A program made the translations under genes and the position numbers. The notes beneath the pieces are model-generated. The model saw only the letters and a program-made list of their open reading frames with translations, was not told where the DNA came from and did not search any database. From Halothiobacillus sp. (GTDB lineage: Bacteria; Pseudomonadota; Gammaproteobacteria; Halothiobacillales; Halothiobacillaceae), in the NCBI GenBank assembly GCA_016278265.1, contig JADQCE010000001.1, forward strand, positions 62,001 to 126,000: a stretch of 64,000 bases of DNA, written 5' to 3'. This document shows, piece by piece, positions 1 to 64,000 of this stretch (positions are counted from its first letter, which is position 1; every line of letters starts with the position of its first letter).

Positions 1-2
1 AC

Positions 3-311
3 GCCGCCGACCAGCAGTTGGCCGAGCGGGGGGTAACCGTCATCCCGGACGTGCTCGCCAACAGCGGCGGGGTGATCGTCAGTCACCTCGAGTGGGTGCA
101 GAACCGCATGGGCGATTACTGGGCCGAGGACGAGATCGAACGACGGCTTTCCGAGCGTCTCGGCGACCAGGCGCATCTGGTCTTCGAGCGGTCGGTCACC
201 GAAGACGAGTCCTTGCGCTCGGCCGCCTATCGCCAGGGCATCGAGCGCATCGCCATCGCCATGGACGGGCTGGGCACCGAGCGGTATTTCTGCGGCGATA
301 CCGGGCCCTGA
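3..311 (+). CDS. Glu/Leu/Phe/Val dehydrogenase, C-terminal part (5' end outside window)
   Basis: The frame is open from base 3 and ends with TGA, giving about the last 102 residues of a Glu/Leu/Phe/Val dehydrogenase. Members catalyse NAD(P)-dependent oxidative deamination of an amino acid, most often glutamate, in the cytoplasm. The string PDVLANSGGVIVS followed by LEWVQN is the conserved cofactor-domain segment of this family, and the helical tail ending near GIERIAIAMD is typical of its C-terminus. Substrate and cofactor preference cannot be read because the catalytic N-terminal domain lies outside. An internal TTG at base 18 is not a real start. Confident for the family, not for the substrate. 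Confidence 0.85.
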   Translation, partial: AADQQLAERGVTVIPDVLANSGGVIVSHLEWVQNRMGDYWAEDEIERRLSERLGDQAHLVFERSVTEDESLRSAAYRQGIERIAIAMDGLGTERYFCGDTGP

Positions 312-396
312 ATCACGCGGCCCCGACTGGGGGCGGGGTGGCCGGAGAATGGGTTGGAACGCGGGCGGTTCGCCGCGACTCGGCGACCGGTTCCGG

Positions 397-411
397 TACA
401 ATGCGCCCATG
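397..411 (+). promoter_or_regulatory. Possible -10 element giving a leaderless uvrD transcript
   Basis: TACAAT at 397-402 matches five of six bases of a sigma-70 -10 box. A start point about seven bases downstream would fall on the uvrD ATG at 409. No Shine-Dalgarno sequence precedes that ATG, which fits a leaderless message. The -35 is poor (GCGACT at 375-380). This is an inference from spacing alone. Confidence 0.3.
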
Positions 412-2613
412 TCCAATGATCCGATTCTCGACCCGCTCAATGCCGCCCAGCGCGAGGCGGTCACCAGCCCCTCGCTGGCCACCCTGGTGCTCGCCGGGGC
501 CGGCTCGGGCAAGACCCGTGTGCTTACCCACCGCATGGCTTGGCTGGTGGCCGAGCAGGGCATCTCGCCCTATTCGCTCCTGGCCGTGACCTTCACCAAC
601 AAGGCCGCCGGCGAGATGCGCGGCCGGCTGGGCTCGCTGCTCGACGGCCAGGAGCTCGGCCCGCGCGGCGTCGACGGCATGTGGGTCGGCACCTTCCACG
701 GCCTGTCGCACCGCCTGCTGCGCCAGCACGCCCGCGAGGCGGGTCTGCCCGAGGGATTCCAGATCATCGACTCGGACGACCAGCTGCGGCTGGTCAAGCG
801 CCTGATCCGCGAGGCGGAACTGGACGAGAACCGCTTCCCGCCGCGACTGGTCGCCTCGATGATCAACGGCTTCAAGGAAGATGGCCTGCGTTCCCGCCAC
901 GTCGCGCCGGGCGACGACCCGATCCGCGACCAGGTGATCGTGATCTACAAGGCCTACGAGCGCGTCTGCGAGCGCAGCGGCCTGGTCGACTTCACCGAAC
1001 TGCTGCTGCGCGCCACCGAGTTGCTGCGCGGCAACGATGCGCTGCGCGCGCACTACCAGCGCCGTTTCCGTCAGGTCTTGATCGACGAGTTCCAGGACAC
1101 CAACGCCCTGCAGTACGCCTGGGCGCGGCTCTTGGTGGGCGAGGACAACGGCATCTTCGCCGTCGGCGACGACGACCAGTCGATCTACGGCTGGCGCGGC
1201 GCGAAGGTCGAGCACATCCAGCACTTCTCGCGCGACTTCCCCAACACCCACCTGATTCGCCTGGAGCAGAACTACCGCTCGACGCGCACCATTCTCGAGG
1301 CGGCCAACAGCGTCATCGCGAGAAACCAGGGCCGGCTGGGCAAGAACCTCTGGACCGAGGGCGATCACGGCGCGCCGATCCGGTTCTACCGCGCCTTCAA
1401 CGACCAGGACGAGGCCAACTTCGTCGTCGAGCAGATCGCCATGGCCGTGCGCGAGGGCCGCAACCGCGCCGACTGTGCGGTGCTCTATCGCTCCAACGCC
1501 CAGTCGCGCCTGCTCGAGGAGGCGCTGATCCGCGAGGGCATGCCCTATCGCATCTATGGCGGCCTGCGCTTTTTCGAACGCGCCGAGATCCGTGACGCGC
1601 TCGCCTACCTGAAACTGGTGGCCAACCGCCACGACGACACCTCCTTCGACCGGATCGTCAATCGCCCGACGCGCGGCATCGGCGACAAGACGTTGAACGA
1701 AATCCGCCAGGCGGCCCGTGACCAGGGCGCCTCGCTTTGGGATGCCGCGCTGATCCTGCTGGCGGAGAACCAGCTTTCTCCTCGCGCGGCCGGCGCCCTG
1801 CGCCAGTTCATGACCCTGATCGAGGCGATCGACCAGCAGACCCTCAACGACGAGCTGGGCGAGCGGATCGAGAAGACCATCGACCAGAGTGGTCTGCGCG
1901 CGCTGTTCGAGAAGGACCGTGACCGCGAGCGCGGCGAGGCGAAGATCGAGAACCTCGACGAGCTGGTCAACGCCGGGCGTGGCTTTGTCATGGACCGCGA
2001 TACGGCCGAGGAGATGGGCGAGCTCGAGGCCTTCCTCGCCCACGCCAGCCTCGAGGCCGGCGAGGCGCAGGGCGCGGCCTGGGAGGACTGCGTGCAGATG
2101 ATGACGCTGCACTCGGCCAAGGGCCTCGAGTTCCCGCAGGTGTTTATGGTCGGGGTCGAGGAAGGGTTGTTCCCGCACCAGATGTCGATCGACGAGCCGG
2201 GGCGCCTCGAGGAGGAGCGTCGGCTCTGCTACGTCGGTATCACCCGCGCCGAGCAGCAGCTGACCATCACCTGTGCCGAGGCGCGTCGCCTGCACGGCAA
2301 GCAGATCTTCCCCATGCCGTCGCGCTTTCTCGGCGAGCTGCCGCCGGACCTGGTCGAGGAGGTCCGGCCGCGGGCGACCCGCGCGGCGCAGGCCTTTGGT
2401 GCCCGACGGCCTGAGGGCGAGCCAGGCCCGCGCACGCACAAGCAGAACGAGACCGGCTTCGAGGTCGGCCAGAACGTGCGCCATGCCAAGTTCGGCGAGG
2501 GCACCATCCTCGACTGCGAGGGCACCGGTGCCTCGGCGCGGGTACAGGTCAACTTCGGCCAGCATGGCGCGAAATGGCTGATCCTGTCGTATGCGAATCT
2601 GCAACCCGCCTAA
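409..2613 (+). CDS. uvrD: ATP-dependent DNA helicase UvrD (helicase II)
   Basis: 734 residues, the usual length of UvrD, a 3'-5' superfamily 1A helicase of nucleotide excision and mismatch repair. The Walker A motif AGAGSGKT is at residues 29-36 and the Walker B/motif II DEFQDT at about 226-231, followed by VGDDDQSIYGWRGA (motif III) and QNYRST (motif IV). Near the C-terminus come TLHSAKGLEF (motif V) and YVGITRA (motif VI). A last small domain starting around residue 686 (GQNVRHAKFGEGTIL) is the Tudor-like tail that UvrD and PcrA use to bind RNA polymerase. I chose ATG 409 because homologous sequence begins at DPLNAAQREAV; an upstream in-frame ATG at 349 adds unconserved residues. Monocistronic by appearance. 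UvrD is preferred over Rep because of the tail, though the two are close relatives. Confidence 0.93.
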   Translation: MSNDPILDPLNAAQREAVTSPSLATLVLAGAGSGKTRVLTHRMAWLVAEQGISPYSLLAVTFTNKAAGEMRGRLGSLLDGQELGPRGVDGMWVGTFHGLSHRLLRQHAREAGLPEGFQIIDSDDQLRLVKRLIREAELDENRFPPRLVASMINGFKEDGLRSRHVAPGDDPIRDQVIVIYKAYERVCERSGLVDFTELLLRATELLRGNDALRAHYQRRFRQVLIDEFQDTNALQYAWARLLVGEDNGIFAVGDDDQSIYGWRGAKVEHIQHFSRDFPNTHLIRLEQNYRSTRTILEAANSVIARNQGRLGKNLWTEGDHGAPIRFYRAFNDQDEANFVVEQIAMAVREGRNRADCAVLYRSNAQSRLLEEALIREGMPYRIYGGLRFFERAEIRDALAYLKLVANRHDDTSFDRIVNRPTRGIGDKTLNEIRQAARDQGASLWDAALILLAENQLSPRAAGALRQFMTLIEAIDQQTLNDELGERIEKTIDQSGLRALFEKDRDRERGEAKIENLDELVNAGRGFVMDRDTAEEMGELEAFLAHASLEAGEAQGAAWEDCVQMMTLHSAKGLEFPQVFMVGVEEGLFPHQMSIDEPGRLEEERRLCYVGITRAEQQLTITCAEARRLHGKQIFPMPSRFLGELPPDLVEEVRPRATRAAQAFGARRPEGEPGPRTHKQNETGFEVGQNVRHAKFGEGTILDCEGTGASARVQVNFGQHGAKWLILSYANLQPA

Positions 2614-2619
2614 GGGAGC

Positions 2620-2690
2620 TTGAAGCTGGAAGCCAGACGCTCGAAGCATCTATTCTTCCAGCTTCCAGCTTCCAGCATCGAGCTTCTGGC
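2620..2690. repeat. Intergenic GCTTCCA-heptamer inverted-repeat element
   Basis: Between uvrD and the next gene. GAAGCTGGAAGC (2622-2633) is perfectly complementary to GCTTCCAGCTTC (2661-2672), and the right side continues the 7-base unit AGCTTCC in tandem. A second, overlapping inverted match pairs 2632-2647 with 2675-2690 at 14 of 16 positions, so two alternative hairpins are possible. There is no clear U-run, so this is not a plain terminator. Function unknown. Confidence 0.6.
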
Positions 2691-2747
2691 CCATGCCCCC
2701 GTTTTCCGCACATACTGAATAACCCGAAACCTTCAAGGAGTCCTGCC

Positions 2748-3875
2748 ATGAAACGGCGCGAGTTTCTCACCTGGGCCGGCGCTGCCGGCATTGCGGCCAC
2801 CGCCCTGTCGGGCTGCAACAGCGAGACCGGCGATCAGCCGGCGGCCACGGCGGCGAACGGCCCGACCGCGGCCGACCCGATCCGTTGGAAGATGGTCACC
2901 ACCTGGCCGAAGAACTTCCCGGGGCTGGGCACCGGCGCGAACAACATCGCCAAGTACATCGCTGAGATGTCGGGTGGTCGGCTGGTGGTCGACGTCTATG
3001 GCGCCGGCGAGATCGTCCCGGCACTGGAGGTGTTCGATGCGGTCAAGGCAGGCACCGCCGAGATGGGCCACGGCGCGGCCTACTACTGGCAGGGCAAGAT
3101 GCCGGCGGCGGCCTTCTTCGCCGCGTTTCCGTTCGGTCTGACCGCCGACGAGATGAACGGCTGGCTCTACCACGGCGAGGGTATCGAGCTGTGGGAAGAA
3201 CTCTACGCCCCGCACGGCATCATCCCGCGTCCGGGTGGCAACACCGGCCCGCAGATGGGCGGCTGGTTCCGCAAGCCGATCGACACGCTCGACGACTTCA
3301 AGGGGCTGAAGATGCGCTTGCCGGGTATCGGCGGCGAGGTGCTGCGACGGCTGGACGTCTCGGTAGTGAATACACCGGGTGGCGAGCTGTTCCAGGCGTT
3401 GAACGACGGCACCATCGATGCGGCCGAGTGGGTCGGCCCGTTCAACGATCTCGCCTTTGGTTTCCACCGCGCGGCCAAGTACTACTACGCCCCGGGCTGG
3501 CAGGAGCCGTCGGCGACCATGGAGGCCCTGATCAACCAGGAGGCCTTCGAGGCATTGCCGGACGACCTGCAGGCGATCGTCGACGGGGCGATCAAGATGG
3601 CGGCGCTCGATATGCTTTCCGAGTTCACCGCGCGCAACAACCGGGCGCTCAAGACGCTCACCGAGGAGCACGGCGTCGAGCTGCGCTACTTCAGTGACGA
3701 GATCATGGCGGCGTTGTTCGAGAAGTCCAACGAGGTGCTCGCGGAGATTACCGAGGAGGACGCCTTTGCCAAGCGCGTGTTCGAGTCGCTCACCGACTAT
3801 CGCCGTGACGTGGCGGAGTGGACCGAGGGCTCGGAGTACGCCTTCCTCACCTCGCGCCAGCGCTTCCTCGACTGA
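2748..3875 (+). CDS. TRAP transporter substrate-binding protein (DctP/TakP type), orphan
   Basis: 375 residues. The start MKRREFLTWAG has a twin-arginine signal (RREFL), and the signal ends in a lipobox-like LSGC, so a Tat-exported lipoprotein is plausible. The mature part follows the DctP fold: RWKMVTTWPKNFPG at the N-terminus, GRLVVDVYGAGEIVPALE, and the central KGLKMRLPG-IGGEVL and GELFQALNDGTIDAAEW that contact carboxylate ligands in TRAP receptors. It resembles the subgroup that binds 2-oxo acids or larger carboxylates, which is an inference. AAGGAG (2735-2740) supports ATG 2748. No DctQ or DctM membrane gene lies beside it, so the permease must be elsewhere. The downstream gene converges one base after the stop. 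Confidence 0.85.
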   Translation: MKRREFLTWAGAAGIAATALSGCNSETGDQPAATAANGPTAADPIRWKMVTTWPKNFPGLGTGANNIAKYIAEMSGGRLVVDVYGAGEIVPALEVFDAVKAGTAEMGHGAAYYWQGKMPAAAFFAAFPFGLTADEMNGWLYHGEGIELWEELYAPHGIIPRPGGNTGPQMGGWFRKPIDTLDDFKGLKMRLPGIGGEVLRRLDVSVVNTPGGELFQALNDGTIDAAEWVGPFNDLAFGFHRAAKYYYAPGWQEPSATMEALINQEAFEALPDDLQAIVDGAIKMAALDMLSEFTARNNRALKTLTEEHGVELRYFSDEIMAALFEKSNEVLAEITEEDAFAKRVFESLTDYRRDVAEWTEGSEYAFLTSRQRFLD

Positions 3876-3876
3876 G

Positions 3877-4548
3877 TCAGTCGCTGGCCGAGCGGATGGT
3901 CCAGACCCGTTCGGCCAGTGTGGCGGCCAGCGGGCGCTCGTGGCGACCGATGGTCACGACCACGTCGGCCGAACCCGGCTGGCTGGCGCGGCGGCAGACG
4001 AACTGGCCGGGCAGGATGCCCAGCTGGGTCAGTCGGCGCAGGTCGGCGGCGTTTTCGGCGGCCAGTCGAACCACGGTCGCCCCCTCGTCGATGGCCAGAT
4101 CGCCCAGGGCCACCATGTGGCGGCGTTCGACGGGCGCCTCGTCCGGTCGCGGGATCGGCGCGCCGTGCGGGTCGAACTCCGGTTGACCGAGGTGGTCCCA
4201 CAACCGGTCGATCAGGCGGCTGGAAAAGGCGTGTTCGAGGATTTCCGCCTCGGCATCGACCTCGGCCAGTGGCAGCTTCAGGTCCTGGGCGAGAAAGGTC
4301 TCGATCACCCGGTGACGACGGATCATGTCGACGGCGATCGTCCAGCCGGCGTCGGTCAACGCCGCGCCCTGGTAGCGGGCGTAGTGGATCAGCCCGTCGG
4401 CGTGCAGACGCTTGAGCATGGCCGTGACCGAGGCCCGTGCAATGCCCAGCCGGTCGGCAATCGCCGAGGTGGATACCGCCGGCTCCGGCGACTGCTCGGC
4501 CAGCTTGAAGATCGCTTTCAGGTAGTCCTCGTACGCGGTGCTCGCCAT
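3877..4548 (-). CDS. DtxR/MntR-family metal-dependent transcriptional regulator
   Basis: 223 residues. The N-terminus MASTAYEDYLKAIFKL and the winged helix (residues about 25-60, SAIADRLGIARASVTAMLKRL) are typical of DtxR/MntR repressors, which bind Fe(II) or Mn(II) and shut down metal uptake. The dimerisation and metal region follows (RHRVIETFLAQDLKLPLAEVDAEA), and a FeoA-like SH3 domain closes the protein (LTQLGILPGQFVCR onward). It is transcribed away from a metal-type ABC binding protein at 4720, which is its probable target. A hairpin element at 4569-4638 starts only 20 bases upstream of its start codon and must lie in its promoter or leader. Whether the metal is Mn or Fe cannot be told from sequence alone. 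Confidence 0.88.
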   Translation of the reverse strand: MASTAYEDYLKAIFKLAEQSPEPAVSTSAIADRLGIARASVTAMLKRLHADGLIHYARYQGAALTDAGWTIAVDMIRRHRVIETFLAQDLKLPLAEVDAEAEILEHAFSSRLIDRLWDHLGQPEFDPHGAPIPRPDEAPVERRHMVALGDLAIDEGATVVRLAAENAADLRRLTQLGILPGQFVCRRASQPGSADVVVTIGRHERPLAATLAERVWTIRSASD

Positions 4549-4568
4549 GGTGGGGCCTCGTTTGTTAA

Positions 4569-4638
4569 GGAAGGTCTGCGCGGATCCGATGCCCGGCTCA
4601 AGGCGCGCAGAGCGATATCGGATTCGTGCAGACCTTCC
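4569..4638. mobile_element. 70-bp MITE-like inverted-repeat element in a divergent promoter
   Basis: The ends 4569-4590 and 4617-4638 are inverted repeats agreeing at 20 of 22 positions, reading inward GGAAGGTCTGC from both sides. They resemble the ends of the 266-bp element at 48245-48510 (shared GGAA..TCTGCACGA.TC.GAT), and both contain an internal CAAGGCGC..CAG segment. I read it as an internally deleted relative. No target duplication is visible (TTAA left, CGAG right). As RNA it would fold into a long stem between two divergent genes. Confidence 0.55.
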
Positions 4639-4719
4639 CGAGGCCTTACGTTAGCATGCTCGTATCGAGCCGTCCTTGCGGAGACTGGCCCGGCTTTCGA
4701 CCATCCGCCATCCCCACAC

Positions 4720-5727
4720 ATGACCCATAACGACACACGCTTCACTCACGCGAGGCCCCTTGTGCAGAAATTTTTCCAATGGTTTTCCCGCGCTGCGACG
4801 CTGTCGTTCGCCGTCGTTTTCCTGATTCCCGGCGTGCAGGCGCAGGACGAGGTGCTGCAATACGCCGGCGGTGATCGGGAAATCGAAACCCTCCGCGTGG
4901 TGACCGATACCTCGTTCACCGCCGGGCTGGTCGACAATCTCGCCGGGTCGTTCGTCGAGGTCGAGGCCGTGGTCGACGGCGAAGAGTCGCCGCTGGGTTA
5001 CTCGCTCGACGAGGACGACCGGGAGCGGATCGCATCGGCGGATCTGGTCGTCTACCAGGGGCTGGGCCTGATGCCGGAATTCATCCAGGCGGCCGAGGCT
5101 CGCGATAAGGCCGATCGGGTGGTGCTGACCGATCGCATTCCCGAGTTCCGCCTGCTCAAGACCGAGGATGGCGTCAACCCGCACACCTATCATGACCCGT
5201 CGCTGCTGCAGTACTCGGTGGATCACCTGACGGTCCAGCTCAAGGAGCGTCTTGAGGCGGTGGCCGGCGAGATCGAGGGCAACCGCCTGCGGGTAAACAT
5301 CGAACTGCAGTCCCTGAACCGCGAGACCGAGGGGTTGCTGGAAGACCTTTCGCGCACCGAGCGGGTATTGGTTACCGACAACGACGTGTTCGCCTACTTC
5401 GCCGAGGCCTACCACTTCGAGTTGCTGGACGTCACCGACGAGAAACAGAGCAAGAAGGCGATCGAGTTGATCGCGCGCAACCAGACGCCGCACGTCTTCC
5501 CGGTGGCCGGCACCGGCGGTGGTGCGCTCGAGGAATGGCTCGAGGCCAACCGGGGTTCGGCGATTCCCGAGTCCGTCAGCCTGGCGTCGCCGCTGACCGG
5601 CCTGTGGCTGGCCGAGAGCAACCTGCCCACCGGGACCTATATCGGCCTGTTCCGCGAGAACGTCAGCGAGATTATCCTGGGTCTCAATCCACTGCCGGCA
5701 GCGGGAGGCGGGGCGCCGACCGAGTAG
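4720..5727 (+). CDS. Metal-type ABC transporter substrate-binding protein (ZnuA/TroA fold) with degenerate ligand set
   Basis: 335 residues with an N-terminal signal segment (AATLSFAVVFLIPGVQAQ) and the overall pattern of cluster A-I metal-binding proteins: ADLVVYQGLGLMPEF, NPHTYHDP, DVFAYFAEAY and TYIGLFRENVSEI. Such proteins deliver Zn, Mn or Fe to an ABC permease in the inner membrane. Only one usual ligand is clear (His155 in NPHTYHDP). The usual PHxYE site reads PLGY (91-94), the usual SHDAFGYF site has Asn221 in place of His, and the last ligand Asp appears replaced in the ESNL stretch (299-302). No permease or ATPase gene is adjacent. It is divergent from a DtxR-type regulator. ATG 4720 places the signal peptide correctly. 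Family confident, metal binding doubtful. Confidence 0.75.
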   Translation: MTHNDTRFTHARPLVQKFFQWFSRAATLSFAVVFLIPGVQAQDEVLQYAGGDREIETLRVVTDTSFTAGLVDNLAGSFVEVEAVVDGEESPLGYSLDEDDRERIASADLVVYQGLGLMPEFIQAAEARDKADRVVLTDRIPEFRLLKTEDGVNPHTYHDPSLLQYSVDHLTVQLKERLEAVAGEIEGNRLRVNIELQSLNRETEGLLEDLSRTERVLVTDNDVFAYFAEAYHFELLDVTDEKQSKKAIELIARNQTPHVFPVAGTGGGALEEWLEANRGSAIPESVSLASPLTGLWLAESNLPTGTYIGLFRENVSEIILGLNPLPAAGGGAPTE

Positions 5728-5779
5728 GTCGGGTCCGGCCGGCGGTCAACCGGTCGGTACCGAGAGGCCGTCAGGCGGA

Positions 5780-6310
5780 TCAGCCGCTGGTGCGGTGATC
5801 CTGCGCCAATTCCCGGTAGAAGCGGGCCGACTCGGCGAGGTGTGCGCGTTCGTCGTCGGTCAACGGCCGGACCTTGCGCGCCGGGGCGCCGACGTAAAGG
5901 TGGCCGGTTTCCAGCACCTTGCCGGGCGAGACCACGCTGCCGGCGGCAATGATCACCTCGTCCTCGACCACCACGTCGTCCATCACGATCGCGCCCATGC
6001 CGACCAGCACCCGGTTGCCGATGGTGCAGGCATGCAGGATGGCGCGGTGGCCGACGGTGACTTCCTCGCCGATGCGACAGGGCATGCCCTGCGGATGGGC
6101 GGTCGACGGCTGGTTGACGTGCACGATGACGCCGTCCTGCAGATTGGTCAGCCGGCCGGCACGGATCTGCTGGACGTCGCCGCGGAGCACGGTGTTCGGC
6201 CAGACGGAAACGCCTTCTTCCAGCACGACGTCACCGATTACCACCGCGGTCGGATCGACCCAGCAGTCTTCGGCCACGGTCGGAAGCTTTGACTGGAAAT
6301 TGCGGATCAT
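5780..6310 (-). CDS. Gamma-class carbonic anhydrase family protein (YrdA/PaaY-like hexapeptide repeat)
   Basis: 176 residues, usual length for the family. It is made largely of left-handed beta-helix hexapeptide repeats (VVIGDVVLEEGVSVWPNTVLRGD and onward), which assemble as trimers. The metal-binding histidines expected for gamma-carbonic anhydrases are present at His64 (VIVHVN), His88 and His93 (GHRAILHACTIG). It may hydrate CO2, but many YrdA/CaiE-like relatives show weak or no activity, so the reaction is not certain. ATG 6310 is preceded by a GAGG ribosome site; upstream in-frame starts add residues with no family resemblance. Cytoplasmic, single gene, divergent from ubiA. Confidence 0.88.
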   Translation of the reverse strand: MIRNFQSKLPTVAEDCWVDPTAVVIGDVVLEEGVSVWPNTVLRGDVQQIRAGRLTNLQDGVIVHVNQPSTAHPQGMPCRIGEEVTVGHRAILHACTIGNRVLVGMGAIVMDDVVVEDEVIIAAGSVVSPGKVLETGHLYVGAPARKVRPLTDDERAHLAESARFYRELAQDHRTSG

Positions 6311-6467
6311 GCAGAAACCTCGGGTTCGGTCGGGCGAAGGTGTAATCGCGCGCATTCTAGCGCAGGGAGAGCGGGAAACCCGAAGAGGCCATCGGCCGGG
6401 TCTGATATCGTTTCTGCCGACGACTGATGACATCCGATGAACATCCACTGCCGCCACAGGTAATACC

Positions 6468-7328
6468 GTGTCCGTGATCGCCGAGAAAACCCGCGCCTAT
6501 CTCGCCCTGACCCGGCTGGATCGACCGGTGGGTATCTTTCTGCTGCTCTGGCCCACCTACTGGGCCCTTTGGGTCGCTGGTCAGGGCCGCCCGGACCTGT
6601 TCATCTTCCTGATCTTTACCCTGGGCGTGATTGCCATGCGCTCGGCTGGCTGCGCGATCAACGACTTCGCCGACCGGCACGTCGACGGCCACGTGACCCG
6701 TACTAAGGGCCGCCCGCTGGCAACCGGGCGCATCACCGCGCGCGAGGCACTGGGCGTGTTCGCCGTCCTGGTGGGCATCTCCTTCCTACTGGTCCTGCAG
6801 CTCAACGCCACCACCATCGCCCTGTCGGTGGTAGCGGTGATCCTCGCGGCGACCTATCCCTTCGGCAAGCGCTTTCACCATCTGCCGCAGGTGCATCTGG
6901 GACTGGCCTTCGGCTGGGCCATCCCGATGGCCTTTGCCGCCCATCACGGCGAGGTCGCACCGGTCGCCTGGCTGCTCCTGCTGGCCAATATCGGCTGGAC
7001 GCTCGCCTACGACACCCTGTATGCCATGGCCGATCGGCCGGACGACCTCAAGATCGGGGTCAAGTCCTCGGCGATCCTGTTCGGTCGATTCGATCTCGCG
7101 GCCGTGGCCCTGTCCTACCTGTGGACGCTGGCCTGGCTGGCAGGTGTTGGCTGGATGGTCGACCTGGCCGTCGGCTACTTCGTGGGACTCGCCATCGCCG
7201 CGGTGTCGGCCGTCTGGATCCTGCGCACCGCCCGGTCGCGACAGCTGGATGACTGCGTGTTGGCCTTCCGACGCAACAACGTCTTCGGTGCGATCGTCAT
7301 GCTGGCGCTGATCGCGGGCTTTCTCTGA
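6468..7328 (+). CDS. ubiA: 4-hydroxybenzoate octaprenyltransferase UbiA
   Basis: 286 residues, standard size. This integral membrane prenyltransferase attaches the polyprenyl tail to 4-hydroxybenzoate in ubiquinone synthesis. The first aspartate-rich motif NDFADRHVD is at 65-73, followed by TRTKGRPLATG. The second, YDTLYAMADRPDD, is near residue 185. Eight or so hydrophobic helices are visible, beginning with VGIFLLLWPTYWALW. The start is GTG at 6468 (a second GTG lies at 6474). The ribosome site is weak. The downstream dsrE-like gene starts 117 bases later and is probably separate. Confidence 0.95.
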   Translation: MSVIAEKTRAYLALTRLDRPVGIFLLLWPTYWALWVAGQGRPDLFIFLIFTLGVIAMRSAGCAINDFADRHVDGHVTRTKGRPLATGRITAREALGVFAVLVGISFLLVLQLNATTIALSVVAVILAATYPFGKRFHHLPQVHLGLAFGWAIPMAFAAHHGEVAPVAWLLLLANIGWTLAYDTLYAMADRPDDLKIGVKSSAILFGRFDLAAVALSYLWTLAWLAGVGWMVDLAVGYFVGLAIAAVSAVWILRTARSRQLDDCVLAFRRNNVFGAIVMLALIAGFL

Positions 7329-7445
7329 GGCGACTCGAGCAAGATCGGTACGGCCGGATTACACTCCGATAGTTGGGTAACGAACCGCCCGTTGGCGCGT
7401 CGCAGGCTAGCCGGCGTTCCCATTCAGGCGAAACGGAGTGGCCCC

Positions 7446-7946
7446 ATGATCAAGCGTACGATCCAATCTCTCATGGCCGCCATGGTGCTGGCCGTCGCGA
7501 TGCCCCTGTCGGCGCAGGCCGCCGAGCCCGTCGACGACACGGCGGCCCTGGCCGGGGTGGAGGAGGCCAAGGGTGTCTTCCAGATCGACTTCACCGAGGC
7601 CGAGAAGACCGCCTTCTACCTGGAAATCATCCGCGGCACGCACGCCAATTTCGTCCGCCAGGGCCTGGAACCGGACCTGGTGATCGTGTTCATCGGACCG
7701 ACGGTCCAGTTCCTGACCACCGAGGCGGGTGACGATGTCGCCGACCCGGCGACGTTGATGCGGATCGAGTCCGAGGTCGCGCGCTTGGCGGAGCTCGGTG
7801 TGCGCCTGGAGGTCTGCGCGGTGGCCACTGAGGTCTTCGGGGTCGACAACGACACATTATTTGACGGTCTGGACCTGACTGGTGATGGCTTCGTGGCGAT
7901 GATCGGTTGGCAGGCCCAGGGGTATCACCCCGTCACGATGTTCTGA
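7446..7946 (+). CDS. Exported DsrE/DsrF-like family protein
   Basis: 166 residues with a clear Sec signal peptide (hydrophobic MAAMVLAVAMPLSAQA, cleavage likely after AQA). The mature part has the DsrE/F-like alpha/beta pattern: LVIVFIGPTVQFLT, VARLAELGVRLEVCAVA with a cysteine at the family's usual place, and a C-terminal GFVAMIGWQAQGYHPV. Cytoplasmic DsrE, TusD and related proteins shuttle sulfur on cysteine; exported versions are common in sulfur-metabolising bacteria, but their role is not established. The start at 7446 has a GGAGTGG ribosome site. A strong terminator follows at 7964-8003. A sulfur-carrier role is inference only. Confidence 0.8.
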   Translation: MIKRTIQSLMAAMVLAVAMPLSAQAAEPVDDTAALAGVEEAKGVFQIDFTEAEKTAFYLEIIRGTHANFVRQGLEPDLVIVFIGPTVQFLTTEAGDDVADPATLMRIESEVARLAELGVRLEVCAVATEVFGVDNDTLFDGLDLTGDGFVAMIGWQAQGYHPVTMF

Positions 7947-7963
7947 GTCAATTGCGTGCCCAT

Positions 7964-8003
7964 ACGACAAGGCCCCGCTTCACAAGAGGCGGGGCCTTGT
8001 CGT
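7964..8003. terminator. Bidirectional intrinsic terminator between convergent genes
   Basis: A perfect 15-bp stem (arms 7964-7978 and 7989-8003, ACGACAAGGCCCCGC and its complement) with a 10-base loop separates the dsrE-like gene from the convergent chemoreceptor. U-tracts are short on both sides, so efficiency is uncertain. Confidence 0.75.
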
Positions 8004-8018
8004 TCTCGCGGGGCGTGT

Positions 8019-9653
8019 TCAGCCACGTTCGAGCCGGAACTGCCCCACCATATTCGAGAGTGACGAAGCCAACCGCGCAAGATCGGCACTCGCCGTGTTG
8101 ATCTGCCCGATGGCATCCAGCGACTCGTTGGAGACCTGGTCGATGTTCACCGCGTTGCGGTTGATCTCCTCGGTCACGGCGGTCTGTTCCTCGACCGCGC
8201 TGGCCACCTGGGTGGACAGGTCGGTGATCTGACGCACCGACTGGGCGATCTCGTCGAGCAGGCCCTGGGTGTGGCCGGTGCGATCGAGCGTGTCGCGGGC
8301 GCTCTCGCTGCTGCGATCCATCACGCCCACCGCCTCGCGTACGCCGGTCTGGAGCTTGTCGATCATCTTCTCGATCTCGCCGATCGAATCCTGGGTGCGG
8401 TTGGCCAGGCTACGCACTTCCTCGGCGACCACGGCGAACCCGCGGCCCTGCTCGCCGGCCCGTGCGGCCTCGATCGCGGCGTTCAGCGCGAGCAGGTTGG
8501 TTTGATCGGCTATCCCGCCGATCACGTCGAGCACCGACCCGATCGAGTCGCTGTGCTTGTTGACGTCGCGGATGACGTCGCCGGCGCGCTGCATGTCGTC
8601 GGAGAGCGACTGCATGGCACGCATGTTGTCGTCCATCGCCTCCATGCCGGCCCGTGCCCGATCGTCGGTCTCGGTGGCCGAGTCGTTGACGCTTTGCATG
8701 TTCCGGGCGATTTCCTCGACCGCGCTGCTCATCTGGGTGATGGCGGTGGCGACCTGCGAGGTCTCGTCGCGCTGCTTTTCCGCCCCGCCCTTGGTCTGTT
8801 CGGAGACGGCCGACATCTCTTCGGTCGCCGCGGCCAGCTGCGATGAGCTGTTGGAGATGTCGCCCATCATCTCGCGCAATCGTGTGACGGTAGCGCCCAG
8901 GCGGCGGATCAGCTGACCGGTCTCGTCCTTGGCATCCGAGTGGGGCGTGACGGTCAGATCACCCGCGGCGATCCGGTCGGCGATCTCGACGGCCTCGTCG
9001 ATGGGCCGAACGACCGAGCGCGTGATGAACAGGCCGGCGAGGATGGCGATCACGATGGCGATTAGGCTGCCGAAGAGCAGGAGACCCTTCATGCGTGAGT
9101 GGACAACCTCCAGCCTCGTCTGCCGTTCTTCAAGCAGGGCGCGCTCTTCCTCGATCATGGCGTGGTCGATCTCGCGCATCGCATCCATATCGACCTTGGC
9201 GCTCGTCAACAATGCCTGGACCTGCTGGCGCACGTCGGCTGAGAGATTGCCTGCCTCACGGCGCAGGTCGATGGCCGGCTGCATGTAATGGTCCATCCAG
9301 TGGTGGTAGGTGTTTTCCAGTTCCACCAGCCGTTCCTGCTGTTGCGGGTTGTCGGCGGTCATCTCCTCGAGGCGGTCATTGCGTCGCAGGAAGGCCTCCT
9401 TGCCGTCGTGGTAGGGCCCGAGATAGCTTTCTTCCCCGGTGACCAGGTAGCCGCGCTGTCCGGTTTCGATGTTGACCAACGCCAGTACCTGGCTTTCCAG
9501 CTCTTACAGCACGGTGTAAGAGTGCTTGTTTATTACCTGTGCTTCCCGCACCTCGCCGTACTGCATCCAGACCGAGCCGGCGATCAGCACGATCAGCAGG
9601 GTGAGTGCGCCAAAGCCAAGGCCAAGTCGGGTGCCGATGGGCAGGTTTTGCAT
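8019..9653 (-). pseudogene. Methyl-accepting chemotaxis protein interrupted by an in-frame TAA
   Basis: Reading on the minus strand from ATG 9653, the protein has a first membrane helix (LGFGALTLLIVLIAGSVWM), then VINKHSYTVL. A TAA stop at 9504-9506 comes next, after which the same frame continues without interruption as ELESQVLALVNIETGQRGYLVTG to the end at 8019. The halves together make a standard receptor of about 543 residues: CHASE3-like sensor (ETGQRGYLVTG), second membrane helix (GLLLFGSLIAIVIAILAGLFI), HAMP, and signalling domain with the hairpin tip (IGGIADQTNLLALNAAIEAARAG). GGAG seven bases before ATG 9653 is a good ribosome site, and a sigma-28 promoter lies upstream. So the gene looks recently inactivated by one nonsense change, or the base is a sequencing error. 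Reinitiation after the stop would lack the first membrane helix. Confidence 0.85.
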
Positions 9654-9671
9654 CGAAGATCTCCAGGTTCG

Positions 9672-9696
9672 GGCCGGCTTGCGTGGCAAGCCGGCC
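9672..9696. other. Hairpin in the chemoreceptor leader
   Basis: GGCCGGCTTGC (9672-9682) and GCAAGCCGGCC (9686-9696) form a perfect 11-bp stem with a 3-base loop. It lies between the predicted sigma-28 start point (about 9715) and the start codon, so it would be in the 5' untranslated RNA. There is no U-run. It could stabilise the leader or be a dispersed palindrome. Confidence 0.5.
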
Positions 9697-9723
9697 GCGA
9701 GACGGGTGAGGGGGTGCGTCGGC

Positions 9724-9750
9724 TTATCGGCCGATGGCGGGAACGGTTTA
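9724..9750 (-). promoter_or_regulatory. Sigma-28 (FliA) promoter of the chemoreceptor gene
   Basis: On the minus strand TAAA (9747-9750) is followed after exactly 15 bases by GCCGATAA (9724-9731), the textbook flagellar class III consensus. It points at the chemoreceptor start 70 bases downstream. This implies a FliA-bearing, flagellated organism and places the broken receptor in the motility regulon. Confidence 0.85.
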
Positions 9751-9930
9751 GCTTTCGTTCAGGAATGGTTGGGCTAGCCGCCGTGATCCATCGGATGCAA
9801 AAGGCTAGCTCACGAACGATCGATCAGCCGTTTCGACATGATTCAATGGCACGTCGGGCGGTTTCATGCGTTCTGTGCCATGGGTTACAGTCCACCTGAC
9901 CTGGATGTCCCCCGGGTCGAGGAGTTGCCG

Positions 9931-10287
9931 ATGTTGTACCTACCGCAAACCGCCCGCGCCGCGCCGGGCAATCCGGGCGAGCTGGAGGCGACCTTCAAGG
10001 CCGAGGTCGCGACCCTGTCTCCAGATGATCTGCCGTTGCAACAGGGCATGGCCCACGGCAACGTCGCCAAGGGTGACGCCCTATCGGCGATGGTGATCGG
10101 CAGCGAGATCGATTCCAACCAGGTGCGAATACGCGCGGGTCTGTTCTTTGCCAGCGTGGTCGCCGGCTGTGCCTGCACCAACGACCCCACCCCGATGAAT
10201 GACGAATCCGAGTATTGCGAGGTGGAATTCGTAATCGAACGCCCGGGTGGGGCGGCGCGGGTGCGGCTGCTGGAATCCGACGGATGA
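9931..10287 (+). CDS. Conserved hypothetical protein coupled to a diguanylate cyclase
   Basis: 118 residues, cytoplasmic, no signal or membrane segment. GAGGAG (9918-9923) seven bases before ATG 9931 fixes the start. The C-terminal half is the most distinctive: ALSAMVIGSE, QVRIRAGLFFASVVAGCACTND with a CxC pair, and ESEYCEVEFVI. It looks like a small alpha/beta domain with a possible cysteine-based site, but I cannot assign a function. Its stop overlaps the next start as ATGA, so it is translated together with the diguanylate cyclase that follows. That suggests a partner or modulator of cyclic-di-GMP signalling, which is inference from coupling only. Confidence 0.75.
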   Translation: MLYLPQTARAAPGNPGELEATFKAEVATLSPDDLPLQQGMAHGNVAKGDALSAMVIGSEIDSNQVRIRAGLFFASVVAGCACTNDPTPMNDESEYCEVEFVIERPGGAARVRLLESDG

Positions 10288-12179
10288 GCGCATCGTCGCA
10301 ACCTGCCGGTGATGCCGGTGATGCCGGTGATGCCGGCGTGCCCGCGGCGACGGACGAGCCATCGCGTCAAGCCATCAGGCCTGCCCAACGGATCGGGTTG
10401 CTGCTACTGGCCATCTGGGTGCTGATCCTCTCGGTCTTGACCTGGTCGAGCCTGCAGGCGATCGAGCGTTACGAACGCCACGCCAACGAGCAGGTCGAGC
10501 AGCGCACCCGGCTGATGGCGCTGATGCAGTCGACCCTGATCGACAGCGAGCTCGATGCCATCGATCGTGATCTGCGGGTGATTGGCGAACGCCTCGTCCA
10601 GCGGCTGGACGAGCCTGCCTCGCAGCAGGCCCGAACGATGGAGTCATCCCTCGATGCCAACGCCCTGGTGCGTGACCTGTGGTGGGTGGACGAGATGGGT
10701 GAGCCGCTGGCCACGCGCCGCCGTGTGGATGATTTGTCCATCGCCCCGGCCCGGGAGCCCTTTTTCCGTTCCCATGTCCAAGCGCCGCGGCGGCAAGTGG
10801 ACGACACGGTGTTCCTTTCCCAGCCGATTACCGTAGGCGATGCTCGCTTGATGGCCATGAGTCGCGCGCTCCGTGACGAGGCAGGGGCGTTTCGCGGCGT
10901 GCTGGTGGCCTATGTCGATCTCGCCACCCTGGCGGCGCTGATCGATCGGGTGACGGCCAGCGAGCGGCTCGTCTCGCTGGTCGCCCACCGGCAGGGCCAC
11001 CTGCTGCTCAATCTGGCCACGCATGGCCCGCCGTCCGAGGCGCTGGCCGACTGGCTTCAAGCCGGCGATACCTCGCCACAACAAGCCGGGCATTTTCTCG
11101 GTCGAGCGGGCGGCCATGACTACCAGTACGCGCTCGCCCAGCCAGAGGGCTGGCCGCTGAATGTGGTGGCCGCCGAAGATCTCACGGCACTGGAGGCCCG
11201 ACTGGCCGCCAACGCCCATGATCACCTCTGGCGCCTGTTGATCTGGGCGGTGGTGTCCGGATTGCTGCTGTTGCTGGTCGGTTGGCTGTTCGCGCGGCGT
11301 GCCTCGGCGCTGGAGCAAGTGGCGGACAGCGAGCGCCGCCTGGCAGAAAGCCACCGGCGCAATGCCGCAATCATCGAGGCCATGCCCGATCTGCTGTTCA
11401 CCATGGATGCCGAGGGTCGCATCCTCGATTTCGAGCCGGGTGAGGGCATTCCCTTGCTGGCGAAGCCGGAGGCGTTTCTGGGTCAGACGGTGGCCGACGT
11501 GTTGCCACCGGAGCTGGCCGAGCTGACCCGGTCGGTGATCGACCGCACCCTGTCGAGTGGCAAGGTGCAGACCTATCAGTATCACCTCGATTTCGACGGT
11601 TTGCGCCATTACTACGAGGGTCGCTGCTCGCCACTGACGAAGAGCAGCGTGCTGATCTTGATCATCGACATCACGCCGCGCAAGCAGGCGGAGAATGCGC
11701 TCGAGTGGGCGGCCACCCACGATGCCCTGACCCGGCTGCCCAACCGGCGGTTGTTTCTCGACCGACTGGCACTGGCGTCCAGCGAGTTTCACCGTTACGG
11801 CGGGATCGGGTTTTGCCTGCTGTATCTCGATCTCAACGGCTTCAAGGCGGTCAACGACTCCCTCGGTCACGCCGCCGGGGATCAACTCCTGCAGCAGGTG
11901 GCCGAGCGCCTGGGGCAGCAGATGCGGGGTGCCGACAGCGTGGCCCGCCTGTCCGGTGACGAATTCGTGGTGATGATCAGTCACGCCAGTCGCCCCGAGG
12001 CGCGCGTGGTGGTCGACAAGCTGCACGAGGAGATCGGGCAGACTTACGCGTTGGACGCGGGCGAGGCCCGGGTCAGCGTCTCGATCGGGATGGCCTGCTG
12101 TCCCGAGGACGGCCGCGCGGCAGAGGCGCTGCTGCGCTCGGCCGATGCCGACATGTACCGGCAGAAACCCGCCCGGTAA
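10284..12179 (+). CDS. Membrane sensor diguanylate cyclase (Cache-PAS-GGDEF)
   Basis: 631 residues. Residues about 34-55 (GLLLLAIWVLILSVLTW) and 313-335 (LIWAVVSGLLLLLVGWLFA) are membrane helices enclosing a periplasmic sensor of double-Cache type. A PAS domain follows (EAMPDLLFTMDAEGRILDF), then a GGDEF domain (THDALTRLPNRRLF to the end). The signature is SGDEF at about 557-561 rather than GGDEF, a change usually compatible with activity. RGAD five residues before it matches the RxxD product-inhibition site. It should make cyclic-di-GMP in response to an external signal. ATG 10284 overlaps the previous stop (ATGA). The first residues carry a 9-base tandem repeat encoding DAGDAGDAG (10311-10337), which could vary in copy number. 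Confidence 0.9.
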   Translation: MSASSQPAGDAGDAGDAGVPAATDEPSRQAIRPAQRIGLLLLAIWVLILSVLTWSSLQAIERYERHANEQVEQRTRLMALMQSTLIDSELDAIDRDLRVIGERLVQRLDEPASQQARTMESSLDANALVRDLWWVDEMGEPLATRRRVDDLSIAPAREPFFRSHVQAPRRQVDDTVFLSQPITVGDARLMAMSRALRDEAGAFRGVLVAYVDLATLAALIDRVTASERLVSLVAHRQGHLLLNLATHGPPSEALADWLQAGDTSPQQAGHFLGRAGGHDYQYALAQPEGWPLNVVAAEDLTALEARLAANAHDHLWRLLIWAVVSGLLLLLVGWLFARRASALEQVADSERRLAESHRRNAAIIEAMPDLLFTMDAEGRILDFEPGEGIPLLAKPEAFLGQTVADVLPPELAELTRSVIDRTLSSGKVQTYQYHLDFDGLRHYYEGRCSPLTKSSVLILIIDITPRKQAENALEWAATHDALTRLPNRRLFLDRLALASSEFHRYGGIGFCLLYLDLNGFKAVNDSLGHAAGDQLLQQVAERLGQQMRGADSVARLSGDEFVVMISHASRPEARVVVDKLHEEIGQTYALDAGEARVSVSIGMACCPEDGRAAEALLRSADADMYRQKPAR

Positions 12180-12204
12180 TCGAGCCGCCTGGCCGAGTGG
12201 GCCG

Positions 12205-13656
12205 CTAAGGGGAGGTCGACTCCGCGATGGCGACCCGATTGCGGCCATTGCGCTTGGCCTGGTAGAGCGCCTGGTCGGCGCGATTGATCAGGCTGTCGAG
12301 GGACTCACCCGCACGGCACTGCGCCACGCCCTGGCTGACGGTCAACGCCTCCTCGCTCTCGGGCAGGCGATTGCGCCGGGCAACCGCCTCGCGGATGCGT
12401 TCGGCGGTAAGACGGGCATCGTCGGCATCCGTGTCCTGCAGCAATATCAGGAACTCGTCGCCGCCCCAGCGGCAGAGCGTGTCGACCTCCCGGATCTGCG
12501 AGGACACGGTGTTGACCAGTTCTCGCAGAACCCGGTCACCCGCCTGGTGGCCGTGGCGGTCGTTGATGCCCTTGAAGTGGTCGATGTCCAGGTTGATGAT
12601 CGAGACCGGTTGATCATGGCGGCGGCCAAGCCGTTGCGCTTGTTCGAACAGCACCTCGAGGGCCTCGCGATTGCCCGCCCCGGTAAGACGGTCGGTGGTG
12701 GCCATGGTTTCCAGTCGTCGCTGATAGTTGCGCAGGGTCCAGCCGCCGGTCAGCAGCACCAGGGCAGTGACGCCCAACGCCAGCAGGATGTTGACGATCA
12801 GGGTGTTGAGCAATCGGGCATTGGCGGTCGCTTCGCGTTGCTCCACCACCAGAAACCAGTCGAGTTCGGGGATCAGTCGGGTGTTGACGTAGATCGTGCC
12901 GTCTCCGGGGCGCTCGTAAGCGAATTCGGTGCTGGGACTGGTGAGGATGCGGGTGGCGTGACGGGCCAGTCCCGGCTGGGCCTGGATGCTTTTCGGGCCG
13001 TCGTAACCCGAACCGCGCAGGGTGATCTCGCCCTCGCGATTCATGAAGTAGATCGAGCGGCCGTAGCGGCGTTGGTAGCTTTCGATCAACCCGGCCACGG
13101 TTTCAACGGCCAGCCCGATGCCGGTGACGCCAATGTAGTCGCCCGCCTCGTCTTGTACCCGGTAGTTGACGAAGATCGACAGCCGGGTGGGTTCGGCGGT
13201 GTCGTGATCGATGTTGATCTCGAACGGCTCGTTCATCTGCCGGACCCGGAAGTACCAGGCATCGGCGGGGTTCGCCCGCGACACGGTCTTTAGAACCCCG
13301 TCGGGGTGGTAGTAGCGTCGACTGGCCTCACTGACGAAAAAGGCGGTGGTGGTGTCGTATTTCTGCTGGATCTCCGCGAGATAGCGGAGGATCGCTTCCT
13401 GATCCTCTTCCCCTTCAACTAGCCAGTCACGCACGAAGGTGTCGTGCGCCATCAGGGAGGAAATGAGGATCGAGCGCAACAGGTCCCGCTCTATCTCGGA
13501 GAAGATGTTGTCGCTGGTCAGCGGCAGGGTTTCCTCCGCAATCTGCTTCTCCAGCGAGTCCTCGGCAACGAAGTAGCCGATCACGCTAGTGGCGACAAAT
13601 CCCAGTGTCAGCAGAATGGTCAGGGCAGTGGCGAAGAGCAGCTTGTTGCGTTGCAT
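12205..13656 (-). CDS. Membrane sensor diguanylate cyclase (Cache-GGDEF)
   Basis: 483 residues. An N-terminal helix (LLFATALTILLTLGFVATSVIGYF) and a second one (NTLIVNILLALGVTALVLLTG, about residues 290-310) flank a periplasmic Cache-type sensor (RYYHPDGVLKTV, WYFRVRQMNEPFEINIDHD). The C-terminal GGDEF domain has an intact GGDEF motif (RWGGDEF, near residue 397) and an RxxD inhibition site (REVD) five residues before it. It is therefore a likely active, product-inhibited cyclic-di-GMP synthase. It converges with the cyclase at 10284 and lies 45 bases downstream of the large GGDEF/EAL gene, probably co-transcribed with it. No ligand can be assigned. Confidence 0.92.
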   Translation of the reverse strand: MQRNKLLFATALTILLTLGFVATSVIGYFVAEDSLEKQIAEETLPLTSDNIFSEIERDLLRSILISSLMAHDTFVRDWLVEGEEDQEAILRYLAEIQQKYDTTTAFFVSEASRRYYHPDGVLKTVSRANPADAWYFRVRQMNEPFEINIDHDTAEPTRLSIFVNYRVQDEAGDYIGVTGIGLAVETVAGLIESYQRRYGRSIYFMNREGEITLRGSGYDGPKSIQAQPGLARHATRILTSPSTEFAYERPGDGTIYVNTRLIPELDWFLVVEQREATANARLLNTLIVNILLALGVTALVLLTGGWTLRNYQRRLETMATTDRLTGAGNREALEVLFEQAQRLGRRHDQPVSIINLDIDHFKGINDRHGHQAGDRVLRELVNTVSSQIREVDTLCRWGGDEFLILLQDTDADDARLTAERIREAVARRNRLPESEEALTVSQGVAQCRAGESLDSLINRADQALYQAKRNGRNRVAIAESTSP

Positions 13657-13701
13657 GAGGGGGCTTTGTACGTCCTTGTCTGGGATGGCGGGGTCGCGAG
13701 C

Positions 13702-16700
13702 CTAGCCGTGGTCGAGGTAGCGCTCGGCGAATGCCTCCGGCGGCAGTGGCTGGCTTGCCAGGAAGCCCTGGTAGATGTCGCAGTGGTACTGGCGCAGGAA
13801 CGCGAGCTGGCTGTCACGCTCGACGCCCTCGGCGAGCACCTGGAGCCCGAGCGTGTGGCCCAGGTCGATGATCACCCGCGCGATCTGTCCGCGATCGCTG
13901 GGCTCCTCGATCAGGTCGATGAAGCGCTTGTCGATCTTGAGCACGTCGATAGCGAACTCGCGCAGCTGGCCCAGCGAGGAATAGCCGGTACCGAAGTCGT
14001 CCAGCGCGACGTGCACGCCCATCGCCCGCAGGCGATCAAGCAGGGCGCGGGCCTCGGACTCGCGGCGCACGATCGCGCTTTCGGTCAGCTCCAGCTCCAG
14101 CCGGTCGGCCGGGAAACCGGTCTCGTCGAGCACCCGTCTGACCAGTCGGTCGACCTCGCCGTGGCGCAGCTGATGCGGTGAGAGGTTGACCGCCAGTCGG
14201 CCGAAGTCATGTCCGGCATCCAGCCAGGTCTTGCCCTGTCGGCATGCCTCCCGCAGCACCCATTCGCCCAGCGGCCAGATCAGGCCGGTGGTCTCGGCCA
14301 CCGGAATGAAGCGATCCGGCGGGATCAACCCGTCGATGGGGTGCTGCCAGCGCACCAGCACCTCGGCCCCGTGCAGGCCATTGTCGTCGATGCGGGTCTG
14401 TGGCTGGAACGCCAGGCGCAGCTCGTCGTTGTCGATCGCCTGGCGCAGCTGCAATTCGAGCGCGACACGATCACGGGCCGCATTGGTCATCTCGTCGGAG
14501 AAAAAGCGGAAGGTGCCGCGGCCTTCGTCCTTGGCCCGGTAGAGGGCCGTGTCGGCCTGCTGAATCAATCCCAGCGGTGAGGCGGCATTGCCGGGGTAAA
14601 GCGAGATGCCCACGGAGGCCAGTACGCGCACTTGCTGGCCCTTGGCCAGTTCCCAGGGTTCGCCCAGCGCGTTGATGACCTCGTCTACCAGTTCGCCCAC
14701 GTCGGCGGGGTTGTCGATGCCGGTCAGCGCCATGGCGAATTCATCACCACCCAGCCGGGCGATGGTGTCGGCCTGGCCGAAGCGCTCACGCAGGCGCTCG
14801 CTGACCTTGACCAGCAACTGATCGCCGACGGCATGGCCGAGGGAATCGTTGACGTCCTTGAAGCGATCGAGATCGATCATCAGCACCGCGACCGAGCCGT
14901 CTTCACGCCGCGCCACGTCGATCAGTTGTTCGAGGCGCGCCATCATCAACAGCCGGTTGGGCAGCCCGGTGAGCGGGTCGTGATGGGCGAGGAAGTCGAG
15001 CTTGGACTCGTTTTCCTTCTGCCGGCTGATGTCGAGGAACAACCCGACGTAGTGGGTGATGTTGCCCTCGCGGTCGGTGACCGTGCTGATGCTGAGGATT
15101 TCCGGGAAGATCTCGCCATTGCGCCGCCGGTTCCAGACCTCGCCCTGCCAATGGCCGTCGCGCTTCAACGCTTGCCACATGCGGTCGTAGAAGGCGCGGT
15201 CGTGCTGGCCCGAGGCGAGCAGGTCGGGCGTCTTGCCGATCACTTCATCGGCGCTGTAGCCCGTCAGGTCGGTAAAGGCGGGGTTGACCTCCAGGATGAC
15301 CTGGTTGCGGTCGGTGATCACCACCCCTTCGCGGGTGTTCTCGATCACCTTGGCCATCAGGTGCTCGTGCTGCTCGATCTCGTGGCGGTCGTGGATGTCG
15401 GTGACCACGCCGTCGAACCACAGCGGCTCGCCCTGCGGGTCGCGTCGAACCAGGGTGACCTCCTCGACCCAGCGATACTCGCCGTCGGCCATGCGCAGGC
15501 GGTATTCCTGGTGGTACTGCGTCTCGCCGCTGGCGACCTGCTCGGCAAAGCCCTCCGCCACCATGGCCTGGTCGTCGGGGTGGATGATGTCGGCATACGT
15601 CAGGCGCTCGCGTTGCCATTCCTCGGCCGAATAGCCCCAGCGATCGATGTTGCTCGAGACGAATGCCGTCGGCCAGCCGTCCTCCGGCAGCCAGCGGAAC
15701 AGCACGGCCGGGCTGGCCTGGACGGCCTCGCGGGCGCGCTCGAGGTCCTCGAGGCGGTCGAAGTAGTCCAGCGCGAAGGAGATGTCGGTGGCCAGTTCCC
15801 CCACCGTGTTGCAGATGGCCTCGTCGAAGAAGTTGCTGACCTCGGCATACAGGGCCATCGCGCCAATAATCTTGCCGCCCCGATGGATCGGGAACGCCAC
15901 CACGGCATCGACGCCGGCCTCTACGGCCTGCTCGTGCCAGATCCCGCTCGACAAGGTGGTCTGGAAGTGATTCATCACGACCAGTTTGTCAGAGCGGATC
16001 GCCCGTCCCACCGGCCCCTGGCCGGCCGGCTCGTGCGGGTTAATGCTGACCTCGAGATTGTCGATGTAGCCGGTCTGGTCGCCGAATTGCGACACCGGCT
16101 CGACCGACCCGGTTGCCGGGTCAATCAGCCCGATCCAGGCAAAGGCGAGGTGACCATGCTCGACGGCCACGCGGCAGGCCGTTTCGAACAGGTCGTCGGC
16201 CGTACGACAGCGGGTAATCGCCTGGTTGGTCTGCGAGAGCAGGTCGTAGAGATCTTTCTGGTGTTCGAGCGCGTGGAAGGCCTCGCGCTCGCGGGTGACG
16301 TCTTCGGCAATCGAGACCAGGCGCTCTGCCTTGCCGTCTTCCGAGCGGGTCAGGCGGGTGTCGAAACGAAGGTGGGCGGTCGTGCCGTCCGGGCGCTTGA
16401 GGCTGAACTCCTGGGCACAGTGATCGGCCCGGCCCTCGATGAGGTCCTGCACGGCGCGGGCCTCGTCACCGTGCAGGGCATCGCCCAGCAACTCGTCCCA
16501 GCTTCTGCCGACCAGCGACTCGCCCGGGCGCCCCAGCATCTCGGCCAGCCGCGGATTGGCATCGGTAACGCGCCGGTTGGCTGGTGAGCTGATCGCCATG
16601 CCGAAGAACGGCATGTCGTAGAACACCCGCAGTAGTCGGTCCTGCTCGGCGGTGCGCGGCGTCCAGCGCAGGACATCGCCCTTGCGGGTGCGGCGCCACA

Positions 16701-17901
16701 GCAGGGTGAGGATCACGGCCATGATCGCGAGCAGGAAGAAGGCGACCACGGCGAGGAGCCACAGCGTCTGGTGGAGCGGTTGCAGGACGCTTGCACGGGG
16801 CTGGGTGGCGACCACCGCCCATTCTCGTCCCTGGATCGGGTGAACCGCACCGACCACGGGTTCCCCGTCAAGATTGCTGCCGTCGATGGCGTGGGGTGCA
16901 GCATCAGCGGTGAAATCTCCCGGCCCCAAGCCACTCTGTTCCCAAGACAGGCTGGGCCAGGGATCGTCAGCGGATTGCCGCGCGGTATCGTCGAGTAGCA
17001 GCACGGTCTCGTCCTGGGCGCGTGCCATGTGGGTAGCCGTGCCGTCACTTGCCATCCCGTGGGGAATGGCTGGCACATCGGCGCGCAGCAACACATGCGC
17101 GATCGGCTCGTTATCGCCGATCGGCACCAGCCAGTCGATATGGGCATATCGGTCGGTATGCAGATTCGGTGAGAGTTCGACGATCCGGCCGTGGTTTGCG
17201 CGATTGACGGCCTGCACCAGGTCATCCGGCCAGCGAGTCATGCCGCGGTTGATCAGCGGGTGGGTGCCGCTCGCATCGAGCAGGGCGGCCGCCTCGTAAT
17301 CGTAGGCGGCGCGCAGGGCCTCGAAGTAGCCGATGATCTGTTGGCGGGCTACCTCGGTTTCGGGGCCATCGGTCGGTGACTCGGCCAACAGGCGGATGGC
17401 CTCTTGCAATGTCACCGATGATTGCAGAACCAGCGCATCACTGGCGCGTTCCTCGAGCCAGGCATCGATGAAATCCGCGCGCAGGGCGGCAATAGCGGCC
17501 AGCCGCGACTGGGCCGACTCGATCGCCAGCGGTGCGCGGTAGAGGAAGGTGCCGGCCGTCACGATCGCGACGACGAGCAGGTTGGCCACGAAGACGGTGA
17601 TCGGGCCGCTACGCCAGCGCCGCGGTGCCTGGTCGGCGGTGTCGGGTATGACTGGCGCACCGCGGTCTGACTGTGGCCAGCGCAGCAACAGGTAGAGGAT
17701 CACCCCGGTGACGGCGACAAAGGCCAGGCCCTTGAGCAATCCCGCCCGAGCAAGTTGCTCGGGCGGAATGAACAGGCCCAGCAACCAGTCGGAGACCAGG
17801 ATCCACAGGCCGGCGTAGACGACGTAGGAAATCGCCAGCACCAGGGGCGAGAGCGAACGGCGTCGTCGGGCGGGATCGGGTTGGTGGTCTCGCGACGTCA
17901 T
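13702..17901 (-). CDS. Large multi-sensor GGDEF/EAL protein (PAS-GAF-PAS-PAS-GGDEF-EAL)
   Basis: About 1399 residues. Two N-terminal membrane helices (ISYVVYAGLWILVSDWLLGL; GLLKGLAFVAVTGVILYLLL), a third (VFVANLLVVAIVTAGTFL), a long periplasmic region and a fourth helix (WLLAVVAFFLLAIMAVILTLLW) lead to cytoplasmic sensors. These are a PAS (about 435-545), a GAF (about 555-700) and two more PAS domains (about 735-970). The cyclase domain has GGDEF near 1052. The phosphodiesterase domain begins near 1175 with EVL in place of EAL, and has NLSP, ELTES, DDFGTGYSSL, KIDK and EGVE, the set needed for cyclic-di-GMP hydrolysis. Both activities look possible; which one dominates is unknown. ATG 17901 was chosen over one 29 codons upstream whose extra residues look non-coding. 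Confidence 0.9.
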   Translation of the reverse strand: MTSRDHQPDPARRRRSLSPLVLAISYVVYAGLWILVSDWLLGLFIPPEQLARAGLLKGLAFVAVTGVILYLLLRWPQSDRGAPVIPDTADQAPRRWRSGPITVFVANLLVVAIVTAGTFLYRAPLAIESAQSRLAAIAALRADFIDAWLEERASDALVLQSSVTLQEAIRLLAESPTDGPETEVARQQIIGYFEALRAAYDYEAAALLDASGTHPLINRGMTRWPDDLVQAVNRANHGRIVELSPNLHTDRYAHIDWLVPIGDNEPIAHVLLRADVPAIPHGMASDGTATHMARAQDETVLLLDDTARQSADDPWPSLSWEQSGLGPGDFTADAAPHAIDGSNLDGEPVVGAVHPIQGREWAVVATQPRASVLQPLHQTLWLLAVVAFFLLAIMAVILTLLWRRTRKGDVLRWTPRTAEQDRLLRVFYDMPFFGMAISSPANRRVTDANPRLAEMLGRPGESLVGRSWDELLGDALHGDEARAVQDLIEGRADHCAQEFSLKRPDGTTAHLRFDTRLTRSEDGKAERLVSIAEDVTREREAFHALEHQKDLYDLLSQTNQAITRCRTADDLFETACRVAVEHGHLAFAWIGLIDPATGSVEPVSQFGDQTGYIDNLEVSINPHEPAGQGPVGRAIRSDKLVVMNHFQTTLSSGIWHEQAVEAGVDAVVAFPIHRGGKIIGAMALYAEVSNFFDEAICNTVGELATDISFALDYFDRLEDLERAREAVQASPAVLFRWLPEDGWPTAFVSSNIDRWGYSAEEWQRERLTYADIIHPDDQAMVAEGFAEQVASGETQYHQEYRLRMADGEYRWVEEVTLVRRDPQGEPLWFDGVVTDIHDRHEIEQHEHLMAKVIENTREGVVITDRNQVILEVNPAFTDLTGYSADEVIGKTPDLLASGQHDRAFYDRMWQALKRDGHWQGEVWNRRRNGEIFPEILSISTVTDREGNITHYVGLFLDISRQKENESKLDFLAHHDPLTGLPNRLLMMARLEQLIDVARREDGSVAVLMIDLDRFKDVNDSLGHAVGDQLLVKVSERLRERFGQADTIARLGGDEFAMALTGIDNPADVGELVDEVINALGEPWELAKGQQVRVLASVGISLYPGNAASPLGLIQQADTALYRAKDEGRGTFRFFSDEMTNAARDRVALELQLRQAIDNDELRLAFQPQTRIDDNGLHGAEVLVRWQHPIDGLIPPDRFIPVAETTGLIWPLGEWVLREACRQGKTWLDAGHDFGRLAVNLSPHQLRHGEVDRLVRRVLDETGFPADRLELELTESAIVRRESEARALLDRLRAMGVHVALDDFGTGYSSLGQLREFAIDVLKIDKRFIDLIEEPSDRGQIARVIIDLGHTLGLQVLAEGVERDSQLAFLRQYHCDIYQGFLASQPLPPEAFAERYLDHG

Positions 17902-18050
17902 GTCGTCCGGCGGGTTCCTGCCGTGGTTCGCGGTGGTGGTCGGTTGAATCAGCCCGGCGGTGCATTTCGTGCCGCCCGATGTTCGCACTCAAGAATGGGC
18001 TAACCCGGTGGCTAAGTCCAGTGGGTGAAAGTGCCCCGGCTCGCCTGGTT

Positions 18051-18923
18051 CTAGGGCTCCGGATTGCCCAACAGCAACGGGTCGAGCAGCAGTTCGCGGG
18101 CGTTCTCTCGGGCCAGTCGCCGGGCGACCGAGTCGGGCAACTGGTCCAGCCATTGGCGGATGGTGTCGGCGGCCTCATCGAAGCGTTGCCAGCGCGCGAG
18201 GCTGTAGGTGTCCACCCCGACGACAAACCGGTTGGGGTGATCGACGAACAGGGCTCGCCACTCGGCCAACAGCTGACCGTCGTTATCCAGGAAGCGCTCG
18301 TCGCGCACCGAGGTGTCGATGAACAGGTGCTCGGGATGGCGGGCCAGGGCGGCTCGCAGGATGGTCGGGTCGGGCTGGTCGCCCAGGTGCGCCCAGAGCA
18401 CGTCGACCTGCGGGGAGATCTCGAACACGCGGTCGATGATGGCCAGATCGCCGTGGATCATCAGCACCAGCTCGCGCTCGGCGGCGATTTCCACCAGTCG
18501 CTTGAGGGTCGGGCTGTCGCGGTCACGTCCGAAGATGTGCAGCTCGCCGAGGCCGCGGTAGTCGCCGTGGTCCAGCCAGGTTTCCACCCGCGCCGGGAGA
18601 TCTGCGCGGTGCATCCAGTTTTCCTTGTCGGCCTTGGCGCGATAGACGCCCAGGAACGGCACGATGCGATCGGGGGCCAGTTCGGCAAGCAGGCGGGCGT
18701 TCTCCGGCGGGCGGCTGGTGACCACGGCGTGTTCGATGCCGTTGTGCTCGAGCGTCTCGAGGATGGTCTGGGGGTCGATGGCGGCCCGCTGTTCGGCGTT
18801 GTAGTGCAGGTGGGCGTCGAACAACGGCGTTTCTGCGAGCCCGGGAGCGGCCCAGAGGCCGGCAAGCCAGATCAGGCCGGCCAGTAGTGCTGGGCCGACC
18901 TTAGTCCTCATCCGAATCGGCAT
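18051..18923 (-). CDS. Exported amidohydrolase-fold protein overlapping fbpC
   Basis: 290 residues (286 if ATG 18911 is used). A signal peptide is evident (GPALLAGLIWLAGLWAAPGLA). The mature protein begins FDAHLHYN, the HxH metal motif of amidohydrolases, and later has GLGELHIF, LMIHGD, VLWAHLGD and VVGVDTYS, matching the metal-ligand order of the TIM-barrel amidohydrolase (amidohydrolase 2) group. Substrate unknown; the exported location is unusual. The start lies inside the end of the ABC ATPase gene (overlap of 11 or 23 bases), so it is the last gene of the iron-uptake operon. A role in processing an imported iron ligand is speculation. Confidence 0.75.
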   Translation of the reverse strand: MPIRMRTKVGPALLAGLIWLAGLWAAPGLAETPLFDAHLHYNAEQRAAIDPQTILETLEHNGIEHAVVTSRPPENARLLAELAPDRIVPFLGVYRAKADKENWMHRADLPARVETWLDHGDYRGLGELHIFGRDRDSPTLKRLVEIAAERELVLMIHGDLAIIDRVFEISPQVDVLWAHLGDQPDPTILRAALARHPEHLFIDTSVRDERFLDNDGQLLAEWRALFVDHPNRFVVGVDTYSLARWQRFDEAADTIRQWLDQLPDSVARRLARENARELLLDPLLLGNPEP

Positions 18924-19980
18924 GGCGGGAGGCGCCTCCGCGCGGAAACAGCACCAGGTGGGTGAACGCCGGGCGCAGGTTGACGCGCACGCCCGGCGCG
19001 TAGTGGTCGTGGCTGGGCGCCAGGCTCAGCAGGCGCGTGCCACCGGGCAGGGCGAGGGTGTAGAGGAAGTTCGCGCCGCGAAAGACCCGTTCCTCGATCT
19101 CCGCCACCCCCATGCCGTCGGCATCGATGATCACGTCGTCGGGGCGGACCAGCACGTCGACCTCGGTGCCCGGCGGGTACTCGTGCGAGACCTGGCCCTC
19201 GAGCAGGCCCAGCTCCGTGCGTACGCGTCCCGGTCCGACCATGGTGCCGGCGATGCGCGTGCCCTGGCCGATGAAATCGGCGACAAACGGCGTCTCGGGC
19301 CGGTGATAGAGGTTGTAGGCCGTGTCCCACTGGTGCAGGCGCCCGGCCTGCATGACGCCGACGATGTCCGCCATGGCGAAGGCCTCCGTCTGGTCGTGGG
19401 TGACCAGCAGGGCGGTGGTCTCGGCCTCGCGCAGGATGTCGCGCAGTTCGCGCGGCAGGGTCTCGCGCAGCTCCACATCCAGGCTGGAGAACGGCTCGTC
19501 GAGCAGCAGGATTTCCGGCTTGGGGGCCAGGGCCCGCGCGATCGCCACGCGCTGTTGTTGCCCGCCGGACATGTGGTGCGGGTAGCGCTTGCCCATCCCC
19601 GGCAGGCCGACGAGATCGAGCAGTTCGTCGATGCGTTTCTGGCGCTTGTCGGCGGGTTTCTTCGGCAGGCCGAAGCCGATGTTGTCGGCCACGGTCAGGT
19701 GTGGGAACAGGGCCAGGTCCTGGAAGATCATGCCCACCCGGCGCTGCTCGGGCGGGTGGCCCCAGCCGGCGCCGGCCACCGTGTCGCCGTGAAGTCGGAC
19801 CACACCGGCGCTGGGTGACTCGAAGCCGGCCACCGTGCGCAGGATCGAGGTCTTGCCGCAACCGGACGGGCCCAGCAGGCAGCCGATCACGCCGGTCGGC
19901 AGCTTGAGGTTGACGCCCTCGACGGCCGTGGTGCGACCGAAGCGGACGGTCAGGTCCACCAGGCTAAGCCGTTCACTCAT
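18901..19980 (-). CDS. fbpC: Ferric iron ABC transporter ATP-binding protein FbpC
   Basis: 359 residues. Walker A GPSGCGKT at 37-44, signature MSGGQQQR at 137-144, Walker B ILLLDEP at 157-163 and the switch histidine in LVTHDQ near 190 are intact. The C-terminal third is a TOBE-type regulatory domain (VLVRPDDVIID onward), as in the FbpC/PotA/CysA group. It powers import of periplasmic ferric iron through the fused permease encoded just upstream. The gene order A-B-C with the binding protein first and a Fur-like promoter makes iron the likely substrate. Related thiamine and putrescine systems are less likely given the binding protein. Confidence 0.9.
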   Translation of the reverse strand: MSERLSLVDLTVRFGRTTAVEGVNLKLPTGVIGCLLGPSGCGKTSILRTVAGFESPSAGVVRLHGDTVAGAGWGHPPEQRRVGMIFQDLALFPHLTVADNIGFGLPKKPADKRQKRIDELLDLVGLPGMGKRYPHHMSGGQQQRVAIARALAPKPEILLLDEPFSSLDVELRETLPRELRDILREAETTALLVTHDQTEAFAMADIVGVMQAGRLHQWDTAYNLYHRPETPFVADFIGQGTRIAGTMVGPGRVRTELGLLEGQVSHEYPPGTEVDVLVRPDDVIIDADGMGVAEIEERVFRGANFLYTLALPGGTRLLSLAPSHDHYAPGVRVNLRPAFTHLVLFPRGGASRHADSDED

Positions 19981-20007
19981 GAGTGAGCTCCACGGGAAGC
20001 CGCCGGC

Positions 20008-21732
20008 TTATTCATCGATCGGGTCACGGCTGGAGATGCTGCCTTCATGTCCTCTCGCACGGGTGATCGAGCGACTGACCAGGATCACCGGGATCAGGCC
20101 GGCGGCCACGATGGCCAGGGCCGGCAGCGCGGCGTCGCGCAGTCGCTCGTCGGAGGCCAGTTCGAATGCCCTGACCGCCAGCGTGTTGAAGTCGAATGGT
20201 CGCAGGACCAGTGTCGCCGGCAGCTCCTTGAGCACGTCGACGAACACCAGTAACGCGGCGGTGAGAAGACTGCCACGAATCAGCGGGATATGCACCCGCC
20301 AGAGCGTGCGCCCGGCGTTCGCGCCCATCGAGCGGGCGGCGTCATCCATGCTCGGTCGGATGCGTCCCAGGCCCGCTTCCACCGTGTTGAGGCTCACCGC
20401 GAGAAAGCGCACCAGGTAGGCGAATACCAGCGCGGCGACCGTGCCCGAGAGCAGCAGGCCGGTGGAGACGCCGTACTGCTCGCGCATCCAGGCATCCAGG
20501 GTGTTGTCGAAGGCGGCGAACGGGATGATCACGCCCACGGCGATCACCGTGCCGGGCAGGGCATAGCCCATGCCGGCGATGCGGTTGATGCTGAAGGTCA
20601 GTCGCCCGGGCATCAGCCGGTGGCCGTAGGCGAGGAACAGTGCCAGCAGCAGCGCCAGGATCGCGGTCAACCCGGCCAGCCCCACCGAGCGGGACACCAG
20701 CACCGCGAACTCGGCCAGATCCCGGGTGGGGGCCACTTCCAGGCTCCAGGCCAGCAACTGGGCCGAGGGCACCAGAAAGCCCAGCGCCAGCGGCAGGGCG
20801 CAGGCGATGAACGCGAGAATGGCCGGTCCGCGGCGCAGCTTGAACGACGGCCGGGCCTGCCAGTTGCCGTGATGGTGGTAGCGGGCCTGTCGCCGGGACA
20901 GTCGCTCGATGATGATCACCGTGAAGATGAACGTCAGCAGCAAGGCCGAGAGCTGCGCGGCGGCGATGGTGTCATTGAGGCCGAACCAGGTGCGGAAGAT
21001 GCCGGTGGTCAGCGTCGGAATGCCGAAGTACTGCACCGTGCCGTAGTCGGCCAGCGTCTCCATGATCGCCAGCGACAGGCCGGCGACGATTGACGGGCGC
21101 GCCAGCGGCAGGGCGACCCGCCGGAACATCTGCCAGGGCCCCAGTCCCAGCGAGCGGGCGACGTTCAGCGCGCTGGACGACTGCTCGAGGAAGGCCGCCC
21201 GGGTGAGCATGTAGACATAGGGGTAGAGCACCAGCGTGAGCATCACGATGGCGCCGCCCAGCGAGCGGATTTCCGGGAACGGGTAGTCGCCCACCGACCA
21301 GCCGGTCAGCGCGCGCAGGCCCGACTGCACCGGCCCGGCCACGTCCAGCAGGCCGGTGTAGGTGTAGGCAATGATGTAGGCCGGCATCGCCAGTGGCAGC
21401 AGCAGTGCCCACTCGAAGATGCGCCGGCCGGGGAATTCGCACACCGACAACAGCCAGGCCGTGCCGGTGCCAAGGATGAAGGTGCCGAACCCGACACCAA
21501 TCGCCAGCAGGGCGGAATTGATGACGTAGTCGGCAAGCACCGTGTCGGCCAGGTGCGACCAGGTCGCCTTGTCCGGCCAGAACACGGATGCAACGATCAC
21601 CGCGAGCGGCACGGCCAGCAGCGCGGTGATCAGAATCATGGCCCCCTTCCACGCAGACAAGCCGCCCGCCCCTGTCGGGACGGCCGGCTTGTCGATCAGG
21701 ACGTGGGGCTGTGCGTCCTGGCTTACTGCCAT
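20008..21732 (-). CDS. fbpB: Ferric iron ABC transporter permease FbpB (fused double permease)
   Basis: 574 residues, the size of two permease halves joined in one chain as in the FbpB/ThiP group. About twelve hydrophobic segments are visible. Two coupling loops interact with the ATPase: the first near ARSLGLGPWQMFRRVALPLARPSI, the second near ARSMGANAGRTLWRVHIPLIRG, each with the expected A-x-x-G-type pattern. The start overlaps the fbpA stop by ten bases, and fbpC follows after 27 bases, so the three are one operon. Inner membrane; forms the channel for iron released by FbpA. Confidence 0.9.
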   Translation of the reverse strand: MAVSQDAQPHVLIDKPAVPTGAGGLSAWKGAMILITALLAVPLAVIVASVFWPDKATWSHLADTVLADYVINSALLAIGVGFGTFILGTGTAWLLSVCEFPGRRIFEWALLLPLAMPAYIIAYTYTGLLDVAGPVQSGLRALTGWSVGDYPFPEIRSLGGAIVMLTLVLYPYVYMLTRAAFLEQSSSALNVARSLGLGPWQMFRRVALPLARPSIVAGLSLAIMETLADYGTVQYFGIPTLTTGIFRTWFGLNDTIAAAQLSALLLTFIFTVIIIERLSRRQARYHHHGNWQARPSFKLRRGPAILAFIACALPLALGFLVPSAQLLAWSLEVAPTRDLAEFAVLVSRSVGLAGLTAILALLLALFLAYGHRLMPGRLTFSINRIAGMGYALPGTVIAVGVIIPFAAFDNTLDAWMREQYGVSTGLLLSGTVAALVFAYLVRFLAVSLNTVEAGLGRIRPSMDDAARSMGANAGRTLWRVHIPLIRGSLLTAALLVFVDVLKELPATLVLRPFDFNTLAVRAFELASDERLRDAALPALAIVAAGLIPVILVSRSITRARGHEGSISSRDPIDE

Positions 21733-22784
21733 CCGGCCCGGTCCATGAGCTTCACGGCGGCCGGGTTGAGTTCACCCAGTCTCGACAGATTGAGATCGTC
21801 GGCCTTGAACTCGCCCCACTGGGCCAGCGTGTCGGCCGCCGGCACGCCGGGGCGTACCGGGAACTCGTTGTTCACCTGCGCGTACCACTCCTGGGATTCC
21901 TCGGTGGTCATAAACTCGAGCAGTTGTGTGACCGCTTGCGCCTTGTCGCTGGCGGCGACCATGCCGGCCCCGGAGACGTTGACGTGTGCGCCGCGTCCGT
22001 CCTGGTTCGGCCAGACCAGCCGCACGGCGTCGGCGGCTTCGCGGTCGGTGTCGCTGCCATTCTGCATGGCGCCATAGTAATAGGTATTCGCCACGGCGAT
22101 GTCGCACTCGCCGGCGGCCACGGCGCGGATCTGGTCACGATCGCCACCCTGGGGCTTGCGCGCCATGTTGGCGACCAGGCCCTTGGCCCATTCCTCGGTC
22201 CACGCTTCGCCGTGCTCGGCGATCATCGAGGCGACCAGCGACTGGTTGTAGACGTTGTTCGACGAGCGGATGCAGATGCGGCCCTTGAACTTCGGGTCGG
22301 CCAGGTCGGCGTAGCTCGTGATGGCGCCTTCTTCGACGCGTTCCTTGTGGGCGAAGATCACCCGGGCGCGCTGGGAGAGGCCGAACCACTGGTTGTCGAC
22401 GTCACGCAGGTTGGCCGGGATGCGATCGTTCAGCGTCGCCGAGTCGATCGCCTGGAACACGCCGGCTTCCTTGGCACGTTGCAGGTTGCCGGCATCGACG
22501 GTGATCAACAGATCGGCCGGGGTGTTGCGGCCTTCATTCTCCAGGCGGGAGAGCAGGGCGCCGGCGTCGGCCGTCAGCAGCTTGACCTCGATGCCGGTCT
22601 CGTCGGTGAAGCGATCCAGCAACGGGGCGATCAGGTCTTCCTTGCGGGCGGAATAGACGTTCAGGGTGGTCGCGCCCTGGTCGGCGGTGGTGTCGCCGTT
22701 CTGCTCGGCGTTGTCACTGCAGCCGGCAAGGCCCAGGCCGGCAGTGGCGAGGGCCAGGGCGGCCAGCGGGAAAAATCGGGACAT
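21723..22784 (-). CDS. fbpA: Ferric iron ABC transporter substrate-binding protein FbpA
   Basis: 353 residues. The N-terminus MSRFFPLAALALATAGLGLAGC ends in a lipobox (LAGC), so it is probably a lipoprotein facing the periplasm. The mature part is the class II transferrin-like fold: TLNVYSARKEDLIAPLLDRF, the central NTYYYGAMQ with adjacent tyrosines that bind Fe(III) in FbpA/FutA proteins, and AGMVAASDKAQ. ATG 22784 is preceded by AGAGG. Upstream in-frame codons run through the promoter and are not used. A consensus-like promoter with a Fur-type site lies 65-105 bases upstream. Confidence 0.92.
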   Translation of the reverse strand: MSRFFPLAALALATAGLGLAGCSDNAEQNGDTTADQGATTLNVYSARKEDLIAPLLDRFTDETGIEVKLLTADAGALLSRLENEGRNTPADLLITVDAGNLQRAKEAGVFQAIDSATLNDRIPANLRDVDNQWFGLSQRARVIFAHKERVEEGAITSYADLADPKFKGRICIRSSNNVYNQSLVASMIAEHGEAWTEEWAKGLVANMARKPQGGDRDQIRAVAAGECDIAVANTYYYGAMQNGSDTDREAADAVRLVWPNQDGRGAHVNVSGAGMVAASDKAQAVTQLLEFMTTEESQEWYAQVNNEFPVRPGVPAADTLAQWGEFKADDLNLSRLGELNPAAVKLMDRAGWQ

Positions 22785-22848
22785 GATCGAGACCTCTTGG
22801 TCTTGTATGAAAGGCGGTTTGGCTGATTTTTCGATCGAAAGCGAGGCC

Positions 22849-22890
22849 ACGATAGCCAAGCTTATTTGGACTGTCAAATGCGAATCATTC
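22849..22890 (-). promoter_or_regulatory. fbpA promoter with overlapping Fur-like box
   Basis: On the minus strand a perfect -35 TTGACA (22872-22877) is followed after 17 bases by TATCGT (22849-22854, four of six). AATGCGAATCATT (22877-22889) matches 11 of the 13 central bases of the Fur consensus and overlaps the -35, so iron-bound Fur would block polymerase. The outer bases of the 19-bp consensus do not match. Confidence 0.7.
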
Positions 22891-22999
22891 CTAGTCCAAC
22901 TTCGATTGGTATCTGAGTTTCCCCCTCGGGTTTCGGCACGCCAGGCGCGGCCCGCCTCGGCGGGCATCGCCCGGCATGGGCGGCTTGCCGCCGATGGGA

Positions 23000-23941
23000 T
23001 CAGGGTGCGGCCGGCCCCTTGCCCGCGATCGGCAGGTGGTGATCCCAGTAGGGTTCACCGGCAAAACGCTGGGCGAGAAAGTCGATGAAGGCCCGTACCC
23101 GCGCGGACAGGTGACGGGTCTGCGGATAGACCGCGTAGGCGCCGATCTCCGGCCAGGGCACGTCGGTGAGGATGGGCACCAGCCGGCCCTCGGCGACCGC
23201 CCGGTGCAGCAGGAAGGTGGGTTCGATCACGATGCCCGCGCCACGTATCGCCGCCTCGCGCAGGAAATCGCCGTTGTTCACCCGCAGCCGCCGCCGACCA
23301 TGCACCGGCTGCCAGCGCCCCTGGCTGTCGGTGTAGCCCCAGACGCGCGTTTCCGGGACGTTGCTGTAGATCAGGCAGTCGTGATCGGCGAGATCCGCGG
23401 GGTGGTGCGGCGTGCCGAACCGAGCGAGGTAGTCCGGGCTGGCGACGGCGAGATTGCGGATCGGCGCGAGCCGGCGCGCCATCAGGGTGGAGTCCGGCAG
23501 GCTCGCCAGTCGGATCCCGAGGTCGTACCCGTCGGCGACCAGGTCGACCTCGTCGTCATCCAGGTTGAGGTCGAAGTTCACCCCCGGGTGGGCGTTCATG
23601 AACGCGGTAATCGCCGGCTGCAGGTGCATCAGCCCGAACGAGAGCGGCGCGGCGATGCGCAGCACGCCGGAGAGCTCGCCGTGTTCGCGGGTAACCGCCT
23701 CCTCGGCCTGATCGAGATCGGCGAGCAGGCGGGTGGCGCGGTGGTAGAAGTCCTCGCCCGACGGGGTCAGTGCCAGGTGCCGGGTGGTGCGATGCACCAG
23801 TTCCACCCCGAGATGATTCTCCAGCTCCCGCAGGCGCCGACTGACCGCGGACTTTGCGATGCCCAGTCGATCGGCCGCCGCGCTGATCGTGCCGGCATCG
23901 GCGATGCAGATGAAATTCGCCATGGCGGCAAACCGGTCCAT
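23000..23941 (-). CDS. LysR-family transcriptional regulator
   Basis: 313 residues. The N-terminal winged helix (AMANFICIADAGTISAAADRL, IAKSAVSRRLRELE) and the LysR substrate domain (GVLRIAAPLSFGLMHLQP, DEVDLVADGYDLGIRLASLPDS) are standard. It is divergent from a cytochrome b561 gene and a yceI gene; this three-gene arrangement recurs in proteobacteria and suggests the regulator controls both. The effector is unknown. A palindrome in the 128-base spacer is a candidate operator. The gene ends 215 bases from fbpA's start, facing the same way, with no clear terminator between beyond a weak GC stem at 22950-22965. Confidence 0.9.
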   Translation of the reverse strand: MDRFAAMANFICIADAGTISAAADRLGIAKSAVSRRLRELENHLGVELVHRTTRHLALTPSGEDFYHRATRLLADLDQAEEAVTREHGELSGVLRIAAPLSFGLMHLQPAITAFMNAHPGVNFDLNLDDDEVDLVADGYDLGIRLASLPDSTLMARRLAPIRNLAVASPDYLARFGTPHHPADLADHDCLIYSNVPETRVWGYTDSQGRWQPVHGRRRLRVNNGDFLREAAIRGAGIVIEPTFLLHRAVAEGRLVPILTDVPWPEIGAYAVYPQTRHLSARVRAFIDFLAQRFAGEPYWDHHLPIAGKGPAAP

Positions 23942-23962
23942 ATCGTTCTCTTTTCAGCAACA

Positions 23963-23993
23963 GTGTTTTTCGAGATTAGTGATTTAAAAACAC
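23963..23993. promoter_or_regulatory. Palindromic candidate operator in the LysR / cytochrome b561 spacer
   Basis: GTGTTTTT (23963-23970) and AAAAACAC (23986-23993) form a perfect 8-bp inverted repeat separated by 15 bases, centred between the two divergent start codons. Size and position suit a LysR-type binding site. No direct evidence of binding. Confidence 0.5.
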
Positions 23994-24069
23994 CCGCGCA
24001 ACGGCCATGCTCTTTCTGGAATCGAGGGCCGCCGCGAGATGGCCGGTGACGTGACAGGGGAGGGCATCG

Positions 24070-24624
24070 ATGCAGTGGCGCAATACGCGATCGGGGTATG
24101 GCTGGCTGGCCATCGGCTTTCACTGGCTGGTGGCCGTTGCCGTGATCGGCCTATTCGCGCTGGGCTGGTGGATGGTGGAGCTGACCTATTACGACCCCTG
24201 GTATCGCCAGGCGCCGGCCATCCACAAGGCGACCGGCGTGCTGCTGTTCCTGGTGCTGACCGTCCGTTTGCTCTGGCGATTGTTCAATTCCTCGCCCCGT
24301 CCGCTCGGCAAGCCGTGGGAGCGACGGGCCGCGAGCGTGGTGCACGGGGCGTTTTACGTGTTGCTGTTCGCCCTGATGACCGCCGGTTACCTGATTTCCA
24401 CGGCCGACGGCAGCGCGATCGACGTGTTCGGCCTGTTCTCGGTGCCCGCCACCATCAGTGACCTGCCCGAACAGGAGGACATCGCCGGGGACGTGCACCG
24501 CTGGCTGGCCTGGACCGTGATCGGCCTGGCCGCGCTGCACGCGCTGGCGGCCTTCAAACACCACCTGTTCGACCGGGACGACACCCTGCGCCGGATGCTC
24601 CGGCCCGCCGCGTCCCGGCGCTGA
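24070..24624 (+). CDS. Cytochrome b561-family membrane protein
   Basis: 184 residues with four hydrophobic helices (IGFHWLVAVAVIGLFALGWWM; ATGVLLFLVLTVRLLWRLF; VVHGAFYVLLFALMTAGYL; WLAWTVIGLAALHALAAF). Histidines placed to bind two haems b are seen in helix 1 (FHW), before helix 2 (AIHKATG), in helix 3 (VVHGAFY) and in helix 4 (LHALAAFKHH). This is the bacterial CybB type, which oxidises quinol and can act against superoxide. It is followed 35 bases later by yceI, so they are probably one transcript. The electron partner is unknown. Confidence 0.9.
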   Translation: MQWRNTRSGYGWLAIGFHWLVAVAVIGLFALGWWMVELTYYDPWYRQAPAIHKATGVLLFLVLTVRLLWRLFNSSPRPLGKPWERRAASVVHGAFYVLLFALMTAGYLISTADGSAIDVFGLFSVPATISDLPEQEDIAGDVHRWLAWTVIGLAALHALAAFKHHLFDRDDTLRRMLRPAASRR

Positions 24625-24659
24625 AACCAACTGACCTACTAGATAGAAGGAGACGACCC

Positions 24660-25250
24660 ATGCTGACCCGACGCCTTTCCGCCGCCCTGCTGGCCGGCGC
24701 CATCGCCGCGCCCATCTCGGCGCTTCCCGTCACCGCCCAGGCGGCCGAGTACGTCATCGACACCGAGGGGCAGCACGCCTTTATCGAGTGGCGTATCAAC
24801 CACCTCGGCTTTTCCTGGCTGTACGGCCGCTTCAACGACTTCGAGGGCAGCTTCGAGTACGAGGACGGCCAGATCGAGGATGCCAGCGTCGACGTGACCA
24901 TCGACATGGCCAGCCTCGATTCGAACCACGCCGAGCGCGACAAGCACCTGCGCAGTGATGATTTCTTCGATGTGAACGAGTACCCCGAAGCCAGCTTCAA
25001 GAGCACCGGCATCGAGTCGACCGACGACGGCTTCGTCATCACCGGCGATCTGACCCTGCGCGGCGTGACCAAGGAGATCGAGATCGAGGCCGAGAAGATC
25101 GGCGAGGGCGAAGACCCCTGGGGCGGCTACCGCGCCGGTTTTCACGGCACCACCACGCTGACGCTCAAGGACTTCGGTATCGACTACGACCTGGGCCCGG
25201 CGGCGACTACCGCCGAGGTGACGTTGTCGGTGGAGGGTGTTCGTCAGTAG
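24660..25250 (+). CDS. YceI-family periplasmic lipocalin-like protein
   Basis: 196 residues with a signal peptide (LLAGAIAAPISALPVTAQA, cleavage probably before AEYVID). The mature protein has the YceI pattern: YVIDTEGQHAFIEWRINHLGFSW, then DASVDVTIDMASLDSNHAERDKHLRSDDFFDV and ITGDLTLRGVTKEIEI. YceI proteins form a beta-barrel that binds isoprenoid-like molecules such as ubiquinone. Paired here with cytochrome b561, which fits a quinone-related role, though the function is not proven. AAGGAGA just upstream fixes ATG 24660. An intrinsic terminator follows. Confidence 0.93.
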   Translation: MLTRRLSAALLAGAIAAPISALPVTAQAAEYVIDTEGQHAFIEWRINHLGFSWLYGRFNDFEGSFEYEDGQIEDASVDVTIDMASLDSNHAERDKHLRSDDFFDVNEYPEASFKSTGIESTDDGFVITGDLTLRGVTKEIEIEAEKIGEGEDPWGGYRAGFHGTTTLTLKDFGIDYDLGPAATTAEVTLSVEGVRQ

Positions 25251-25290
25251 GTCAATGAGCGGCCCTTGAGGTCGCAGCACTATTCGGCAA

Positions 25291-25322
25291 GCGCCCCGGC
25301 AGATCCTGTCGGGGCGTTTCTC
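25291..25322 (+). terminator. Intrinsic terminator after yceI
   Basis: CGCCCCGGCAG (25292-25302) pairs with CTGTCGGGGCG (25306-25316) with one G-U wobble and a 3-base loop, followed by TTTCTCTT. It lies 41 bases after the yceI stop. Confidence 0.8.
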
Positions 25323-25608
25323 TTGGTGCCCCCGACGCGGGTCACATCGATCTACAGTCTGCGATAACCTTGCCCCGAGACAATTTGGGTGACGCCACCC
25401 GGGATCGATGACTGAATCCCGCCTGTCACACGGATAAGGAGGGAACCGCATAGGTTATGGTTGCCCATTTATCGGATCAACGGGGCGATCAAACGCCCCA
25501 GAGTAGCTAGATTATTCGTCTCAAAGGGCATGGTCGATACAGAAGAAGCCCCTCCTCTGCGGGTTTCTTTAAACCACCGCGTTCCTGAATCGCTAGGTGT
25601 GAACAGCC
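25323..25608. other. Gene-free left flank of the restriction-modification island
   Basis: No convincing gene. Base composition drops toward the restriction gene. It holds a small GC hairpin (GGGGCG 25482-25487 with CGCCCC 25494-25499) and a possible bidirectional terminator for the restriction gene: GAAGCCC (25545-25551) pairs with GGGTTTC (25561-25567) with one wobble, followed by T-rich bases on both sides. I looked for a duplication of this sequence at the right side of the island and found none. Confidence 0.5.
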
Positions 25609-26520
25609 TTAAGTTTCTTTAGCTATTTTTGCCCACTCTGAGGCGAGGACAGGAAGTCGGTCAAAAATCTCGCGACCGAAAAGCACCTCGTCTACGTAAC
25701 CCATATGGAGCATGTCAACAATCCGGCAAAGATACCCCTTTCCGCATACCCACCACGTGAAGTGAGAATCCACGAATAAATAGTGCAAAACCTTCCTTTG
25801 TTCATGTTCATGCAATTCTTCAAGCTCCATGCCGTCAAGAAGTGTCTCATAAACACCGTCGGCAACACGGCTCCCAAAAGTTGTGGTGTAGTAATATTCT
25901 TTTATTTCCCAAATCGCGATCGGGTTGACGACACTTGGAAAAGCGCCATCCACCCTGCGCGCCAGGGTCCTAAGAGGCGCTCTGTCCTTGGTAACTGTGG
26001 TGAGTTCGAGAGGATTGTAATTACACGAAGCTCCATTAGAGGCGTTTTCGATTAGCATGTTTATCATGCCGGTAAAATATGCTGGAGCTTTTTTATCGCC
26101 TTTTTGTTTATTTTCTGGAATCGGACACTTCGTATCTAGCTTGTTTCTTAGCCGTTCGAATTCTCGCCTTGCTCTGGTGGTGTTTTCGCATTCCGCATTT
26201 AGCCGCTTGCCAGTTTTTTTATCATAAAGCGGGGTTGCGTCCATCAAATTGGGTTCAGCGTAATCGTGCAGTAACTCTGAACGAGCTTCAAAATATGCAA
26301 GAAGCTCAACCCCAAGAGCGGTCAGTTTATGATCGACACACAGGTGGCTGGTCCCTAAACCTAGCTTTTCGTAAGCCGACTCTATCTCGGAAATTGTTGG
26401 AACTTTTATCTTTCCTTTCCCAATTTTTCCACGTTCCGTATAGCCAACAGCTTGACTTATCGTGCGAACATCTGCCCAAAACTTTTTGGGTTTCCTTTTG
26501 AAACGGTTAATTGGTTGCAT
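25609..26520 (-). CDS. Putative type II restriction endonuclease
   Basis: 303 residues in AT-rich DNA unlike its neighbours. The protein is not one I can match to a named enzyme. The best catalytic candidate is Asp191 ... Glu205-Ile-Lys207 in the stretch VNPIAIWEIKEYYYTTTFG, the D...ExK spacing of PD-(D/E)xK nucleases, with a conserved-looking SRVADGVYETLLDG after it. Lys-rich N-terminus (NRFKRKPKKFW). The start ATG 26520 overlaps the end of the controller gene by 14 bases, so the two are translationally coupled. It lies divergent from an adenine methyltransferase, the usual C-R / M arrangement. The function is therefore inferred mainly from context. Specificity is unknown. Confidence 0.7.
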   Translation of the reverse strand: MQPINRFKRKPKKFWADVRTISQAVGYTERGKIGKGKIKVPTISEIESAYEKLGLGTSHLCVDHKLTALGVELLAYFEARSELLHDYAEPNLMDATPLYDKKTGKRLNAECENTTRARREFERLRNKLDTKCPIPENKQKGDKKAPAYFTGMINMLIENASNGASCNYNPLELTTVTKDRAPLRTLARRVDGAFPSVVNPIAIWEIKEYYYTTTFGSRVADGVYETLLDGMELEELHEHEQRKVLHYLFVDSHFTWWVCGKGYLCRIVDMLHMGYVDEVLFGREIFDRLPVLASEWAKIAKET

Positions 26521-26749
26521 CGAGATAGCGCCGTATAAGTTCTTGTAGTGGGATGCCTAACGCCGCCGCGACCTGCTGTAGTTCGACTAGGTCAAGCCGG
26601 CGTTCTCCCGACTCGTATTTGCTAACAAAAGACTGCGGCGCGCCAAGTGCATCCGCTAAATCGATTTGTCGAAGGGACTTTTCTTGGCGAATATCCCGCA
26701 ACAGAGCTTGTAATGCAGTACGATGTCGTGAGCGCGGTGATCGGTCCAT
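26507..26749 (-). CDS. XRE-family controller (C) protein of the restriction-modification system
   Basis: 80 residues, the size of restriction-modification controller proteins. The helix-turn-helix spans about residues 24-60 (LRQIDLADALGAPQSFVSKYESGERRLDLVELQQVAAALG). Such proteins bind a palindrome upstream of their own gene, first activating and later repressing C and R so that methylation comes first in a new host. The gene starts right beside a candidate operator. ATG 26749 has no Shine-Dalgarno sequence, and the nearest -10-like box would give a leaderless message. Its 3' end overlaps the restriction gene. Confidence 0.85.
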   Translation of the reverse strand: MDRSPRSRHRTALQALLRDIRQEKSLRQIDLADALGAPQSFVSKYESGERRLDLVELQQVAAALGIPLQELIRRYLDATN

Positions 26750-26755
26750 CTGGTG

Positions 26756-26797
26756 ATTCTAAATCCCCTTGCGGGATATCCCGTTTTAGGATATAAT
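26756..26797. promoter_or_regulatory. Divergent promoters with a shared palindromic operator (restriction-modification control region)
   Basis: CGGGATATCCCG (26772-26783) is a perfect 12-bp palindrome. To the right, TTGCGG (26769-26774) and a perfect TATAAT (26792-26797), 17 bases apart, form a methyltransferase promoter whose start point would fall at or next to ATG 26804. To the left, TAGAAT on the minus strand (26756-26761) would start C-gene transcription at about its ATG (26749), but has no decent -35, as expected for an activator-dependent promoter. The palindrome sits inside the M promoter and upstream of the C promoter, so one site could repress M and activate C-R. Confidence 0.6.
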
Positions 26798-26803
26798 GAG
26801 CTC

Positions 26804-27709
26804 ATGAATGCACAAAACTCAACGATCCTCGACACGGATCTTTTCGGGGGGCCAGGCTTAGGTTATCGGCGTCCAAGCGGGTCCTTGCTCAAATGGATCG
26901 GGAACAAGTATAAGATGGCTGAGCAAATCTGCTCATACCTTCCTAAGAATTTCGGGACGTTTCACGAGGTTTTCCTGGGAGGCGCAGCTATACTCGGAAC
27001 CGTTAGCCCCAAAGAGGGGGTTGGTTCTGATGCTTACGGCCCGCTGATAGAAATATGGGAGGCCGTTCAAAATAATCCTCAGAAAGTAATTAATTGGTAC
27101 GCCGAAAGATATGAACAGTATTATTCGAGCGAGGACCATAAGGCTCAATATGAGCAAATTAAAGCCCGTTTCAATAACAAACCAAATGGTCCGGATTTTC
27201 TGTTCCTCTGTCGGTCTTGTTATGGTGGTGTAATTAGATTTCGCAAATCTGATGGCTATATGTCAACTCCGTGCGGCGTGCATAAACCTCTTCGCGTTGA
27301 AACCTTCGCAAAGCGAACTCTGGAATGGAGTGATCGATTGCAGGGGTGTCAATTTGTGCAAGCCGATTTTCGGGAAATGATGGCAGCAGCAAAGCCTGGA
27401 GACGTAATCTATTGTGACCCCCCTTATGTAGACAGTCAGGCGATTCTCTATGGCGCTCAGGACTTTTTGGTGTCTGATTTGATGGCTGCAATCGCAGAGT
27501 GCAAGGATCGCGGGGTGCATGTCATGCTTAGCATCGATGGGACAAAAAAATCTGGGAATCGAGTATGTGATGTCCAAATCCCGGACGGCCTTTTTGAGAC
27601 TGAAATCGATATCCATGTGGGCCGCTCGATGCTGAAAAGATTCCAGATGAACGGAAAATCACTTGAGAGTGATGTTGTTACTGATCGTCTATTGCTGACA
27701 TACGCTTGA
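26804..27709 (+). CDS. DNA adenine-N6 methyltransferase (D12/Dam class) of the restriction-modification system
   Basis: 301 residues. The N-terminal LLKWIGNKYKMAEQI (29-43) and HEVFLGGAAILG (about 54-65) are the AdoMet-binding motifs of D12-class enzymes. The catalytic DPPY is at 205-208 (IYCDPPYVDS). It methylates adenine N6 at the site cut by the partner nuclease. I chose ATG 26804 over GTG 26753, because the perfect TATAAT at 26792-26797 lies inside the longer reading and would be upstream of any transcript; the message is probably leaderless. AT-rich like the R and C genes. The specificity cannot be read from the sequence. Confidence 0.9.
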   Translation: MNAQNSTILDTDLFGGPGLGYRRPSGSLLKWIGNKYKMAEQICSYLPKNFGTFHEVFLGGAAILGTVSPKEGVGSDAYGPLIEIWEAVQNNPQKVINWYAERYEQYYSSEDHKAQYEQIKARFNNKPNGPDFLFLCRSCYGGVIRFRKSDGYMSTPCGVHKPLRVETFAKRTLEWSDRLQGCQFVQADFREMMAAAKPGDVIYCDPPYVDSQAILYGAQDFLVSDLMAAIAECKDRGVHVMLSIDGTKKSGNRVCDVQIPDGLFETEIDIHVGRSMLKRFQMNGKSLESDVVTDRLLLTYA

Positions 27710-27896
27710 TTCCGAAAAAGTCATAACGATTTTCTGCTGGAAGGTGTCCCCAACGGGTTTGGAGTAGTTTAACCACTCGATATTGAGAGAATAAGTGTCC
27801 TTAGTTGGACAGCTTTCCATGCCCGGTCGGACCTAACTAAGTGATTGATATGAGGCGTCTTTAGGCTCTGATCCAGTGTGAAAAGGGGTCAGAAGT

Positions 27897-27930
27897 CTTT
27901 AAGACGCTTCTAGCCTTTAAGACGCTTCTA
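27897..27930. repeat. 16-bp direct repeat
   Basis: CTTTAAGACGCTTCTA occurs at 27897-27912 and again at 27915-27930, separated by two bases. It lies at the junction between AT-rich island DNA and the GC-rich hairpin block. It could be a remnant of an insertion or of a REP-type element. Confidence 0.7.
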
Positions 27931-27989
27931 TGATTTCGCACGCTTTCAGCGCATGTGCTGATTACCAAGCCGCATTGGTAGGCGCGCGA

Positions 27990-28165
27990 GGCACTTTCTC
28001 TTGCTTGCCCAAGAGAAAGTGCCCAAAGAGAAGGGCACCCCTCGCCTTGGCCCTACGGGCTTCCCTCCCGTCCGGGGTGCCGCAGACGGGTCGGTTCGAC
28101 GCGACGTCCTGTCGCGGCGAACCTCGGGTCGGCGTCCATGCCGCCCCGACCCTGCGGCACCCCGG
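27990..28165. repeat. Composite hairpin/REP-like block
   Basis: Three nested or adjacent stems. GGCACTTTCTCTT (27990-28002) pairs perfectly with 28011-28023. CCGGGGTGCCGCAG (28072-28085) plus GGGTCGG (28088-28094) pair with CCGACCC and TGCGGCACCCCGG (28146-28165) apart from a short bulge. Inside that, GTTCGACGCGAC (28094-28105) pairs with 28111-28122 at 11 of 12 positions. The AAGAGAAAGTGCCCAAAGAG wording resembles intergenic repeats dispersed in many proteobacterial chromosomes. Function unknown; a structured RNA or a target of a REP transposase are options. Confidence 0.6.
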
Positions 28166-28447
28166 CCGCTCGGCAAGGGCGAAGGGGGCAGTCGAGCCTG
28201 ATAACTCGGTGCCATGAATAATTTGCTTTAAGCCGCTTATGGCTAGGCACGCGCCGTTGGCGCGTTTAGAAAAGTCCCTCGCGCGCCGGGCACGGCGGTA
28301 GCTCATACCCACTCCGCGCAACCGGCGTGCGAAACGACTCTCCCCCGGTATGCCCTCCCTATCGGCTGATGGATGTCCTCCCGGTTGGCGACTACGCTTG
28401 TAAGCGATGGCCGGAGACGTTTTTACCGAATCACCGTCGGAGGCCCC

Positions 28448-29542
28448 ATGACCAATCGCGACGATATCCAGAACCGGGCCGCCGGCGCGATCATGGGGGC
28501 CTTCATCGGCGATGCCCTGGGGCTGGGCCCGCACTGGTACTACAACCTCGACGAGTTGCGTCGGGACTACGGCGACTGGATCGACGATTACATCGACCCC
28601 AAGCCCGGTCGATACCACGAGGGCCTCAAGGCAGGCCAGCTCTCCCAGGCGGGGATCGTCCTCGACTTGATGCTGCGTTCACTGGTCGAGTCGAACGGTT
28701 ACGACGAAGATGATTTCTGTCGGCGGCTGGATGAGGACCTCTTCCCAATGCTCGATGGCACCCCGGCCTCTGGTCCCGGCGGTTACACCAGCCAATCCAT
28801 CCGCGATGCCTGGCGAAAACGTGTCGAGCACGGCTTGCCCTGGGGCGAAGTCGGTGGTCACGCCGACACCACCGAAGCCATTGAACGCACGCTTGCCATT
28901 GCCGTGCGCTATGCATTCGAACCCAAAACACTGGCGGCAGCCATTGCCGACAACACCGTCCTGACCCAGGTGGACGAAACAGTGGTCTCCATGACCGTGG
29001 CGTACGGTGCGCTGCTGGGCCTGCTGGTTCAGGGGCAACGTCTGGATACGGAAATCTCCGACAAGCTGATGGCCCTGGTGAAAGGCGGTGAGTTGCCGTT
29101 TCATGCGGTCACCAGTGATGATCTTCAGCCGCCCCAGCCGGGGCAGCCGGACCCGCCCCGGGCAGGTCGTTTTGCCTCGCCCGATGCCCTGCTGACACCT
29201 TCCTGCATAGCAGCAGCGGCTGCCGATCCCGGGGTGCGAATCGAGCCGCCCTGGAAAGTCTCCCTGGTGTACGGCATGCCCTGCGCCATTTATCACCAGC
29301 TTCCGGCGGCTTACTACCTCTCGGCAAGATTTGCCGACGATTTCGAGGCGGCGGTATTGCACGCGGTCAATGGCGGTGGCCAGAACATGGCCCGGGCGAT
29401 GCTGACCGGTGCGCTTACGGGGGCACAGGTGGGTCTCAGCGGAATCCCGAAGCGGTTTATCGACGGATTGGAAAACGTCGGCGAGTTACAGCAGCGCGCC
29501 GAGCAAGTGGCCTCGGCGGTGGCAGCCGACGGTCTTCCATGA
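28448..29542 (+). CDS. ADP-ribosylglycohydrolase-family protein with altered metal motif
   Basis: 364 residues. The start MGAFIGDALGLGPHW (about residues 16-30) is the GDALG motif of the DraG/ADP-ribosyl-hydrolase fold, an all-helical enzyme that removes ADP-ribose from proteins or small molecules using two magnesium ions. The C-terminal motif, normally containing D-x-D, reads NGGGQNMARAMLTGALTGAQVGL, so those metal ligands are missing. The protein may bind but not hydrolyse, or may use a different chemistry. CGGAGG before ATG 28448 fixes the start. It is the first gene right of the restriction-modification island, but has ordinary chromosomal composition. An intrinsic terminator follows. Confidence 0.8.
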   Translation: MTNRDDIQNRAAGAIMGAFIGDALGLGPHWYYNLDELRRDYGDWIDDYIDPKPGRYHEGLKAGQLSQAGIVLDLMLRSLVESNGYDEDDFCRRLDEDLFPMLDGTPASGPGGYTSQSIRDAWRKRVEHGLPWGEVGGHADTTEAIERTLAIAVRYAFEPKTLAAAIADNTVLTQVDETVVSMTVAYGALLGLLVQGQRLDTEISDKLMALVKGGELPFHAVTSDDLQPPQPGQPDPPRAGRFASPDALLTPSCIAAAAADPGVRIEPPWKVSLVYGMPCAIYHQLPAAYYLSARFADDFEAAVLHAVNGGGQNMARAMLTGALTGAQVGLSGIPKRFIDGLENVGELQQRAEQVASAVAADGLP

Positions 29543-29567
29543 TGGCTTTTCACGTCGACGTGCGATG

Positions 29568-29600
29568 CCCCCGGCAAGGTCGCCCTTGCCGGGGGTTTTT
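29568..29600 (+). terminator. Intrinsic terminator after the ADP-ribosylglycohydrolase-like gene
   Basis: CCCCCGGCAAGG (29568-29579) pairs perfectly with CCTTGCCGGGGG (29584-29595), loop of four, followed by TTTTT (29596-29600). Confidence 0.9.
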
Positions 29601-29834
29601 GGTCTGGCGTCTGTCGCGCCGCAGAAACTGTCGGGGCGTTTTTCCGCCTGACCTTTAAAAGGAGGCCCGCCTTTTCTATCGCTTTGCGACCCGCAGTGGA
29701 TCTCAGGGCGGTATGTCGGGCGGTGTAAGCTTGAAGATCCTCGTGTGGATTGGGATAGATGGACCCACATGGGATGAGCACCACGGGTCGCGTAAGCCGC
29801 GCTGATTTGCGCGCTGATTTATGGGGAGCGAATC

Positions 29835-30722
29835 ATGCAGGAAGGTTTCGGAGAAGGGGTGTTGTCTATCTGGCAGGCCCCTCTGTACCAGGCAGGCGAA
29901 ACGACCATCCACTTGAGTCAGTTGGTGATAGCGCTTCTGGTCATTGTCCTGGGCTTTTTGCTGGTGCGTTACGTGGGGGGCACGCTATCGCGTCGCATCG
30001 ACAAGGATTCGCGCGTATCCGCCCAGCGGGCGCACGTGATCCGCAAGATGGTCGCCTACGTGGGCTATCTGACCATCGTCCTCATGGCCCTCCCGATCGC
30101 CGGCATTCCGATTACCGTGTTTGCCATCCTGGGCGGCGCGCTGGCCATCGGCGTGGGTTTTGGTGCCCAGAACCTGCTCAACAACCTGATCTCGGGCATC
30201 ATTTTGCTTGTCGAACACCCCATCAGGATTGGCGATGTCGTTGAACTGGAGACCGACAGGGGGCGCGTCGAGGATATCGGCAATCGCTGCGTGCGCATCC
30301 GGCGTTTCGATGGTGTGCATGTGTTGGTGCCGAACAGTTACTTTCTCGAGCAACGCGTCACCAACTGGACACTGGTGTCCAACGAGGTGCGCGGTGGGGT
30401 AACGGTGGGCGTGGCATACGGCTCACCCACCCGCCGGGTGGAGCAGCTGATGTTGCAGGCCGCGATGGAGCAGAGGGCCATTGACGATAGCCTGGCGAAT
30501 CCCGAGGTGCTGTTCGAAGATTTCGGCGACAACAGCCTGGTGTTCACCGTGTTTTTCTGGACACGTGTTCAGGTCGCGACGGACCTTCGTCGACTCCAAT
30601 CGACCATCCGATTCCGTATCGATGAGCTGTTTGCCGAAGACGGTATCGTGATTGCCTTCCCACAACGTGATGTGCACCTGGATATCAGCGATCCCCTGCC
30701 ACTTCGCATCCTCGATGAGTGA
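29835..30722 (+). CDS. Small-conductance mechanosensitive channel, MscS family
   Basis: 295 residues, close to the classic MscS length. Three hydrophobic helices are seen (LSQLVIALLVIVLGFLLVRYV; MVAYVGYLTIVLMALPIAGI; and the pore helix VFAILGGALAIGVGFGAQNLLNNLISG with glycine-alanine packing). The cytoplasmic vestibule follows, starting HPIRIGDVVELETDRGRVEDIG and including RRFDGVHVLVPNSYF. It opens under membrane tension to release solutes in osmotic down-shock. The last residues FPQRDVHLD match the C-terminal barrel. ATG 29835 has a GGGGAG ribosome site nearby. The single-gene unit ends at a terminator near 30864-30899. Confidence 0.93.
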   Translation: MQEGFGEGVLSIWQAPLYQAGETTIHLSQLVIALLVIVLGFLLVRYVGGTLSRRIDKDSRVSAQRAHVIRKMVAYVGYLTIVLMALPIAGIPITVFAILGGALAIGVGFGAQNLLNNLISGIILLVEHPIRIGDVVELETDRGRVEDIGNRCVRIRRFDGVHVLVPNSYFLEQRVTNWTLVSNEVRGGVTVGVAYGSPTRRVEQLMLQAAMEQRAIDDSLANPEVLFEDFGDNSLVFTVFFWTRVQVATDLRRLQSTIRFRIDELFAEDGIVIAFPQRDVHLDISDPLPLRILDE

Positions 30723-30863
30723 ACGGGGCGAAGGGGGCAAGCCCCTTTCCCTGCGGCCCATGTCGCGGCTCGGCCCGCGAAAGATGCGCGCCGCCCAGCC
30801 AGCCGGCCTGGCAGGGAGGCGGTGGGAAGCGGGTACCTGCGGTAGGCGAATGCCTGAACCAAT

Positions 30864-30899
30864 CAAAACCCCGGCAAGGGTTTCCCTGTCGGGGTTTTG
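30864..30899. terminator. Intrinsic terminator downstream of mscS
   Basis: CAAAACCCCGGCAAGGG (30864-30880) pairs with CCCTGTCGGGGTTTTG (30884-30899) apart from one unpaired A and one wobble. It carries A-runs and T-runs on its two sides and could act in both directions. It lies 141 bases after the mscS stop. The stretch 30723-30863 shows nothing else. Confidence 0.75.
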
Positions 30900-30943
30900 C
30901 TTTGTTTCTGCGCCGGGGACGGGACGCTGGTCGTGCCGTTCGA

Positions 30944-31090
30944 TCAGACGTCGAACGGCACCCCGACCGTCACGATCCGCGGCTTGCCGACTCGGAATAT
31001 CGCCGGGCGGATCGCTGCGGCGGAGGGGGCCGTGGGGTACTGCTGAAGAAGGGGGCGGTTCTGCAGTAAAGTGGCGGCCGAAATGACCAT
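30944..31090 (-). CDS. Possible small protein of 48 residues
   Basis: In the 408-base gap between mscS and the antiporter gene, the minus strand from ATG 31090 to TGA 30944 reads a 48-residue protein with sensible codon use and a compact ending (IFRVGKPRIVTVGVPFDV). There is no obvious ribosome site and no family I recognise. It could be the remnant of a longer gene. Low confidence. Confidence 0.2.
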   Translation of the reverse strand: MVISAATLLQNRPLLQQYPTAPSAAAIRPAIFRVGKPRIVTVGVPFDV

Positions 31091-31130
31091 TGATGGACTC
31101 GGTTGACGAGTCCCGAGCGAGGAATCTGAG

Positions 31131-32102
31131 ATGTTGATGCCTGTGTTGGCGGTGCTGGCGGGTCTGGTGCTGCTGGTCTGGAGTGCCGATCGGTTTGTGG
31201 ACGGGGCGGCGGCCACCGCCAAGCATCTGGGCATGTCGCCCCTGCTGATCGGCATGGTGATCATGGGGTTCGGCACCTCGGCGCCGGAGCTGGTGGTGTC
31301 GGTGATGGCGTCACTGGATGGCAGTCCCGGGATTGCGTTGGGGAACGCCTATGGCTCGAACATCGCCAATATCGCGCTGATCCTCGGCCTGACGGCGGTG
31401 ATCGCACCGATCGCGGTCCACTCGCAGGTGATTCGTCGCGAGATGCCCATCCTGCTGGCGGTCACGGCCGTGGCCGCCTTGCAGGTCTACGACGGCGCGG
31501 TGACCCGCATCGAGGGCATCGTCCTGCTGGTGCTGCTGGTGGGGCTGTTGGCCTGGAACATCTACCAGGGGCGCCGCGGACAGGTCGATGCGCTGGGTGG
31601 CGAGGTCGAGCAGGAGCTGATTGCGCACCCCATGCCGCTGAAGAAGGCCCTGGTCTGGGTGGCGATCGGCCTGTTGTTGCTGGTGGCCAGTTCGCGTCTG
31701 CTGGTGTGGGGCGCGGTGGATATCGCGCAGTTCTTCGGCGTGTCGGATCTCGTCATCGGTCTGACGGTGGTGGCCATCGGCACGTCATTGCCCGAATTGG
31801 CCTCATCGATTGCCGCGATTCGCAAGAACGAACACGATATGGCGCTGGGCAACATCATCGGGTCGAACCTGTTCAATACCCTGGGCGTGGTCGGCCTGGC
31901 CGGCGTGATCCACCCGATGGTCGCCGAGCCCGAGGTCTTCACGCGTGACATGCTGGTGATGGGCGTGCTCACCCTGGCCCTGTTCGTGTTCGCCTACGGT
32001 TTTCGCGGCCCGGGACGGATCAATCGGATCGAAGGTGCGGTGCTGCTGGTGGCCTTCGTTGCATACACCACGTACCTGTTGAGCACGACGTTCGTCGCCT
32101 GA
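31131..32102 (+). CDS. CaCA-family Na+/Ca2+ antiporter (YrbG-like)
   Basis: 323 residues, typical of YrbG. Two inverted repeats of about five helices each carry the ion-binding alpha repeats: GFGTSAPELVVSVMASL with GNAYGSNIANIALILG in the first half, and AIGTSLPELASSIAAI with GNIIGSNLFNTLGVVG in the second. Each repeat has the essential Glu in the APEL or LPEL motif. It exchanges a cation, probably calcium, against sodium or protons across the inner membrane; the ion is inferred from the family. The start ATG 31131 is weakly supported by GAGG upstream. The stop is one base before the next gene, so they are co-translated. Confidence 0.92.
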   Translation: MLMPVLAVLAGLVLLVWSADRFVDGAAATAKHLGMSPLLIGMVIMGFGTSAPELVVSVMASLDGSPGIALGNAYGSNIANIALILGLTAVIAPIAVHSQVIRREMPILLAVTAVAALQVYDGAVTRIEGIVLLVLLVGLLAWNIYQGRRGQVDALGGEVEQELIAHPMPLKKALVWVAIGLLLLVASSRLLVWGAVDIAQFFGVSDLVIGLTVVAIGTSLPELASSIAAIRKNEHDMALGNIIGSNLFNTLGVVGLAGVIHPMVAEPEVFTRDMLVMGVLTLALFVFAYGFRGPGRINRIEGAVLLVAFVAYTTYLLSTTFVA

Positions 32103-32103
32103 C

Positions 32104-32778
32104 ATGCCCGAGGTCTGCCCGCTCTGTGGGGGCGCGTTATCGCCTTTCGTGACCGTGGCAACGGGCAGGAAGACGGCGCAGCGGCCACTGGCCTTTCTGG
32201 AATGTCCCACCTGCTCCCTGGTCGTGCGTGATCCAGCGTCCTGGCCCGATTGCCAGATCGAACGGGCGCACTACCGATTGCATGACAATCGGGCCGATGA
32301 CCCGAACTACCGGCGTTTCCTGGCGCCGGCGATCGATCGATTGAAACCCGTGCTCGGCCCGGGTGTGACCGGGCTGGATTTCGGCTGCGGGCCGGACTCG
32401 GCGCTTGTCGCCGTGGGACGGCAAGCGGGGGCGTCGATGCTGGGCTACGATCCGCTGTTCGCCCCGGACGAGACAGTATTGCGCGACTCGGCTTACGACG
32501 TGGTCAGTTGCACCGAAACGGTCGAGCACCTGCATCGGCCTCGGCCGGCCTTTCAACAGATGGGGCGACTGCTGCGCCCGGGTGGCCGGCTGGTGATCCA
32601 GACCGGGTTCGCCCCGGAGGCTGCGGCGTTTGCGGACTGGCACTACTGGCGCGATCCCACCCACGTGATCTTCTTTCGCGCCCGGACCTTCGAGTGGCTG
32701 GCGGCGGCCTGCGGCTGGCGCATCGTCGAGATCGCCGCACCGGTGGCGGTGTTCGAGATGCCGCGAGTCGCACAGTGA
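32104..32778 (+). CDS. Zinc-ribbon class I SAM-dependent methyltransferase
   Basis: 224 residues. The N-terminus has two CxxC pairs (CPLC at about 5-8 and CPTC near 35) forming a likely zinc ribbon. The methyltransferase domain follows with motif I LDFGCGPDSA, the acidic residue in LGYDPLF, SCTETVEHLH (motif IV) and LLRPGGRLVIQTG. This is the pattern of the methyltransferase-11/23 group with an N-terminal zinc finger; the substrate is unknown. It starts one base after the antiporter stop. The next gene begins 22 bases downstream with its own strong ribosome site, so all three may share a transcript. Confidence 0.82.
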   Translation: MPEVCPLCGGALSPFVTVATGRKTAQRPLAFLECPTCSLVVRDPASWPDCQIERAHYRLHDNRADDPNYRRFLAPAIDRLKPVLGPGVTGLDFGCGPDSALVAVGRQAGASMLGYDPLFAPDETVLRDSAYDVVSCTETVEHLHRPRPAFQQMGRLLRPGGRLVIQTGFAPEAAAFADWHYWRDPTHVIFFRARTFEWLAAACGWRIVEIAAPVAVFEMPRVAQ

Positions 32779-32800
32779 TCAACAGGAGAGGGGGATTGTC

Positions 32801-33844
32801 ATGAAAGCCATCGGATTCGCACGTCACCTGCCCATCGACCACCCGCAGGCGTTCGAGGAATACGAGCTGCCGCTGCCCGAGCCGAGCCCGACGGACCTGC
32901 GGGTGGCGGTCGAGGCCGTCTCGGTCAACCCGGTGGACACCAAGGTGCGCGCACCGCGCCATCCCGACGCCGATCATCCCGACAACCGGGCCGATCCCGC
33001 GCCCCGGGTGCTGGGTTTCGATGCCTTCGGGGTGGTCGATGCCGTGGGCTCGGCCGTCACGCGCTTTCGCCCCGGCGACAGGGTGTTCTACGCCGGCGAT
33101 ATCGGCCGGCCGGGCAGCAATGCCGAATTCCAGCTGGTGGACGAGGCGATCGTGGGCCATGCGCCGCGCGGCATCGATCCCGCCGATGCCGCGGCCCTGC
33201 CGCTGACGGCGTTGACCGCCTGGGAGACGCTGTTCGACCGCCTGGGGCTGTCGCCCGACGGTACGGATGCCGGCACCCCGGTGCTGCTGATCAACGGCGC
33301 CGGCGGCGTCGGCTCGATGGCGATCCAGCTGGCCCGCGCGGCCGGGCTCAAGGTGATCGCCACCGCCTCGCGGCCCGAATCACGGCAATGGTGCCTGGAC
33401 CTCGGCGCCGACGAGGTGGTCGACCATTTCGGCGATCTGCCGGCGCAACTGGCCGCACGCGACCTCGATTCGATCCCGGCCATTGCCTGCTTCAATGATC
33501 TCGATCGACATTACCCGGCGATGGCGCATCTGGTGGCCCCGCAGGGGCGGTTGGCCAGCATCGTCGGCAACAAGACGCCGTTGCCGTTCCAGGAGCTGCG
33601 CGACAAGAGCGTGGGTTTTTTCTGGGAATACATGTTCACCCGGCCGCGGTTCGACACCCCGGACAAGGGCCGGCAGGGCGAGATCCTCGACACGGTCGCC
33701 GGCATGCTCGAGGACGGGCGTCTCCGGACCACGCGGCACGAGGTGTTGGGTCCGATCAACGTCGACAACCTGCGTGCCGCGCACCGGGCGCTGGAGGGTG
33801 GTCATGTGATCGGCAAGCTCACGCTGGCCGGGTTCGATGATTAG
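32801..33844 (+). CDS. Zinc-type alcohol dehydrogenase-like / quinone reductase (MDR, ZADH1 type)
   Basis: 347 residues of the medium-chain dehydrogenase/reductase fold. The N-terminal GroES-like part has VSVNPVDTKVR and VLGFDAFGVVDAVGSAV. The Rossmann part has LLINGAGGVGSMAIQLARAAG for NADP(H), then SRPESRQWCLDLGADEVVDH. The catalytic-zinc cysteine and histidine of true alcohol dehydrogenases are absent, so it is probably an enone or quinone reductase despite its usual zinc-binding name. AGGAGAGG before ATG 32801 fixes the start. The terminator at 33880-33906 ends the unit. Substrate unknown. Confidence 0.87.
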   Translation: MKAIGFARHLPIDHPQAFEEYELPLPEPSPTDLRVAVEAVSVNPVDTKVRAPRHPDADHPDNRADPAPRVLGFDAFGVVDAVGSAVTRFRPGDRVFYAGDIGRPGSNAEFQLVDEAIVGHAPRGIDPADAAALPLTALTAWETLFDRLGLSPDGTDAGTPVLLINGAGGVGSMAIQLARAAGLKVIATASRPESRQWCLDLGADEVVDHFGDLPAQLAARDLDSIPAIACFNDLDRHYPAMAHLVAPQGRLASIVGNKTPLPFQELRDKSVGFFWEYMFTRPRFDTPDKGRQGEILDTVAGMLEDGRLRTTRHEVLGPINVDNLRAAHRALEGGHVIGKLTLAGFDD

Positions 33845-33879
33845 CGCGGACCGCTCCCCACCTTGATCGATCGATAAAA

Positions 33880-33906
33880 AAATCCCCCGGGCTTGCCGGG
33901 GGATTT
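33880..33906. terminator. Bidirectional intrinsic terminator
   Basis: AAATCCCCCGG (33880-33890) pairs with CCGGGGGATTT (33896-33906) around GCTTG, with an A-run on the left and T's on the right. It sits between the convergent reductase and glycerate kinase genes. Confidence 0.9.
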
Positions 33907-33944
33907 GTCGTCCAGGGTGTCCTCTTGGTCAGCGGTTACGCCAC

Positions 33945-35096
33945 TCACCCGGTCCGCGCGAGGTAGTCCTGCATCAGGGTCTGCGTGCGGGTGATGATCC
34001 AGCGCGCCGGTTCGGCCATCGCCTGCTCGAGTGTGATCGAGCCGTCGCACAACGCCCGGGCATCGGCCAGGCCGAAGGCCGTCAGTTCCGCCTCGCTGCA
34101 GGCGATGCTGCCGGCGATCGCCATCACGGGCACGTGCAGTCGTCCGGCCCGGTTCACGACCTCGGCGACCACCTTGCCGCGCGAGGTCTGGCCATCGATC
34201 TGTCCCTCGCCGGTGATGACCAGATTGGACTCGCTGATGGCCGCGTCCAGACCGATCAGCTCGGCGATGTAGGCCGCGCCCATCCGGGCGGTGCCGCCCA
34301 GCACACAGTCCAGCGCAAAGCCGAGCCCGCCGGCGGCCCCGGCGCCCGGGGTGTCTGCCGGACGTTGCAGGTGGCCGGCCGCCTCGATCCGCTCGGCCAG
34401 GCACGCGAGGTGCCGGTCCATGGCCTCGATGTCCGACTCGGCCAGCCCCTTCTGTGGGCCGAATACCGGGCTCGCCCCGTGCGGGCCGGTCAGCGGGTTG
34501 TCGACATCGTTGAGCACGGTGATCTCGACGTCCGCCAGGCGCGCATCCAGCGCGGAGAAATCGACACGTGCCAGGCTGCGCAGTGACGACGGATGGGCGT
34601 CCAGCGCCTGCCCATCGGCATCCAGGAACCGCACGCCCAGCGCGGCGAGCATGCCCGCGCCACCGTCGACCGTGCCGCTGCCGCCCAGACCGATGAGCAG
34701 GTGATTGGCGCCGGCATCCATCGCCGAGCGCATCAGTTCACCCACGCCCCGGGTCTCGAGCCGCCACGGGTCGCGGCGGTCCGTCGGCACCAGGTCGAGC
34801 CCGCAGGCCGAGGCCACGTCGATCACGGCCCGACGGTTGGCGGGGTCGAACCCCCAGCCGGCAGTCAGGTGCGTGCCGGTCGGCCCATGCACGTCGGAGA
34901 GATGCCATTCCCAGCCCAGCGTGTGCGCAACCAGGTCCGCGGTGCCCTCGCCGCCATCGGCCATGGGCAGGGCGCGGATCTGCGCCGTCGGGCGGGCCGC
35001 ATGAACACCGCGCGCCATGGCGGCGGCCACGGCGTCGGCTTCCAGGCTGCCCTTGAAGCTGTCCGGGCAGAGGACAACGTGCAGGTCATCAGACAA
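33945..35096 (-). CDS. Glycerate 2-kinase (GlxK/GarK family)
   Basis: 383 residues, family length. The start LHVVLCPDSFKGSLEADAVAAAMARG and PMADGGEGTADLV are hallmarks of the glycerate kinase type 1 family; GLGGSGTVDGGAGMLAALG, NPLTGPHGASPVFGPQKG and VITGEGQIDGQTSRGKV follow in the expected order. It phosphorylates D-glycerate to 2-phosphoglycerate in this family. Its start overlaps the end of the permease gene by eight bases, so the two form an operon for taking up and using glycerate. A role in salvaging glycolate-derived glycerate is possible but not shown. Confidence 0.93.
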   Translation of the reverse strand: MSDDLHVVLCPDSFKGSLEADAVAAAMARGVHAARPTAQIRALPMADGGEGTADLVAHTLGWEWHLSDVHGPTGTHLTAGWGFDPANRRAVIDVASACGLDLVPTDRRDPWRLETRGVGELMRSAMDAGANHLLIGLGGSGTVDGGAGMLAALGVRFLDADGQALDAHPSSLRSLARVDFSALDARLADVEITVLNDVDNPLTGPHGASPVFGPQKGLAESDIEAMDRHLACLAERIEAAGHLQRPADTPGAGAAGGLGFALDCVLGGTARMGAAYIAELIGLDAAISESNLVITGEGQIDGQTSRGKVVAEVVNRAGRLHVPVMAIAGSIACSEAELTAFGLADARALCDGSITLEQAMAEPARWIITRTQTLMQDYLARTG

Positions 35097-36453
35097 GGAT
35101 CAGCCCCAGCAGGTAGATCGTGATCATGGCGCTAATGCCTTGCAGCAGGGTGGCCGTGGTGAAGGTCTTGTAGGCGGTGGAGACCTTCATCCGGCTGAAC
35201 TGCGAGACCACCCAGAAGAAGCTGTCGTTCGCGTGCGAGACGGTCATCGCCCCGGCGCCCACGGCCATCACGGCCAGCACGGTGCCCATCTCCGAATCGA
35301 GCCCCAGGTCTGGTAGCAGCGGTGCGACCAGGCTCGAGGCGGTAATCAGTGCCACGGTCGACGAGCCCTGCGCGGATTTGAGCGCCGCGGCAATGATGAA
35401 CGGCACGAACAGCCCCAGGCCCAGGCCGGTCAGCATTGCACCGAGCTGGTCGCCCAGCGGGGTGGAGCGCAGCACGTTGCCGAAGGCGCCGCCGGCGCCG
35501 GTGATCAAGATGATCGGTGCGGCCAGCAGGATGCCGTCGACGGTCATCTGGTGGACGCGGTCCTTCTTCTCGCCGCCCTTGATCAGGCCCAGGGCGAATA
35601 GCAGGCCGATGGCCAGTGCCACGACCGGCAGGCCGAGGAAGATGAAGGTGTCGGCGATCAGGCCCGGCTCGGCGTCACGCGTGGCGAGGCTCGCGATTGA
35701 GCCCAGGCAGATCAGCGCGATCGGGGCGATGATCGGCATGAACGAGGCCAGTGTTGACGGACGATGCGTTGTGTCCGGTTCCGGCTCCTTGATCTCCTCG
35801 CCGACCGCTTCACTGATCGGGTCGGGCTCGAGCATCTCGGCTTCATTGGCCGGGTCGGAGAAGCGACTGGCCCACAGCGCGCCGACGATCGCGGTGACCG
35901 CGGCGACGAACAGGCCGACCAGGATCACCAGGCCCAGCGAATCGGCAATGCCGAGGTTGGCGGCCGCGGCGATCGGCCCCGGGGTCGGCGGCACGAAGTT
36001 ATGGGTGGCGAACAGGCCGGTGGCCAGTGCGACGCTCATGGCGACCACCGAGATGCCGGTCTTCTTCGCCATGGCGTTCTTGAGCGAGTTCAGGATCACG
36101 TAACCCGAGTCGCAGAACACCGGGATCGACACGATGTAGCCGATCAGCGAGACGGTGAAGTTGGGGAAGCGATCGGACAGCAGGCGAATGATCGCCTCGG
36201 CCATTACGATGGCGGCCCCGGTGCGCTCCAGGATCACGCCGATGATCGTGCCCAGGGCGATGACGATGCCGATGTAACCCAGCGTGCCGCCAAAGCCGTT
36301 GTTGATGATGCTAATGGCTTCCTTCGGCGCGATACCACCGGCAAGGGCCATGGCGAAGGCGGCCAGCAACAGGGCCAGGAAGGGGTGCATGCGCAGTTTC
36401 GCGGTAGCGAATACCAGCGCGATCACCACGATGATCAGGCTTGCGATAAGCAT
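35089..36453 (-). CDS. GntP-family permease, probable glycerate transporter
   Basis: 454 residues with about twelve hydrophobic helices, starting SLIIVVIALVFATAKLRMHPFLALLLAAFAM. Family motifs include GGIAPKEAISIINNGFGGTLGYIGIVIALGTIIG, THNFVPPTPGPIAAA and HANDSFFWVVSQFS near the end. GntP proteins carry gluconate or related hydroxy acids with protons across the inner membrane. The overlap with glycerate kinase argues for glycerate as substrate. AAGGAG lies ten bases before ATG 36453. A cytoplasmic loop near residues 205-240 is unusually acidic and varies within the family. Confidence 0.9.
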   Translation of the reverse strand: MLIASLIIVVIALVFATAKLRMHPFLALLLAAFAMALAGGIAPKEAISIINNGFGGTLGYIGIVIALGTIIGVILERTGAAIVMAEAIIRLLSDRFPNFTVSLIGYIVSIPVFCDSGYVILNSLKNAMAKKTGISVVAMSVALATGLFATHNFVPPTPGPIAAAANLGIADSLGLVILVGLFVAAVTAIVGALWASRFSDPANEAEMLEPDPISEAVGEEIKEPEPDTTHRPSTLASFMPIIAPIALICLGSIASLATRDAEPGLIADTFIFLGLPVVALAIGLLFALGLIKGGEKKDRVHQMTVDGILLAAPIILITGAGGAFGNVLRSTPLGDQLGAMLTGLGLGLFVPFIIAAALKSAQGSSTVALITASSLVAPLLPDLGLDSEMGTVLAVMAVGAGAMTVSHANDSFFWVVSQFSRMKVSTAYKTFTTATLLQGISAMITIYLLGLILV

Positions 36454-36747
36454 TTGGCTCAGTCTCCTTGTGTCAGGTGGTTCTTGTTGTTTTTTCTTGT
36501 CGTGGTCATGTCGAGGGGGCCCTTGGCCGGCCGCGAGCTTCCTCGAAGTGACAGCCGCAGTGTAGACCTCACATCAAAGCCCCGCGATAAAGAAATGCCT
36601 ATCGGGGATCAACTAGGTTTGATGGCTAATAATGTGTCGGGTGACGCATGAAGCGGCACTCATGTTGATACCGTTTCACACCGCGAAAATCGCCGACGGT
36701 TGTCGGAATATCGGACGGGTGGATTTGCTGGATGCGCGTTGCAAAGC
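36454..36747. other. Upstream region of the glycerate operon with a candidate operator
   Basis: No gene is seen. On the minus strand, CCCCGATA (36600-36607) and its inverted partner (36580-36589, with a 2-base bulge) make an imperfect palindrome that overlaps a weak promoter-like pair (TTGATC and TTTATC). It could be the binding site for a glycerate-responsive regulator. No regulator gene is adjacent. This is a suggestion from symmetry only. Confidence 0.3.
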
Positions 36748-36781
36748 AAAAAGGCCGCGCCGGGCATGCCGGGCGGCCTTT
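36748..36781 (-). terminator. Intrinsic terminator after the tRNA-Ile2 gene
   Basis: AAAGGCC (36750-36756) pairs with GGCCTTT (36775-36781), and a GC-rich inner stem centres on GCATGC. On the minus strand the hairpin is followed by TTTTTGC. It lies 80 bases beyond the tRNA 3' end. Confidence 0.8.
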
Positions 36782-36860
36782 GAATGCTTCGAGTTGGGAT
36801 TGGAAAGCGCTGTCGGGGCGTGCTCCTGGAAACGGGGGCAGCCAACGTGCATGTGTTGAA

Positions 36861-36937
36861 TGGTGGGCCCAACAGGACTCGAACCTGTGACCAAGCGATT
36901 ATGAGTCGCCTGCTCTAACCAACTGAGCTATGGGCCC
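36861..36937 (-). tRNA. ileX: tRNA-Ile2 (anticodon CAT, lysidine-modified)
   Basis: 77 bases on the minus strand with encoded CCA (36861-36863). The acceptor stem starts GGGCCCA, the anticodon arm is GGCGA CTCATAA TCGCT and the T arm carries GGTTCGAGTCC. The anticodon is CAT, but the D and anticodon arms (TTAGAGCAGGCGACTCATAA) match the isoleucine tRNA whose C34 is changed to lysidine by TilS to read AUA, rather than methionine tRNAs. Its place just after rpoD is also the ileX position in E. coli. Identity as Ile2 rather than Met is from this resemblance. Confidence 0.92.
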
Positions 36938-36992
36938 TTGCGGCCGTGGTGCAAACCACGAAGGCCGGCGGTGAGGCCGGCCTGGAAGGGGA

Positions 36993-38804
<1,812 letters not shown>

Positions 38805-39017
38805 CGGCGTGGAACCTGCTCCGGCAATTCGGTGAAAACGTCTGAAAGTCGCGCCGCGGGAGTGCAGGCGCCGAGCGCGGCGCGCCCGGGTGTCGAGCGG
38901 GCCGTGTCAGTGGATTGTTGCGGCGCGAGGAGACGTTTGGGCCTCGCGCGGGGTGGCCCGAAGAGCCGGTCGATTGGACGGGCTGACGAATCGGGCGTTC
39001 CCGATGGGGAACACGAA

Positions 39018-39046
39018 ATTATACCGCCCCGGGGGCGTTTCGTCCA
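39018..39046 (-). promoter_or_regulatory. Promoter of rpoD
   Basis: A perfect TATAAT on the minus strand (39018-39023) is preceded after 17 bases by TGGACG (39041-39046, four of six). The start point would be near 39010, giving an rpoD leader of about 200 bases. The promoter lies just beyond the dnaG stop. Confidence 0.75.
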
Positions 39047-39054
39047 TGTTGCGG

Positions 39055-40674
39055 TCAGTCGCGCGACGGCCGGCCACCGGCCAGGTTGGCTCGTTGCTGG
39101 CGCTTCTTCTCCGCGAGTCCCTCGCGTTGACGTCGCTTCTCCAGGATGTCACCCAACATGTTGGCGGCGATTTCGGCGTTTTCAATACCCACCAAATTCT
39201 GCGCCTCGGCGATCTGGCGATCCTCCGCGGTCAGGCCGTCGTCGAGCAGGCGCTGGATCACGGCCGGCGGTTTGCCCTCATACCAAGCTTCCGCGGGGCG
39301 CAGGCGGTCGGTCAGCCGAGGGTGGGTCAGCGCCAACCGCAGAATGGCGTGCTCCTCCGAACGCGCCGGTGGTGGACGTTTGGCGGCGGTGGGCCCCGTT
39401 GCCCTGTTTTCCTCCCGGAACGGCCGGCCGAACAGCCCGTGGTGGCGATCGACCTGTCGCGCGGTCAACCGCTTGAGGCTGCCCTGCGGCATGCGTTCGA
39501 TCAGCTGGTGGGCCTGCTTGTTCTTGCGCGCCCGCGCGGCGGTATCGTCGCCGGGGGTGGCCTCGTCGAGATGCAGGGTCAAAAAGCGGTCGAAGCCCAT
39601 CGCCTCCTGTTCGATGAAGCGATTGAAGCCCGACTGGCCCTGGGCGCGCACGAAGCTGTCCGGGTCTTCTCCCTCCGGCAGGAAGGCAAACCGCAGATCG
39701 CGGCCGTCCTGCATCAGGGGCAGGGCGACCGAGAGCGCCTTGACCGCCGCGCGGCGGCCGGCGGCATCGCCATCGAAGCAGAACACGATCCGCTCGGTCT
39801 GCCGATAGAGCAGATCGAGTTGCTCGGCGGTCGTGGCCGTGCCCAGCGTGGCGACCGCGTGAGGGATGCCGTTTTGCGCCAGCAGGATCACGTCCATGTA
39901 GCCCTCGACCACGATCAGCTGGTCGGGGCGCTGGTCGACCTGGCGTGATTCGTACAGCCCGTAGACACCGAAGCCCTTGTGGAACAGCTCGGTTTCCGGC
40001 GAGTTGAGGTACTTGGGCTCGCCCGCCCCGATCACCCGGCCGCCGAAGCCGATCACGTGCCCGCGCGGGTCACGAATCGGGAAGATCACCCGATCACGGA
40101 ATCGGTCGTAGCGGTCACCGTTGTCCCGCTGGATTAGCAGCCCCGTGGCCACCAGTTCCTCCGGGCGTGCCCGGCCGCCCAGTGCCGATTCGAGGTGGTT
40201 GCCGGGCGGGGCGAAGCCCAGCGCGAAGCGGGCGGCCGTCTCGCCGGTCAGCCCGCGTTGCTTGAGAAAGTCGATCGCCTCGCTCGACTGCTTGAGGTTG
40301 CCGCGAAACCAGTCGCTGGCCATCGCCGTGATCTGACGCAGCCGGCCGATCCGGTCGAGCTTCTCCTGGTCGCCCTGCTCGCGCGGGATCTCGAGGCCCA
40401 GCCGGCCGGCCAGGTGCTCGATGGCGGTGGGGAAGTCGAGATGGTCGAATTCCATCAAAAAGCCCACCACGTTGCCGTGCGCCCCGCAGCCGAAGCAGTG
40501 GTAGAACTGCTTGTCCGGGGTGACGTAAAACGAGGGCGTCTTCTCCTGGTGGAACGGGCAGCAGGCCGCGAATTCCTTGCCCTTCTTCTTCAGCGGCACG
40601 CGCGCGCCGATCACCTCGACGATATCCGACCGCGAGACGACTTCCTCGACGAAGGCTTCCGGGATGCGACTCAT
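39055..40674 (-). CDS. dnaG: DNA primase DnaG
   Basis: 539 residues, somewhat shorter than the common 580-600. The N-terminal zinc-binding domain has CCPFHQEKTPSFYVTPD and FHCFGCGAHG-type spacing (YHCFGCGAHG). The RNA polymerase core follows with EGYMDVILLAQNG and the TOPRIM acidic cluster in FCFDGDAAGRRAA. The C-terminal part that contacts DnaB helicase is reduced. It makes RNA primers at replication forks. ATG 40674 begins MSRIPEAFVEEV, the normal start. In most gammaproteobacteria rpsU lies immediately upstream; here gltB does, and rpsU is 20 kb away. Confidence 0.97.
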   Translation of the reverse strand: MSRIPEAFVEEVVSRSDIVEVIGARVPLKKKGKEFAACCPFHQEKTPSFYVTPDKQFYHCFGCGAHGNVVGFLMEFDHLDFPTAIEHLAGRLGLEIPREQGDQEKLDRIGRLRQITAMASDWFRGNLKQSSEAIDFLKQRGLTGETAARFALGFAPPGNHLESALGGRARPEELVATGLLIQRDNGDRYDRFRDRVIFPIRDPRGHVIGFGGRVIGAGEPKYLNSPETELFHKGFGVYGLYESRQVDQRPDQLIVVEGYMDVILLAQNGIPHAVATLGTATTAEQLDLLYRQTERIVFCFDGDAAGRRAAVKALSVALPLMQDGRDLRFAFLPEGEDPDSFVRAQGQSGFNRFIEQEAMGFDRFLTLHLDEATPGDDTAARARKNKQAHQLIERMPQGSLKRLTARQVDRHHGLFGRPFREENRATGPTAAKRPPPARSEEHAILRLALTHPRLTDRLRPAEAWYEGKPPAVIQRLLDDGLTAEDRQIAEAQNLVGIENAEIAANMLGDILEKRRQREGLAEKKRQQRANLAGGRPSRD

Positions 40675-40701
40675 GGCGATTCTCGATCGTCGCAAATAAC
40701 A

Positions 40702-40733
40702 GGACCGACCACCCCGGGGAGGGTGGTCGGTCC
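40702..40733 (-). terminator. Probable terminator after gltB
   Basis: GGACCGACCACCC (40702-40714) pairs perfectly with 40721-40733, loop of six. On the minus strand it is followed by TGTTATTTG, only moderately T-rich. It separates gltB from dnaG. Confidence 0.7.
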
Positions 40734-40776
40734 CGGATTGACGATGCCTCGAGCCGTAGCGGGCCCGCGCATCGGT

Positions 40777-45240
<4,464 letters not shown>

Positions 45241-45403
45241 GAGTTGCGCAACCTCTTGGATTCTTCCGGCTTGCCGGGCGAGCGACGCTCATCCCGCCCT
45301 CGGCTTTGGCGGCCCGGCCGTCTCGTCGGTGCGCTTTGACAGCGCCCCTACAGCCCAGGTGCCGACCGTGGTTCGATGTGCGCCCGTATCCGGGGGATTT
45401 GGG

Positions 45404-45430
45404 CAAAATGGGCCGGAATTTTACCGGCCC
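45404..45430 (-). terminator. Terminator of the pil-aro-SPOR operon
   Basis: On the minus strand GGGCCGG (45424-45430), a TAAAATT loop and CCGGCCC (45410-45416) are followed by ATTTTG. It lies 126 bases after the SPOR-protein stop and before gltB. The rest of the 315-base gap 45241-45555 must contain the gltB promoter, which I could not place. Confidence 0.7.
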
Positions 45431-45555
45431 GGGGGGAATCAGGCAAATCGATATATCGGCGCGTCTCCGCCGTGGAGTCGGCGGGTGACGGGCCGGGGGG
45501 TGGGTGGGGCTGCGGATTGCCCCGCGGCCCGCCTCGAGGCAATGCCGCGATGCCC

Positions 45556-47025
45556 TTAATCCGCGGCGTCGACGAGCCGGTCCTGGATCGCACCCACCGA
45601 GCGTGGATAGGGCTTGAGATCGCGCAACGCGGTCGGCAGCGAGGCGATGGCGTGCTCGGCTCGTTCGGCCGAAGCGAAATCACCGAAAGTCACTGTGTAG
45701 AGGACCTTGCCGTTGATCGACTGGGTGTAGATGCGCCACTGATCACGCGGCTGCTCGTCGGTCGCGAAACGCTCGATCATCCCCTCGGCGCCGTCGAGAT
45801 TGCCGAAGGCGGCCAACTGAATGGCGGCCCGGGCGCGTGGCTGATCGCGGAACCAGGCGTTATCGACGTCCGCTGTTGGCGTGGATGCGGCGGTGCCACG
45901 GGCGTCTGCCGTGACGGGAGCCGCCGCGGCCTCATCGTCTTGTTCCACGACGTCGGCGTTGGACGTCTCGCGGCCGTCGGTTGACTCAGCGGCATCGCTG
46001 TCGGCCGAGACGTCCTCGGCAGGGACTGACGCGTTGCGCTCCTTCAGGCTTTCGTCCGGGAACGGAACGTATGGCGGCAGGCCATGGTCGACCGGCGCGG
46101 CGGCCTCAGTCTGATTCTCGCCGTCGGTGGTCTCATCGGTCGAGGCAGTGGCGGTGCTCGATGTCTCGCGGCCGGCTTCCTCGCTCGCTGGTTGTTGCCC
46201 GGTGCTCTCCGCGTCGGCCGCGGTTGATGCGCCGGATTGCTCGTTCGACTCGTTTACGGTGATCGCGCTTTCGGTGTCCGAGGGTGTGGGGTCGTCCGAG
46301 CGGCCGAGCAGGGCGAACACGCCAATGGCGACGACGGCGACGCTGATGCCCGCGGCGATCAGCAGGGTCGGGCTGGCCCAGGGCGGGCGACTTGCCGGCG
46401 CCGGCCGGGAAGGCTGGCTGTCTGCCGGCGGGGCTGAGGCCGTTGTCGTGGCGGCCGCGGCGGCGTTATCCGGGGTGCCCGCGGCGGCCGCCGGTGCTGC
46501 AGCGGCCGCTTGCGTGCTGCCGAGCAACTGGGCGCAATGCAGGTCGGCGACCAGGCCGGCCAGCGGTTGGGCCGTTTCCGCCTGTTCACAGAGGCCGGCA
46601 GCGCCGACCAGGAGGAACAGGATGCGTTCGCGTGCAAGCTCGTGCGACTGGGTGATCAGGTCAAACAGGGCATCGGCGGCGCTGGATGCCAGCCATTGGT
46701 CGGCGTTCTCCACCACGATCAGGAGCCGCTCCTGTCCCTCAAGCGTAGCGGTGGCGGCGCTGATCAGCTGGTCGATGGTCTCGATGCCGGCAGACAGTTG
46801 CAGGACGGTGCTCAACTGGTCGATCAGGGCGGCCGAGCCGTTGCCAGTGTCGGCACGCAGCACGACCGGGCGGACCTGGCGGGGCAATTTTTGGCCGATG
46901 AGCTTGACGAAGGCGCGACGCTCGGCGGCCGAGTCTCCCTCGACGACCATGAACCGGTCGGAATACTTGGCGTACTGGACGATTCGTTCGGCCTGTTCCA
47001 GGGCGTGTTCCGTCGCTTCGGTCAT
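45556..47025 (-). CDS. DamX-like SPOR-domain protein with degenerate ATPase-like N-terminus
   Basis: 489 residues. The first 200 look like the AAA-type domain of DamX/ExeA-like proteins (LLIVVENADQWLASSAADALFDLI resembles a Walker B region), but the Walker A loop is replaced by VVEGDSAAERRAF, so nucleotide binding is doubtful. One membrane helix follows (LLIAAGISVAVVAIGVFALL, about 225-245). A long Ala/Ser/Thr/Glu-rich linker runs to about 390, and a C-terminal SPOR domain (RAAIQLAAFGNLDGAEGMIERF to the end) binds denuded peptidoglycan at the division septum. The position between aroB and gltB is conserved in Pseudomonas (PA5037). Confidence 0.82.
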   Translation of the reverse strand: MTEATEHALEQAERIVQYAKYSDRFMVVEGDSAAERRAFVKLIGQKLPRQVRPVVLRADTGNGSAALIDQLSTVLQLSAGIETIDQLISAATATLEGQERLLIVVENADQWLASSAADALFDLITQSHELARERILFLLVGAAGLCEQAETAQPLAGLVADLHCAQLLGSTQAAAAAPAAAAGTPDNAAAAATTTASAPPADSQPSRPAPASRPPWASPTLLIAAGISVAVVAIGVFALLGRSDDPTPSDTESAITVNESNEQSGASTAADAESTGQQPASEEAGRETSSTATASTDETTDGENQTEAAAPVDHGLPPYVPFPDESLKERNASVPAEDVSADSDAAESTDGRETSNADVVEQDDEAAAAPVTADARGTAASTPTADVDNAWFRDQPRARAAIQLAAFGNLDGAEGMIERFATDEQPRDQWRIYTQSINGKVLYTVTFGDFASAERAEHAIASLPTALRDLKPYPRSVGAIQDRLVDAAD

Positions 47026-47067
47026 GGCAGCATCCTTCGTTGCTTGAGTCGGTAGTTGTATGAACGT

Positions 47068-48186
47068 TCAGTCGGCGGCCCGCGTGGCCTCGATGGTGGC
47101 GCGAATGGCGTCGTCCGCCACCCGGTCCACCAGGCGTGCCTGGCCGAGTCGTCCCAGCAGGACGAGTCGCAGGCGACCCTCCTCGACCTTCTTGTCGCTG
47201 TCCATCAATTCGCGCAGGCGGTCGGTGGAGAGATCGGCCGGGGCCCGGGTGGGTAGACCGGCCGATTCGATCAAGGTTTCGATGCGTTGGACCGTGGGCG
47301 TGTCGATCAGGCCGAGGCGATGGGACAAGTCGGCCGCCATGCACATGCCCGCGCCGACTGCCTCGCCGTGCAACCAGCGCCCGTACCCCATGCCCGCCTC
47401 GATGGCGTGACCGAAGGTGTGGCCCAGGTTGAGCAGGGCGCGAATGCCGCCTTCGCGCTCGTCCTGGCGGACGATCTCGGCCTTGATCAGGCAGGATTGG
47501 CGGATCGCCTCGGTCAGTGCGCCCTTGTCACGCTGGCGCAGCGCATCGATATTGGTCTCGATCCAGTCGAGGAAATCCTCGTCCCAGAGCAGCCCGTACT
47601 TGATCACCTCGGCCAGCCCGGCCGAGAGCTCGCGATCCGGGAGCGTGTCGAGGCTGCCGGTATCGGCCAATACGCAGCGCGGTTGATAGAAGGCGCCAAT
47701 CATGTTCTTGCCGCGCGGGTGGTTGACGCCGGTCTTGCCGCCCACCGAGCTGTCGACCTGGGCGAGCAGGGTGGTGGGCACCTGGATAAAGGGCACGCCG
47801 CGCTGAAAACTCGCCGCGGCAAAGCCGGTGATGTCGCCGATCACGCCGCCGCCCAGGGCAATCAGGGTGGTCTTGCGATCCACCTGCTTTTCCATCAGGA
47901 AGTCGTAGATGCGCTCGAGTGTCTCGAGGGTCTTGTATTGCTCGCCGTCGGGCAGGGCGATCAGGTCGACGCGCTTGTCGGCCGCCTCCAGCGCCTGCGT
48001 CAGTCGCTCGGCATACAGCGGCGCGACGGTGGTGTTGCTGACGATCACGGCCCGCGAGGAGGGCACGAACCGGGCGATCTGCTCGCCGTCGATCAGCCCG
48101 GCGCCGATGAAGATGGGGTAGCTGCGCTCGCCCAGGTCCACGTTGACGGTGGTGGGCTGCGAGATGGGAGCGGCTGGATCGTGCAT
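47068..48186 (-). CDS. aroB: 3-dehydroquinate synthase AroB
   Basis: 372 residues. The NAD-binding region has [20 protein letters not shown] and [20 protein letters not shown]; the active site has [20 protein letters not shown] and [10 protein letters not shown]. Metal ligands are in the downstream Glu and in [10 protein letters not shown]. It closes DAHP to 3-dehydroquinate in the shikimate pathway, cytoplasmic. In most relatives aroK lies directly upstream with a short gap; here 339 bases intervene, filled by an inverted-repeat element, which may change aroB expression. The SPOR gene follows 42 bases after the stop. Confidence 0.97.
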
Positions 48187-48244
48187 GATCGGTGCCCTGT
48201 CGGCTGCGGTTCGTCAGAAATCGACGGCCCCGTGGGCCGCCTTG

Positions 48245-48510
48245 GGAAACTCTGCACGATTCGATGGCATCTCTGGCTTGCGGGTTCGTTCGCAATCAAG
48301 GCGCCGGCCCGAAGGCGGGCTTGTTGCCCGTCGAGAGACGGCAACGCCGAGTGCGGGCAAACCCGCGAGCCCCATCCGGGCGGGCCGCCAAGGACCCATC
48401 TGCGGCGTTACAGCCCTTGTGAAGGGCGACGGCCCTTCACGGCGGACTGCGCCTTGCATCTGGGCCCTTGGCGGTCCCGCAGAGACGCTATCGAATCGTG
48501 CAGAGTTTCC
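48245..48510. mobile_element. 266-bp MITE-like element between aroK and aroB
   Basis: The ends are inverted repeats: GGAAACTCTGCACGATTCGA at the left (48245-48264) is exactly repeated in reverse at the right (48491-48510). Weaker identity extends to about 31 bases. CTTG flanks the element on both sides (48241-48244 and 48511-48514), as expected of a 4-bp target duplication. No transposase gene fits inside. The interior contains small stems, for example CCGTCGAGAGACGG and GCCCTTGTGAAGGGC. The ends resemble those of the 70-bp element at 4569-4638. I read it as a non-autonomous element moved by an unknown transposase, perhaps of the IS5 group given the 4-bp target. Confidence 0.75.
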
Positions 48511-48525
48511 CTTGCTAAGTCTACA

Positions 48526-49065
48526 TCAACCGGTCGGCTTGTCGTCGGCCTCAAGCCCGCTCTGCCGGCAGGCAGCGAGGATGCGATCGGCCATCGCCCG
48601 CGGGGTCTGGCCGCCGGTTTCCAGCATTACGTGGGCCGTTTCCCGATAGAGTGGATCGCGTTCGTCCATCAGTCGCTGCAGCGTCGCCCGCCGGTCGCTG
48701 TTTTGCAGCAGCGGTCGTTGGGTGTCGTGCTGGGTTCGTTCGAACTGGCGTTCCACCGAAGTGAACAGATAAACCACCAGGCCGTTTTGCCGCAGCAGTT
48801 CCCGGTTGTCCGCGCGCAGTACCGCCCCGCCACCAGTGGCGACCACCATGTCCTTGCCTGCAGTCAGGTCGGCGAGCATGTCGTGCTCCCGCTCACGGAA
48901 CCCTGCCTCGCCTTCGATATCGAAAATCAGGGGGATGCTCGCGCCGGTGCGCTTCTCGATTTCGCGGTCGGAGTCGTGAAACTGCCAGCCGAGGCGGTTG
49001 GCGAGGATCCGGCCGACGGTGGTCTTTCCGGCCCCCATCGGGCCGATCAGGATGATATTGCGCAT
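48526..49065 (-). CDS. aroK: Shikimate kinase AroK
   Basis: 179 residues. Walker A GPMGAGKTT (about 8-16), the shikimate-binding DSDREIEKRTG, EGEAGFREREHD and ATGGGAVL, and the lid region RPLLQNSDRRATLQRL are all in place. It phosphorylates shikimate with ATP in aromatic amino-acid synthesis. ATG 49065 gives MRNIILIGPMGAGKT, a standard beginning. It is preceded by a terminator after pilQ at 49094-49117, so it must be read through or have its own promoter in the 75-base gap. Confidence 0.97.
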   Translation of the reverse strand: MRNIILIGPMGAGKTTVGRILANRLGWQFHDSDREIEKRTGASIPLIFDIEGEAGFREREHDMLADLTAGKDMVVATGGGAVLRADNRELLRQNGLVVYLFTSVERQFERTQHDTQRPLLQNSDRRATLQRLMDERDPLYRETAHVMLETGGQTPRAMADRILAACRQSGLEADDKPTG

Positions 49066-49093
49066 GTGATCCGATTATACCGACAGGGGACAC

Positions 49094-49117
49094 GAAAAAC
49101 CCCGCCGAAGCGGGGTT
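49094..49117 (-). terminator. Intrinsic terminator after pilQ
   Basis: AACCCCGC (49110-49117 on the minus strand) pairs with GCGGGGTT (49098-49105) around TTCG, followed by TTTTTCG on the minus strand. It lies between pilQ and aroK. Confidence 0.85.
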
Positions 49118-49139
49118 GGTTTTCCACTGAGTGTCTTGA

Positions 49140-51359
49140 TCAGTTGTTGATCAGCTCGCCGCGGTTGTGGTTCGCCAGGTTGTCGCGGTCGATGATCTTC
49201 GGCGTGACGAAGATCAGCAGCTCGAAGCGGGAATCGTCGGTGATGCGGTTCTTGAACAGGTTGCCGATACCCGGCAGGTCACCGAAGAAGGGTACCTTCT
49301 CCAGCTGGGTGGTGTTCTCGAACTCGTAGATGCCGCCGAGCACCACGGTCTGGCCGTTCTTGACCTGGACCTTGGTCTGCACCTCGCGGGTATTGATCGG
49401 CGGCTCGCCGTTGATCGCGCGCGTGTAGTCCGGCTCGTCCTTCTGTACCAGGATGTCCATGATCACCATGTCATTGGGCGTGATCTGCGGGGTGACCTCG
49501 GTCTTGAGCAGGGCCTCCTTGAACTGGATGTTCGAGATGGCGCCGCCGCCGGAGGCCGTCTGCGACTGGTACGGGATTTCCATGCCTTGCGAGATAACTG
49601 CCTTGTGACCGTTGGTGGTGATCACCTTCGGGTTGGAGACGATCTTGCCGGTTCCCTCGCTCTGCATGGCCTGGAGCTCGAGGTTCAAGAGCACGTTCGA
49701 GCCGAGGATGGCTAGGCCCAGCGAGCCGGTCGGGTCGCTCGCGATCGGCGTGTTGACCATCCACGAGCCCGGGTTACTCCCGAAGTTGCCGGCGTTCGAA
49801 ATCGTTTGACCGGTGCCATCTGTGGGGAGGTTGGCCGAGTTGGAAATAGTTGGTGTCTGCGACCCAAGGCCCACGGTGCTGCCGGCGCGGTTGAAGCCGG
49901 CATTCACGCCCCAACGTACGCCCAACTCCCGCGAGAAGTTGTCCGTGGCAATTACGATGCGGGTCTCGATCAGGACCTGCTTGACCGGCTTGTCGATCTG
50001 GTCGATCAGTCCACGTACACGATCGAGCGCCGCGGTGGTGTCGGTCACGATCAGGGTGTTGGTTCTAGCGTCCACCGTGATCGAGCCGCGGCGGCTGAGG
50101 AAGTTGCCGTCACTCTTCTTATCGCTTTCACCCTCGCCGAGGCCCGAACTCTGCCGCACGAGGGCCGCGATGTCGCCGGCCTTGGCGTAGTTGACCTGCA
50201 CGATGTCGGTGATCAACGGCGCCAGTTGCTGGGCCTGTTCGCGGGCGGCCAGTTCGGCCTTGTCGCGGGCAGCGATCTCCTCGGTGGGCGCGACATAGAT
50301 GACGTTGCCGTTCTTGCGCGAGGACAGACCCTTGGTGGTCATGATCAGGTCGAGGGCCTGGTCCCAAGGGACGTTCTCGAGCCGTAGGCTGATCGAACCC
50401 TGCACGCTGTCGCTGATCACGATGTTGTTGCCGGTGAAGTCGGCGATCAGTTGCAGCAGCGGGCGGACCTGAATGTCCTGGAACTTCAGTGTCAGGCGTT
50501 CGCCGGTGTACTCCTTCTTGCCAAGCGCGGTCCGTTGCTCTTCCTCGGGGATTGGCTGCACCTCGATGACCAGGCGGTTGCCGGTCTGGTAGGCGAGATG
50601 CTCGCCGGCATCCTTGGTCCGGAGTGTGACTCGGCTGCCGTTGCCTTCGCGGCGGACGTCGACGCGTTCGACCGGTGTGGCGAAGTCGTTGACGTTGTAG
50701 CCGCCTTCCACGAGACGGGTGCCGGGGAGGTGCACGACGATCTGGCTACCTTGACGGCGAATATCCATCGGCGCCTCGGTACTGCCGACATCAAGCAGCA
50801 GCCGGCCAGCGCCGCTCGAGGCACGACGGAAGTCGATCGGCTGGCCGGCATCCATGGCCGTGGCCTCGGAGCTGCCGCGATCGGTCACGGCCATGCCGCT
50901 TGCCGTCGTCGTGGCCTGTTCTACCCGATCAAAGGAGACGGTCAGGCGGTTGCCGGCTTGATTGATCGAATAGGGCACTGACTGATCGAGGTTGAATACC
51001 GCTCGGGTCTTGCCGTTCGCCTCGGCCAGCATGACCGAATTGACCGCCCCCAAGCCGATCGAGGTCTGGCGAGAGCCGGTTTCGTTGTCCACGTCGGGTA
51101 AGTCGATCGCCACCCGGGCCGGGTTGTCGATCTTGAAGCTGCCCGGCTCGCCGGCCAACGGCTCGGAGAGGTTGAAGTGCACTTGTACCGTGCCGTCGCT
51201 GGTGCGGTCGTAGGTGATCTCGTTGAGATCACCGGCCAGTGCCAGGCACGGAGCCAAGGCGGCGGCCATGGTGATGGCTGGGAGGCCAAGCCCTCGACGC
51301 AGTCCGGTGCTCAGGCGTGAAGGTTTCTTGAGGTTATCCATATCGCTGCTTCCCATCAT
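49140..51359 (-). CDS. pilQ: Type IV pilus secretin PilQ
   Basis: 739 residues. A signal peptide (GLGLPAITMAAALAPCLALA) is followed by two AMIN domains that bind peptidoglycan (VQVHFNLSEPLAGEPGSFKID and a second near residue 160-260). Then come the N0/STN domain (LTLKFQDIQVRPLLQLIADFTGNNIVISD), an N1 domain and the secretin ring (VLIETRIVIATDNFSRELGVRWG to VTPKIID). It forms the outer-membrane channel for the pilus. Two in-frame ATGs stand together at 51359 and 51356; MDNLKK at 51341 is an alternative. The start follows the pilP stop without a gap. Confidence 0.96.
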   Translation of the reverse strand: MMGSSDMDNLKKPSRLSTGLRRGLGLPAITMAAALAPCLALAGDLNEITYDRTSDGTVQVHFNLSEPLAGEPGSFKIDNPARVAIDLPDVDNETGSRQTSIGLGAVNSVMLAEANGKTRAVFNLDQSVPYSINQAGNRLTVSFDRVEQATTTASGMAVTDRGSSEATAMDAGQPIDFRRASSGAGRLLLDVGSTEAPMDIRRQGSQIVVHLPGTRLVEGGYNVNDFATPVERVDVRREGNGSRVTLRTKDAGEHLAYQTGNRLVIEVQPIPEEEQRTALGKKEYTGERLTLKFQDIQVRPLLQLIADFTGNNIVISDSVQGSISLRLENVPWDQALDLIMTTKGLSSRKNGNVIYVAPTEEIAARDKAELAAREQAQQLAPLITDIVQVNYAKAGDIAALVRQSSGLGEGESDKKSDGNFLSRRGSITVDARTNTLIVTDTTAALDRVRGLIDQIDKPVKQVLIETRIVIATDNFSRELGVRWGVNAGFNRAGSTVGLGSQTPTISNSANLPTDGTGQTISNAGNFGSNPGSWMVNTPIASDPTGSLGLAILGSNVLLNLELQAMQSEGTGKIVSNPKVITTNGHKAVISQGMEIPYQSQTASGGGAISNIQFKEALLKTEVTPQITPNDMVIMDILVQKDEPDYTRAINGEPPINTREVQTKVQVKNGQTVVLGGIYEFENTTQLEKVPFFGDLPGIGNLFKNRITDDSRFELLIFVTPKIIDRDNLANHNRGELINN

Positions 51360-51908
51360 TTAGCTCCGGCCGCTCTGAGACTTGACGACCGTTGTCTGTT
51401 TTTTCCAGCCACCCTGTCCATCGGGCACGACTTCCTCCAGCGTGACGCTGGTCTCACCGATCTCCATCACTTCGCCGTAGTTGCGACCCATGTGGTCGCC
51501 CAGCATCACCTCGTGGATGACACCGTTGCCGTCACGGATCAGGGCGTAGGTGTTGCCCTGACGATTGATGATGCCGCGCATGGCAAGCGCATCCAGCGGG
51601 AACTGTTCCAGCGGTTCCTTGGGACGGTCGATGTCCGGCTTGAGGCCATCCGAGTCGTCCACGTCGTCTTCCTTGGGCGGCATGAATGGCGTCCGGGCCT
51701 CTTCCGGCACGCTGTAGGCGTATTTCGGCAGGGGTTTCATCTCCGGGATCGGCTCGATCTTGCCACCCGGGCGGGCCTCCAGCTCGGCGACTTTCTGTTT
51801 GAGATCGGTCATGTCCTGGGCACATCCGCTGACGGCGCCGATCAGAACGAGCCCCGAGCCGATCAATCCCAGTCGGGTCAGGCCGGTTCGCTTGTGATCC
51901 GTGTTCAT
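51360..51908 (-). CDS. pilP: Type IV pilus assembly lipoprotein PilP
   Basis: 182 residues. The signal LGLIGSGLVLIGAVSGC ends in a lipobox cysteine. A proline-rich linker and then the PilP beta-domain follow (LDALAMRGIINRQGNTYALIRDGNGVIHEVMLGDHMGRNYGEVMEI). It connects the inner-membrane PilMNO platform to the secretin PilQ. The start overlaps the pilO stop by four bases (ATGA) and the stop touches pilQ, consistent with a tightly coupled operon. Confidence 0.95.
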   Translation of the reverse strand: MNTDHKRTGLTRLGLIGSGLVLIGAVSGCAQDMTDLKQKVAELEARPGGKIEPIPEMKPLPKYAYSVPEEARTPFMPPKEDDVDDSDGLKPDIDRPKEPLEQFPLDALAMRGIINRQGNTYALIRDGNGVIHEVMLGDHMGRNYGEVMEIGETSVTLEEVVPDGQGGWKKQTTVVKSQSGRS

Positions 51909-52528
51909 TGACCGCCTCCTTGCTCGCCACTTTCGAGATACCGGTAGGTCTTCGCCTGGATGCCCATCGTCAGTTCGCGCGAGTTGTCCGCATCGTCAAC
52001 GGTGCTGGCGTCACGCGGCTTGATCGCCGGGTTGTGTAGGGTGACGATCCGAGGCAGGTTGGCCGTGTCGCTGATGAACTGCGTCAGTTCGCGGTAGGTG
52101 CCGCGCAGCGACAGGTGATAGGTCATTTCGGCATAGAAGTCATGCTTGACCTCGCTGCCAGGCCGGATCTGCTCGTTCTTCAGCCCGTTGGAAAGCGAGG
52201 TTTGGGCGACATTGTCGATCAGGTTCTCCGCCTCGCGCTTGTTCGGCAGCTGGCGCAGCAGCTCGCCAAAACGGGTCTCCATTTCCTTGATCTGGGCCTG
52301 GTAGGCTTCCAGGTTGGCCGCCAGGCGCTGCTTCTGGTCGACGGTCTGCAGCAGCGATTGTTCTTCACGCTGTTCGCGCTCGAGCAGTTCCTTCTGCGGC
52401 AGGGTGTCGAAATACACCACCCCGCCAACGATCAGCACGAACACGAAGGCGAAGATAACCAGTCGGGTGCCGAGCGAGGTCAGACCGATGGTCTGAAAAT
52501 CGAGATTTCTCAGTTCGTTGAGATCCAT
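51905..52528 (-). CDS. pilO: Type IV pilus inner-membrane protein PilO
   Basis: 207 residues. One membrane helix (LVIFAFVFVLIVGGVVYF, about 24-41), a coiled coil (LLEREQREEQSLLQTVDQKQRLAANLEAYQAQI) and a ferredoxin-like periplasmic domain (HDFYAEMTYHLSLRGTYRELTQFISDTANLPRIV) are the PilO pattern. It dimerises with PilN and passes alignment signals to PilP. Short spacing to pilN (three bases) and an overlap with pilP. Confidence 0.95.
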   Translation of the reverse strand: MDLNELRNLDFQTIGLTSLGTRLVIFAFVFVLIVGGVVYFDTLPQKELLEREQREEQSLLQTVDQKQRLAANLEAYQAQIKEMETRFGELLRQLPNKREAENLIDNVAQTSLSNGLKNEQIRPGSEVKHDFYAEMTYHLSLRGTYRELTQFISDTANLPRIVTLHNPAIKPRDASTVDDADNSRELTMGIQAKTYRYLESGEQGGGQ

Positions 52529-52531
52529 GGC

Positions 52532-53119
52532 TCAGTTCTCCTGGTCCGCGTCGTCTTCCTTGGGCGGCGTGATCTTCGCTTCGATCGAGAACACGTACTG
52601 GCCGGCGTTGGCCGTCTGATCCGAGCTCTCGGCAAGGATGCCCGAGCCGACCAGGCTGGCGCTGCCGATGTAGTCGGCACTGTTCAACCGGCGTAGATAG
52701 GCGGCGACCCGTGCCTGGGCGTCGGCCTTGCCCTGGATGCTGATCTTTTCGTCGTTGGTTACCGTCACGTCGGTCAGCTGGACGCCATCCGGCAGGGTAG
52801 TGATGAAGTTTTCCACCAGGTGGACGATCGTCGGCCGGCTGGACTGGAGCTTCTCGATGACCTGCATGCGGGCGGTCAATTCGGCCTTGCGCTGCTTGAG
52901 CTCGTTGATCGTCTGGATCTGGCGGTCGAGCTTCTTGATCACGTCCTCGAGGTAGGCGTTGCGGGCCTGCTGGTTCTCGATCTGCGACTGCATGTAGCTG
53001 TGAATGCCAAAGGCGACGCCAACGGCGATCAGGGCGGCCAGCACGAGGTGGACGACAAAGTCGCGTTGCCGCTTCTGGCGCCGTTCCTCGCGCCAGGGGA
53101 GAAGGTTGATCCGTCTCAT
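52532..53119 (-). CDS. pilN: Type IV pilus inner-membrane protein PilN
   Basis: 195 residues. The N-terminus RRINLLPWREERR is the conserved PilN motif that inserts into PilM. A membrane helix (FVVHLVLAALIAVGVAFGIH) and a coiled coil (YLEDVIKKLDRQIQTINELKQRKAEL) lead to the periplasmic domain. Its ATG overlaps the pilM stop by one base (TGATG). Confidence 0.95.
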   Translation of the reverse strand: MRRINLLPWREERRQKRQRDFVVHLVLAALIAVGVAFGIHSYMQSQIENQQARNAYLEDVIKKLDRQIQTINELKQRKAELTARMQVIEKLQSSRPTIVHLVENFITTLPDGVQLTDVTVTNDEKISIQGKADAQARVAAYLRRLNSADYIGSASLVGSGILAESSDQTANAGQYVFSIEAKITPPKEDDADQEN

Positions 53120-54213
53120 CAGTCGAAGCTCCTTAACGCAAGCCCGCAGGCAATCAGCATTGCGGTGCCGTGCCGAGCCATTTGCTCGGCGGACACGCCA
53201 GGTCCTTTGGCGAGTGCGGCGAACGGATTCGCCAGCCGGGTCGGTACCCCGGTCTCGTTGTTGATGCGCTCGACGGCGCCGGCGGTATTGGCCGCGCCGC
53301 CCCCGAGAAGTATCAGGTTGACGGTGCTGCCGCTGGATTCGGAGTAGTAATATTGGATGAATCGCTCGATGTTCATGGCGAGCGAATCGAGGTAGGGCTG
53401 CAGCACCTTGCGGGGGTAGTCCTCGGGCAGGCTGTCGTCACGCTTTCGCTCTTCGGCCTCTTCCAGCGTCAAGCCGTACTGGGCGGCGATCTCGCTGGTG
53501 AGCTGCTGGCCACCGCCTTCGTGCTCGCGCGTATAGACGATGTCGTCGCCGACGAAGATGCTCAATGTCGTGGTGGTGTCGCCGAGATCGAAAACCGCCA
53601 CCGGCTGGGAACGTTCTTCGGGGGCGAGTGTCGGAGCAAGTATCTCGGTAAACGCGTTTTGCAGGGCAAACGATTCGATATCGACCACGTCCACCGTCAT
53701 GCCAGCCGCCTCGGCTACCGCCACCCGACTATCGACGTTGTCGGTGCGAGTGGCGGCCATCAGGACGTCGACGCCCTCCGACTCGCCGGTGCGACGCTTC
53801 TTCTGCTTGCCGAGGATGTCGGTCTGGACCGGTTCGAAGTCGAAGTTGACCTCGTCGATCGGAAAGGGGATGTACTGGTCGGCTTCCAGCCGTACCTGCT
53901 CCTCGAGCTCAAACTCGTCACCCGGGTTGTCGATATGCAACACCCGGCTCACGGCCGAGGAGGTTGGCACCGCCATGGACAGGTGCCGACCTTTGAGTCG
54001 GACGCGCCGAACGGCCCGCGTCAGCGCGTCCGCAACGGCTTCCGTGTCGGTGATCGATTTGCCCTGGACGGCCCCCTGCGGCAGCGGTTCGATGGCGAAT
54101 GCCGTGGTGCGATAACCACCGCGGCTTTTTTCCAGTTGGATTAGCTTGACGGCGGTCGAACTGATGTCGACCCCGAGGCGAGCGGGTTTAGCGCTGAATA
54201 GTGGCACGGTCAT
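53119..54213 (-). CDS. pilM: Type IV pilus actin-like ATPase PilM
   Basis: 364 residues. The actin-like ATP-binding motifs are evident: LGVDISSTAVKLIQL at the N-terminus, VAVFDLGDTTTTLSIF in the middle and LILLGGGAANTAGAVERI near the C-terminus. It sits at the cytoplasmic face and binds the PilN N-terminus. It is the first gene of pilMNOPQ and is divergent from the penicillin-binding protein gene; promoters for both must lie in 54214-54363. Confidence 0.95.
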   Translation of the reverse strand: MTVPLFSAKPARLGVDISSTAVKLIQLEKSRGGYRTTAFAIEPLPQGAVQGKSITDTEAVADALTRAVRRVRLKGRHLSMAVPTSSAVSRVLHIDNPGDEFELEEQVRLEADQYIPFPIDEVNFDFEPVQTDILGKQKKRRTGESEGVDVLMAATRTDNVDSRVAVAEAAGMTVDVVDIESFALQNAFTEILAPTLAPEERSQPVAVFDLGDTTTTLSIFVGDDIVYTREHEGGGQQLTSEIAAQYGLTLEEAEERKRDDSLPEDYPRKVLQPYLDSLAMNIERFIQYYYSESSGSTVNLILLGGGAANTAGAVERINNETGVPTRLANPFAALAKGPGVSAEQMARHGTAMLIACGLALRSFD

Positions 54214-54363
54214 TCCCTTCCTTTTGAGCGTGCGTTAAGGTTTCGCACACACGCACCTTGTCTCCCAGAGATGCATCCTATGGCATAACCGTCGCGCTTG
54301 TCGACAACGGCGCTGATGCGTGCTCGCAACAACAGGTCACTGGGCCTTTTTCTCTCTATTCGA

Positions 54364-56739
54364 ATGAAGCTTATCAAGATTGTTTTCTATCTGGTTGGTT
54401 TGGGGCTGATTTTTGCCCTTGCCGGCATCGGTGTCCTGTATCATGTTTACAACACCCAGCTACCCAGTGTCGACGAATTGGGCGAGGTGCGGTACCAGAT
54501 GCCGATGCGGATCCACGACCGCGAGGGCGGGCTGATCGCGGAGTTTGGCAACCAACGTCGGTTCCCCGTTTCCTACGATCAGCTGCCGCCGGTCGTCGTG
54601 GATGCGTTCGTTGCTGCCGAGGATGACCGCTTTTTCGAGCACATCGGGGTGGATTTTCTGGGGCTGGCGCGTGCGGCCGTCGAACTAGTGCGCACCGGCG
54701 AGAAGTCGCAGGGCGGCTCGACCATCACGATGCAGGTGGCGCGCAACTTCTATCTCGGGCGGGAGAAGACCTACACCCGCAAGCTTTACGAGATCTTGCT
54801 GGCGGTGAAGATCGAACGGGCCTTCAGCAAGGAAGATATCCTCGCGCTGTATCTCAACAAGATATTCATGGGCCACCGGGCCTATGGGGTCAAGGCGGCG
54901 GCTCAGGTCTACTTCGACAAGGACCTGCCGGAGCTGACGGTTGCGGAGGCGGCGATGCTGGCTGCCCTGCCGAAGGCCCCTTCGACCACTAACCCCGTCA
55001 GCGATCCCGAACGTGCCTTGGCGCGGCGCGCCTACGTGCTGGGACGCATGCTCAAGCTGGGTCTGATCGACCAGGCGACGTTCGATCGCTCGATCGATGA
55101 ACCCCTGCCGGGGCGCCTTTACACGTCGGCCGATGTGAAGACCCCCGCGCCCTACGCTGCGGAAATGGCGCGTAGCGACTTGGTCGAGAAATATGGCCAG
55201 GAAGCGTACGAAATGGGACTGGCGGTGCACACCAGCATCGATCCCGAGGCGCAGCGGTCCGCGACGCGCTCTTTGCGACGGGCATTGATCGACTACGACC
55301 AGCGCCATGGTTACCGTGGTCCGGAGGCTGATTGGAGTGAATGGCTCGAGGATCGCGAGGCGTTGGAAAAGCAGCTGGCGGAGACCGGCCGGGTTGGCGG
55401 GTTGTTGCCGGGTGTGGTGTTGGAGGTCGATGCGGCCGAGGCGCGTGTACTGGCGCGAGACGCGGGCGAGGTGGTACTCCACCTCGACGCGATGCGCTGG
55501 GCCTGCGAATACCAAGACATCGATCGCTGCGGGCCGAAGCCCAAGGCGGTCGACGAGGTGTTGGACCGAGGCGATCTGATTCGGGTCGAGCCGGTCGAGT
55601 CCGGCGAGGGCATGGCTTATCGGCTGGCACAGATCCCGGAGGTGACCGGGGCTTTTGTCGCACTCGATCCGTCGAGTGGGGCGATTCGGGCCATGGTCGG
55701 CGGCTTCGACTTCTTCCAGGGCAGTAAATTCAACAACGTCACCCGGGCCGAACGACAGCCGGGCTCCGGGTTCAAGCCTTACCTTTACTCCGCGGCCCTC
55801 GATCAGGGATTTACCTGGGCGAGCATGATCAACGACTCGCCGGTTGTGGTGGAGGATGGCGTTCGACAGGGTATCGATTGGCGCCCAAGCAATTACGGTC
55901 GCAGTTTCGGTGGCATGCGCCGTATGCGTGACGCCCTGACGCATTCGGTGAACCTGGTTTCCATCCGGCTGGCGCAAGCCGTTGGCACCCCGGTGGTCCT
56001 GGAGTATGCGGGGCGCTTTGGCTTGCCGGTGGAGGAGTGGGAGCCAACCCTGTCGATGGCGTTGGGCAGCTACACCTTGACCCCGCTGGACCAGGTCGCC
56101 GGCTTCGCCGTGTTTGCCAATGGGGGTTATCGTGTCGCGCCTTTCCTAGTCACCGAGGTGGATAACCCGGACGATGGCGTGATCGATTCGCACCCGGCGG
56201 TCAGCCTCTGCGACAACTGTCCGGTCGATACGGCCGATCCGAGCCTCGCCCCGCGGGTTATTTCGGCACAGAACGCCTTCCTGATGCGTTCGGGGCTGCG
56301 GGGCGTAGTACGTGAGGGTACCGGGGTGCGCGCTTGGAGGGCGTTGGAACGGGAGGATATCGGCGGGAAGACCGGCACGACCAATGACCAGCGCGACGCC
56401 TGGTTCAGCGGCTTCGGGCCCGGTTGGGTGGCCGTTGCCTGGGTCGGGTTTGCCGACAACAGCGAACTTGGGAGGCGCGAGACGGGTGGCAAGGCGGCGC
56501 TGCCGATGTGGATCGACTTCATGCGTGACATGCTGCCACCGCCCGGGGAGGCCGAGGAGCCGCCGGAAGGGATCGTTACCGCGTGGATCGACCGGGATAC
56601 CGGCAAACGCGTGCCGGAGGGGCACCCGGGGGCAATTCGCGAGTATTTCGATTCGACCAACCCGCAGGCCAGCCTTCCCAAAGAGGATGCGGCGGCCGCG
56701 TCAGGCACGTCGCGCGAGGTAATCGACAACCTGTTCTGA
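54364..56739 (+). CDS. mrcA: Class A penicillin-binding protein 1A (MrcA/PonA)
   Basis: 791 residues from ATG 54364. A membrane anchor (IVFYLVGLGLIFALAGIGVLY) precedes the glycosyltransferase domain with EDDRFFEHIGVD, GGSTITMQVARNF and ALYLNKIFMGHRAYG. An OB-like insert (PGVVLEVDAAEARVLARDAGEV) and the transpeptidase domain follow. The catalytic serine is in PGSGFKP near 467 and KTGTT near 669. It polymerises and cross-links peptidoglycan. Upstream in-frame starts (TTG 54298, ATG 54316) are possible, but 54364 gives the usual MKLIKI beginning. The place beside pilM is conserved in Pseudomonas. Confidence 0.96.
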   Translation: MKLIKIVFYLVGLGLIFALAGIGVLYHVYNTQLPSVDELGEVRYQMPMRIHDREGGLIAEFGNQRRFPVSYDQLPPVVVDAFVAAEDDRFFEHIGVDFLGLARAAVELVRTGEKSQGGSTITMQVARNFYLGREKTYTRKLYEILLAVKIERAFSKEDILALYLNKIFMGHRAYGVKAAAQVYFDKDLPELTVAEAAMLAALPKAPSTTNPVSDPERALARRAYVLGRMLKLGLIDQATFDRSIDEPLPGRLYTSADVKTPAPYAAEMARSDLVEKYGQEAYEMGLAVHTSIDPEAQRSATRSLRRALIDYDQRHGYRGPEADWSEWLEDREALEKQLAETGRVGGLLPGVVLEVDAAEARVLARDAGEVVLHLDAMRWACEYQDIDRCGPKPKAVDEVLDRGDLIRVEPVESGEGMAYRLAQIPEVTGAFVALDPSSGAIRAMVGGFDFFQGSKFNNVTRAERQPGSGFKPYLYSAALDQGFTWASMINDSPVVVEDGVRQGIDWRPSNYGRSFGGMRRMRDALTHSVNLVSIRLAQAVGTPVVLEYAGRFGLPVEEWEPTLSMALGSYTLTPLDQVAGFAVFANGGYRVAPFLVTEVDNPDDGVIDSHPAVSLCDNCPVDTADPSLAPRVISAQNAFLMRSGLRGVVREGTGVRAWRALEREDIGGKTGTTNDQRDAWFSGFGPGWVAVAWVGFADNSELGRRETGGKAALPMWIDFMRDMLPPPGEAEEPPEGIVTAWIDRDTGKRVPEGHPGAIREYFDSTNPQASLPKEDAAAASGTSREVIDNLF

Positions 56740-56795
56740 CCGTTGAGGCGACGGTGGTTTCGATCGCCGTTCATGCGAATAAGGAGAAGTGCGAG

Positions 56796-57398
56796 ATGGG
56801 GCCGGCTTCACTGGAATTGTTGCGTCGAGCGGCGCGTCACGCGGCCGAGGCCCCGGGCCAACCCCGCCGCGATTCATTGCGCGCCGCTGCGGATGAGCTG
56901 GGCGAGACCCTTGATCCTCGCTTTCGCGCCGCAGACCTGGAGCGCCTCGAACTGGAACTGAGTCAGTATCTGGCGACCTTTCGCCCCGAACAGCGAGAGC
57001 AGCTGGCGACTCTCCGGCGGGCTGCGCTCGAGGCGATGGGCTTCTTCGCCGAGTTCCGGCCGCGGTTGGTGGGCGACGTGCTCACTGGAACGGCCGATGA
57101 GTATTCGTCGATCGTGCTGCAGCTGTTCGCCCCAACCCCCGAGCGCGTCATCGAGTGTTTGCTTGGTCACGACATCCCCTTCGAGGAGTCCGAGACCAGC
57201 TATCAATATCGTGACGGGCGACAGGAACGGGTGTCGGTATTCACCTTCGGTGCCGGCGACGACCATATCGTGTTGGAGGTCTTTCCCGAGGAGCGGCTGC
57301 GCGAGACGCCGGTCGTGCCTGGCGGAGCTAAGTTGCGTCGTGGCTCCCGCCGGCAACTCGAAGCGCTCATGCAGGAAGGGGCGGTGGACGCGCCCTGA
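56796..57398 (+). CDS. Conserved hypothetical protein
   Basis: 200 residues, cytoplasmic, no signal. AAGGAG (56781-56786) supports ATG 56796. The N-terminal half is helical and charged (ELLRRAARHAAEAPGQPRRD). The second half has GTADEYSSIVLQLFAPTPERVIECLLGHDIPFEE and VSVFTFGAGDDHIVLEVFPEERLRE, reminiscent of nucleotidyltransferase-substrate-like or similar small alpha/beta domains, but I cannot assign a function. It follows mrcA after 57 bases and may be co-transcribed. A strong terminator lies beyond. Confidence 0.75.
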   Translation: MGPASLELLRRAARHAAEAPGQPRRDSLRAAADELGETLDPRFRAADLERLELELSQYLATFRPEQREQLATLRRAALEAMGFFAEFRPRLVGDVLTGTADEYSSIVLQLFAPTPERVIECLLGHDIPFEESETSYQYRDGRQERVSVFTFGAGDDHIVLEVFPEERLRETPVVPGGAKLRRGSRRQLEALMQEGAVDAP

Positions 57399-57475
57399 AA
57401 GGTTTGGCTGATCGCCTGGTGCGGATCTGATTGCGCGGCGGCGTAACGCTCCTGGCGATCCCGTCGGCGCTCAAC

Positions 57476-57505
57476 AAAAATGCCCCCGATGTCGGGGGCA
57501 TTTTT
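57476..57505. terminator. Bidirectional intrinsic terminator
   Basis: AAAAATGCCCCCGA (57476-57489) pairs perfectly with 57492-57505 with a 2-base loop; A-run on one side and T-run on the other. Between the convergent hypothetical and hemE genes. Confidence 0.92.
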
Positions 57506-57534
57506 GGTGGATCAATCAGGAGCGGCGTCTTTGG

Positions 57535-58599
57535 TCAGTCGCGTGCGCTCAAACGATGCACCGCGTCGACGAGCACCTTGACCTTGTCCGGGTTGACGTG
57601 TTGGTGGATGCCGTGGCCGAGGTTGAAGACGTGTCCGGGATTGGGGCCGAATTCTTCGAGGATGCGGGCGACCTCGCGTTCGATCACCTCGTCGGGCGCG
57701 TAGAGTACGCTCGGATCGAGGTTGCCCTGCAGGGCGACGCGATCACCGACTCGCTCGCGGATGGTGTCGAGGTTCACGGTCCAGTCCAGCCCGATGCCGT
57801 CGGCACCCGTATCCGCCATCAGGGAGGCCCATTGGCCGCCGCCCTTGGTGAACAGCGTGACCGGGACGTAGCTGCCGTCCGGACGCTCGCGGTGCAGGCC
57901 GTCCACGATGCGCTGCATGTACTGCAGCGAGAAGTCGCGGTAGTCATGCGGGGCGAGTACGCCACCCCAGGTGTCGAACACCATCAGTGACTGGGCGCCG
58001 GCTTCGATCTGGGCGTTGAGATACTCGGTCACGGCGTCCGCGAGCCGGCCGAGCAGATCGTGTGCCGCCTTGGGATCGCTGTACACCAGCCCCTTGACCT
58101 TGGCGAAGTCCTTGGTGCCGCCGCCCTCGACCATGTAGGTCGCCAGCGTCCACGGGCTGCCGGTAAATCCGATCAACGGCACGCGCCCGTCCAGGGCCTT
58201 GCGGATGGTCGACACGGCGTTCATCACGTAACCGAGGTCCGAGCCCATGTCGGGCTTCGGCAGGCGGGCGATGTCGGCGGCCGAGCGCACCGGACGCTCG
58301 AACACCGGGCCTTCGCCCGCCACGAACTTGAGTCCCAGCCCCATGGCATCGGGGATGGTCAGGATGTCGGAGAACAGGATCGCCGCGTCGAGGTCGTAGC
58401 GTTCGAGCGGCTGGAGGGTGACCTCGCAGGCCAGATCCGCCGAGCGGCACAGGTCCATGAAACTCCCGGCGCGCTGACGTGTGGCGCGGTATTCCGGCAG
58501 GTAGCGGCCCGCCTGACGCATGATCCAGATCGGGGTGCGATCGACGGGCTGGCGGGCCAGCGCACGTAACAGGCGGTCGTTCTGCAGCGGAGCGGTCAT
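57535..58599 (-). CDS. hemE: Uroporphyrinogen decarboxylase HemE
   Basis: 354 residues. The N-terminal active-site segment [33 protein letters not shown] and the later [17 protein letters not shown] and VFDTWGGVL are diagnostic. The enzyme converts uroporphyrinogen III to coproporphyrinogen III in haem synthesis. It lies five bases downstream of gltD on the same strand. The gltD-hemE pairing is conserved with Pseudomonas, but gltB is missing from its usual place upstream. Confidence 0.97.
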
Positions 58600-58604
58600 G
58601 AAGC

Positions 58605-60556
<1,952 letters not shown>

Positions 60557-60581
60557 GCGGTAATCGCCGTCACAAGCTCGA

Positions 60582-60797
60582 TCAGTACAGGCGAACGCGA
60601 CGCGATTGTTCCTTCGAGAGGCGCTTCTGGTTGCGCTTCACGGCAGCGGCGGCCTTGCGCTTGCGGGCGGCCGTCGGCTTTTCGTAGTACTCGCGCTCGC
60701 GCATCTCGCTGATGATGCCGGCTTTCTCGCAAGAGCGCTTGAAACGACGAACTGCTACCTCGAAAGGCTCATTTTCCCGAACACGTACAGAAGGCAT
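60582..60797 (-). CDS. rpsU: 30S ribosomal protein S21
   Basis: 71 residues, the exact family length: [21 protein letters not shown] at the start and a very basic tail ending SRRVRLY. S21 binds the 30S subunit near the 3' end of 16S rRNA and aids initiation. GAGGTGG precedes ATG 60797. A promoter is at 60875-60902. It is divergent from tsaD as in E. coli and Pseudomonas. Longer upstream reading in the same frame is not coding. Confidence 0.97.
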
Positions 60798-60874
60798 GAA
60801 TGCGTTCCACCTCGTTGAATTGAAACTAAAATGTTTGGCTTCGGACCCACGCGGTCCAAAATAAAAGGTGTTGT

Positions 60875-60902
60875 AGTATAAAGCGTTGCCCGAGGTGTGC
60901 AA
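60875..60902 (-). promoter_or_regulatory. Promoter of rpsU
   Basis: On the minus strand TTGCAC (60897-60902) and TATACT (60875-60880) are 16 bases apart. The leader of about 70 bases includes a small stem GGACC/GGTCC (60843-60857). Confidence 0.7.
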
Positions 60903-60965
60903 GAGGCAAATGCCGGCGCAGGCCATGCCCTCGGTAATACCAAAATGCAGTGAGGAGTTTCGCGC

Positions 60966-62006
60966 GTGCGCGTATTGGCAATCGAGAGTTCCTGTGACGA
61001 GACCGCCGTGGCCTTGTTTGATGGTCGCCGCGGTGAGTTGCTGGCCCACCGTGTCCATTCCCAGACCGATGTGCATGCCGAGTACGGCGGAGTGGTGCCG
61101 GAGCTCGCCGCCCGTGACCACATGCGCCGGTTGCCCAGCCTGGCCCGCGCGACGCTCGCGGATGCGGCTCTGGGTTACGACGACATTGACGCGGTTGCCT
61201 ACACCGCCGGTCCGGGGCTGGCCGGGGCGTTGATGACGGGGGCGGCGTTCGCCAAGGGCATCGCCGCGAGTCGCGGGCTGCCGGCGCTGGGCGTCAATCA
61301 CTTGGAGGGGCATATCCTGGCGCCACTGTTGGGTGATGATCCGCCGGCATTCCCGTTTCTGGCGCTGCTGGTGTCCGGTGGGCACAGTCAGTTGATCGAG
61401 GTGCGCGAGGTAGGTGACTACCGGCTCCTGGGCGAGAGCATCGACGATGCCATCGGCGAGGCGTTCGACAAGTCGGCCAAGCTGATGGGGTTGGGCTACC
61501 CCGGTGGCGCCGCCCTGTCGCGACTGGCCGAGCAGGGCGACCCGAAGGCGCTTCCCTTCACCCGGCCGATGATCAATCGCCCCGGCCTGGACTTGAGCTT
61601 CAGCGGGCTGAAAACGGCGGTGGCGAACGCGATTACCGCCGGTCACGCCCACGAGGACGTGGCGGCTTCGTTCGAGCGGACGGTGATCGATACCCTCGTG
61701 ATCAAGCTCACGCGGGCACTGGATCAAACCGGGCTGGATCGCTTGGTGGTCGCCGGTGGGGTGGCGGCCAACCGTCCCCTGCGGCAGCGACTGGGCGAGA
61801 TGATGGCCGAGCGGGGTGGGGCGGTGTATTTCCCCGAGATCGAGCTATGCACCGACAACGCCGCCATGATCGCCTTGGCGGGATACCGTCGCCTCGCTGC
61901 CGGCGAGCGCGACGCCCAGCCGGGGTTTCGCGTGCGGGCCCGCTGGCCGCTGGCCGAGCTCGAACTGCCGGGGGCGCTCGGATCGACGGTGGCCGTCACT
62001 CCTTGA
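60966..62006 (+). CDS. tsaD: tRNA threonylcarbamoyladenosine synthase subunit TsaD
   Basis: 346 residues from GTG 60966. [17 protein letters not shown] at the N-terminus, [22 protein letters not shown], the metal-binding [10 protein letters not shown] and the ATP-site residues around [11 protein letters not shown] and GLKTAVAN are all present. With TsaB and TsaE it transfers threonylcarbamate to A37 of tRNAs reading ANN codons. GAGG lies a few bases upstream of the GTG. The 3' end overlaps plsY by 11 bases in convergent orientation. Confidence 0.97.
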
Positions 62007-62661
62007 TAGAAGGCTCGGATTTCTCGCCGATGCGCGGTTCCTCGCCGCGCACCAGCCGGCGGATGTTGCCGTGGTGGCGCAGGATGAGCAGCAACGACAT
62101 CAGCGAGATCGCCAGGGCGATGAACGGCGGCGCGATAAAGGTAGCCAGGGTGGCTGCCACCACCGCGGCAAACAGCGCGGACAATGAGGAATAACGGGTT
62201 GCCCAGGCCGTACTCAGCCAGCCGACGATAGCGACCAACCCGATCAGCGGCGCCATGGCTAGGATCGCGCCTGCGGCGGTCGCCACGCCCTTGCCGCCCT
62301 TGAAGCCGAAGAACACGGGGAACAGGTGTCCGAGAAAGGCAAACAGGCCGGCCGTGCCCATCGCCGCTTCTCGCGAGGCGCCATCGACGGCCATTCCGGC
62401 GACAATTACCGGGATCAAGCCCTTGAGGAGATCGCCGACTAACGTGACAATGGCCGCCTTCTTGCCGCCCAGGCGCAGGACGTTGGTCGCGCCGGGATTG
62501 CCCGAGCCGGCCGAGCGCGGGTCCGGTAATCCCAGCAGGCGCGCCGTGATCACCCCGGTGGACAACGAGCCAACCAGGTAGGCGGCGACGGCGATGATGA
62601 GCAGAAGGGGCCAGTCGAGGGCAGTCAATTGCTGAATCCGGGGTTTGAATGGGATCGTCAT
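61996..62661 (-). CDS. plsY: Glycerol-3-phosphate acyltransferase PlsY
   Basis: 221 residues from ATG 62661. Five or six membrane helices ([20 protein letters not shown] and onward) carry the PlsY motifs: [27 protein letters not shown] and [13 protein letters not shown]. It transfers an acyl group from acyl-phosphate to glycerol-3-phosphate in phospholipid synthesis. The family is usually near 200 residues, so the first 20 residues ([16 protein letters not shown]) may be excess. No good ribosome site is seen at any candidate start. Adjacent to tsaD as in Pseudomonas. Confidence 0.94.
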
Positions 62662-62747
62662 TATCATCGTCTGCCGGCGTGCTCGCAAACCAAGGCGATT
62701 AGGCGGATGGTTGAGCGTGCCGTTCTCATGGCAGGGTGCGGTGCCTG

Positions 62748-63464
62748 ATGGCCAGCGCCCCTTCTGTCAAAGTGGCTTCGGTCGGGGTGGTGGGCGGCTG
62801 GTCCTTCCCGGCGACGGTATTCGACCCGTTGTTGTGCCATCTGGTGGCTGACGAGGTGGAGGCCTTTGATTGGTTCACCTTCTCGACAGACTGGCTCGGG
62901 CCAGAGCGGCGGGAACCGGAGCGACAGGAATCGGCGCGATCGCTTTCAGCCCCGGCGGTCTGGGTGGGGTGGTCGCTGGGGGGCTCGTTGCTGCTCGAGG
63001 CCGAGCGGCGGGGTCGCATCCGGCCCGCGCGGCTGGTGCTGATTCAGGCCACGCCTCGTTTTCTCGCGGCGGATGGGTGGCCCGGGGTGAGCCGCGGCGA
63101 TTGGCTGGCCTTGAGGCGAGCGGCGGCGCGGCAACCCCTTTCGGCGGCCGCCGCCTTTCGGCGTCGTTTTGATCTCCCGAGCGAGCCTGCCTCCAGCGTA
63201 CGGCTGGCCGCCACCGACGGTCTCGACTGGCTGGGCCGACTGGATTTGCGGGACCAACTGGTCGCGATCGATTTGCCCGTCGACATCTGGTTGGCCCCCG
63301 GCGACCCGCTGGTCCCCGTCGACTGGCCCCAGCATCTCGATTTGCCGGCTCATGTGCGGGTGCATCGATTCGAGCAGGGTGGACACGCCGCGTGGCTCAA
63401 GCATCCGGTTTCCTTGGCGCAGTCACTAATCCACCCGCTCACCGATGCCCGTTCGGCTGACTGA
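62748..63464 (+). CDS. bioH: Pimeloyl-ACP methyl ester esterase BioH-like alpha/beta hydrolase
   Basis: 238 residues. The nucleophile is Ser76 in GWSLGGS, the acid is the Asp in APGDPLVP and the histidine in GGHAAWLKHP; together they form a complete alpha/beta-hydrolase triad. BioH cleaves the methyl ester of pimeloyl-ACP to end the fatty-acid stage of biotin synthesis. The call rests on the BioH-like GWSLGG motif, the size and the bioC gene 77 bases downstream. ATG 62748 was preferred to GTG 62736; neither has a strong ribosome site. Confidence 0.82.
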   Translation: MASAPSVKVASVGVVGGWSFPATVFDPLLCHLVADEVEAFDWFTFSTDWLGPERREPERQESARSLSAPAVWVGWSLGGSLLLEAERRGRIRPARLVLIQATPRFLAADGWPGVSRGDWLALRRAAARQPLSAAAAFRRRFDLPSEPASSVRLAATDGLDWLGRLDLRDQLVAIDLPVDIWLAPGDPLVPVDWPQHLDLPAHVRVHRFEQGGHAAWLKHPVSLAQSLIHPLTDARSAD

Positions 63465-63541
63465 GCGGCTCGCTCGACGCGGCACCTTGTTCCTTAAGCT
63501 GTGCCCCTTCCACAAATCAACCGCGAGTTCCTGTCTCTAGC

Positions 63542-64000
63542 ATGTCTGCCTTGCCTTCCTTTGACCTGCGCCGTGTCCGTGACCGGTTCAACCGTGCGGC
63601 GACCGACTATGATCGACATGCGGCCGTTCAGCATGAGATCGGTCGACGGCTCGATGAGCGTTTCGACTGGTTGAAGCTCGATCCGCGCCGAGTGCTCGAC
63701 CTGGGGGCGGGGACGGGACAGATGGTGCGCGCCATGCGTGAGCGCTACCCGAATGCGGATGTGGTCGGACTTGATCTCGCGGAGAAGATGCTGCGGCGCC
63801 TGCCTCGCCGGCGCTGGTGGTCACCGCATCGGGCGGCGGTCGCCGCCGACATGCATGCCCTGCCGTTTGCCGGCGGCAGCATGGATGCAGTGGTCTCCAA
63901 TTTTGCCGTGCAATGGAGTGATCGGCCTGCGGCCCTGTTCGGCGAGGTCGCCCGGGTGAGTGCTTCGGGTGCGCCGTTCGCCTTCACGACGCTGGGGCCG
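63542..64000 (+). CDS. bioC: Malonyl-ACP O-methyltransferase BioC, N-terminal part (3' end outside window)
   Basis: The first 153 residues of a class I SAM methyltransferase. RVRDRFNRAATDYDRHAAVQHEIG is the BioC N-terminal signature. Motif I is VLDLGAGTGQM (about 50-60), followed by VGLDLAEKML, AADMHALPFAGGSMDAVVSNFAVQW, all typical of BioC. BioC methylates malonyl-ACP to start pimelate synthesis, the step reversed at the end by BioH. It is cut by the window end. Confidence 0.9.
   Translation, partial: MSALPSFDLRRVRDRFNRAATDYDRHAAVQHEIGRRLDERFDWLKLDPRRVLDLGAGTGQMVRAMRERYPNADVVGLDLAEKMLRRLPRRRWWSPHRAAVAADMHALPFAGGSMDAVVSNFAVQWSDRPAALFGEVARVSASGAPFAFTTLGP

Follow-up and report, generated by a model that had tools for sequence, protein, structure and literature searches.

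This locus raises two questions: which kind of restriction-modification (R-M) system its three low-GC genes encode, and how a methyltransferase gene (M) and a divergent controller-endonuclease pair (C-R) could be regulated from the 54 bp that separate the C and M ATG codons. The window (the whole 64-kb stretch of DNA that was analysed, part of one contig of a 2.73 Mb host genome) has a GC content of about 47% between 26 and 28 kb, versus about 65% in the flanks. All three reading frames are intact, and M is divergent from the overlapping C-R, which confirms the genes, their low GC, their overlap and their orientation as reported in a first-pass annotation. The gene set is probably a horizontally acquired phage-defence R-M island, and the proposal of an acquired C-controlled system, made in the same annotation, is supported.

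The island and its enzymes

The island lies between a YceI-like gene on its left (24660-25250) and an ADP-ribosylglycohydrolase-like gene on its right (28373-29542), both named from sequence only. By blastn, the stretch 25252..28277, which comprises the island and some 350 bp of a genus-wide repeat, was missing from the junction of these two genes in the congener G007, where window position 25251 is joined to 28278 with 22 bp in between. R was present in one of 11 genus genomes, that of the window itself, and this distribution together with the near-empty junction means that the island was either gained here or lost there.

The same junction was found to be a variable insertion spot within the genus (congener loci L103-L106). 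In G002 it holds a PhzF-like gene; in G005, a protein of 723 aa that ends in a SEC-C-like cysteine tail, together with an IS3-like remnant and a PhzF-like gene; and in G001, a protein of 518 aa and an IS3-like transposase, all these names being based on sequence. The repeat at 27912-28267 is of about 280-350 bp and contains internal inverted repeats (for example 27990-28003 / 28010-28023, with perfect 14-nt arms). The host genome carries it in many copies and in both orientations, as do nine of ten congeners, and it may represent a genus-specific mobile or REP-like element.

The R gene (25609..26520, minus strand) encodes a restriction endonuclease of the BclI family of 303 aa, with the Pfam domains DUF7690 and DUF7687 and a match to the PADLOC Type II endonuclease profile REase_II PDLC03423 (E=3.6e-57); searches of NCBIfam and PHROGs gave zero matches. 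This is the "unfamiliar nuclease" of the first-pass annotation. The best annotated relative comes from the [Bacillus] caldolyticus NEB414 plasmid pBcl1, where the genes are arranged as M<- C-> R->; its R is 43% identical to that of the window (tblastn, 96% query coverage, E=6e-56). As the C protein of pBcl1 is 100% identical over 77 residues to C.BclI (PDB 2b5a), we took the pBcl1 operon to be BclI, and the window R is homologous end to end with the R of that operon. Residues D191, E205 and K207 were invariant in 48 homologues and form a putative active site, D191-X13-E205-x-K207, with a PD-(D/E)XK-like spacing. An AF2 model of R, built on an alignment that excluded three plasmid-derived rows, reached a pLDDT of 92.3. 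Comparison of its fold with the PDB gave no significant match, the best being BsoBI (E=0.094); the leading sub-threshold matches (E>=0.09) included BsoBI, BstEII, XPF and PspGI. Searches of the PDB with the R sequence (phmmer and profile) yielded nothing meaningful.

The M gene (26804..27709, plus strand) encodes a D12-class adenine-N6 DNA methyltransferase of the Dam/BclI family, 301 aa long and with a conserved catalytic DPPY motif. It matched PF02086 (E=4.9e-27), TIGR00571 (above the cut-off) and the PADLOC profile MTase_II (E=2.2e-68). The M of pBcl1, likewise divergent from C-R, is homologous to it end to end, with 48% identity.

The specificity of BclI is TGATCA, and by homology the target of the window system would be the same. 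Site avoidance as a test of this target was dropped, TGATCA being depleted neither in the window (o/e 0.92), nor in the genome, where its density equals that of congeners without R, nor in the congeners themselves. Near the relatives of the system TGATCA had an o/e of 0.575, the fourth lowest among 64 palindromes, and GGATCC was lower (0.405), so that this depletion is not specific. The island sits in an 8.7-kb stretch free of TGATCA (22502-31258), whereas the TGATCA sites of the window are on average about 1.3 kb apart; the gap may be due in part to the low-GC insert.

Predicted operators and promoters in the control region

The controller gene (26507..26749, minus strand) overlaps R by 14 nt and encodes an XRE/HTH protein of 80 aa with the recognition region PQSFVSKYESGERRLDL. 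It matched HTH_3 (E=2.5e-13) and the PADLOC Control_protein profile, and its matches in the PDB include C.BclI and C.AhdI, although its identity with C.BclI is only 30% and the recognition helix differs. A scan of genome contigs disclosed 239 relatives of R, 80 of which were kept for a comparison of layouts. Most of these 80 displayed a divergent M and an overlapping C-R, in about ten phyla that include Planctomycetota, Pseudomonadota, Acidobacteriota, Verrucomicrobiota and Chloroflexota, and the C proteins of the relatives are of the same class as that of the window. Thirteen relatives had M and R without a recognised C. Divergent M and R with no recognised C gene were seen in L018, L024, L027, L067, L072, L076-L079 and L083, and in L062 and L066 (Acidimicrobiia) both genes lie on one strand, M directly 5' of R, with no C gene. 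A distant relative of R (about 21%) on the Marinobacter salarius plasmid pHL2708Z5 (L003) is accompanied by two methyltransferases, one of them Dam-like, and by a C-like HTH gene.

We gathered 68 control regions and sought the inverted repeats that they share, without naming any in advance. TATCC-N7-GGATA came first among all those tested, being exact in 28 of the 68 regions against an expected count of 0.0 from dinucleotide shuffles, and its chief variant was TATTC-N7-GAATA. In the 64 kb of the window, two sites matched with at most one mismatch, and these are the predicted operators 1 and 2. Operator 1, TATCCCGTTTTAGGATA (26777..26793), is distal from C, is a perfect copy centred at 26785 (-36 of the C start) and lies in the M promoter, whose 17-bp spacer it occupies. 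Operator 2, AATCCCCTTGCGGGATA (26762..26778), is proximal to C, has one mismatch and is centred at 26770 (-21 of the C start); it lies between the C -10 and operator 1 and overlaps the M -35. The C/R promoter is therefore predicted to carry two C-protein operators, with their centres 15 bp apart. A second site at +15 (at least 8/10) was present in 12 of 54 loci. Shuffles that preserved the first site, including the two letters that the +15 site shares with operator 1, gave a mean of 0.63, and none of 500 reached 12. Since the window is where this spacing was first seen, the enrichment is support rather than proof, and a clear second site is limited to those 12 relatives. A subgroup (L070, L082 and L037) departs from the 15-bp spacing, its two full operators being about 27-28 bp apart; the dimers may be arranged differently there.

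The palindrome CGGGATATCCCG (26772..26783), the TATAAT at 26792-26797 (plus strand) and the TAGAAT at 26761-26756 (minus strand) are all present as the first-pass annotation had claimed. What did not hold was its suggestion that a single 12-bp palindrome does both jobs: two predicted TATCC-N7-GGATA sites take its place, and the palindrome is the seam at which their inner half-sites overlap as GGGATATCCC. Perfect 12-bp palindromes are common here (28 in the window), so that a palindrome alone is weak evidence, and CGGGATATCCCG was rejected as an operator, GGGAT-N0-ATCCC being found in two of the 68 regions.

That C reads TATCC-N7-GGATA and regulates itself is our proposal, supported indirectly by the covariation of residues and operators. 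C proteins of the SGER type went with a TATCC operator in 36 of 43 cases, six being mixed and one TATTC, and the SGEQ or SGEL proteins with TATTC in 17 of 17. On the R tree, a residue change accompanied four of the five independent operator changes (sign test, p=0.125, a value that reflects how few such changes there are). In pBcl1 and pBM69, C has another helix and TATCC-N7-GGATA is absent. The best operator match near M and R in the 13 relatives without C was 7-8/10 in 11 and 9/10 in two, with none at 10/10.

Neither promoter was listed by a sigma-70 scan of the window at a fixed threshold, and both were identified through family conservation. When the family was aligned on operator 1, TTGAC appeared (on the complement, columns 20-24), followed after exactly 17 bp by TATnnT, and this conserved TTGACA-17-TATnnT is a predicted sigma-70 promoter of M with operator 1 as its spacer. 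In the window, the -10 of M is TATAAT (26792..26797, plus strand), as expected for the consensus promoter that had been annotated, but the -35, TTGCGG (26769..26774, plus strand), has only three of the six consensus positions, the family consensus being TTGACA. On the other side, TA...T is conserved at columns 32-37 and corresponds to the -10 of the C/R promoter, in the window TAGAAT (26756..26761, minus strand). The annotated absence of a -35 from this promoter was supported, the position being taken by ACGGGA (26779-26784), and many relatives have a weak C -35 (TTGGGA) within operator 1.

The predicted +1 of C (column 44) falls on the A of its ATG, at 26749. An in-frame ATG or GTG lies at columns 43-48 in 44 of 54 loci, that is, at the predicted +1 or no more than 4 nt away, and a Shine-Dalgarno core was found in two of these 44. 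The position of the start codon and the near absence of such cores suggest that the leaderless C that had been proposed, as predicted from the -10 spacing, is probably a feature of the whole family. For M the corresponding claim is supported in part: in the window the predicted +1 (26804) coincides with the A of the M ATG and a leaderless transcript is predicted, but such a spacing was found in a minority of the relatives, most of which have longer leaders.

Proposed working of the switch

We consider it quite probable that the island is an acquired, functional-looking Type II R-M system of the BclI kind, governed by a C switch with two overlapping operators and divergent overlapping promoters. 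The working that we infer for it, including binding and its order, activation as opposed to mere de-occlusion, and leaderlessness, would be as follows. In a newly entered cell, RNA polymerase would use the M promoter (TTGCGG-17-TATAAT) to make a leaderless M mRNA, and the host would be methylated first; the C/R promoter, having no -35, would at this stage be silent or weak. C would accumulate slowly until a dimer occupied the perfect distal operator 1 in the M spacer and turned M off. With operator 1 bound (centre at -36), the C/R promoter would be freed and probably activated, so that a leaderless C mRNA and, after it, R would be made. As C rose further, a second dimer on the imperfect operator 2 (centre at -21) would repress C/R and bring the system to a steady state.

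A switch based on repression only would differ from this reading in one step: C would repress M through operator 1 and itself through operator 2, and C/R transcription would rise once M had been silenced. We regard this as rather unlikely. The divergent promoters do overlap in the family alignment, relief of promoter competition has a precedent in Kpn2I (PMC6237814), and with the weak -35 of many relatives lying inside operator 1, a dimer bound there could hinder rather than help the polymerase. Against it, the window promoter, which is essentially without a -35, suggests that a true activator is needed, and the geometry of a distal and a proximal site fits activating C systems.

It is improbable, in our opinion, that the island is a decayed or silent R-M remnant retained by chance. 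The undepleted TGATCA and the occurrence of R in one of 11 genus genomes would be compatible with such a remnant, but the three frames are intact, and D191, E205 and K207 of R, the DPPY of M and the promoter elements are all conserved. Finally, that one C dimer on CGGGATATCCCG serves both promoters is very hard to believe, for although the palindrome is perfect, lies between the two -10 boxes and would have counterparts in C proteins with single sites (PMC6237814), it is kept in two of 68 regions, against 28 with an exact TATCC-N7-GGATA, and is accounted for by the overlap of two sites.

Comparison with known systems

We suggest, with somewhat less than even confidence, that the window system belongs to a widespread class of C-controlled R-M systems that combines an undescribed operator with overlapping divergent promoters and a leaderless C, here together with a leaderless M. 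To the operator of this class we would assign, as tentatively, the sequence TATCC-N7-GGATA, or TATTC-N7-GAATA where the Arg of the recognition region is Gln or Leu, with a duplication at 15 bp in some members, the window system among them. Both the operator sequence class and the pairing of overlapping divergent promoters with a leaderless C may be new. Ten C-box motifs were reportedly listed by Sorokin et al. in 2009, and the operator can be called new only provisionally. The BclI enzyme family would in this way gain a well-defined control region that is widely shared, with a single predicted 17-bp operator acting both as the spacer of the M promoter and as the C/R promoter's upstream site. 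For this region we offer a residue-to-base rule, Arg going with C:G and Gln or Leu with T:A.

With BclI itself the window shares the layout and, at the identities given above, both enzymes. The control regions differ: the intergenic region of pBcl1 has 132 bp, compared with the 54 bp between the ATGs of the window, and it carries a GACT..AGTC-like box, TGTAGACTTATAGCCTACA (L001 2696-2714), and not TATCC-N7-GGATA. A footprint of C.BclI is said to have been published by Sawaya et al. in 2005. By sequence, then, the enzymes of the window are of the BclI kind, and its control module is of a C-protein kind that belongs to another class than C.BclI.

In AhdI, PvuII, Csp231I and Esp1396I there is also a small HTH controller that overlaps or adjoins R, with two operators. 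However, M has a separate promoter region in these systems, whereas that of the window shares the 54-bp region, and their boxes (GACT/AGTC or CTAAG/CTTAG) are unlike those found here. Leaderless C transcripts are documented for PvuII (PMC2997769), AhdI (PMC5333194) and Csp231I (PMC4824078). The operators of Esp1396I are about 15-16 bp apart (counted from the oligonucleotides in PMC3758141), which makes the 15-bp spacing of the window operators feasible.

The proposed control logic would resemble the EcoRV scheme (PMC6237814) combined with a leaderless C of the AhdI/PvuII type. EcoRV has divergent overlapping C/R and M promoters like those of the window, and its high-affinity distal C site overlaps the met promoter (PMC6237814, PMC5333194); the second of these papers calls the effect of C on M indirect, so that the two disagree on whether C directly represses M. 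Its enzymes and operator sequence are unlike those of the window, and its C mRNA is reported as not leaderless (PMC5333194). According to modelling, promoter overlap of the EcoRV type and a leaderless C of the AhdI type work against each other (PMC5333194), yet in the many natural cases gathered here divergent promoters that overlap occur together with a predicted leaderless C start, the very arrangement that was judged unfavourable. Kpn2I is like the window in that M and C diverge and their promoters overlap; C.Kpn2I represses M, and activation is indirect, through relieved promoter competition (PMC6237814). It differs in that the binding site of C.Kpn2I is within the C reading frame and R is transcribed from a promoter of its own, whereas both predicted operators of the window are intergenic. 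The individual principles are already known, and the system refines a known kind, of which its control region is a distinctive variant.
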